DNA from: a virus
Reading direction: 5' to 3' (one strand)
Length of the DNA stretch: 29,807 nucleotides
Virus record (IMG/VR): IMGVR_UViG_3300044639_000944
Coordinates: 1-29,807 of that record
Shown here piece by piece: positions 1 through 29,807 of this stretch. The number at the start of each line of letters is the position of its first letter. Positions within the stretch are counted from its first letter, which is position 1. A model generated the notes under the pieces. It was given only the letters and a program-made list of their open reading frames with translations, was not told where the DNA came from and did not search any database. The translations under genes and the position numbers were made by a program.

Positions 1-160
1 ATCCGTCCGTAGCCTCTGAAAGTTTATAACCCCATACCCCCCACGCGCGCGCAAATGTGCCGATCTGCGTCGATCTTGCGTCGATCTCCGCGATCCACGC
101 GCCAACGCCGCCGAACCACGCCATGCATCGCACCATATCGGACGCGATATTGTGCCTCAT
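1..160 (-). CDS. Partial small protein, runs off the left edge
   Basis: An ATG at 160 overlaps the stop of the HNH-kinase gene as ATGA and has a strong Shine-Dalgarno GGAGG 5 nt upstream (CGGAGGCGTT then ATG). The frame stays open for 53 codons to the window edge (MRHNIASDMVRCMAWFGGVG at the start, Trp-rich later). I recognise no family. If position 1 is joined to position 29807 the frame continues for 12 more codons (W-L-I-S-V-P-P-K-R-V-D-D) and stops at 29772-29770, giving about 65 aa and ending 7 nt before the small terminase ATG. That neat fit suggests a real gene cut by the ends of a circular or permuted sequence. The coupling and RBS are seen; the junction is inferred. Confidence 0.6.
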   Translation of the reverse strand, partial: MRHNIASDMVRCMAWFGGVGAWIAEIDARSTQIGTFARAWGVWGYKLSEATDG

Positions 161-867
161 AACGCCTCCGATGATAATCCCGCCGCCTCGATGGACGCTG
201 CGAGGTTCCGCGCGGCCCCGAGCATCTCGACCATCCGCTCGCGCGGTAGCCGGCGCGCCTCGATGCGCTTCGCGAGATCGTCGAGGCTTGCGCGCACGAC
301 GATGAGCCGCACGCGCGGGAACTCGTCACGCAACGCGCGCGCCTCGTCGGCGTTCGTCGTGATCCACCAGAGCCGGCCCGGTATCCACCCGTCGCGCCAC
401 GCTTCGAGCACGCTGCGCCGAAGTCGCCCCATGAACGCGAGCGCGCTAGCGTCGCCGTCTGGCTCGCCGCTGAAGTCCCGGCCTCGCATAGCCGCGAGCA
501 CCCGGTCGTGATCCCACACGAAGTCACCCTCGGCCTTGTGTGCGTTCACGAGCGTGGTCTTGCCCGATGCCGGCGCGCCGAGCACGACCGTACCCTCGCT
601 CGGGAATCGCCCCCGCTCGGCCTGCCGCTCGCGCCCCTCGATCGCGCTCTTCTTGCGGTGGCACGAGGCGCATAGCGGTTGCAGGTTCTCGGGGTCGTGC
701 ATCGATCCGCCCTCGGCGAGCGGGATCTTGTGGTCGATGCACACCGCCGGCGTGAGCCGTCCCGCCGCCTTGCACATCCGGCAGAGCGGCTCGCGGTCGC
801 GCTCGGCGATGGACTGGAGCGTCCAAGCCTGCGTCTGGTGCTTCACCGTGGGCGGCTTGCGCGGCAT
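157..867 (-). CDS. HNH endonuclease fused to a P-loop kinase-like NTPase
   Basis: This 236-aa protein has two domains. Residues about 15-75 are an HNH nuclease: C29/C32 and C66/C69 form the zinc pairs, D45-H46 (CIDHKIPL) supplies the catalytic histidine, followed by N61 and H70. Residues about 90-225 are a P-loop NTPase of the small-kinase type: GAPASGKTT (97-105) is the Walker A and DHD (119-121) is a likely second acidic motif. HNH proteins beside terminase genes are known from HK97 (gp74), where they assist cos cleavage by terminase. Here the gene would sit one small gene before the small terminase if the genome is circular. ATG at 867 overlaps the preceding stop by 25 nt with a weak RBS; no better start exists. 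The joint role of the kinase-like half is unknown. Confidence 0.85.
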   Translation of the reverse strand: MPRKPPTVKHQTQAWTLQSIAERDREPLCRMCKAAGRLTPAVCIDHKIPLAEGGSMHDPENLQPLCASCHRKKSAIEGRERQAERGRFPSEGTVVLGAPASGKTTLVNAHKAEGDFVWDHDRVLAAMRGRDFSGEPDGDASALAFMGRLRRSVLEAWRDGWIPGRLWWITTNADEARALRDEFPRVRLIVVRASLDDLAKRIEARRLPRERMVEMLGAARNLAASIEAAGLSSEAL

Positions 868-1049
868 AGTTCTTGCTCGAGGTAGCGGGTAGCGAAGAGG
901 CCGAGATCGACCGGTAGATGCTTGCACACGGCGCGCGCCCTCTGGCGCACGGCACGCGGTACGCGCGGCGTGGCCTTGGGGTCGAGGAGGTCGTAACAGA
1001 ACCGACGCACGGCCTCGATCGAGCGCGCCTCCTCCTCGGTCGTGCTCAT
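843..1049 (-). CDS. Small conserved-looking phage protein (68 aa)
   Basis: The ORF starts at an ATG that overlaps the previous stop as ATGA, so translation is probably coupled. The protein is short, basic at its C-terminus and helical in character. Its core, with CYDLLDPKATPRVPRAVR followed by RARAVCKHLP, resembles a type of small protein common in phage early operons that has no assigned function; I recall the pattern L-L-x-P...RVP..VR.RA...L(R/K)H-P but cannot confirm a family. There is no zinc pair or membrane segment. The neighbours are a two-TM protein upstream and the HNH-kinase downstream, which gives no functional clue. Confidence 0.7.
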   Translation of the reverse strand: MSTTEEEARSIEAVRRFCYDLLDPKATPRVPRAVRQRARAVCKHLPVDLGLFATRYLEQELCRASRPR

Positions 1050-1246
1050 GGCGGGTCGAGCCTCCACACGAGGCCCGCGAGCGAGGCCGTGGTAATCAGG
1101 CCACACGCACACGCGAGCAGGCCCGTGCCACCGCCGCCGATGTACGCGGCGAGCAGGGCCACGCACGCGAGCAGGATGCCGATCACGGCTCCGGGGATAG
1201 ATCTTGCTACACATCGCGCAAAGTGTGGCATCTTCGCTCCATTCAC
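1046..1246 (-). CDS. Small protein with two membrane segments (holin candidate)
   Basis: The protein is 66 aa if translation starts at the GTG at 1246, which overlaps the previous stop as GTGA and follows GAGGTC, or 61 aa if it starts at the ATG at 1231, which follows GGAG by 6 nt. Both starts look usable. Counting from the ATG, residues 11-32 (from SIPGAVIGIL on) and about 36-56 (from TGLLACACGL on) are hydrophobic, separated by a GGGG turn, and the tail is short (WRLDPP). Size and two-TM hairpin topology match class II phage holins, but the gene lies in the early operon, far from the endolysin, so a holin role is only a guess. It could equally be a superinfection or membrane-associated early protein. 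A dual start, if used, would be reminiscent of holin/antiholin pairs. Confidence 0.7.
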   Translation of the reverse strand: MNGAKMPHFARCVARSIPGAVIGILLACVALLAAYIGGGGTGLLACACGLITTASLAGLVWRLDPP

Positions 1247-1536
1247 GGCTCGACCTCGCGATATCCGCACCGCCAGAGTAGCGCGGCGAGTTCGCGCGCG
1301 CTGCGAGCTACATCGGCCTCCGTGCGATCCCATGTCTGCGCGTGCAACGCCTCATGGATCACCGTCTCCATGCGCGCCTTGCCCCGTAGAACCTGGCGCA
1401 CCCGGATCTCGCGCTTGCTCGACTCTGGCGACGAGCAGTCGGCGAACCGATCGAACGGGATCTCGCTCGAGCGCACGAACCGGATCCGGTAGCGGACTCC
1501 GGCGAGCGTGGCCCAGAACGAGGCGAACGGCTTCAC
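1243..1536 (-). CDS. Small zinc metalloprotease-like protein (HExxH)
   Basis: This 97-aa protein starts at a GTG overlapping the previous stop (GTGA). The diagnostic segment is METVIHEALHAQTW: the HEALH motif at about residues 59-63 is the HExxH zinc site of gluzincin/SprT-type peptidases. The C-terminus ends in a helix followed by LWRCGYRE. Small proteins of this build (a leading beta-rich part, an E-T-x-x-H-E-x-x-H helix, then a GYR ending) are frequent in phage early regions and are usually called putative metallopeptidases. The third ligand is not obvious. Substrates are unknown; SprT/Spartan relatives act on DNA-protein crosslinks, which would suit the recombination neighbours (RusA, helicase), but this is inference. 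Confidence 0.75.
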   Translation of the reverse strand: MKPFASFWATLAGVRYRIRFVRSSEIPFDRFADCSSPESSKREIRVRQVLRGKARMETVIHEALHAQTWDRTEADVARSARELAALLWRCGYREVEP

Positions 1537-2465
1537 ATCGCCTCCATGAACTGGGCCGCGACGCGCCATCGAGCGCGAGTCTTGTTCGGCTTGTCGGCCT
1601 CGATGCGCTCGGGAGCCTCGACGCGCACGAGCGAGAGCCGCATCCAAGTCGCCCCCGTCGGCTTGGGCGGCTTGCCCGTCTCGATGTGCCATCCGGAGTG
1701 CCCGTCGTTCCATTCCTGCTTATATGTCGGCGTGCGGATGTGCCATTGGTCGCGTAGCCGGACATGGAAGCGACCCTTCGTCGCCTCGAGCGTCTCGCGC
1801 TGTAGCCGAAGTGCCCATTGGTCGTGAGTGTGTCCGCACACGATGACATCCGCGTCCGTCCATGAGGCCATGCGCCGGGTCGCGAGCGTGCCGTGGCTCA
1901 TCATGCCGCCGCCGCCCGAGCCGTGGAACAGGCGAAGCGTGAGTGCCGAGATCTCGGTCGAGTGGAACTTCACGGAGAACCGCACGAAGCCGCCGTAGCC
2001 GCCGGCATAGACCCGATGTCCGCTGATCTGGCTCATGTGCGCGGCGAGCCGCTCGATGAGATCGACCTCGTGCCGCCGAAGGATCGATTGCTCATGATTT
2101 CCGCGCCCGATCGCTACGAGGTGCTTGGCGTACGGCGAATAGAACTTCGCCGCATCGCGCACGATGGCATCGAGGTAGTCCGGGGCCATCGCGTACTCCT
2201 CGCGCACCTCGCCCTTCGAGTGTCTGGGATCCCACTTGCCGCCCATCGCGTCGAAGAGGTCGCCGACATCGATCCACGACGCTCCGCGCGCGACCACTTG
2301 GTCGAGGTGCTTGCGTTCGAGATCCCAGTCGGCTTTAGGGTTGTCGTGGTGTCGATCGCTCGCGAGGAGCACCCAATGCTCCCATGTCTCTGGGTGATCG
2401 GCCTCGAGGAGCACTTGATGGATGTTCCGCGAGTGCTCGATCACTTCGTGCTTCGGTTCGCTCAT
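1533..2465 (-). CDS. Calcineurin-like metallophosphoesterase
   Basis: The 310-aa protein has the metallophosphoesterase motifs in order: D37-x-H39 (SDRHHD), GDLFD (68-72), GNHE (122-125), a histidine in LFHG (181) and GHTH (211-214). Together these form the dinuclear metal site of the calcineurin-like/Mre11 superfamily. The ATG overlaps the RusA stop as ATGA, so the two are translated as a pair. Residues 235-310 are a Trp/Lys-rich C-terminal extension that I cannot assign. Phage members are often nucleases or phosphatases of unknown substrate. Pairing with RusA suggests work on nucleic acid ends during recombination or packaging, but no nuclease partner of the SbcC type is present, so it is unlikely to be a standard SbcD. 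Confidence 0.9.
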   Translation of the reverse strand: MSEPKHEVIEHSRNIHQVLLEADHPETWEHWVLLASDRHHDNPKADWDLERKHLDQVVARGASWIDVGDLFDAMGGKWDPRHSKGEVREEYAMAPDYLDAIVRDAAKFYSPYAKHLVAIGRGNHEQSILRRHEVDLIERLAAHMSQISGHRVYAGGYGGFVRFSVKFHSTEISALTLRLFHGSGGGGMMSHGTLATRRMASWTDADVIVCGHTHDQWALRLQRETLEATKGRFHVRLRDQWHIRTPTYKQEWNDGHSGWHIETGKPPKPTGATWMRLSLVRVEAPERIEADKPNKTRARWRVAAQFMEAM

Positions 2466-2905
2466 GGCTCCTCCGTGTAGGGTTCGATCGTCACCCGCGC
2501 GCCGGGTTCCTCGCCGTACCGCGCGTACCGCTTCGCCGCCGTCTGCACGATCACTTGGGCATCGTCGATCCACGCGATGCCCGTGAGCGCGTCCTCGATG
2601 GCTCGGAGCATCTTGGTCGTGTCCGGCTTCACGATGTGGTAGCGCGGTGCACCTGGAGCCGTCGTGCCGTCCTTCTTGCGGTGCGAGAGCGGCCTCGGCA
2701 TCACGAACACGACCGAGACCGCGAGCGGCCCCGCGAGCATCGCCTTGCACACCGTGCCGGCGTGGTACTGGACGGCCTTGCGCCAGACCTTGCCGCCCTT
2801 GCAGTCGTCCACGACAATGATCCGGCCCGTCGTGCGATGCGGAAAGGCACGCTTCGAGCCGGCGGTCTGCGGCTTGCCCGGGACGAAGAACTCGTAGCGC
2901 GTCAT
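2462..2905 (-). CDS. rusA: RusA-family Holliday junction resolvase
   Basis: At 147 aa this is close to the usual RusA length (about 120 aa). The N-terminus has the family pattern GKPQTAGSKRAF. The core KPD...RAIEDALTGIAWIDDAQV provides the conserved acidic cluster: D95, D105 and D114/D115, corresponding to the catalytic aspartates of E. coli RusA. RusA dimers cut four-way junctions and remove branched DNA before packaging. The gene starts at an ATG overlapping the previous stop (ATGA) and its own stop overlaps the phosphoesterase start. Together with the YqaJ/ERF pair upstream it completes a recombination set. All key residues appear to be intact. Confidence 0.92.
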   Translation of the reverse strand: MTRYEFFVPGKPQTAGSKRAFPHRTTGRIIVVDDCKGGKVWRKAVQYHAGTVCKAMLAGPLAVSVVFVMPRPLSHRKKDGTTAPGAPRYHIVKPDTTKMLRAIEDALTGIAWIDDAQVIVQTAAKRYARYGEEPGARVTIEPYTEEP

Positions 2906-3168
2906 GTCGGGAAACTCTCTTTCAGCTCGTGGAGCCGATCGAGGATCCGATGATGCGCCGCCGCGCCTCGACCCCGTCCGATCTCGCTCTCAATGTGCTC
3001 GATCATGGCATCGACGGCATCGTCCACTTGGATCGCGTGGTTGAGCCATCGCCAACCGCGCGTCTCGGCGATGTCCCGCTGGCGCGTCGCCTGCTCAAGT
3101 TTCGCCGTCGTGACGGCCAGAGCGTCTCGCGTGCGTCGGAGTTCCAACTCGCACGCGCTGCGGTTCAC
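2902..3168 (-). CDS. Small coiled-coil protein (88 aa)
   Basis: A GTG start overlaps the preceding stop (GTGA), and the stop overlaps the rusA start (ATGA), so it is embedded in a coupled chain. The first about 40 residues (LELRRTRDALAVTTAKLEQA) are a heptad-like amphipathic helix; the C-terminal half is also helical and charged. No family is recognised. It may be an accessory or dimeric factor for the resolvase beside it, but nothing in the sequence shows this. Confidence 0.7.
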   Translation of the reverse strand: MNRSACELELRRTRDALAVTTAKLEQATRQRDIAETRGWRWLNHAIQVDDAVDAMIEHIESEIGRGRGAAAHHRILDRLHELKESFPT

Positions 3169-3452
3169 GCCTCGCCCCTCGACGCTCGGCGGATCTGGTC
3201 GGCCGTCACCATGTGATCCTTATGCACGGCGAGGAAGTCCGAGCCTTGCGTGACTCGACCGTCGCGATCGACCGTCGTGATGTAATACGAGGGAACCTCG
3301 ACCACGCGCTCGCCGGGTTCGAGTCCCTCGCGGAGGTATTCGAGGCGATGCACATCGACCACGCGAGCCTCGACGCGCGCCCGGATGTATACGAGGTCAC
3401 CGACTTTGATCGTCGGCGGTTCCGCCTGCGTCTGCGCTCCGGTCTGGCTCAT
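3165..3452 (-). CDS. Hypothetical beta-rich small protein (95 aa)
   Basis: The start is an ATG at 3452 with GAGGCG about 6 nt upstream, and the gene overlaps the end of the preceding gene by 56 nt. The sequence alternates hydrophobic and charged residues (IKVGDLVYIRARVEARVVDV), suggesting a small beta-barrel, possibly SH3- or KOW-like at residues 14-60, but no nucleic-acid-binding motif can be demonstrated. No cysteines or membrane segments are present. Function unknown. It sits between short unknown genes and the RusA module. Confidence 0.7.
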   Translation of the reverse strand: MSQTGAQTQAEPPTIKVGDLVYIRARVEARVVDVHRLEYLREGLEPGERVVEVPSYYITTVDRDGRVTQGSDFLAVHKDHMVTADQIRRASRGEA

Positions 3453-3687
3453 CCGTTCGCCTCGTTCTGATCATGTGCTCCAGTAGGCCGCAGTCGGCCA
3501 GCAGCGCGAGCATCCGTGCCTGCGCCGATCTCGTTTCGTCCTCGATCATATCGTCGATCGTGTCGGAGATACTTTGAAGAATCTTGGCCCCCCGAGGCTG
3601 CTCCGAGATCCATGCCCAGTAGTCCCGAACCTCGGCGCGCCTCTGGTCAAGTTGGCTCACGAGCAGGAGCCGCGTCTTCCGATCCAT
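3397..3687 (-). CDS. Hypothetical helical protein (96 aa)
   Basis: The ATG at 3687 was chosen over an upstream start at 3753 because it has a near-ideal RBS (CGGAGG, 5 nt spacing). It overlaps the preceding gene by 41 nt. The protein is helical and charged (MDRKTRLLLVSQLDQRRAEV), with a middle section rich in Asp/Glu (SDTIDDMIEDE) and an Arg/Asp-rich tail. I recognise no family. Its short, acidic, helical character resembles many accessory proteins of phage early operons. Confidence 0.65.
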   Translation of the reverse strand: MDRKTRLLLVSQLDQRRAEVRDYWAWISEQPRGAKILQSISDTIDDMIEDETRSAQARMLALLADCGLLEHMIRTRRTDEPDRSADAGGTADDQSR

Positions 3688-3922
3688 CGATGCCTCCGAT
3701 CTGGGGTCGCCCCCAGTAGTCCGCGATGTACCGAACGGCCGACAGGTAAGCACCCCGTAGGATTGCGCGCTTGAGCGGGTCGGTCTCGGCGAGGATCGAG
3801 AGCCGCAGGCCCGAGACCATCGAGGCCATGCGGTCAGTCCCGAGCCGCTCGAAGTCGGCGAAGAGCCGAGCCTCCTCGTGCTCGGCCCATCCTGTGATCT
3901 TCAACCTGGACTCGTCACTCAT
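3647..3922 (-). CDS. Hypothetical helical protein (91 aa)
   Basis: The ATG at 3922 is preceded by GAGGAG about 11 nt upstream, and a long hairpin (3938-3980) lies just before the RBS. The protein has a helical middle (MASMVSGLRLSILAETDPLK, then GAYLSAVRYIADYWGRP) and an unstructured Pro/Ala/Glu tail. Both this protein and the next one in the operon contain an aromatic Y-W motif (ADYWGR here, RDYWAW there) followed by a short tail, which may hint at distant relationship, though similarity is too short to be sure. Function unknown. Confidence 0.65.
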   Translation of the reverse strand: MSDESRLKITGWAEHEEARLFADFERLGTDRMASMVSGLRLSILAETDPLKRAILRGAYLSAVRYIADYWGRPQIGGIDGSEDAAPAREPT

Positions 3923-3937
3923 CACGCCGCGCTCCTC

Positions 3938-3980
3938 GTGCTCGAGGCCGACAGGGGTTGCCCCCTGCCGCCCCGAGCAC
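3938..3980 (-). promoter_or_regulatory. Long hairpin between helicase and downstream genes
   Basis: Outer arms GTGCTCG (3938-3944) and CGAGCAC (3974-3980) pair perfectly, and an inner stem CAGGGG (3952-3957) / CCCCTG (3962-3967) closes a TTGC loop. It occupies the 108-bp gap between the helicase stop at 4031 and the next start at 3922. On the minus strand no T-tract follows; instead the RBS GAGGAG follows directly. It therefore looks more like an mRNA processing or translation-control structure than a full terminator. Confidence 0.5.
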
Positions 3981-4030
3981 CACACCAGATGAGCGCATGG
4001 TACGCCGCACCCGATGCGCCTCGCGATCGC

Positions 4031-5671
4031 TCATCGCATTCCGCGCGCGCGCTTCGCTTTGCCAAGATCGCGCATCGTCGCCGTGTCCGGGAGCGAGATT
4101 CCATCCTGCGCCACGCGCCGGCGGAGCCACGCCGGCACGACGGTCTTATCGATGATCGCGGCCAGTTGCCGACGGCCGTAGCGGTCGGCGTTCTTGATGC
4201 CCAACTTGAAAGCAAAACTTACTTGTTTCTCTGACGGCGGATCGGCGAGCGTGACGGCGCGACGCTCGGTCGCGATCGCACCAGAGCCGTAGCCGTAGGG
4301 ATCCTCGTCCTGCACCGTGAACCGAGCCAGAGCGCGGAGCGCGCGGTTCTTCTCGGCTTCGCGCTTGCGCTCGATCTCTCGCTCGGCCTCGTCGATCTCG
4401 GCCATGACATCGCGCTCGACGAACTCCCCCGCCTTCGCGTCTCGCTCGCCGTCCCGGCGCATCGCCTCGATCGCTTCGAGGCGGTCGGTCGGCGCGTTCT
4501 CGTCGCCGCCGAGCACATCCCCTGCGTGTACGAGTTTGTGCCGGCCTGCGTTGCCGCAGAAGTCGATGACGAGCATCGACGGCTTCGAGCTTCTGGCGAT
4601 CGCCGCCGTGCGCTCCGCCGGCGTGGCGAGTCCGTCGATCACGCCCGGTAGCGTGCGCGTCCCGCGACCGCAAACTTGGGTATACAGAGACCTACTTTTG
4701 GTCGGTCTCATCATCGAGATGACCTCGATGCCGGGATCGTCGAAGCCTTCGGTAAGCACGGCGCAGTTGCAGAGGTAGCGGAACCTGCCGGCCTTGAAGC
4801 CGTCGAGGATCTCGCGCCGCTGCTCGGGCGGTGTCTCGCCCGACACGATCGCCGCGCTACCTGGGTCGTGGCGATCGAGGATCTCGGCCGCGTGGCGCGC
4901 CGTCTCGACCGTGGCGCAGAAGCAGAGCGTGCGTCGGCCCTTCGCGATCTGGATCGTGGCCGACACCATGCCGTGGAGCACGGCCTCACGCTCGAGCACG
5001 GCCGCGAGATCGCCGGCGTTCAGGTCGCCCCCAGTCGTGCGGATCGTCGAGAGGTCGAGATCCTCGACCCACACGACCGACTGCCGAACGGGGCAGAGCC
5101 ACCCGTCGAGCACGCCGTCGCGGATCCCGTAGTCGAACACGCACTCGTCGTACAGCGCGCCGAGCGCGATCCCGTCCGTGCGGTCGGGCGTGGCCGTCAC
5201 GCCTAGACGCTTCACACGGTCGCTCTGGTCGAACCATGCGGCCACCTTGCGCCACGACGCGGCTACGGAATGGTGCGCCTCGTCGAAGATCACGAGGCCA
5301 AAGTCATCCGGCTTGAACTTGTGCACGCGCAGTCCCTTGCCGCGCTTGGCCGTGAGCGTCTGCACCGTTCCGACCACGATCGGCGGCGGGAGCGTCACGA
5401 GCGAGTGCTCGGGACTGGCCTCCTCGGCCATCTCGACACCGACCTCGCACGCGCACACGCTCTCCAGAGCGCGCACCGCTTGCTTCACGAGTTCCTTCGT
5501 GTGAGCTACCACGAGGACTCGACGCTTGCGCTCGATCACGGCCTTGGCGATGTGGGCGAAGGTGACGGTCTTCCCGAGGCCCGTCGCCATCACCATGAGG
5601 AGCGACCTATGCCGATGCCATGCCGACATCGCCGAGGCGATCGCCTCGCTCTGATAGGGTCGGAGTTCCAC
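4031..5671 (-). CDS. SF2 DEAD/DEAH-box helicase
   Basis: This 546-aa protein carries the superfamily 2 motifs in order: Q-motif-like RPYQSEA (4-10), Walker A ATGLGKT (29-35), DEAH (130-133), TATP (159-162) and motif VI QVCGRGTR (332-339). The layout is that of phage helicases related to the UvsW/Type III restriction helicase group, which remodel branched DNA. Residues about 425-465 are a highly charged coiled-coil insert, and residues about 485-525 (DPPSEKQVSFAFKLGI) form a small C-terminal helical domain often seen on phage helicases. It starts at a GTG (5671) with GGAGGG upstream, 3 nt after the ParB-like stop. It likely drives fork remodelling or replisome loading together with the exonuclease/annealase set. 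No separate replicative DnaB-type helicase is present. Confidence 0.93.
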   Translation of the reverse strand: MELRPYQSEAIASAMSAWHRHRSLLMVMATGLGKTVTFAHIAKAVIERKRRVLVVAHTKELVKQAVRALESVCACEVGVEMAEEASPEHSLVTLPPPIVVGTVQTLTAKRGKGLRVHKFKPDDFGLVIFDEAHHSVAASWRKVAAWFDQSDRVKRLGVTATPDRTDGIALGALYDECVFDYGIRDGVLDGWLCPVRQSVVWVEDLDLSTIRTTGGDLNAGDLAAVLEREAVLHGMVSATIQIAKGRRTLCFCATVETARHAAEILDRHDPGSAAIVSGETPPEQRREILDGFKAGRFRYLCNCAVLTEGFDDPGIEVISMMRPTKSRSLYTQVCGRGTRTLPGVIDGLATPAERTAAIARSSKPSMLVIDFCGNAGRHKLVHAGDVLGGDENAPTDRLEAIEAMRRDGERDAKAGEFVERDVMAEIDEAEREIERKREAEKNRALRALARFTVQDEDPYGYGSGAIATERRAVTLADPPSEKQVSFAFKLGIKNADRYGRRQLAAIIDKTVVPAWLRRRVAQDGISLPDTATMRDLGKAKRARGMR

Positions 5672-5674
5672 GGG

Positions 5675-6541
5675 TCACCCTCCGATCCCGCGCAGCACCT
5701 GGGCGCGCATCTTCGAGATCCATCCGAGGTTGCCGCACGCAGGGCATCCGCCGCCCTTGCACTTGGGGCACGGCCCCGCCGGCCGCGCTCGGTCGATCGA
5801 GAGCCGGAGGTCTCTCCAATATTGATCCATCGTCCCGATGTGGATGCCGGATCCGGCCTCCTCGGCGGCGATGCGGTCGGCCTCGGCGCGCCACCGCTCC
5901 AGTCCCTTCAGCAGCACCCCGATCCGGGCGCGTGCGTGCGCGATGCGCTCGTCGAGCGTGACGGGTGGCCCTACGGGAGCCTCGGAGTCCGAAGGCTCCA
6001 GATCGCCTCCTAGCGGCTCGGTGTCCTCGACCTCGTCGGCGTGGTAATCCTCCTCGACCCCGTAAGAGTGGCAACCGTTGCCACTCTTCGCGGCTTCAAT
6101 AGGTTTACCGCTCGCCGCATCGTCGATCGAGCGGCGCATCTTGGCGACCATCGTGTGGCTCACGCCGACATGGGCGGCGACCTCGCGATCGCTCGCGCCG
6201 GGTCGGAGCAGGAGCGCGGCCTCGACGGCCAGTCGCTTGGACTCGTTCGAGCGGCGCAGGCCGTGCGTGGCGTTCGCCGCGCAAGCGATCCATTGCGCCT
6301 CCTCTATCGTGCCCGTGCCGATCACCGTCGCGAGGATGTCCCGAGCTTCCGCGCGTGAGTGCGCGTAGTAGCGATGGAATCCATCGACGAGCACGAACCG
6401 ACGGCCGACCGCGTAGACGGCCACCGCCGGCAACTGGTCGAGCACCTCGGCGTACTCGGCGACCACGGACTCATCGATCCGCTCGCGCATCTGCGTCCCT
6501 GCGTCCAACACGATCCTCGATAGTGCGATCCGTTCCGGCAT
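5675..6541 (-). CDS. ParB-like DNA-binding protein with C-terminal zinc finger
   Basis: The 288-aa protein begins with a ParB/sulfiredoxin-type domain: the LVDGFHRYYAHSRAEA stretch (51-66) is the ParB box II-like motif, GFHR in place of the GERR of chromosomal ParB. A helix-turn-helix follows at about 116-138 (SDREVAAHVGVSHTMVAKMR). Residues 165-195 are an acidic linker, 197-230 a likely coiled coil, and CPKC...CPAC (258-269) a putative zinc ribbon. The ATG at 6541 has AAGGAG upstream; a longer start at 6583 lacks one. A 25-bp perfect palindrome lies inside the gene (codons about 152-160), and its core recurs at 12209-12225, making this protein the obvious candidate binder. No ParA is encoded, so regulation or origin marking is more likely than classical partition. 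Confidence 0.88.
   Translation of the reverse strand: MPERIALSRIVLDAGTQMRERIDESVVAEYAEVLDQLPAVAVYAVGRRFVLVDGFHRYYAHSRAEARDILATVIGTGTIEEAQWIACAANATHGLRRSNESKRLAVEAALLLRPGASDREVAAHVGVSHTMVAKMRRSIDDAASGKPIEAAKSGNGCHSYGVEEDYHADEVEDTEPLGGDLEPSDSEAPVGPPVTLDERIAHARARIGVLLKGLERWRAEADRIAAEEAGSGIHIGTMDQYWRDLRLSIDRARPAGPCPKCKGGGCPACGNLGWISKMRAQVLRGIGG
6064..6088. repeat. 25-bp perfect palindrome inside the parB-like gene
   Basis: Arms AAGAGTGGCAAC and GTTGCCACTCTT flank a single central base. The inner 17 bp (6068-6084) are identical to the palindrome at 12209-12225. In the protein it encodes the linker K-S-G-N-G-C-H-S. I saw no third copy in the window. It is a candidate binding site for the ParB-like protein or another dimeric regulator. 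Confidence 0.85.
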
Positions 6542-6568
6542 GGTGTCTCTCCTTGTGATGCTAGTGCC

Positions 6569-6585
6569 TCGTGCATCCTGCACGA
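6569..6585. promoter_or_regulatory. Inverted repeat, possible operator of the parB-like gene
   Basis: TCGTGCA (6569-6575) and TGCACGA (6579-6585) are perfect 7-bp arms separated by 3 bp. They lie between the candidate -10 at 6596-6601 and the start codon at 6541, just downstream of the predicted transcription start, where a repressor would block elongation or initiation. The sequence differs from the GTGGCAAC palindromes, so a different protein, such as the small HTH protein, may bind it. Confidence 0.45.
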
Positions 6586-6595
6586 CGCGATCCCT

Positions 6596-6624
6596 ACTCT
6601 ACACGACTGCTCCTGATGTGTCTC
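6596..6624 (-). promoter_or_regulatory. Candidate promoter for parB-like/helicase operon
   Basis: On the minus strand GAGACA (6624-6619; 4 of 6 to TTGACA) is followed after 17 nt by TAGAGT (6601-6596; 4 of 6 to TATAAT). The parB-like ATG lies 55 nt downstream. It follows the largest non-coding stretch, where a promoter would be expected. Prediction is by eye only. Confidence 0.35.
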
Positions 6625-7062
6625 CGGCTATGACTGCTGTTCAGAGCCAGAGCCGGAGCCACGCGACCCAAGTTTCCTCAAGTCGCGCGTGGTTGGGACT
6701 GCTGTTCGTCGCCGTCGCCGTCGCCTTTGCGCGTGCCAAGTCTCTCATCCTGTCTGGCCGGGACATCGGCGCGGGTAGGACTTGGCCTCTCCCCAAGTGC
6801 ATCGAGTGCACCTGGCTCCCGCGTGGTCAGCGCGGAAGACTCTCGACTCGCTTCTCGATCGGAGCGTGCTTTGCCGCGCCGACTGCCCCGCACAAGTGCG
6901 GAAGGCGAACCGATCCTCGTATCTCCTCGGGCCTACAGAGCCGCCCGTGCTGCTTTGCTCGGGCCTCCTTCGCGGAGGCGCACCGCCGAGCGCGGTCTAG
7001 TCTTTGAAGGCTTCGCGCCGATTGTCACCGACGCGAAGCACGGGAGAGAAACAGGAACCGAA

Positions 7063-7695
7063 TCACGCGCTCGTCGTGAGCGCGGCGGCGATGCGTGCCG
7101 CTGCTGCTGTGGGCCACGATACAGGATCCTCGCCGAGCGTCAACCCGGTAGCGGCAAGTCTCTCGCGGAGTTGCGCGATCGTCACGCCGGCCTTGGTCGC
7201 CTGCGCGCGGAGCCGGCCTGCTCGCGCGATGCCGAGCACCTCGGGATCGTGCGCCCGATCGTCGCGCTTGTCCATCTCCTCATCGTCACGCGGCACGAGG
7301 AGCAGCGAACGCAACCAGTATCCCAATGAACTCGTAAGCGCGCCGGCGAGAGCCTTGTCGAGCGGTCTCCCCTTCTCCTCGGCGAACGGCCACTTGGTCG
7401 CCATCGGATACTGCTCGACCTCGCCAGACTCGTGGATCAGTTCGTACGAGGCGACTACCCATCGGTGAGTTTCGTCGGACTCGATCGACCATCGAGTGCT
7501 GCGCGCCGCTAGTCCCTGCGCGTGAAGTGCCTGCCGGCACGCCGACATCATGTCCTCGGCCGAGGCGTAGCGGTAGCGGTGAAAGGCGTTCTCGGATCCC
7601 TTGTGCACGGCCTTCAGGTCTCTCTGGGCGGCGATGAGCGCGCGGCGCAGGCCGACGGGCGCGCCGTCGGTCGTGGGCTTTGTTGGCTTCGTCAC
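7063..7695 (-). CDS. erf: ERF-family single-strand annealing protein
   Basis: The 210-aa protein matches the ERF recombinase pattern: an N-terminal helix (LRRALIAAQRDLKAVHKGSE), then FHRYRYASAEDM, a beta-rich middle, and the diagnostic segment PLDKALAGALTSSLGYWLRS followed by the acidic DDEEMDKRDD (137-146). ERF proteins such as P22 Erf form rings that anneal complementary single strands. The GTG start overlaps the exonuclease stop (GTGA), so nuclease and annealase are made from coupled genes, like the Red-type two-component systems. The C-terminal about 60 residues are helical and variable, as in other family members. It probably circularises the genome or drives recombination-dependent replication. 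Confidence 0.88.
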   Translation of the reverse strand: MTKPTKPTTDGAPVGLRRALIAAQRDLKAVHKGSENAFHRYRYASAEDMMSACRQALHAQGLAARSTRWSIESDETHRWVVASYELIHESGEVEQYPMATKWPFAEEKGRPLDKALAGALTSSLGYWLRSLLLVPRDDEEMDKRDDRAHDPEVLGIARAGRLRAQATKAGVTIAQLRERLAATGLTLGEDPVSWPTAAAARIAAALTTSA

Positions 7696-8597
7696 TCGCG
7701 GCCTCCTTCCGGTCGAGCGTCGAGAACCCGGAAGGTCGTGCGCGTCGCGTACCGCTCGGCGAGTTCCGGGTTCTCGGCGAGCAGTCGCTTGGTGTCAACG
7801 CCCGACCGCGACCGCTCGCGGTAGGAGACGCGCCACCCGCCGCCGGCCCCCATCTCGGCCTGCCCGAGAGCGGTGAGGAGCATCGCCTTCGCGTTGTCGA
7901 GCGCGCGATCTGCCGCCGTCGCCGACTCGCGCGCCACGATGTACGCCTCCATGATCTCGCTCGGGATGTGCGTCGCCGCGCCCGACTGCCGGGTCACTCG
8001 CGCCGCCGTGTCGAGCGTGAACGCCCCCTCGGGTTGCGTGTCGCCGACGATGTGCTTCTCCCACCACTCGGCGGCTCGGGCCTCGATCTCGTGGCAGTAC
8101 CCCTCGTCTCGCGGAACCTCGTAGAGCGAGAACGAGAGATGGCTCCCGTCGAGCACCGCAACATAGGCGCGCTGCGACTCGGCGCAAAGCATCTGATGCT
8201 GAACCTGGAGCATCACGGCCTCGGGCACGGCCGAGGATCCCGGCGCGCCGTATCCGACGGGCGAGCCGTGGCACTTCGCCTCGACGATGTCCGAGCCGCG
8301 CTCGAAGCGATCGAGCATCCCGTCGACATTCGCGCGCAGCACGCCGCGCACGAATGTGCTCGACGGGGCCACGACCTTGCGGCCCAGTTGCTCGCTCGCC
8401 ATCGCGAGGAGCGCAGGCTCCACGACCGAGCCGATCTTCGCGGCCTCGCTCGGGTATCCCGCTTCAAGCTCCACGCGCCCCGTCTTTTCGGCCCACACAT
8501 CAACGGCCGACTTCCACCTCGACACGCCGAAGATCGCGGCCATGTCGCTACTTCCGAGTCCGCGAGTCCTTGCCTCGCGCTGCTTGTCTGTGATCAT
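7692..8597 (-). CDS. YqaJ-type (lambda exonuclease-like) recombination nuclease
   Basis: This 301-aa protein begins with the YqaJ signature: RGLGSSDMAAIFGVSRW (12-28), then E60 (GSVVEPALL), D92 (ANVDGM) and the E-x-K pair at 106-108 (IVEAKC), followed by QVQHQM (131-136). These make the PD-(D/E)XK-type metal site of the lambda-exonuclease family, which degrades one strand of duplex DNA to leave 3' overhangs. ATG at 8597 is preferred to the adjacent GTG at 8600 because AGGAG is then 6 nt upstream. The C-terminal about 90 residues (helical, basic) may contact the annealing protein. It is followed immediately by the ERF gene, forming an exonuclease/annealase pair. Confidence 0.92.
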   Translation of the reverse strand: MITDKQREARTRGLGSSDMAAIFGVSRWKSAVDVWAEKTGRVELEAGYPSEAAKIGSVVEPALLAMASEQLGRKVVAPSSTFVRGVLRANVDGMLDRFERGSDIVEAKCHGSPVGYGAPGSSAVPEAVMLQVQHQMLCAESQRAYVAVLDGSHLSFSLYEVPRDEGYCHEIEARAAEWWEKHIVGDTQPEGAFTLDTAARVTRQSGAATHIPSEIMEAYIVARESATAADRALDNAKAMLLTALGQAEMGAGGGWRVSYRERSRSGVDTKRLLAENPELAERYATRTTFRVLDARPEGGRE

Positions 8598-8760
8598 CAC
8601 AAACTCCTGTCTCGATTCGCTCGACCTTGAGTGAACGAGGCCCGGTGCAGTCGAGCGTGCACCGTGTCTCCGTGATCTTGCCGATCACGATGTCGATCGA
8701 TTCCCCGCCGCACGACACGCGGATGCCTTCGCCCTCGCGCCTAACGATCACGAGCGGCAA
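8548..8760 (-). CDS. CsrA-like translational regulator
   Basis: The 70-aa protein, read from a TTG start at 8760 (AAAGG about 11 nt upstream), aligns along its length with CsrA/RsmA. PLVIVRREGEGIRV matches the CsrA N-terminus (hydrophobic strand, then R-R-x-G-E); SIDIVIGKI and CTLDCTGP match strands 2-4; SLKVERIE supplies the V-x-R-x-E ending, with R48 at the place of the RNA-contacting Arg44 of CsrA. Residues 51-70 are a charged tail overlapping the exonuclease gene by 50 nt. CsrA dimers bind GGA motifs at ribosome-binding sites. The N-terminus is one residue longer than usual and the loop after R-V is extended (SCGG), so specificity could differ. A GTG at 8751 is an alternative start but would remove strand 1. 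Assignment is from pattern recognition only. Confidence 0.65.
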   Translation of the reverse strand: MPLVIVRREGEGIRVSCGGESIDIVIGKITETRCTLDCTGPRSLKVERIETGVCDDHRQAARGKDSRTRK

Positions 8761-8948
8761 GCGTGACCGCCTTTCGGTGGCCGGCCGCGTGGCCGACGAG
8801 CGAATCGCGGGAAGTCCTCCTCGCGCCAGAGCAGCGTTACGGCCCGGTGCTGCGGGAGGATCACGCGCTCGCGCGCCATCTGGAGCACGCGACCGGGAGT
8901 CACGCCGAGCCGCTCGGCAACCTGGCGGGTCGTGAGTAGGTCGGTCAT
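8748..8948 (-). CDS. Small MerR/excisionase-type HTH DNA-binding protein
   Basis: The 66-aa protein consists of a winged-helix start LLTTRQVAERLGVTPGRVLQ (4-23), the usual form of excisionase and MerR-type HTH_17 domains, then a hydrophobic strand and a basic tail with PRGRPPKG, which resembles an AT-hook. ATG at 8948 overlaps the previous stop (ATGA). With no integrase in the window, an excisionase role is unlikely; a transcription regulator of this phage is more plausible, with the inverted repeats at 6569-6585 or 12132-12154 as possible targets. The target site is inference. Confidence 0.8.
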   Translation of the reverse strand: MTDLLTTRQVAERLGVTPGRVLQMARERVILPQHRAVTLLWREEDFPRFARRPRGRPPKGGHACRS

Positions 8949-9220
8949 TCGGAGTGCTCCATCGCGCAGAAGGCGCACATCGCATGATCGCTCGGCGACG
9001 GCTTCGCGTGCACGACCTCGCGGTAATCGCAGTACGGGCAGGTGAGCGTCGTGGTCTCCGGCCCCGGCACGGGCCACCCTCGCGCGGCCCAGAGGTCGGC
9101 GTACTTGGCGGCCGGATCCTTGCACCAGTCGGCCTCGATGACGAGCCGCCTCGCCTCGTCGCGCTGCGCCGTGATCTCGTCGAGCGCGAGGAGTGCGGCT
9201 TGGAGTTCGCTGCTGCTCAT
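8945..9220 (-). CDS. Small zinc-ribbon protein (91 aa)
   Basis: The N-terminal half is a helical, Ala/Glu-rich segment (MSSSELQAALLALDEITAQR); the C-terminal half holds two Cys pairs, CPYC and CAFC, separated by about 19 residues, forming a probable zinc ribbon. ATG at 9220 follows a strong GGAGG and overlaps the previous stop (ATGA). It lies in a run of small DNA-binding proteins. I do not recognise the family; a role in nucleic-acid or protein binding is likely from the zinc ribbon but not shown. Confidence 0.72.
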   Translation of the reverse strand: MSSSELQAALLALDEITAQRDEARRLVIEADWCKDPAAKYADLWAARGWPVPGPETTTLTCPYCDYREVVHAKPSPSDHAMCAFCAMEHSE

Positions 9221-9609
9221 CGCCTCGCCTCCACTTCGCACGGGATCGACCTGGCCTCGCGCACGAGGGACTCCATCGAGGAGAGCAGCGTGAACGCGCG
9301 CTCCGTCCATTCGTCCCCGACCTCGCCGCCGATCGGCTCGGCCTCCTCGCGGCACTCGGCGAGGCACGCCGCGTAGCCGGCGATGTCGAGCGGGTTGTCG
9401 GCCTTCGGCGTGTGCTGCTCGCGCGCCAACTTGTCAAGGATCATCATGGTGGCCCAGTCCGCCGGCGTGAGCGGCGCAGCGAGTTTGTGCCCGAGAACGG
9501 CGTTGATCGCGCCGACCGTGCGCGCGAAGTGCCGCGCCGGAGGGCCGTAGGCCGAGCCGCGCTCCTCGACGATGCGGAGAGCCTCCCGGAGTAGTTGTGC
9601 CTTGTTCAT
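9217..9609 (-). CDS. DUF6378-like protein (MazG-like segment)
   Basis: The 130-aa protein has the pattern seen in DUF6378 phage proteins: RIVEERGSAYGPPARHF near the N-terminus and PADWATMMILDKLAREQH followed by ADNPLDIAGYAACLAE. The order Met-Lys-x-x-Arg, then D-x-x-D-x-x-G-Y, is typical. The helical layout with acidic residues is reminiscent of MazG-type all-alpha NTP pyrophosphohydrolases, though the metal-binding set is not clearly complete. Residues 100-130 are an extra helix. ATG at 9609 follows GAGGAG. Function in phages is unknown; nucleotide metabolism is a reasonable guess. Confidence 0.72.
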   Translation of the reverse strand: MNKAQLLREALRIVEERGSAYGPPARHFARTVGAINAVLGHKLAAPLTPADWATMMILDKLAREQHTPKADNPLDIAGYAACLAECREEAEPIGGEVGDEWTERAFTLLSSMESLVREARSIPCEVEARR

Positions 9610-9622
9610 CGTGCGCTCCTCG

Positions 9623-9871
9623 TCAGAATGGGAAGTCGGCCTCGGGGATCGGCGCAGGCGCGGCCTTCGGTGCGGCATCGCGCTCGCGCGGCTCTTGGAA
9701 CTTGAGCGACATGAACTTCTTCCCGCTCGCGGACTCCTTCACCCATGCGGCGATCTCGACCTTCACGCCGTTCACCATCGCGTCGCCGCGATAGTCCGGA
9801 GTGCGTTCGCCGGGTTGCTTCTTGTCGTTGCGGAAGAGTGCTCCGGTGTTCTCGCGTTGTTCGTAGGTCAT
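9623..9871 (-). CDS. DUF736-like protein with SSB-type C-terminal tip
   Basis: Start is the ATG at 9871 (AAGGAG 8 nt upstream) rather than a longer frame from 9907. The 82-aa protein opens with TYEQRENTGALFRNDKK and continues PDYRGDAMVNGVKVEIAAWV, then SGKKFMSLKFQEP: a small all-beta domain resembling DUF736 proteins. The last residues, PIPEADFPF after an Ala/Pro-rich linker, mimic the acidic tip of bacterial SSB proteins (D-x-x-x-PF), the peptide that recruits exonucleases, helicases and primase. Such a tail on a small beta-barrel suggests the phage's own ssDNA-binding protein, serving the nuclease/annealase pair encoded downstream. The single-strand binding itself is inferred. Confidence 0.7.
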   Translation of the reverse strand: MTYEQRENTGALFRNDKKQPGERTPDYRGDAMVNGVKVEIAAWVKESASGKKFMSLKFQEPRERDAAPKAAPAPIPEADFPF

Positions 9872-9887
9872 GTGGTGCTCCTTCTGG

Positions 9888-11120
9888 TTAGGGGTTGTGA
9901 TTCTCATACGCGGCGATACGCTCGCCGATCCAACTCATGCAGTTGCAGGCCATCGAGTTCCCGAGTGCCTTGTACCTAGGGCCGTCTGGGCATTGCTCGG
10001 CAGGCTTGCCACGGTACGGGATCATCGTCCAGTCATCCGGGAAACCTTGAAGTCTCTCGCACTCGCGAGGCGTGAGTCGGCGGACGGTCATCGCGTTTCC
10101 GACGATGGAGTGTCCGTTCCCATCAGAAGGGTCGGGATATCCACGCGCACCGCTTCCGCCTTTGATCGTGGCCGATGTATCGGTGAACGCCAACGCCGCA
10201 TGGGCCGCGTTGTCCTTGGCGAGCGTGTGGCACGGGTCGCCAGGTACGCGGTTCTGACGATTCACCGGGGCGGTGATCTGAAACAGGTCGTAGGGGACGG
10301 GAGCTACTGGGATATACGCTCCGTGCCCATCTAACTCGGTGTGCGACCGAAGGCCACGAGTGCCGAGCGTACCGGCGGTCGGCTGCGCGATCATGGTGAA
10401 TCCGTCCGCTCTGCTGTAGTCGTGGGCCGTCGTTTCAAGCGTTGGTGCTACTCGGTGACTTGTGATGCAACCGCCTCCAACGCCGCCTTCAGCATCGGCG
10501 GCAACGCCTTTCCCCTTCGCTCGGCGCGCCTCAAGATGCCGCTGCAAGCCCTCGGCGAGAGCGAGTACTTCGCCGGGAGCGGCCCAGTCTCGAGCACTTC
10601 GCTCAATGAGGCGACCAACGACGAAGACCCTGCGGCGGCGTTGCGGGACGGCTCTGGGCCATCGCCCCACTCGCAGGTATTGAGCGTCGAGCACCCGGTA
10701 GGCCCACCCATACCCGAGTTGCCCCAACGCCCCGAGGAAGGTTCCAAAATCCCGTCCTCCCCCGCTCGACAGAACACCGGGGACATTTTCCCACACGAGC
10801 CATCTCGGGCGCAGTCGATCAGCGATCGCCAGGTAGGTGAGCATGAGGTTTCCGCGTGGGTCGGCGAGTCCCTGTCGCAGTCCGGCGACGCTGAAGGACT
10901 GGCAGGGAGTTCCTCCGACCAGAAGGTCGATTGCACCTCGGGTGATGGGCCATTGTTCATGCTTCGTCATGTCTCCGTAGTTGGGGATGTTTGGGAATCG
11001 GTGCGCGAGCACCGCCGCCGGGAAGGGTTCGATCTCCGAGAATCCTACGGGTGTCCACCCGAGGTGATGCCACGCAACGCTCGCGGCCTCGATGCCGCTG
11101 CACACACTCAAGTATCGCAT
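9888..11120 (-). CDS. dcm: C5 cytosine-specific DNA methyltransferase
   Basis: The 410-aa protein has the C5-MTase motifs in order: motif I SVCSGIEAASVAWHHLG (5-21), motif IV GGTPCQSFSVAG with the catalytic C73, motif VI ENV (111-113), motif VIII QRRRR (160-164) and motif X RYKALGNSMACN near residue 390. The segment about 175-345 is the variable target-recognition region. ATG at 11120 overlaps the endolysin stop by 13 nt. No cognate restriction enzyme is encoded, so it is an orphan, probably protecting phage DNA from host restriction. Codon use seems less strictly GC3-biased than in the tail genes, hinting at separate acquisition. A long ORF in another frame lies inside it (see 10448-10960). 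Confidence 0.95.
   Translation of the reverse strand: MRYLSVCSGIEAASVAWHHLGWTPVGFSEIEPFPAAVLAHRFPNIPNYGDMTKHEQWPITRGAIDLLVGGTPCQSFSVAGLRQGLADPRGNLMLTYLAIADRLRPRWLVWENVPGVLSSGGGRDFGTFLGALGQLGYGWAYRVLDAQYLRVGRWPRAVPQRRRRVFVVGRLIERSARDWAAPGEVLALAEGLQRHLEARRAKGKGVAADAEGGVGGGCITSHRVAPTLETTAHDYSRADGFTMIAQPTAGTLGTRGLRSHTELDGHGAYIPVAPVPYDLFQITAPVNRQNRVPGDPCHTLAKDNAAHAALAFTDTSATIKGGSGARGYPDPSDGNGHSIVGNAMTVRRLTPRECERLQGFPDDWTMIPYRGKPAEQCPDGPRYKALGNSMACNCMSWIGERIAAYENHNP
10448..10960 (-). CDS. Overlapping ORF inside the methyltransferase gene (170 aa)
   Basis: On the same strand but in a different frame from the methyltransferase, an ATG-started ORF covers codons of motifs IV to VIII and the start of the recognition region. 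Its C-terminus (KYSLSPRACSGILRRAERR, then GKALPPMLKAALEAVA) reads like a genuine basic helical domain, and I recall very similar LSP-x-AC-x-GILRRA-x-RGK-x-LP strings in phage proteins that overlap Dcm-type genes. The N-terminal two thirds are Ser/Cys/Pro-rich and less protein-like. A GGAG lies 12 nt before the ATG, at the far edge of useful spacing. It may be a real overlapping gene or a frame whose conservation is a by-product of conserved methyltransferase motifs. Not proven. Confidence 0.4.
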   Translation of the reverse strand: MNNGPSPEVQSTFWSEELPASPSASPDCDRDSPTHAETSCSPTWRSLIDCARDGSCGKMSPVFCRAGEDGILEPSSGRWGNSGMGGPTGCSTLNTCEWGDGPEPSRNAAAGSSSLVASLSEVLETGPLPAKYSLSPRACSGILRRAERRGKALPPMLKAALEAVASQVTE

Positions 11121-11524
11121 CGTGCGTACTCCCGTGAAACCTTTGCAGCGTAGCCGTCCGTGGCTCTCCGGCGCGTTCCAGTTGCGCCCCGTGGCCCTCC
11201 ATTGTGGATCCGTGCGATGGTGTCGATCGACCAGTCCCTCGCGTAGCGCGATAGGTACGCGAGCACGACGCGCTCGGCGTAGGCTCGGTCGGTCACGGCC
11301 TCGTAGCCGCGAGCGCGCAGGCTCGGCTCGTGCTCGACCGCATCGAGCCAGTACACGCGGTGTATTTGGTACGCGCCGAGCGCGCGGCCATCGTCGCCGA
11401 CGGCGCGGTCTGGGTCGCGCGAGCCGCCCGTTTCAACCTGGCGTAGCGCGTCGAGGATCCGGCGGGTGTCCGTGCCGTCGGGAGGCGGCACGACGAGCGC
11501 GGCGGCGAGGAGGGCGGCGATCAT
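11108..11524 (-). CDS. Lytic transglycosylase-like endolysin with signal segment
   Basis: The 138-aa protein begins with a hydrophobic stretch (MIAALLAAALVVPPPDG) that could act as a signal or signal-anchor, although it lacks the usual basic start. The rest fits a lysozyme/SLT-like fold: a likely catalytic Glu31 in LRQVETGG, the GAYQI motif at 50-54, and a C-terminal ARIHNGGPRGATG, followed by DGYAAKVSREY. These proteins cleave the glycan strands of peptidoglycan. The ATG overlaps the previous stop (ATGA). It sits among early genes rather than beside the late membrane proteins. An exported endolysin would reduce the dependence on a large-pore holin. Lysozyme or transglycosylase chemistry cannot be distinguished here. 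Confidence 0.82.
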   Translation of the reverse strand: MIAALLAAALVVPPPDGTDTRRILDALRQVETGGSRDPDRAVGDDGRALGAYQIHRVYWLDAVEHEPSLRARGYEAVTDRAYAERVVLAYLSRYARDWSIDTIARIHNGGPRGATGTRRRATDGYAAKVSREYARCDT

Positions 11525-11784
11525 TCGTCAACCTCCTCAAGGATCACGAGGTCGGTGAGATCGACGATCATCGGCTCCCCGGTGATCGAGTACGCGGCGC
11601 GCACCTCGATCATCCCGGTCTCCTCGACAATCCCGTAGACATCGGCCGACGAGCGGCACGACGAGAACATATGCGCGAGGGCATCGTCGAAGGCATCCGA
11701 GTCCGGCTCGATGTGCTTGGGGTCGATGTGCGCGAGGATCGTGCGTGAGGCTTCGGCCTCGGCTTCGTGCGGGAGGTAACTCAC
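11521..11784 (-). CDS. Hypothetical acidic protein (87 aa)
   Basis: A GTG at 11784 overlaps the preceding stop (GTGA) and follows GAGGTGATC. The protein is acidic (PKHIEPDSDAFDDALAHMF) with a beta-rich C-terminal half ending TDLVILEEVDE. No motif is recognised. Acidic pI and early position are typical of small phage inhibitors or DNA mimics, but nothing specific supports such a role. Confidence 0.65.
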   Translation of the reverse strand: MSYLPHEAEAEASRTILAHIDPKHIEPDSDAFDDALAHMFSSCRSSADVYGIVEETGMIEVRAAYSITGEPMIVDLTDLVILEEVDE

Positions 11785-12065
11785 GCGATCACCTCGCGCA
11801 TGATTCGAGCTGCCTCGATGATACGCTCGCGCCGGCGAGGCAAGGACATTCGCGGGAGACCGTGGTACAGGTTCGCGAGGATCCACGATCCGCACCAGCC
11901 GTCTGGATCGTTCGTGATCTGCGCGCTGATCGCTCGTCCGCGCGAAACATCAAGAGACCACCTATAGCAGTTGATGCGTTCAAGGCCGGCTTCAAAGATG
12001 ATCTCTTGCACAGTCTGGTGATCGTCAATCGTTGCATACCCGCTATCGCTAATCGTGTAGTTCAC
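11781..12065 (-). CDS. Hypothetical first gene of the early operon (94 aa)
   Basis: GTG at 12065 is chosen because AAAGGA precedes it by 7 nt; an upstream ATG at 12104 lacks a RBS and would overlap the candidate promoter. The protein contains a repeated aromatic/Trp pattern (NPDGWCGSWILANLYHG is close to the actual order NDPDGWCGSWILANLYHG) and a basic helical tail (LPRRRERIIEAARIMREVIA). I recognise no family. As the gene immediately after the origin-like region, it may be strongly expressed early in infection. Confidence 0.68.
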   Translation of the reverse strand: MNYTISDSGYATIDDHQTVQEIIFEAGLERINCYRWSLDVSRGRAISAQITNDPDGWCGSWILANLYHGLPRMSLPRRRERIIEAARIMREVIA

Positions 12066-12102
12066 GGTCGGTTCCTTTCGTCGGGATTCGTTCCCGACCC
12101 AC

Positions 12103-12132
12103 ACATCATCGGCCAGAATCGCCGCGAGTCAA
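12103..12132 (-). promoter_or_regulatory. Candidate early promoter
   Basis: On the minus strand TTGACT (12132-12127; 5 of 6 to consensus) is followed by an 18-nt spacer and TGATGT (12108-12103), a poor -10. The gene starting at 12065 lies about 38 nt downstream. The position before the early operon is right, but the weak -10 keeps confidence low. Confidence 0.35.
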
Positions 12133-12154
12133 TAGGATATCCAAGATATTCTAT
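12132..12154. repeat. AT-rich inverted repeat abutting the -35 box
   Basis: ATAGGATAT (12132-12140) and ATATTCTAT (12146-12154) pair with one mismatch around a 5-bp centre. It is the most AT-rich patch in the neighbourhood and touches the -35-like TTGACT, so it could be an operator, UP-element or DNA-unwinding element. Confidence 0.5.
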
Positions 12155-12208
12155 CGGCTCGCGCAAGTATCCACGGGAGCGGGACTTACGCGCACGGAGT
12201 TATCGGAG

Positions 12209-12225
12209 GTGGCAACCGTTGCCAC
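12209..12225. repeat. 17-bp perfect palindrome, second copy
   Basis: GTGGCAAC and GTTGCCAC flank one central base. It is identical to the core of the 25-bp palindrome in the parB-like gene. It lies 12 bp from the stop codon of the last late gene and directly next to a DnaA box. Confidence 0.85.
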
Positions 12226-12234
12226 TTATCCACA
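12226..12234 (+). promoter_or_regulatory. Perfect DnaA box
   Basis: TTATCCACA matches the consensus TTATNCACA exactly and starts at the base after the palindrome. A single 9-mer can occur by chance, but its place in the only late/early gap supports a role in replication initiation by host DnaA. Confidence 0.5.
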
Positions 12235-12237
12235 AGG

Positions 12238-12549
12238 TTATGCGCCGCGCTTGCCGCAGCATCCGCGCCGCTTCGGCGGGTCGGCGGGAGCATCGCCGGC
12301 GACCGTCACGGCGACCCAACGCGCCTCTGGGCACGACGCGCTCGCGAGCCTGATCTTCGCGCCGACGAAGCATCCGCAGGCCAGACACACTCCCCGGTCG
12401 TGCTTCTCGCACGCGAGGCACGAGTCCCATCGCGCGGTGATCGCGTCCTCGGGAGCGCGGTCGCGCCCGAGCGCGGCCTTCGCCACGCCGACGGCCCCGC
12501 GCGCGAGGTCGGCGATTCCGTTCGTGTAGACCACGACTCGCTCGCTCAT
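12238..12549 (-). CDS. Small four-cysteine zinc-ribbon phage protein
   Basis: The 103-aa protein has a metal-binding core with CLACEKH, GVCLACGCFVGAKIRL and ASCPEARW: the order C-x2-C...C-x2-C-x-C...CP-x2-x-W occurs in a small protein often found at the end of phage tail modules. The tail ends with GCCGKRGA. ATG at 12549 overlaps the previous stop (ATGA). It is the last gene before the late/early gap. Function in phages is unknown; a zinc-stabilised structural or assembly role would fit its place after the tail-tip genes. Confidence 0.75.
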   Translation of the reverse strand: MSERVVVYTNGIADLARGAVGVAKAALGRDRAPEDAITARWDSCLACEKHDRGVCLACGCFVGAKIRLASASCPEARWVAVTVAGDAPADPPKRRGCCGKRGA

Positions 12550-13649
12550 ATGCGCTCGACCTCGATCATCGACGGGATCGGCCCCGCGTATGCCGCCGAG
12601 TACCAGTTCGTTAACGACAGCGTGACGCACGGAGCGGGGAAGTTGTCCGTGATCGACACGCTCGGCGCGGCACTAAAGGTAATAGTTCCACCCGTTCCAA
12701 CCGTAGCCGTTGCGTCGCATGGGCCGAGCACCGTTGAGGATGTAGCACCGCTGTCCCACGGGCCGAACGAGACTCCCGGAGTCCACGATGTTGCCTGCCC
12801 GATCGGTCGCCACCTATCGAGCGTGAACTTCCTCACCTCGTATACGGTCGAGGATCCCTGATCGTAATCATGACAGCCGTAGTAGATCGCTTCGGCCTCC
12901 TCGTATGAGTCGTACTCATACGGCGATCCCCAAGTTGCTGACGGGTCGGAGCAGTTGTCGCCAGGTTCGACGCGAGTAGGGAATCGGAAGAGCACGCGCA
13001 GACGGCTCACGCAGTTGCACGGAGGAGTTCCGCAAGCGTGCGAGAAGGTCGTGCCTGCACCGCACGGAGGCGTTCCGCCGCTCTGGGTTCTGACGCTCGG
13101 CGTGTACCACGCTGCGATCGATGCGAGTCCGCCCGTGACCGTGGTTCCAGAGTTGAAGGTCGCAGATATCTCGGTGCTGTTGATCCCGCCGACAGTCCAT
13201 TGGAGGATGCCAGTCGGATTCCCGTTCGGTCGCGCGATCTGCTTGGTGATACCTGTCAGAGCTCGACCAGTACCGGGAGAGTCATACTGGCACAATGGAT
13301 CATCGCCGGAGCCAGGTCGGCATACCTGATCGAACGGAGACGAGATGATGTACGAGGCGACAAGTTGCTCCGAAGACACCCAAGGAGAAACGGTGATCTT
13401 GTCGCTGCCTTGATACAGCCGCCGAGGAGGTTGAAGCGTTGAGTTTGGACAGCCGAATCCACCGCAAGATTCGACCTGATCTCCCGTCAGCACATAGCCG
13501 GCCGTGCCCTCGATGTGCCACGCCATCTCGCCGGCGTCGAGTTTGATCTTGTAGGTGCGATTCGGCGGTACGGGTGCAGGAGGCCACGAGCACGCATCGC
13601 AGGGCGTGGATGATCCGGTGCAGCAGCAGGCACGCGCCGGGTTCAGCAT
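12546..13649 (-). CDS. Cysteine-rich tail-region protein, unknown function
   Basis: The 367-aa protein contains 17 cysteines by my count, unusual for a phage structural protein. The N-terminus has a cluster (ACCCTGSSTPCDACSW), later CGGFGC and CGTPPCNC groups, with the remainder rich in Ser/Thr/Gly and beta-strand patterns like receptor-binding or cell-surface proteins. No signal peptide is visible. Its bases are noticeably less GC-rich than the tape measure gene by eye, suggesting a separate source. It follows membrane proteins and precedes the zinc-ribbon protein. Disulfides or metal sites could stabilise an external tail or fibre component, but the role is a guess. ATG at 13649 lies 1 nt after the preceding stop. 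Confidence 0.75.
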   Translation of the reverse strand: MLNPARACCCTGSSTPCDACSWPPAPVPPNRTYKIKLDAGEMAWHIEGTAGYVLTGDQVESCGGFGCPNSTLQPPRRLYQGSDKITVSPWVSSEQLVASYIISSPFDQVCRPGSGDDPLCQYDSPGTGRALTGITKQIARPNGNPTGILQWTVGGINSTEISATFNSGTTVTGGLASIAAWYTPSVRTQSGGTPPCGAGTTFSHACGTPPCNCVSRLRVLFRFPTRVEPGDNCSDPSATWGSPYEYDSYEEAEAIYYGCHDYDQGSSTVYEVRKFTLDRWRPIGQATSWTPGVSFGPWDSGATSSTVLGPCDATATVGTGGTITFSAAPSVSITDNFPAPCVTLSLTNWYSAAYAGPIPSMIEVERI

Positions 13650-13650
13650 C

Positions 13651-13767
13651 TCACTTCTTCAGCCACTTGGACAGCAGGCCGAAGTGACCAACGATAAAGC
13701 CGCCGACGAGGCAGAGGCCACACGCCCAGACCGAGCCGAGGAACGATTCAACGCTTGCGAGCACCAT
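13651..13767 (-). CDS. 38-aa single-pass membrane protein
   Basis: The ATG at 13767 follows AAGGGA by 8 nt and overlaps the lipoprotein gene by 20 nt. Residues about 8-29 (SFLGSVWACGLCLVGGFIVG) form one membrane helix, followed by a basic end KWLKK that would stay in the cytoplasm. Tiny one-TM proteins next to lysis genes can be holins, pinholins or antiholins. The neighbour is a lipoprotein with a possible spanin topology. The lysis role is inferred from context alone. Confidence 0.6.
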   Translation of the reverse strand: MVLASVESFLGSVWACGLCLVGGFIVGHFGLLSKWLKK

Positions 13768-14326
13768 GTGTAGATCCCTTCTTTCGATTCTTCCGGACAG
13801 GTTGAGGTGGCGCGGTGCGCCTGAAAGCCTCGTCGAACATCCTATCGCGCTCGCGCATCTGCCACACTCGAGCGCGCGCATCATCGCCGCCCACCTCGAT
13901 GAGCTCGGCCGCGAGTTCGGCGTTGCGACGCTCGGCCGGCGTGATGAGGCCGAGCCATCCTCGGATGAACTTCCCGAGGCCCAAGTGCCACACGAGGAAC
14001 GCCACGCCAGAGATCGAGAGCGCGAGGAGCGCGTAGGTCACGACCTCGGCCCACCACGGCGTGATGTTCGTCGTGCCCATGAGATACACCTGCACGGCAT
14101 CGACGAGCCCGAGTATCTGCTCTTGTTCCACGATGCCCCCCTCGGCTTGCGTGCGGATCGCCGGGATCGACGGATCCGGCTTCCAGGTCTCCTCGTGGAT
14201 CGTCTCGAACCGACGGCCGCTCGACCTCGCGAGCGTGCCGATCTCGTTCGAGGATCGCGCGATCTTCTCCGTGGCCGTCGAGCATCCGGCGATCACGGCG
14301 CACACGATCACGAGCGCGCGCGTCAT
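13748..14326 (-). CDS. Lipoprotein with a second membrane helix (possible spanin-like protein)
   Basis: The 192-aa protein starts with R3, a hydrophobic run and the lipobox VIAGC (Cys15), so it should be exported and lipid-anchored. A second membrane helix lies at about 93-115 (VVTYALLALSISGVAFLVWH), followed by a basic, charged tail of about 75 residues (to THGARKR). Lipid anchor plus inner-membrane helix is the topology of unimolecular spanins (phage T1 gp11), which fuse the two membranes in the last step of Gram-negative lysis, but those end soon after the helix, while this tail is long. It may instead be a membrane-associated tail or immunity protein. ATG at 14326 overlaps the previous stop (ATGA). 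Confidence 0.7.
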   Translation of the reverse strand: MTRALVIVCAVIAGCSTATEKIARSSNEIGTLARSSGRRFETIHEETWKPDPSIPAIRTQAEGGIVEQEQILGLVDAVQVYLMGTTNITPWWAEVVTYALLALSISGVAFLVWHLGLGKFIRGWLGLITPAERRNAELAAELIEVGGDDARARVWQMRERDRMFDEAFRRTAPPQPVRKNRKKGSTHGARKR

Positions 14327-14496
14327 GGCTCCTCCGGCTCGACGAAGTTAGTGCCATCCCACTCCCAACCGATCGAGCACCGTTGCCCATCGGCGAGTTG
14401 AACCATCGTGCTATCGACTGGAGGCGACCACGATGAGCCGCCGTCCCAAATAATGATGTTGTCCACGATGCCGCCGATGACGATCGCCCATCGCAT
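14323..14496 (-). CDS. Small tail-fibre-associated phage protein (57 aa)
   Basis: This gene starts at ATG 14496, preceded by TAGGAG about 8 nt upstream, and ends with a TGA overlapping the next ATG. The protein runs MRWAIVIGGIVDNIIIWDGG at its N-terminus and has GWEWDGTNFVEP near its end. The scheme M-x-(Y/W)-A-(V/I)-(V/I)-x-(N/G)-G-x-V-x-N-(V/I)-I-x-W-D-G...GW-x-(Y/W)-DG-x-F is very common for small proteins that follow phage tail fibre genes. They are sometimes annotated as fibre assembly proteins, without proof. Its place directly after the glycine-rich adhesin fits that view. All the expected landmarks are present. Confidence 0.82.
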   Translation of the reverse strand: MRWAIVIGGIVDNIIIWDGGSSWSPPVDSTMVQLADGQRCSIGWEWDGTNFVEPEEP

Positions 14497-14505
14497 GAGG
14501 ATCTC

Positions 14506-15471
14506 CTAAAAGTATGCCGTGATGATGACGAGTCCCGGCCCACCGCTTCCGCCTGCGCCGCTCCCGATCCCGTTCAATCCGCCGCCGCCACCGCCTCCAC
14601 CGCCGCCGTAGTTGCCGCCATTGCCTCCGGCGCGGCCTGCCGTTGAACTGCCGCCACCGCCACCGCCGCCCGTGCCAACGACACCGTTCGACGCTCCGGT
14701 GCTTCCTGCGGCGTTTGCCGCTCCTCCCGCGCCGCTCCCGTTGAAGTGCGCGGTGCGCGATCCGTTGCCACCGCCTGCGGTGGCGTTGCCGCTCGTGATG
14801 CCACCACCACCGCCGCCGCCGCTCGCGCCCTTCGTGAAGCCTGGCGAGTTCGCCCCGGTCGTGTGTGCGCCTGCTCCGCCTGCGCCGCCGTCGAATATCC
14901 CGGCCGTAGTCGATGAGCCGGCCGCGCCGCTCGTGGTCTGCCCGCCGCTCCCGGCGTTGCCGACTCCGGTGAGAGCAATATCACCGGCCCCAGAGGTGGA
15001 GCCGACTCGACTTTCACCTCCGGCCGTTCCGTTGTTTCCGTTCGTGTCGTTCGTCGCCTGCGCTGCTCCGCCAGTCCCGCCGGCTCCAACCGTGACATAG
15101 AGCGTTGCAGGAAGGGCACTAGCCGGGAAGTTCTGCACATTGATGCAGCATCCGCCGCCACCGCCGCCGCCGCTGCGATGCGTTGCAGCCGCGCCGCATC
15201 GGCCACTACCGCCGCCTCCTCCGCCAGAGATGAGCCACATATCGACATACGCGCATCCGGTCGGCTTCGTCCATGTCGATGATGTCGTGTAGACGCTCAC
15301 TTGGGCCTTGCGACCGTCGATGCGTGCGATCGCCTGCGTCGTGCCGTTGTCGGTCTCGACGAAGAGCGCGCCGTCGTAGTAGTTGATTGCGATCTCGCCC
15401 TGCGCGAGCTCGCCCGTGGTCGGTTCCTCGCCCGTGTCGCCGCTGCGCTTGTGCTTGATGATGTCGGCCAT
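14506..15471 (-). CDS. Glycine-rich tail adhesin / receptor-binding protein
   Basis: The 321-aa protein has an N-terminal attachment segment (KHKRSGDTGEEPTTGELAQG then INYYDGALFVET), the usual start of many tail fibre proteins. From residue about 60, TSSTWTKPTGCAYVDMWLIS leads into a long glycine-rich domain with repeated runs of five to ten glycines, a VTVGAGG strand and a final GGPGLVIITAYF. This matches glycine-rich domain proteins of phages, and recalls the polyglycine-II helical sandwich of phage S16 gp38, where loops between the glycine helices bind the host receptor. The ATG overlaps the previous stop (TGATG). It is the best candidate for host recognition in the window. Confidence 0.85.
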   Translation of the reverse strand: MADIIKHKRSGDTGEEPTTGELAQGEIAINYYDGALFVETDNGTTQAIARIDGRKAQVSVYTTSSTWTKPTGCAYVDMWLISGGGGGGSGRCGAAATHRSGGGGGGGCCINVQNFPASALPATLYVTVGAGGTGGAAQATNDTNGNNGTAGGESRVGSTSGAGDIALTGVGNAGSGGQTTSGAAGSSTTAGIFDGGAGGAGAHTTGANSPGFTKGASGGGGGGGITSGNATAGGGNGSRTAHFNGSGAGGAANAAGSTGASNGVVGTGGGGGGGSSTAGRAGGNGGNYGGGGGGGGGGLNGIGSGAGGSGGPGLVIITAYF

Positions 15472-16001
15472 CAGGTTGCTCCGTACTCGCCGCCGTCGAG
15501 TTCCTGAACAAGTCCGGCGGGACAGGTTCCCGTGATCGGATTCGGCGCGATGAACTCGTACGCGAGGCTACCGTCGGCCGCTCGACGCATGACCATCTCG
15601 ACGATCACATTGGTCGGGATAGGTGCTATCGAGAATCCATCGGCCGTATCGAGTTCGAGCGATGTCACGGCGTAGCCGTACGCGTTCGTGGCCGTGTTCG
15701 ATAGCTCGAACAGGTTGACGGCGAAGTCGGTCGATGTCGTGCCCGTCCTCCCGTCCGCGACGATCGACACGACGAGGGAGTTGGACGCGTCGCGCCGCAC
15801 TTCCTCCCACGAGTATTTCCATCGCGCGCGGCCGGCTACGGCGATCGTGTTCCCGGTGATCCGTGCCGGGAACCGCTTCTCGCGCTGCGCGTAGTTCTCG
15901 CCCGTGCGGTCGCCGCTTCCGGTCGCCTGCACGGCCGCGTAAATCTGCCCCCAGGTCTCTGGAGTGAGCGCGCCGAGTCCCTTGTTGATCGTCGGCTTCA
16001 T
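15471..16001 (-). CDS. Tail-region protein of unknown function (176 aa)
   Basis: The ATG at 16001 comes 2 nt after the previous stop. The N-terminus (MKPTINKGLGALTPETWGQI) resembles a short helical attachment stretch, and the rest is beta-rich with few charged clusters, ending in ELDGGEYGAT. It sits between the tape-measure-proximal protein and the adhesin, where baseplate or fibre-linking proteins are encoded. I cannot assign a family. A structural role as an adaptor between tail tip and fibre is likely from position only. Confidence 0.72.
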   Translation of the reverse strand: MKPTINKGLGALTPETWGQIYAAVQATGSGDRTGENYAQREKRFPARITGNTIAVAGRARWKYSWEEVRRDASNSLVVSIVADGRTGTTSTDFAVNLFELSNTATNAYGYAVTSLELDTADGFSIAPIPTNVIVEMVMRRAADGSLAYEFIAPNPITGTCPAGLVQELDGGEYGAT

Positions 16002-16003
16002 CG

Positions 16004-16771
16004 TCAGATACCGGGAAGGCCACTAAAGGCGGATGTGCCGGGGAATGGTTGCCGCGCGTAGACCTCGACCGCTTGGCCGGCGGAAAGTTGCGGGTCGCCG
16101 TCGGCTTGCCGCTTTGGCACTTGGCGCAGGTGCGCGGCCGCATCCCAGACGAAGGTATAGGTCACCTCATAGAGATCGACCGCGATGCGCGAGCGACGCA
16201 CGCCCGTGAACAGCACATAGCCGGCCGTCCCGCCGAGGAAGTCTGCCGAGTTGCGTGTGCCGATCATCGTGTTGACGGTCGCTTGATCCGTGTTCGTGAA
16301 GTTCAGGCGCACCGTGTAGGTCAACTCCTGCTGCACGACGAGTCCAGATACGGGCACGCCGGCTTGATCGACCTTCGTCCCGCCGATGTCCGTCGTGAGA
16401 CCGGGCGAGGATAGGTTCGCCGGGAGCGTCGCGCCCGTGCGCCAGATATCGACGGCCTCGACGCGCGTACTCGACTCGATCTTCGCGAAGTTCTGCGCTA
16501 TCTCCGACTGCGCATCGTCTGTATACGAGGCCGTCGCCGTCCAAGTCTGCCCGCCCGAGTCATCGACTGGGGCATAGGACAGGTTCGAGAGTTTCGCTCC
16601 CGACGAGATGCCGCCCGAGTACGACGCGCCGAGCGTGTAGCCCGCGCCCGTGAGTTGAGTACGAGCGGCCGAGGCCGTGCCGGCCGAGACGGCCGTGACG
16701 AGCAGGTTCACGCGCGCCGACTTCGTGTCGTTCGCTTCGGTCTCCTCGATGCTCTTGACGATCACGGCCAT
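16004..16771 (-). CDS. Tail-tip-region protein downstream of tape measure (255 aa)
   Basis: The protein follows the tape measure by 11 nt, with an RBS GAAGGGG before the ATG. It is Thr/Ser/Gly-rich with regular strand patterns (GTASAARTQLTGAGYTLGAS) and a stretch YTVRLNFTNTDQATVNTMIG. In other siphoviruses this place is held by the distal tail protein, but I see no conserved Dit motif, so I do not use that name. No cysteines or membrane segments. It is likely a structural protein of the tail end. Confidence 0.75.
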   Translation of the reverse strand: MAVIVKSIEETEANDTKSARVNLLVTAVSAGTASAARTQLTGAGYTLGASYSGGISSGAKLSNLSYAPVDDSGGQTWTATASYTDDAQSEIAQNFAKIESSTRVEAVDIWRTGATLPANLSSPGLTTDIGGTKVDQAGVPVSGLVVQQELTYTVRLNFTNTDQATVNTMIGTRNSADFLGGTAGYVLFTGVRRSRIAVDLYEVTYTFVWDAAAHLRQVPKRQADGDPQLSAGQAVEVYARQPFPGTSAFSGLPGI

Positions 16772-16782
16772 AGGTCACCCCT

Positions 16783-19164
16783 TCAGGTAAGCACCGCCAC
16801 GCCGCCGGCCGAGAGCGCGGCGTTGATCTTCTTCAGTTCGTCGGTCTGCTTCTTGGTCTCGTCGAAGATTCGGCGATCGATGTCGATCGCGTCGCTCGTC
16901 GCGGCGATCTTGAGTCCGCCGATCGCGGTCGATACGGTCTCGGTCATCTGCTGCCGGCGGAGATCGTCCTCCATCGCCTTCGCGCGTGCGGCCTCGGTCG
17001 CGTCGGCGATGCTCGCCTCCAGGCGGGTACGCTCGTCGAGGAGCCGATTCTGTTCGGCCTCGGTGCGCTTGCGCTCGGCGACGGCATCCCGGAGATCCTG
17101 CACGGCCTTGAGTTGCTCGATCAGGTCGTTGGTCGCCGCAGCGTCGAGGCCCGCCGCCTGCGCCTTCATGCGGAGGATGTGCTCCTCGGCCGCGGCCTTG
17201 CCCATCGTGAGTTCTAGCATCTCGCGCTCGAGCGCGGCCTGCTCGTTGGCGATCGAGTCGATCGCGGACTGGAGCGCGCGAGCCTCCTCCGTGATCCGAA
17301 TCGTCTCCTGCGCGATCGTGTTCTTCTCGCCCGCTGCGGCCTTCGCGACCTTCTCGGCCTCGGCCTGCTGCTTGGCGAGGTTGAGCGCATCCTGCGCCGC
17401 CTTGATCCGGGCGATCACTTGCGGATCCTCGATGCCCGCCTGCTTGATCCGGCGGTCGAGGATCATCTCCTCGTAGTCAGCCGCCGACAGCGTGAGCCGT
17501 AGCCGTTCGTCCTCGATGCCTTGCAGGATCGAAGCGACCGCCTGCTTCTGGGCCTCGGCCTCGGCCTCACGCCGACGCTGCTCGGCGACCTTCGACACGA
17601 GGTCGAGCCGTTGCTGCTCGAGGGCGAGCGACTGGCTCGTCGATTCGGCCAGTTTCTTGGCTTCCTCTTCTTGGGCGCGCATCGCACTCTGGATCGCATA
17701 CTGCTGCTTGAGATTCGCTTCGAGTTCGTTGAACTTGGACTCCTCGATCTCGCCCAGGTTGAGCGACATCTCGGCATCGCGCAAGCCTTGCTCGGCCTTG
17801 CGGACGGTCTCCTCGGCTTTAGCTCGATCACGCGATGCGTCCGCGAGCGTCTTCTGCGCTGTCGCGTTCGCGGCGATCTCATCCCGGAGGTCGCGCTCTC
17901 GTGCGATCTGCTCCTCGGTGAATCGGATCCCGTCGCCTCGTGCGTTCAGGAGAGCCTGAAGACCCTTGATGTCCGCCTCGATGCCCTCGGACTTGGCCTC
18001 GGTTCGCTCGCGCTCGGCTCGGATGTTCTTCAGCGATCCGAGCACCTCGTCGATAGCCGCCTTGGTGCGAGACATACTCGCCTCGATGCGCGCATTCGAC
18101 TCGGCGACTCGAGCCTCGGCATCGGAGACGAACTTCTCGATCACGGCATAGAGCGCGCCGGCGGCGACGAGGATCAGGCCGATCGGCCCCAGAGCCGTGT
18201 AGAGCGCGGCCCCGATCGCACGGCCGGCCGTCGCGGCTCGTGCCGCCACGCCCGTGAGCGTCGCGTCGAACTTGAGCGCGCCGGACTTGATCGCCTCGAA
18301 CGCCGTCGAACTCGCAGCCGGCAAGCCTTGGAAGCCCGCCTTGATCCGGCCGAACGCCGTCGAGGCGAGCGTCGGGAGCGACGAGATCGCCGGCCCGATC
18401 TTCGAGAGCGCGCCAGTCGCAGCCGTCGCGCCCGACGAGAACGCCGAGGACATCGAGTCGCGGAGAGCCACGAACCGGGCCGGGATCGTGCCCGTGAAGT
18501 CCCGCACCTTGCCGAGCGCGGCCGTGATCGCGCCGCCCTGCGACTTCGTCACGGTTGCCGTCTGGACGATCGCCTCCTCGATGCGCGACGAGCCGAGCAC
18601 GATCGCATCGGCCATATCGACCGAACCAGTCGCGAAGGATGCCCGAGCCTTCGCCATCTGGGCCTCGACGGCTCCACCCATCGAGAGGATCGGCGAGTTC
18701 GTGATCGTGCTCCCGAGGATGTCGATGTCGCCCGTAGCCTGCTCGCGTGCGCTCCGGATCGCCTTCGCCACGCCTTCAATCGGCGCGAGATCGATCGGAG
18801 GAAGGACGGTCGGGTCGATCGCAGGCGCGACCGTAGCCGCCGCCGCTGCGACCGGAGCCTCCAACTTCGGAGCCGTGATCTTCATCCCCGCGAGCGCGCC
18901 CGCCTGCCGTTCGAGTGCCGCGATGCCCTCCACGACCTTCGGGATCTGCTTCGTCCCGATCTGCACGAGGTCGCGCATCTGGAATATGAACGACGGATCG
19001 ATGCCGAGTTTCGCGAGCGTGGTCGAGAGAGCGTTCACCGCTCCATCCATCGCCGCCAGGTCGCGCTTGGACTTCCCGACGAAGCCGTTCAGAGCGGCGA
19101 ACCCGCTCTGGAGTCCGTCCGCGTTGACCTTGAAGTTGACGAACAGGTCGCCCGTGTTAGCCAC
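16783..19164 (-). CDS. Tail tape measure protein
   Basis: At 793 aa this is the longest gene, directly after the chaperone gene as expected. The first 30 residues (MANTGDLFVNFKVNADGLQS) match the usual tape measure start. Residues about 318-345 (GAALYTALGPIGLILVAAGA) form a hydrophobic segment that could insert in the host membrane during DNA delivery. From about 350 to the end the sequence is continuous Ala/Glu/Lys/Arg-rich coiled coil. With the usual rule of about 1.5 angstrom per residue the tail would be roughly 110-120 nm. The GTG start at 19164 overlaps the chaperone stop by 8 nt and follows AGGAGG. There is no obvious peptidoglycan hydrolase domain, unlike in some tape measures. Confidence 0.93.
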   Translation of the reverse strand: MANTGDLFVNFKVNADGLQSGFAALNGFVGKSKRDLAAMDGAVNALSTTLAKLGIDPSFIFQMRDLVQIGTKQIPKVVEGIAALERQAGALAGMKITAPKLEAPVAAAAATVAPAIDPTVLPPIDLAPIEGVAKAIRSAREQATGDIDILGSTITNSPILSMGGAVEAQMAKARASFATGSVDMADAIVLGSSRIEEAIVQTATVTKSQGGAITAALGKVRDFTGTIPARFVALRDSMSSAFSSGATAATGALSKIGPAISSLPTLASTAFGRIKAGFQGLPAASSTAFEAIKSGALKFDATLTGVAARAATAGRAIGAALYTALGPIGLILVAAGALYAVIEKFVSDAEARVAESNARIEASMSRTKAAIDEVLGSLKNIRAERERTEAKSEGIEADIKGLQALLNARGDGIRFTEEQIARERDLRDEIAANATAQKTLADASRDRAKAEETVRKAEQGLRDAEMSLNLGEIEESKFNELEANLKQQYAIQSAMRAQEEEAKKLAESTSQSLALEQQRLDLVSKVAEQRRREAEAEAQKQAVASILQGIEDERLRLTLSAADYEEMILDRRIKQAGIEDPQVIARIKAAQDALNLAKQQAEAEKVAKAAAGEKNTIAQETIRITEEARALQSAIDSIANEQAALEREMLELTMGKAAAEEHILRMKAQAAGLDAAATNDLIEQLKAVQDLRDAVAERKRTEAEQNRLLDERTRLEASIADATEAARAKAMEDDLRRQQMTETVSTAIGGLKIAATSDAIDIDRRIFDETKKQTDELKKINAALSAGGVAVLT

Positions 19165-19842
19165 TCTTCGAGCCTCCTAGTGCCTTGAGCATAGCGATCC
19201 AAGCGTCCGGCCCCTTACTCTCGGCGGCAGGAGACTTCGGAAGCCACGGCATGAACTCGGAGACCTTCGCGGCCGCGCTACCCGGCTTGCGGTGCGCGTT
19301 CACATAGAGCGCGGCGAGCATCGCGAAACCGTAGTCGGTGCGGAATCCGCCGATCGGTTCGAGCGCGTCATAGGCCATCCACTCGGTGAGCTCGCGCGAT
19401 GACACGCGAGACTCGACCTCGGCGACCGTCATCCCGAGCGCGAGCGCGAGGCGGAAGAGGAACCGCCGGCACGCTCGCTCGGTCAGTTTCCCGTCATGCT
19501 CTCCACATCCTTCGCGCCCATCCCAGAGAGCCTCTGGGCGACCTCGAAGAGCGGGTCGATCACGCGAGCCGGGAGGCCCGCGACCTGCTCGACATCGCCG
19601 TCGGCGAAGAGCCGCTTGCCGTCTGCGTCGCAGATGCACCGGACGAGGAGGCGCGCGCGGAGGTTCACGAAGTTCATCTCGCGGTTAGTGCCCTTGCCGA
19701 TGAAGCACGCGGCCTCGAACGAGTCTCGCTCGCCGGCCGTGAGGCCACGGATCGAGATCGGCTCGGCGATGCCGGGAATGGAAACCGCCTCCACGGGAAT
19801 GGAGGCGGCAAGGGAAAGCACGAAGTCCTTGGATGCGGTCAT
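19157..19842 (-). CDS. Tail assembly chaperone GT fusion, made by -1 frameshift
   Basis: When ribosomes slip at the GGGAAAC heptamer the G protein is extended by 109 residues in the -1 frame, giving about 228 aa. The T part runs LTERACRRFLFRLALALGMT, then ESRVSSRELTEWMAYDALEP and IGGFRTDYGFAMLAALYVNA, which is the DUF4035/gpT-like pattern of minor tail chaperones. The T frame has no usable start codon of its own near its beginning, and its stop overlaps the tape measure start. In lambda the G and GT proteins in a set ratio coat the tape measure and recruit tail tube protein. The same arrangement is expected here. Confidence 0.88.
19483..19842 (-). CDS. Tail assembly chaperone (G-like)
   Basis: The 119-aa protein (MTASKDFVLSLAASIPVEAV at its start) lies between tail tube and tape measure, the place of the chaperone in nearly all long-tailed phages. 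Its middle, RGLTAGERDSFEAACFIGKG followed by NFVNLRARLLVRCICDADGK, follows the pattern of TAC proteins related to HK97 gp13. It ends two codons after the slippery site (M-T-G-N-stop), so termination competes with -1 slippage. ATG at 19842 follows CGGAGC. A perfect 9-bp hairpin lies about 35 nt after the start codon. Confidence 0.88.
   Translation of the reverse strand: MTASKDFVLSLAASIPVEAVSIPGIAEPISIRGLTAGERDSFEAACFIGKGTNREMNFVNLRARLLVRCICDADGKRLFADGDVEQVAGLPARVIDPLFEVAQRLSGMGAKDVESMTGN
19486..19492 (-). promoter_or_regulatory. -1 ribosomal frameshift slippery heptamer
   Basis: On the minus strand the zero frame reads ACG GGA AAC TGA, so G GGA AAC fits X XXY YYZ exactly, and slipping back one base gives GGG AAA CTG, the T frame. 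The stop codon TGA follows directly. Just downstream, arms 19472-19482 and 19434-19446 (CCGAGCGAGCG against CGCTCGCGCTCGG) can pair and may act as the stimulatory structure, with a nested GGCGG/CCGCC stem. Confidence 0.88.
19785..19808 (-). repeat. 9-bp perfect hairpin in the start of the tail chaperone gene
   Basis: CCGCCTCCA (19785-19793) and TGGAGGCGG (19800-19808) enclose a 6-nt loop. It lies within the coding sequence, 34 nt after the ATG. A 10-bp direct repeat CGGGAATGGA at 19773-19782 and 19794-19803 overlaps it. It could restrain early elongation or RNA decay, or may reflect a small local duplication. Confidence 0.6.
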
Positions 19843-19871
19843 GGTGTGGTGCTCCGAGATGTGCGAGGCGA

Positions 19872-20318
19872 TCAGGTCGAGGAGGTGAAGCCGCCAGTCA
19901 CGCGGACGGTGAGATCGGCCTCGACCGCGCCATCGACTGCGGCCGAGACATTGAACGAGGTCACATAGCCGATGAAGGCAAGCGCAAATCCGCCCGTGCC
20001 CGTGTTGGGGCCGAACTGGATCGAGAACTTCCGATACGCCGCCCCATTCGCGTAGGAGGACGGGTTGAGTGCGCCAGTCGAACCGAGAAGGCCCGAAGTG
20101 TAGGCCGGAGCGAACAGCGTCACGCTGATCGTTCCCGAGTCCTTCGTGCCGCCGATGAAGGACTTCACGGTTGCCGACAGGGCAGAGGTATCGATCTCGG
20201 CGATCGAGATCCCATCGAGGGAGATCGACTTGACCTCGCCGAGCGTGGTGTCCACGGTTCCGGCTGATCCAGAGGTCGCGGCGTAACGGAAGAGTGATCC
20301 AGGTGCGACGATTGCCAT
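19872..20318 (-). CDS. Major tail (tube) protein, second paralog
   Basis: The 148-aa protein aligns with the preceding gene over most of its length: LGEVKSISLDGISIAEIDTS and TISVTLFAPAY correspond to IAEVTNLSVGGSSLTEIDIT and TLTIDFFAPAN. Both end with a DGAV-x-A-x-(L/A)-TV(R/K) strand. This is the fold expected for a tail tube subunit. The present copy has insertions (TSGSAGTVDTT near the start, NPSSYANGAAYRKFSIQFGP in the middle). ATG at 20318 follows GGAG, 2 nt after the first copy's stop. Both are intact and strongly diverged, so they have probably taken different roles, for example tube and terminal ring. Confidence 0.85.
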   Translation of the reverse strand: MAIVAPGSLFRYAATSGSAGTVDTTLGEVKSISLDGISIAEIDTSALSATVKSFIGGTKDSGTISVTLFAPAYTSGLLGSTGALNPSSYANGAAYRKFSIQFGPNTGTGGFALAFIGYVTSFNVSAAVDGAVEADLTVRVTGGFTSST

Positions 20319-20320
20319 GG

Positions 20321-20713
20321 TTAGACGCTCCAGGTGATTGCGGAAGTGAGCTTGACGGTAGCGGACGCGGTCACGGCCCCATCCTGCTCCGCCGAGATCG
20401 AGAGGTTCGTGCAGATGCCGTCGAAGACGGCGATCAAGGAACCACCAGAGAAGGAAAGGGTGAACGCAGTCGCAGAAGCGTCACCGCTTACAGGGTTGAG
20501 CGACGCGTTGATGTCGGCATAGTTAGCCGGCGCGAAGAAGTCGATCGTAAGCGTGCCCGCCTCGAACGCGCCCATCACAAACTGCTTGTCGGAGTCGGAA
20601 AGACTCGTGATGTCGATCTCGGTCAACGAGGAGCCGCCGACGGAGAGATTAGTGACTTCGGCGATCGCGGATCCGCTGATGCTCAAGGTCGTGTTGTATG
20701 CAGAGAGTGCCAT
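20321..20713 (-). CDS. Major tail (tube) protein, first paralog
   Basis: The 130-aa, Ser/Thr/Ala-rich protein (MALSAYNTTLSISGSAIAEV) has the beta-sandwich pattern of siphovirus tail tube subunits and lies between the tail terminator and the chaperone, its canonical place. The ATG at 20713 follows GAGGT by about 7 nt. The body is close to the minimal tube domain without added Ig-like domain. The second paralog is next to it. The shorter, more compact form makes this copy the likelier main tube subunit, though this is inference. Confidence 0.86.
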   Translation of the reverse strand: MALSAYNTTLSISGSAIAEVTNLSVGGSSLTEIDITSLSDSDKQFVMGAFEAGTLTIDFFAPANYADINASLNPVSGDASATAFTLSFSGGSLIAVFDGICTNLSISAEQDGAVTASATVKLTSAITWSV

Positions 20714-20725
20714 GGGTGTACCTCG

Positions 20726-21169
20726 TTAGGAGTGCATCGAGACTACCTCTAGCGTCGCCAGATACAAACCGTGCGTAGCACCATCTGCGGGCGGTTGGTA
20801 GTCGGTCTGGATCGTCGAGACCCGGCTCGACTTCACGGAAATCTTCAGGGTCGGCCCCGAGTAGAAGTCCTGCGCCCAGTCGGCGAAGATCGCTTGAGCC
20901 TTCTGGGCGATGTCCACGGAGACCTTCTTGTCGAGCGCGAGGCAATGGAGCGACACGCTCGACCGGGTGAGGGTCGGCACGCCGGACAGGACGAGGTACG
21001 GCGCGCTTGAGTTCAACTCGTACACGATCGCCGGGAGCGACCCATTGTCCTCCCGAAGTTCCGGGTAGATCCGCACCGGGTTCGTGCCGATGATCGAGGT
21101 CAGGCTCGCCGTAGCGGCGACCTTGGCCTTCATCGCGGTCTCGATGTTCCAGACCGTTTGTGCGCTCAC
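20726..21169 (-). CDS. Tail terminator protein (DUF3168/gp17-like)
   Basis: The 147-aa protein has the features of the DUF3168 family: a helical start (MSAQTVWNIETAMKAKVAAT), GTNPVRIYPELREDNGSLPA-type region with the IVYEL strand, and SSVSLHCLALDKKVSVDIAQ leading to the helix AQAIFADW. Relatives (SPP1 gp17, lambda U-like) form a hexameric ring that caps tail tube polymerisation and joins the head. The GTG start overlaps the previous stop (GTGA). Length and place between the gp10-like gene and the tube genes are as expected. Confidence 0.83.
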   Translation of the reverse strand: MSAQTVWNIETAMKAKVAATASLTSIIGTNPVRIYPELREDNGSLPAIVYELNSSAPYLVLSGVPTLTRSSVSLHCLALDKKVSVDIAQKAQAIFADWAQDFYSGPTLKISVKSSRVSTIQTDYQPPADGATHGLYLATLEVVSMHS

Positions 21170-21735
21170 GATTGATCCTTACTGGGGGCCGACTTGATAT
21201 TGCCCCACGCATTGATGAAGTCGGCGAACTCCTGCACCGCCGTCGCCTCGGCCCCCGGCTTGAGCCGTTTGAAGAGCCGGAAGAAGATCCACTTGCCGGG
21301 GATGTCCTTCTTCCCCTTCACCCATCCGCGCATCCGGCCCTTGCGGACGATCGAGAACCCCTTCTCGATGAGCCGGCCATAGAACGCCCCGCTCTTCCCG
21401 GTCACGCCGATACGGCGACCGATGTAGAGCCGACGCTGCTTCGAACCGAGCGGGATCACGGCGATCGCCGTCGTGACCTTGGCACGCGCCAGACCTGGCG
21501 AGACCATTCGGCCGCGCCTCATGTACGGCCAGAGACGGTCGCCCGGAAAACCCTTGTCCGTGTTCGTCGCGAGCGACCCCACCTCGGAGCGCATGGCGGC
21601 GGCGATGCGTTCGAGCGTACGGGTCGCCACGCGCTCGATGGTCGCCTTCTTGAGGTTCTCGTCCATCTTCTTGAAGGCCGCGACGAGTTCCTTCCCGCCG
21701 GACAGGTTGACGCTCTCGAAGAACTGCTGCGACAT
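21166..21735 (-). CDS. HK97 gp10-like head-tail joining protein
   Basis: The 189-aa protein starts with SGGKELVAAFKKMDENLKKA followed by a basic helical region, as in HK97 gp10-type proteins. The later part (GSKQRRLYIGRRIGV, then FYGRLIEKGFSIVRKGRMRG) has the Y-G-x-x-x-E-x-G motif typical of the family. These proteins sit at the neck and take part in joining tail to head. ATG at 21735 overlaps the previous stop as TGATG. The strongly basic central section, longer than in many relatives, could contact DNA in the neck. Confidence 0.83.
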   Translation of the reverse strand: MSQQFFESVNLSGGKELVAAFKKMDENLKKATIERVATRTLERIAAAMRSEVGSLATNTDKGFPGDRLWPYMRRGRMVSPGLARAKVTTAIAVIPLGSKQRRLYIGRRIGVTGKSGAFYGRLIEKGFSIVRKGRMRGWVKGKKDIPGKWIFFRLFKRLKPGAEATAVQEFADFINAWGNIKSAPSKDQS

Positions 21736-22070
21736 CAGACCACCTCCCGTACGGTCACGGTCACGGTCTGCTGCCGCGCGTCGTACTGCTCGATGCCGAT
21801 GATCTCGAAGGTGGCCCTATCCGACTGGAGGCGGGAAGTCACCGACAAGAGCGCGGCATCCTTCTCGCGCATCATGATCTCGTAGGAGCGTTGGTGCGTG
21901 ACCTTCTCGCGCTCGACACCCTCGGCGGCGGAGGTTCCCTTGAGGTAGCCCCAGACGATCGTGCCCACGCCGAGGAAGGACGGCTCAAGCGAGCCGAACT
22001 CGTCGAGATCCGTCGTGCGGTTGAGCACGAGGAACGGGGTACGCATCAGGCCGGAGCGGACTCGCCTCAT
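21735..22070 (-). CDS. Head closure protein (SPP1 gp16-like)
   Basis: The 111-aa protein has the head-tail joining pattern: NRTTDLDEFGSLEPSFLGVG, then SAAEGVEREKVTHQRSYEIM and a terminal IGIEQYDARQQTVTVTVREV. Small beta-barrel proteins of this type close the connector after DNA packaging. ATG overlaps the previous stop (ATGA) and its own stop overlaps the gp10-like start, so stoichiometric coupling is likely. The length is usual for the family. Confidence 0.83.
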   Translation of the reverse strand: MRRVRSGLMRTPFLVLNRTTDLDEFGSLEPSFLGVGTIVWGYLKGTSAAEGVEREKVTHQRSYEIMMREKDAALLSVTSRLQSDRATFEIIGIEQYDARQQTVTVTVREVV

Positions 22071-22687
22071 GCCATCCTCGGGATCGAGTAGAGCCGAGCG
22101 AGCGACTCGACACCGTGCGGGACTTCGGTGAGCGCGGTCTCGCTCCCGGTCTCTCGGGCGATGTCATACCAATACGCGACCGACATCAGCACGGCCTGCC
22201 GGAGTGCCTGCGGGACATTCGCCGCCGCCGCGCCGTAGCCGGCCGTGTAGGACACCGTCACGCTTGAGATGCCCGCGTAGAACCGCGTCGCCGGCCACGC
22301 CGAGAGCGTGCTCGGGTTGATCACGATCGAGCCTGGGAGCCGCTGCCCTTCGAGCGTGTACGCGCTCGCGCTCAAGGTCTGCGTCGTGCCCGCCGTGTCC
22401 ACATAGGTGATCGAGGACACCGCCGAGACCTTGCCGGCCGGGAGGATGATCTCGTATCCGCCGGGGAAGCGATCGAGTTTGAGCGTGTAGGTGCGATTCA
22501 CGAGCGGCCGATTCGCCAGTCCCTCGACATAGTTCCGAGCCGCCACGATGAGCGAGGTGATGAGCGAGTCCTCGTCCGTGTGCGTCACGCGCAAGTGCGC
22601 CTTCGCCTCGGCAAGCGTGACAGGCTCGACCGCCGGCGAGGTGGCCTCGACATTCGAGAGGTAGGTCGCACCATCAATCGCCAGCAT
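22067..22687 (-). CDS. Head-tail connector protein (HK97 gp6-like)
   Basis: The start at 22687 was chosen because AAGGAGG lies directly upstream; a longer frame to 22843 has no RBS and reads as out-of-frame sequence. The 206-aa protein contains EPVTLAEAKAHLRVTHTDED, then LITSLIVAARNYVEGLANRP, the core pattern of gp6-like adaptor proteins that form a 12-13-mer ring under the portal. The middle section is beta-rich (PGGYEIILPAGKVSAVSSIT), and the end again helical (ALRQAVLMSVAYWYDIARET). The gene overlaps the previous one by 14 nt. Confidence 0.86.
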   Translation of the reverse strand: MLAIDGATYLSNVEATSPAVEPVTLAEAKAHLRVTHTDEDSLITSLIVAARNYVEGLANRPLVNRTYTLKLDRFPGGYEIILPAGKVSAVSSITYVDTAGTTQTLSASAYTLEGQRLPGSIVINPSTLSAWPATRFYAGISSVTVSYTAGYGAAAANVPQALRQAVLMSVAYWYDIARETGSETALTEVPHGVESLARLYSIPRMA

Positions 22688-22877
22688 CGCTCGCCTCCTT
22701 CGTCGCCTTGCGAAGCCGCACGCGGCCACGCTCGGGAGTCTCGATCTTCGGCTCGTCGCGCTCGACCAAGCCGGACGCAATGTATCGCGCCGCGTCGGAA
22801 TCTGGAATCTCGCAGCGCATCCCCGCGGCGAACGCTCCGGCACTCGTGACGAAGGACTTCAGGATGTGGACTCTCAT
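22674..22877 (-). CDS. Small head-region protein (67 aa)
   Basis: MRVHILKSFVTSAGAFAAGM is followed by CEIPDSDAARYIASGLVERD, the pattern of small proteins frequently placed just after the capsid gene in phages, with an FKBP- or Rho-N-like short strand-helix unit (G-x-x-x-x-(L/I)-P-x-x-x-A-x-x-(L/Y)-x-x-x-G). The tail is basic. ATG at 22877 has CGGAGC upstream and lies directly after the terminator hairpin. Function unknown; a minor head protein or assembly factor is possible. Confidence 0.75.
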   Translation of the reverse strand: MRVHILKSFVTSAGAFAAGMRCEIPDSDAARYIASGLVERDEPKIETPERGRVRLRKATKEASDAGD

Positions 22878-22886
22878 GCGTGCTCC

Positions 22887-22920
22887 GAAAGAAAGAGGGC
22901 GAGCCTTGCGGCCCGCCCTC
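22887..22920 (-). terminator. Rho-independent terminator after the capsid gene
   Basis: On the minus strand GAGGGCG pairs with CGCCCTC, extended past one mismatch by GGC/GCC around a 4-nt loop, and the tract TTTCTTTC follows. It lies 21 nt after the 420-aa capsid stop and just before the next gene's RBS. A partial terminator here would keep capsid mRNA in excess over connector genes, a frequent arrangement in phages. Confidence 0.82.
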
Positions 22921-22941
22921 GTGTGCGATCAGTTCATCCGA

Positions 22942-24204
22942 TCAGGGGTTGACCAGAGTGCGGAACGCATCGGTGCGGCAGATCTTCGCATCGAGGCGCA
23001 TCTCGCCCATGTACCCGATCTGGCCGTTGCCGGCGTACAGTTCGCGGAGCACCTGGACTTCCATGCCCGAACGCTCGGCCATGACGAAGTGATCGAAGTC
23101 ACCGATCACGGCGAGGGTCGCCGCTGCGGTCGATCCGAACGAAGTCGCGTAGGGCGAGGCGTACACCGGGATGCCGAGCAGGCGAGCGGGTTCGCCGGCC
23201 TTGAAGGACTCCTCCCAGAGGTAGGGGATCGTGCCGCTCGTGGTCACGGCGTTCTTGAGCTTGCGGCAAGCCTTGAAGAACGAGTCGTGGGCCACGATCG
23301 CGCAGGTCGGCGACACGCGGTACTTCTGGGGCAGCGCGTAGACGAAGTCGATCAGTTCGTCAGCGGTCAGCGTGCCGGCCGTGCCGAGTGTGTCGCCGGC
23401 GGTCAGGCTCGCCGAGGTCACGCCCTGCGGCTTGTTCGTGCCGTTGCCGTTCCAGAGTGCGTGCTCGATCGAGTGCGCGAACAACTGGCCAAGACGGTTG
23501 GCGACGATCGACTCGATCGAGAAGTCGCTACCGCGAGCGGGAGCGTCCGCGACGAGTTCCTTGGACACCTTGACCACGCGGCGCAGCGCGTTGCCCGTGA
23601 AGGTCTTGTTGTCGTAGGTCGGCGAGTATTCACCGACCGCGCCACCTTCTCCGGCCCATCCTTCGGTCGCGCCCGAGTCGAAGTCAGACGAGGTGAAGTC
23701 CACTTCAAGCGTGAGGTTGGTCGTGAAGTTGCCGACGGGGATCTTGCGGACGAGGTTGAGGATCGCCGCGTTCTGCTGAATCGACTTCTGCAACTGGGCG
23801 TAGAAGCCTTCGCTCGGCAGGTAGCCGCCGTCAGCGGCCGAGCCGGCCGAGAGCGCGCGGGTGTCGAAGTTCGGCGAGTAGCCGCGCTTCAGGTAGTCGC
23901 CGAAGGCATCGGCGTACTTCGCGTCGGTCACGATGCCGCGCTCGATCTTGGCGGCGACGGCCGGAGCCGAACGCTCGACCACGACCACGCCGTGCGCGCC
24001 CTTGGCGGCGCGCGAGTTCAGGTCGGCGACCATGTCGCGACGCTTGGCGAGCGCGTCGTACTCCTTGCTCTTCTTCTCGTACTCGGCCGACATCTTGGCC
24101 GCGTCCTCTTCGGTCGCGCCCTCCATGCCTGCCACCATCTCCTGCATCTCCGCGTAGAGAGCACCCATCTTCTCGACGAGTGCCTTGTAGGTATCACCTT
24201 CCAT
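22942..24204 (-). CDS. HK97-fold major capsid protein with delta domain
   Basis: The 420-aa protein has an N-terminal coiled coil (about 1-65; KKSKEYDALAKRRDMVADLN), matching the scaffold-like delta domain that the prohead protease removes, and a linker to about 120. The mature domain follows: GGYLPSEGFYAQLQKSIQQN (126-145), an E-loop at about 155-200, the spine helix VKVSKELVADAPARGSDFSI (211-230) with LFAHSIEHALWNGNGTNKPQ (241-260), then an A-domain with LLGIPVYASPYA (342-353). Its RBS (AAAGGAGG at 6 nt) is the best in the window and a terminator follows, both signs of very high expression. A second HK97-fold gene lies directly upstream. Confidence 0.95.
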   Translation of the reverse strand: MEGDTYKALVEKMGALYAEMQEMVAGMEGATEEDAAKMSAEYEKKSKEYDALAKRRDMVADLNSRAAKGAHGVVVVERSAPAVAAKIERGIVTDAKYADAFGDYLKRGYSPNFDTRALSAGSAADGGYLPSEGFYAQLQKSIQQNAAILNLVRKIPVGNFTTNLTLEVDFTSSDFDSGATEGWAGEGGAVGEYSPTYDNKTFTGNALRRVVKVSKELVADAPARGSDFSIESIVANRLGQLFAHSIEHALWNGNGTNKPQGVTSASLTAGDTLGTAGTLTADELIDFVYALPQKYRVSPTCAIVAHDSFFKACRKLKNAVTTSGTIPYLWEESFKAGEPARLLGIPVYASPYATSFGSTAAATLAVIGDFDHFVMAERSGMEVQVLRELYAGNGQIGYMGEMRLDAKICRTDAFRTLVNP

Positions 24205-24210
24205 ATGTTG

Positions 24211-24217
24211 CCTCCTT
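24211..24217 (-). promoter_or_regulatory. Strong ribosome-binding site of the capsid gene
   Basis: AAGGAGG on the minus strand ends 6 nt before the ATG at 24204, a full match to the 16S rRNA 3' end. It fixes the start and points to this capsid as the major one of the two. Confidence 0.85.
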
Positions 24218-24230
24218 TAGGCGTTGGTGA

Positions 24231-25280
24231 TTAGTTGCTCACGACCTGGATCAGCGACCGAGGGTCGATGATGTTGCCGCCCACGCGGACGGAGGCACGG
24301 AGCACGACTTGTCCGGTGGCCGCAGCCACCTCGTTCAGACGCTCGATCTGCACACCGTCGCGGTGCATGGCGAGCACATATGCGTCGAAGTTCACGAGGA
24401 AGCAGAGGATGTCCCCTGCGCTGCCGTGCGTGAAGTGCGGCGTGTAGAAGGCCGGCTTCCCGAGGATGCGACCGAACGCCGCGACCTCGGATTCGAGCGG
24501 ATCGTGCAGCGCGCTGCTGTTCGCGGATTGATGCGTGAAGTCGCCGATCGAGTTGTTTCCGAAGATCCAACAGGCTTTGGCGTGCGACGATGCGCGCATC
24601 TTCTCCAGAGCGATGCCCATCGATGAGAAGTCGATGTGATCGACCGCCGCACTCCCGCCGTCCGTGACAATCTGGTCGGTGTGCTGCGCGTACTCGAAGA
24701 TGCCTTGGCACTCGCGACGATTAGCGACGGTCGAAGTAGCAGGGCGTCCGATGATGATCTGCCGCTCGATCTCGCTCGTGAGCTTCTTCGCGAGAAGATC
24801 AGCGAGCATCGCCTCGACCGATGCGCTTCCCATCGATTCCTCGATGAGTTCCTTCGAGACCGTGACATTCACGCCGACCTCGTGGAGCGTGATCTTCGCG
24901 TTCTCGTAGTTGAAGGCATAGCCCGAAGGAGCCGCACCAGACACCGTAAAGCGAGGCAGAGCGAACGCCGCGCCGGCGAGATCGGCGCGAGCACCCTCCT
25001 CCTTGTAAGTGATCCGGTTCGTGGTCTCGGCCGTCTCGGTGTATCCGGCCACCGACAGCGTCGGCCCGTTCACCGTGACCTTGCGGCATCGGCCGATCAG
25101 GTAGTTGGTGTCGAAGCCGTCGCCGATGATCTCGCTCCAGTTATCTGGGGCGATGTTCGCGGCCGAGTCAGTCACGCCGCGCTTCTCCGCGAGGATCTGC
25201 GCGTCCTCGCTGCTGATGCCGTGAGCACCTCGCAGGAGGTAGCGGTAGAAGGCTTGCCGATGGGCCGACTTGAAGTCCAT
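24231..25280 (-). CDS. Second HK97-fold capsid-like protein, without delta domain
   Basis: The 349-aa protein begins directly with FKSAHRQAFYRYLLRG and has the HK97 landmarks: PDNWSEIIGDGFDTNYLIGR (45-64), E-loop-like region about 75-110, spine helix VTVSKELIEESMGSASVEAM (139-158) continuing KLTSEIERQIIIG, and an A-domain with ILGKPAFYTPHF (272-283) and VRVGGNIIDPRSL (331-343). These correspond one by one to the 420-aa capsid, but overall similarity is low and no scaffold-like coiled coil is present. ATG at 25280 has AAGGAT and GAGG upstream; a longer frame to 25316 has no RBS. It may form pentamers, as T4 gp24 does, or act as a minor shell subunit. Confidence 0.85.
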   Translation of the reverse strand: MDFKSAHRQAFYRYLLRGAHGISSEDAQILAEKRGVTDSAANIAPDNWSEIIGDGFDTNYLIGRCRKVTVNGPTLSVAGYTETAETTNRITYKEEGARADLAGAAFALPRFTVSGAAPSGYAFNYENAKITLHEVGVNVTVSKELIEESMGSASVEAMLADLLAKKLTSEIERQIIIGRPATSTVANRRECQGIFEYAQHTDQIVTDGGSAAVDHIDFSSMGIALEKMRASSHAKACWIFGNNSIGDFTHQSANSSALHDPLESEVAAFGRILGKPAFYTPHFTHGSAGDILCFLVNFDAYVLAMHRDGVQIERLNEVAAATGQVVLRASVRVGGNIIDPRSLIQVVSN

Positions 25281-25312
25281 ATCCTTATCCTCGCATCTTT
25301 GAGTATCGAAGG

Positions 25313-26200
25313 TCAACGCTTGGGGCCAAGCCAGATACGCCGACGAACCGTCGCCGGCACGGGCGCGCTCGCCGTCCAGAGGTCGAACGAGCGGCGATCG
25401 ACCACGAGGTCGGTAGCCGGGTTCGCCGGGAAGGTCACGGCCGAGACCTCGTGGAGTTCGAGATCCTCGATCATCCGGTGAACCTTGCCGTCCCGCTCCT
25501 CGAAGCGATCCGAGCGCACGATGAAGCCGAACGACATCGCCGAGACCACGCCCGAGCGCACCGCGACGCGAGCGTCCCGGCCGACCTGGGTGTCGATCGG
25601 CTCCATCTCGACCACGAGGCCGTGCTCATCCTCGGCGAGCCGGAGACTCCCGGCCGTCGTGCGAGCGATCGGCATCGAAGCGTCGTGGTTCCAGAGCGCG
25701 ACCACATCCGGCTTCTCGCGGAGCGTGCGCTCGAACGCGCCGCGCACGATGATCTCGTGGGCGTATCCGATCGGATACGCGGTCTCGGTCACGCTCGCGT
25801 AGCCTCGGAGGATCTCCCGGCCATCGTCCGCACGCACTTCCATCGCCTGCCCGTAGCGTCGCTCCATGATGTCCCCTTCTGCGCGGTCTACGCGCTCCAG
25901 AATGTTCGTGGCCCACGAGCGGCCTGCGTCGCCTGACCAGAGTGCCCACGCGATCCTGCCGGCCGATGGGAAGCCCTCTTCACCCGGCCCCCACCCTTGG
26001 CCCTGCTTGTCCACCTCGTGCCGCGCGAAGTACGAGGCCATGCGCTGCACCGTGTCGATCGAGAGCGCGCGCCCGTTGGCGATGTCACGCGCTCGGGCGA
26101 CCCCAACCTCCGTCCCGCCGCGCCCGTGCTCGCGCCGCCACGCGAGGCCACGGTCGGCCTCCTCGCGCATCGAGGCGTTAGGCTCGAAGGAGTCAGCCAC
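25313..26200 (-). CDS. HK97-type prohead protease (S78) with extra N-terminal domain
   Basis: The 295-aa protein has two parts. Residues about 10-105 form a domain with RGLAWRREHGRGGTEVGVAR, then SYFARHEVDKQGQGWGPGEE and FPSAGRIAWALWSGDAGRSW, which I recognise as a recurring phage domain without a defined role, often placed before prohead proteases. Residues about 115-275 are the protease: H172 in LWNHDASMPIAR, S223 in SAMSFGF, and E251 in LHEVSAVTFPAN give the catalytic set. It should cleave the delta domain of the 420-aa capsid. The GTG start follows GGAGG and overlaps the portal stop by 8 nt. Confidence 0.92.
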   Translation of the reverse strand: MADSFEPNASMREEADRGLAWRREHGRGGTEVGVARARDIANGRALSIDTVQRMASYFARHEVDKQGQGWGPGEEGFPSAGRIAWALWSGDAGRSWATNILERVDRAEGDIMERRYGQAMEVRADDGREILRGYASVTETAYPIGYAHEIIVRGAFERTLREKPDVVALWNHDASMPIARTTAGSLRLAEDEHGLVVEMEPIDTQVGRDARVAVRSGVVSAMSFGFIVRSDRFEERDGKVHRMIEDLELHEVSAVTFPANPATDLVVDRRSFDLWTASAPVPATVRRRIWLGPKR

Positions 26201-27671
26201 CCTCGGCCTCCGTGCACATCGAGATAGCGATCGCGACCGCCTGATCCTGATCGTAGCCCTCGTCGAGGAGCCGACCGATCTTGCCGCTCACGCACTCCTG
26301 CACCTCGGGCGAGAGATCGGCGAGCCGCTTCGACTTGCGCTTCGCGTAGCGTCCCCTCGAGTCCCGAGCGGTCGGAGCCGTTGCCGGCACGGGAGCCGGG
26401 GCCGTGAGCGGCGACTGGTCGCCCGCCTTGCCGGCGTTCGGATCGACGATCGCCAAGTTCACGGGCGCGCGGGCCACATCGCCGCCGTCGATCGGCGCGT
26501 AGTTCTCGCGCTCGCGCACCTCGTTGATCGTGAGGAAGCCATTGTTGAGCGCGGTCGAGTACGCCGCGAATCGCGACGCGAGGTCGCCTCGGAGGAGCGC
26601 GTCGAACGAGATGTGCGTCTCGATCGGCTCGCCCTCGCGCACGAGCTTCCGCGCGCACTCCTCCTCGAACCGCGAGGCCCAGTTCGCGAGGCAATGCTTC
26701 ACGAACTCGGCATCGGCCTGCTCGGCACTCGCGTACGAGGTCTTCGTCGCGTCGCCGACCATGTGCACCGGGACATTGAACGCGGCCGCAATCTGCGACC
26801 GACAGAACGAGCGCAACTCGACGAGTTTCGCTTCCTCGGGATCGACCGAGACCTTCTCCCACGAGTAGCCGCTTTCCAGGATCGCCACGCGGCCGGCGTT
26901 CTCCGCTCCGCCCGTGATCGACTGCCACGACTGGCGGAGCCGCTTGAGTGCTTCCTCGGTGAGCGTCCCCGTGACCTTGATCAGACCAGCCGGCCGTGCG
27001 CCGTTGCGGAAGAACGAGGCCACGAACTTCTCCGCCTCGAGTTCCACGCCGATGATGTTCCGCACGAGGTAGATCGGAGTCTCGCCGAGGAGACCGTCGA
27101 GGCTCGGCGCGCGAAGGTGGAAGATGTCGTACGCCTGCCACACCTGATCGGTGCTCTTCGCGATGCCCCACCGCGACGAGGTGTACGAGTAGACGGGCAT
27201 CCCGTCCGGGCCGCGGGAGACCTCGACCGAGTCCGCGCGCAACTTGTGCAGGCCGACCACGCGCCCGACTGCATCGCGCTCGATCACCGCATAGGCGTTC
27301 CCGTAGAGGAGGCAGTCGAGGAGCATCGACTCGCGCCAGACCATCGCCCCCATGTACGGGTTCGGCTCGATGTTCAGGAGCCGATAGAGCGGATGCTCGC
27401 GAGCGGGAACCGGGATCCCTCCCTCCCGGCGCATGACTCGCCACTCCATCCGCGCGACGCTCTGGGAGATGAGCCGCGTGCAGGCGTATACCGTCGGAGC
27501 CTCCCTCGCTGCCTCCGGCGTGATCGAGCGGCCCGTGTCGGCGTAGGTCGAGATGTACGCTTGCGCGCCTCCGGGAGGCTGTCCGATCGGCGAGCGGTCG
27601 ATCACCGCGCGCTCTTCGAGCGTCGGCTCGGGAGTCGGAGCGGGTCGGCGGAACCAGTCGATCAGAGCCAT
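26193..27671 (-). CDS. Portal protein (HK97 family)
   Basis: The 492-aa protein starts at ATG 27671 (GAGAGG upstream, 10-nt overlap with terminase); the frame is open far upstream but that part is out-of-frame terminase sequence. Landmarks are SITPEAAREAPTVYACTRLI, LYGNAYAVIERDAVGRVVGL, the clip/wing region YSYTSSRWGIAKSTDQVW, and FCRSQIAAAFNVPVHMVGDA with NWASRFEEEC, all typical of HK97-like portals, which form the dodecameric DNA channel. The last about 85 residues are Pro/Ala-rich and end in a small unit LLDEGYDQDQAVAIAISMC, seen on various phage structural proteins; its role is unknown. Confidence 0.93.
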   Translation of the reverse strand: MALIDWFRRPAPTPEPTLEERAVIDRSPIGQPPGGAQAYISTYADTGRSITPEAAREAPTVYACTRLISQSVARMEWRVMRREGGIPVPAREHPLYRLLNIEPNPYMGAMVWRESMLLDCLLYGNAYAVIERDAVGRVVGLHKLRADSVEVSRGPDGMPVYSYTSSRWGIAKSTDQVWQAYDIFHLRAPSLDGLLGETPIYLVRNIIGVELEAEKFVASFFRNGARPAGLIKVTGTLTEEALKRLRQSWQSITGGAENAGRVAILESGYSWEKVSVDPEEAKLVELRSFCRSQIAAAFNVPVHMVGDATKTSYASAEQADAEFVKHCLANWASRFEEECARKLVREGEPIETHISFDALLRGDLASRFAAYSTALNNGFLTINEVRERENYAPIDGGDVARAPVNLAIVDPNAGKAGDQSPLTAPAPVPATAPTARDSRGRYAKRKSKRLADLSPEVQECVSGKIGRLLDEGYDQDQAVAIAISMCTEAEGG

Positions 27672-29326
27672 AGGATTCCTCTCTCGGCGTACGGTGTCAC
27701 CTGTGATACCGTCGGCGCGGCATCGAGTGCTACCGCGAGGGCCACGATTCCCGCGACCACGGGGTCGATCTTCTCCGTCGAGCGTCGCTTGCTCGGGCGC
27801 GGGTTCGAGTTCGCGTCGAGCTCCACGACGCAGTTCGACATCGCCCAGGTGAGCACCGGGTTCCCGTCGTGCCGGAGCCGATGATTCGTCACCATCGCCT
27901 CCCATCGCTTGGTCGGCTCGGCCATGTAGTAGTAACTCTGGGGAACGCGCTTGAGCCGCAGGCCGTCGGCTTCGAGTTGCTGCGCTAGGCCGCTCGCGTT
28001 GTAGGGGTCGTACCCGACCGCCTGCACCTTGTGCTCGCCGACGATCCGCAGGATCTCCCGCCGCACGAACTCGTAGTCGGTCGCGTCCCCCGGCGTGAGC
28101 CGCATATGCCCCTGCCGGCTCCAGTCGAGGTAGGGAACCTTGTCCCGCTTCTGCCGCCGCTGCGCCCCTTCCTCGGGCGCGAACGCCCACGAGCGCACCC
28201 ACGCCTCATCCTTGTCGAGCCAGACCGCCGTGAGCGCGGTGAGATCGCTCGTCTCGCCCAAGTCGATCCCGAGGTAGCACGGGAGGCCGGCGAGCCGGGA
28301 CTCGTCGAAGTCCAGACGGCACTTGTCCCAGTCGGCCATGCGGAGCCATCGGTTCGACGCGGAGACATGCTGACAGAGGTAGTAAGTTCGGAACGGAGTC
28401 TCCATGCTCGGCTGCTCTTGAGCCTCCTTGCACTTCTCGGCGTAGTACCCCTCGTGCACCGTGTGCCCGAGACTCGGCGCGCACTTGCGCCAGGTCTCTG
28501 GACTCGTCCAATCATCACCGTCCCCGGCCGAGTAGACCACGGGCAGGAAGAACGGGTTGTCGATCACGCGGTCGCGCACCTTGAGCGCGTAGTCGTACAT
28601 CTCGAACTCAAGGCTCTCGCGCAGCGTGCCGGCGGTCGTGATCGTCACGAGCATCGGTTGCCGACGCGCGCCGACGCTCGTCTCGATCGCCTCCCAGAGT
28701 TCGCGCCGATTCTCCATCGCGTGCACCTCGTCCGCGATGCACGCGCTCGTGTTCAGGCCGTGCGCGCTCGGAGCCTCCGAGGACATGACCTTGTACACGC
28801 CGGCCGTGCTCGGCACGATCACGCGATGTTGATAGACCTCGGTGCGACTTTCGAGCATCGGCTCGGCGCGCACCATGCGCTTCGCCGCCTCAAGGCATCG
28901 CCCCGCCTGCGCGCGGTCGGCCGCGATCGAGATCACCTCGGGCGTAGGCTCATCGTCAGCGAGTAGGTGATACAGCGCGAGGGCCGCGCCCAACTCGGTC
29001 TTGCCGCACTTGCGAGGGATCAGGATGTGCACGCGCCGATACCGCCTCGTGCCGTCCGGGCGCATCCAACCGTAGGCGTTCGCGATCACGGCCTTCTGCC
29101 ACGGGAGCAGCACGAACGGCATCCCCGCCCAAGTGCTCGTCGTGAGCTTGCACGCGGTCTCGATGAACCGGATCACATGGAGCGCGGCCTGCTCGTCGAA
29201 GGTGCAGTTTCCTGCGGTCGCGATCGCGTCATAGCCGGGGATCGTGTTCCACTTCGCGGCCGGATGCTCGGCCGGCTTCTTCGGCTTACGCGCGACGCTT
29301 GGTGAAGATGTCTTCTTGCGGGGCAC
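27662..29326 (-). CDS. terL: Terminase large subunit
   Basis: The 554-aa packaging motor has an ATPase half with Walker A PRKCGKTE (104-111) and Walker B CIADE (196-200), then a coupling segment TITTAG (228-233), and a nuclease half with D355 (GIDLGETSDLTAL), D440 (VGYDPYN) and D521 (EKIDPVVAGIVAL) as the metal-binding aspartates of the RNase H-like fold. The order and the wording of these motifs match the Terminase_1/HK97-type group. GTG start at 29326 follows GGAG by about 10 nt and overlaps the small subunit by 41 nt. Family membership alone does not decide cos versus pac cutting. Confidence 0.96.
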   Translation of the reverse strand: MPRKKTSSPSVARKPKKPAEHPAAKWNTIPGYDAIATAGNCTFDEQAALHVIRFIETACKLTTSTWAGMPFVLLPWQKAVIANAYGWMRPDGTRRYRRVHILIPRKCGKTELGAALALYHLLADDEPTPEVISIAADRAQAGRCLEAAKRMVRAEPMLESRTEVYQHRVIVPSTAGVYKVMSSEAPSAHGLNTSACIADEVHAMENRRELWEAIETSVGARRQPMLVTITTAGTLRESLEFEMYDYALKVRDRVIDNPFFLPVVYSAGDGDDWTSPETWRKCAPSLGHTVHEGYYAEKCKEAQEQPSMETPFRTYYLCQHVSASNRWLRMADWDKCRLDFDESRLAGLPCYLGIDLGETSDLTALTAVWLDKDEAWVRSWAFAPEEGAQRRQKRDKVPYLDWSRQGHMRLTPGDATDYEFVRREILRIVGEHKVQAVGYDPYNASGLAQQLEADGLRLKRVPQSYYYMAEPTKRWEAMVTNHRLRHDGNPVLTWAMSNCVVELDANSNPRPSKRRSTEKIDPVVAGIVALAVALDAAPTVSQVTPYAERGILWL

Positions 29327-29762
29327 TCTTTGCCTGCTCCTTCGCCGCGCCGATTCGAGCGCGACCGACTGGGGTTAGACCGAACTCGCTCATCATCCGA
29401 CGAAGTCGCTCCCCATGCTCGGCGAGGATTGCGCTCCACGGGTTTCGCTTGACGGTCACCCGGTACTCGGCCTCGACGCGAATCACCTCGCCCTCCTCGG
29501 CCAGACGCTTGCGCGCCTCCAGGTAGCGCGACCATGTGTCGCACATGAGCGCGAGCGCGTCGCGATCTCCGCTCGATATGATCTTCATCGCGGCGATGCG
29601 AGGGATCCAGTCGGCCCACGCCGCACGGCCGACATCGTCGAGCCACGCGGGACACTCGGGCAACGCCTCCTCCGCCGGCGGCTCGGACTTCGCGCGACCG
29701 GAGGCGCGCCAGTTCCCCGATAACTTCAAAGATGCCGCAGGTTTTGGCGGTCTTCCGGTCAT
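29286..29762 (-). CDS. terS: Terminase small subunit (P27 family)
   Basis: The 158-aa protein starts GRPPKPAASLKLSGNWRASG, continues PECPAWLDDVGRAAWADWIP and contains RNPWSAILAEHGERLRRMMS and FGLTPVGRARIG, all hallmarks of P27-type small terminases: the paired P-x-W-L...W and FGL-(T/S)-P-x-(A/S/G)-R motifs. It should bind the packaging start site and load the large subunit. The ATG at 29762 has no clear RBS within the window; if the ends are joined, the partial gene at the left edge would stop 7 nt upstream, and translation could be coupled to it. Confidence 0.93.
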   Translation of the reverse strand: MTGRPPKPAASLKLSGNWRASGRAKSEPPAEEALPECPAWLDDVGRAAWADWIPRIAAMKIISSGDRDALALMCDTWSRYLEARKRLAEEGEVIRVEAEYRVTVKRNPWSAILAEHGERLRRMMSEFGLTPVGRARIGAAKEQAKSAPQEDIFTKRRA

Positions 29763-29807
29763 GCAAGTTTCAATCGTCTACGCGTTTGGGGGGCACGCTT
29801 ATCAACC

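Follow-up and report, generated by a model that had tools for sequence, protein, structure and literature searches.

A conserved gene nested in the +1 frame of phage-type C5-cytosine DNA methyltransferase genes

Genes that lie wholly inside another gene are known from several systems, such as Rz1 in Rz, E in D of phage phiX174, and comS in srfAB. In Escherichia coli, vsr overlaps the 3' end of the C5-cytosine methyltransferase (C5-MTase) gene dcm in another frame. Methylase genes of mycobacteriophages may also carry the ShiLan element, a sporadic homing insertion that encodes an HNH endonuclease in the third frame without a detectable ribosome-binding site (PMC11855218). The locus described here resembles Rz1/Rz, E/D, and comS/srfAB in that a second protein is encoded wholly inside another gene, on the same strand and with its own start. 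It differs from them in that the host gene is a DNA methyltransferase gene, that the pair spans the phages and prophages of many phyla, and that the protein family has no described member. With dcm/vsr it shares a second gene that overlaps a C5-MTase gene in a different frame, but the nested product bears no relation to Vsr and is encoded within the catalytic region, whereas vsr overlaps the 3' end only. The ShiLan element is the closest case that our literature search found, but it differs in all of its defining features: the nested gene is not an insertion but is found clade-wide in the +1 frame, usually with a Shine-Dalgarno (SD) sequence. We considered and rejected the possibility that it is itself an HNH insertion of the ShiLan type, as it is found in all clade members and in the +1 frame, and no Pfam HNH match was obtained for 56 members.

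The window (the whole stretch of DNA that was analyzed, a 29.8-kb virus record) contains portal, major head, tail, and recombination genes. The host gene was assigned as a C5-MTase by the PF00145 match and by the presence of motifs IV (PCQ) and VIII (QxRxR). A preliminary description of this DNA had pointed to a 170-codon, ATG-initiated open reading frame (ORF) in a shifted frame of the MTase gene, which we confirmed on the minus strand in the +1 frame (Table 1). The ORF is entirely within the MTase gene, and its product ends in ...KYSLSPRACSGILRRAERRGKALPPMLKAALEAVASQVTE. We conclude with high confidence that it is a real protein-coding gene; its translation is inferred, as there is no protein or ribosome-profiling evidence. 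The neighbors of the MTase gene, all on the minus strand, encode a weak DUF736-like protein (9623-9907), a DUF6378 protein (9217-9678), and a destabilase-like (lysozyme) protein (11108-11524), the ORF of which overlaps the MTase start by 13 bases.

Table 1. Features of the methyltransferase gene and its nested ORF (window coordinates)
Feature	Position	Strand	Remarks
C5-cytosine DNA methyltransferase, phage orphan-type, 410 aa	9888..11120	-	PF00145 E 4.2e-45; phrog_116 E 3e-87
Nested gene, +1 frame, 170 aa	10448..10960	-	start ATG 10958-10960; stop codon 10448-10450
Conserved C-terminal helical domain of nested protein (SLSxxLE..P.rY.LS.kAC.GILRRA.kRGk.LP..L..AL)	10463..10612	-	
MTase motif VIII (QRRRRVFV), main frame	10620..10643	-	nested domain comes after motif VIII
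MTase motif IV (GGTPCQ), main frame	10899..10916	-	overlapped by N-terminal part of nested ORF
N-terminal motif QSTFW (family form QL[TSD][FLMI][FW]; resembles clamp-binding motif)	10919..10933	-	GTG directly before
Possible alternative GTG start (GTG at -143), giving MQSTFW...	10934..10936	-	compare relatives starting MQLTFW
SD-like GGAG	10973..10976	-	12 nt upstream of nested ATG

The length of the nested ORF alone is no evidence for a gene, since long spurious ORFs are common in the window (118 ORFs of at least 100 amino acids, many of them expected by chance in such GC-rich DNA). However, shuffling of synonymous codons in the MTase gene predicted 7.8 stops across the nested stretch and none of 2000 shuffles stayed open, so the ORF is not a chance product. 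We extended the stop count to 211 dereplicated loci over 110 codons (70 codons before to 40 codons after the start of the domain), with expectations obtained by shuffling synonymous codons according to each gene's own usage. The hidden frame contained 0 stops against 658 expected. The counts for the other frame (732 against 830 expected) and for the same alternative frame downstream (757 against 763) were obtained from the same loci.

Divergence by codon position was then calculated from 119 non-overlapping sequence pairs. Inside the domain, third positions of the MTase frame (second positions of the hidden frame) differed at 0.06 to 0.28, and in the domain core the first positions of the MTase frame (third positions of the hidden frame) differed at 0.29 to 0.46. 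The ratio of third- to first-position divergence was 0.22 to 0.6 over the domain core versus 1.3 to 3.7 in nearly all bins outside the domain. Because the usual variability of third positions is inverted there, the substitution pattern in the C-terminal domain follows the hidden frame. Amino acid identity in the domain core was also higher for the hidden protein than for the MTase (0.776 versus 0.639), and substitutions that leave the MTase unchanged but alter the hidden protein were threefold rarer than outside the domain (0.062 per opportunity versus 0.18 to 0.21). At fourfold sites, divergence was about 0.40 to 0.5 upstream of the hidden ORF, fell to 0.24 to 0.30 at the nested start (approximately 104 codons before the domain), reached 0.14 to 0.24 just before the domain and about 0.05 to 0.15 within it, and returned to about 0.5 directly after the hidden stop. 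The block of synonymous constraint is the hidden ORF only, from start to stop. Two outcomes had been named beforehand as refuting a gene. Ordinary synonymous variation across the overlap was not seen, as the fourfold-site values demonstrate, and stops in close homologs with a conserved MTase occurred once in 324 loci and never in the fixed 110-codon stretch. The sole case is a P1-like prophage (locus L167) with a stop in the hidden domain and an intact MTase, and it implies that the nested gene can be lost while the MTase remains.

The preliminary description had left open whether this was a true dual-coding gene or a frame kept open by constraint on the MTase. Under the second reading, the +1 frame would be open and similar among relatives merely through the conserved MTase protein and its codon usage, much as GC-rich DNA yields many spurious ORFs; the upstream half of the hidden protein does largely follow from conserved MTase motifs. 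However, shuffling that preserves the MTase produces hundreds of stops where none are seen, and in the domain the hidden protein is the better conserved of the two, with the main third positions the least variable. Since the synonymous constraint moreover covers the hidden ORF only, we regard a passively open frame as refuted, with next to no probability remaining; dual coding, on the other hand, is supported by stop avoidance, by the hidden-frame substitution pattern, and by the restriction of the constraint to the ORF. If an RNA or DNA element (a structure, binding site, or regulatory signal) were constrained in place of a protein, synonymous change would also be reduced, as by any such element. 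However, the constraint shows the three-base periodicity of the +1 frame with a free third position, stops are completely absent, and the product is predicted to fold with confidence; we consider such an element scarcely credible. A programmed +1 frameshift, in which MTase ribosomes slip into the hidden frame and add a new C-terminal tail to a truncated MTase, was our initial hypothesis, prompted by a Faecalibacterium phage, FP_Toutatis, in which a frame change joins the N-terminal half of the MTase to the domain. The position of the domain directly after catalytic motif VIII also suits this origin. It was dropped on the basis of the constraint map: constraint begins at the nested start, far upstream of the domain, and many relatives possess an SD and an ATG as well as an N-terminal motif under selection. 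The FP_Toutatis change itself sits at a run of eight Gs, where it could equally be a mutation or a sequencing error, and we consider frameshifting very improbable. The coincidence of the constrained block with the hidden ORF argues against both an RNA element and frameshifting in the vicinity of the domain.

The preliminary description had mentioned very similar strings in phage proteins overlapping Dcm-like genes, and this proved correct: tblastn with the hidden protein matched 118 phage records, and a search with the domain consensus matched 135 records from phages and 532 from plasmids, most of the plasmids being P1-like. Over its last 40 residues, the hidden protein was 60 to 75% identical in phages that infect Vibrio, Ruminococcus, Faecalibacterium, and further hosts; its tblastn match also reached Mycobacterium, cyanobacterial, and P1-like phages. 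In eight loci that were translated, the domain followed MTase motif VIII (QRRRR), lay in the +1 frame with respect to that portion of the MTase, and had its stop soon afterwards. In order not to select for the hidden frame, we gathered loci using the MTase N terminus only (157 viral loci and 80 loci from bacterial genomes). The domain was present in 235 of these 237 loci, and the remaining two were on contigs that stop just past the match. All 324 loci with a domain hit (MTase-found plus domain-found loci, most of them collected through MTase similarity alone) had the +1 register. According to record titles, the bacterial loci came from Pseudomonadota, Actinomycetota, Acidobacteriota, Desulfobacterota, Spirochaetota, Planctomycetota, Verrucomicrobiota-type lineages, and Bacillota; the cyanobacterial phage Pan4 adds one more phylum, for a total of at least nine bacterial phyla across phages and prophages.

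A PF00145 search in 20 of these genomes yielded 30 C5-MTase loci, in which the C5-MTases of the GTPCQSFSVAG type were those with the hidden domain. Typical restriction-type C5-MTases (AGFPCQPFS, GGPPCQGFS) in the same 20 genomes had no hidden domain, and the hidden frame therefore belongs to one MTase clade and is not shared by C5-MTases generally. Neither a stand-alone copy of the domain nor a copy outside this clade was seen among the best hits inspected, although the bounds of the clade were not exhausted. A class survey of 143 genomes found the full-length profile in only two, one of which was a diverged homolog (locus L362), indicating that the nested gene is uncommon per genome. The dmt gene of phage P1 holds an open 157-amino-acid copy (AF234172, 66728-67201) with GTGGAGcttgcaaATG, which makes the nested gene testable in a standard laboratory system.

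In the group to which the window belongs, the hidden frame is bounded upstream by a stop that arises from the MTase residues MT in GDMT. Most relatives have an SD followed by ATG, e.g., AAGGAGtggccagATG or GTGGAGttagccaATG, and a protein N terminus of the form M.QLT[FLM][FW]. The start was ATG in 90 of 118 relatives, and an SD of at least 4 nt was found in 78 of the 118 compared with 10% in the control. The SD spacing in the window's subgroup is longer than ideal, at 12 nt versus 7 to 8 nt in most relatives. Of the 154 loci with a start upstream of motif IV, 107 had the N-terminal motif (2.0 expected), as did 19 of the 52 with a start downstream of it (0.6 expected); the regular expressions used for these counts were partly tuned on the data. 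Because translation would begin at a different point of the MTase gene in each group, their common N terminus is not inherited from the MTase sequence. Judged by these signals in the DNA, the nested gene appears to have its own translation start.

Nested proteins are usually 140 to 170 amino acids long, and their disordered, low-complexity middle mostly follows from the MTase codons. An AlphaFold model of the full-length protein (55 aligned sequences) had low confidence for the N-terminal 118 residues and pLDDT values of 74 to 98 for residues 121 to 170 (92 to 98 in the core of the C-terminal segment), with helices at 119-125, 136-149, and 155-168. A domain-only model gave the same C-terminal helical hairpin. 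This conserved hairpin is basic, in line with the preliminary description. Pfam, NCBIfam, PADLOC, and PDB sequence searches with the nested protein returned nothing credible, and the window's nested ORF alone matched no Pfam or PHROG family. The domain model matched no PDB structure at an E value of ≤0.001, and in a viral structure library it matched only Thibault gp104 and one "MTase" annotation containing the same segment; no fold match assigned a function to the hairpin. In the fold search with the whole model, the best hit, domain 2 of sigma-A (Z score, 3.9), was too weak to use. PHROG 16143 ("DNA methyltransferase," 139 amino acids) was matched by 44 of 56 hidden-frame proteins (best E value, 8.8e-13), over only about profile positions 61 to 133. 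Given these matches, its label seems to come from the wrong frame, and the family is probably mixed-frame or mislabeled and partly made of the hidden frame.

The beta-clamp-binding consensus is QLxLF (PMC4549789). The pentapeptide in the flexible N terminus of the nested protein, a glutamine followed by hydrophobic and aromatic residues, resembles a form of this motif, from which binding is only inferred. Known beta-clamp binders (e.g., insertion sequence transposases [PMC4549789]) similarly carry a Q-x-x-hydrophobic-aromatic peptide in a flexible terminus, but for the nested protein the window's version of the motif is weak, and some members have lost it. The literature-style form Q..[LMI]F was found in 56 of 211 loci compared with 3.0 expected, and clamp-like members have QLSLF, QLDLF, QQDLF, QLTLF, or QLTMF near the N terminus. 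Phenylalanine stands at motif position 4 where the underlying MTase residues leave it as the main hydrophobic option, and in other MTase contexts the motif is nearer the canonical form. The window's own QSTFW is an imperfect match to the clamp motif within the low-confidence N terminus of the model. Members from P1 and Vibrio phages have no clamp motif at their start (MQLTTN and MQSTNN), although these phages presumably rely on the host clamp.

The explanation that we prefer has two parts. The first has strong computational support: the nested gene originated through overprinting, in all probability a single time, in an ancestral member of one phage-type MTase clade and has been retained since, and its protein is inferred to be made from the MTase mRNA by initiation at an internal start. 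The second is an inference. The N-terminal motif of the protein may dock on the bacterial beta sliding clamp, and its C-terminal hairpin may bind a partner, the simplest candidates being the MTase and its DNA. The nested protein could in this way recruit the MTase to freshly replicated DNA, and phage DNA would be methylated during replication. The supply of the two proteins would be coupled because one mRNA makes both. This mechanism is unproven, as there are no DnaN binding data, and because the P1 and Vibrio members lack the motif we hold it only tentatively, at somewhat less than an even chance, and retain two rivals. The fuller proposal, that an ancient overprinted gene encodes a clamp-binding adaptor coupling phage methylation to replication, as a bacterial-virus counterpart of PCNA-tethered DNMT1, is more doubtful still.

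Both rivals accept the nested protein as real. It may act directly on the MTase or on host restriction (as a regulator, specificity factor, or anti-restriction partner), in which case the N-terminal motif would not be a clamp motif at all. Modulation of the MTase or of host restriction was also the guess of the preliminary description, whereas the conserved N-terminal motif is a more specific pointer to the clamp. The one-to-one linkage with the MTase clade is in keeping with such a role, as is the imperfect or missing motif in P1, in Vibrio phages, and in the window, but the strong enrichment of Q..[LMI]F near the N terminus in several unrelated MTase contexts is not; we regard direct action as possible without being likely. 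Staphylococcal phages encode clamp-binding inhibitors, and the clamp-like N terminus could likewise serve to inhibit or hijack the host clamp and redirect replication without any partnership with the MTase. The lack of copies found outside the MTase clade and the maintenance of the gene in temperate phages and prophages make this rather unlikely, with the qualification that its confinement to the MTase gene might by itself account for the linkage, even if the two proteins share no function.

The nested gene represents a new protein family that lies concealed in many genomes. Our literature search, which did not cover most subscription papers, found no description of this MTase overlap, and database annotation generally shows the MTase only, in agreement with the original suggestion of an undescribed gene. 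Overlapping genes are usually held to be young and local; this one appears fixed across a large MTase clade, the carriers of which span all of the phyla listed above and include phage P1, and it offers a strong natural system for the study of dual coding. It is obscured or wrongly labeled by gene callers and by families like PHROG 16143. It may possibly explain how phages methylate their DNA in time and, if the clamp adaptor is true, an enzyme and its adaptor would be written in two frames of the same DNA.

Several loci were irregular. In FP_Toutatis (L007:1542-2953), the MTase frame changes at the G8 run, which fuses its N-terminal half in frame to the hidden domain; phase variation, decay, or a sequencing error may account for this. 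Mycobacteriophage Thibault (L327:821-1653) combines a ShiLan-type element with the nested domain: its MTase gene carries an inserted HNH gene in yet another frame and has a frameshift in its N-terminal part, and the hidden C-terminal domain persists as gp104, for which a new start is used. At least two records (Thibault gp104 and phage 813R1) list part of the hidden frame as a hypothetical protein, and both have a broken MTase frame. Opposite both the MTase and the nested gene, the window also contains an antisense ORF of 270 amino acids (10341-11153, plus strand) without a Pfam match. It is unsupported as a gene: antisense stops across relatives were partly depleted in one register (288 versus 607 expected), yet they were common, and the depletion is probably a by-product of double coding. 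Straboviridae phage Mm5 and jumbo phage CcrSC (loci L364 and L365), which are expected to bring their own replication proteins, keep a diverged hidden domain without the clamp-like N-terminal motif, an anecdotal observation. In Pseudomonas phage TC7, a gene annotated as "DNA polymerase III beta subunit" (L373:4684-5358; annotation unchecked) lies two genes upstream of the MTase, and the nested product begins with MQLTLLE.
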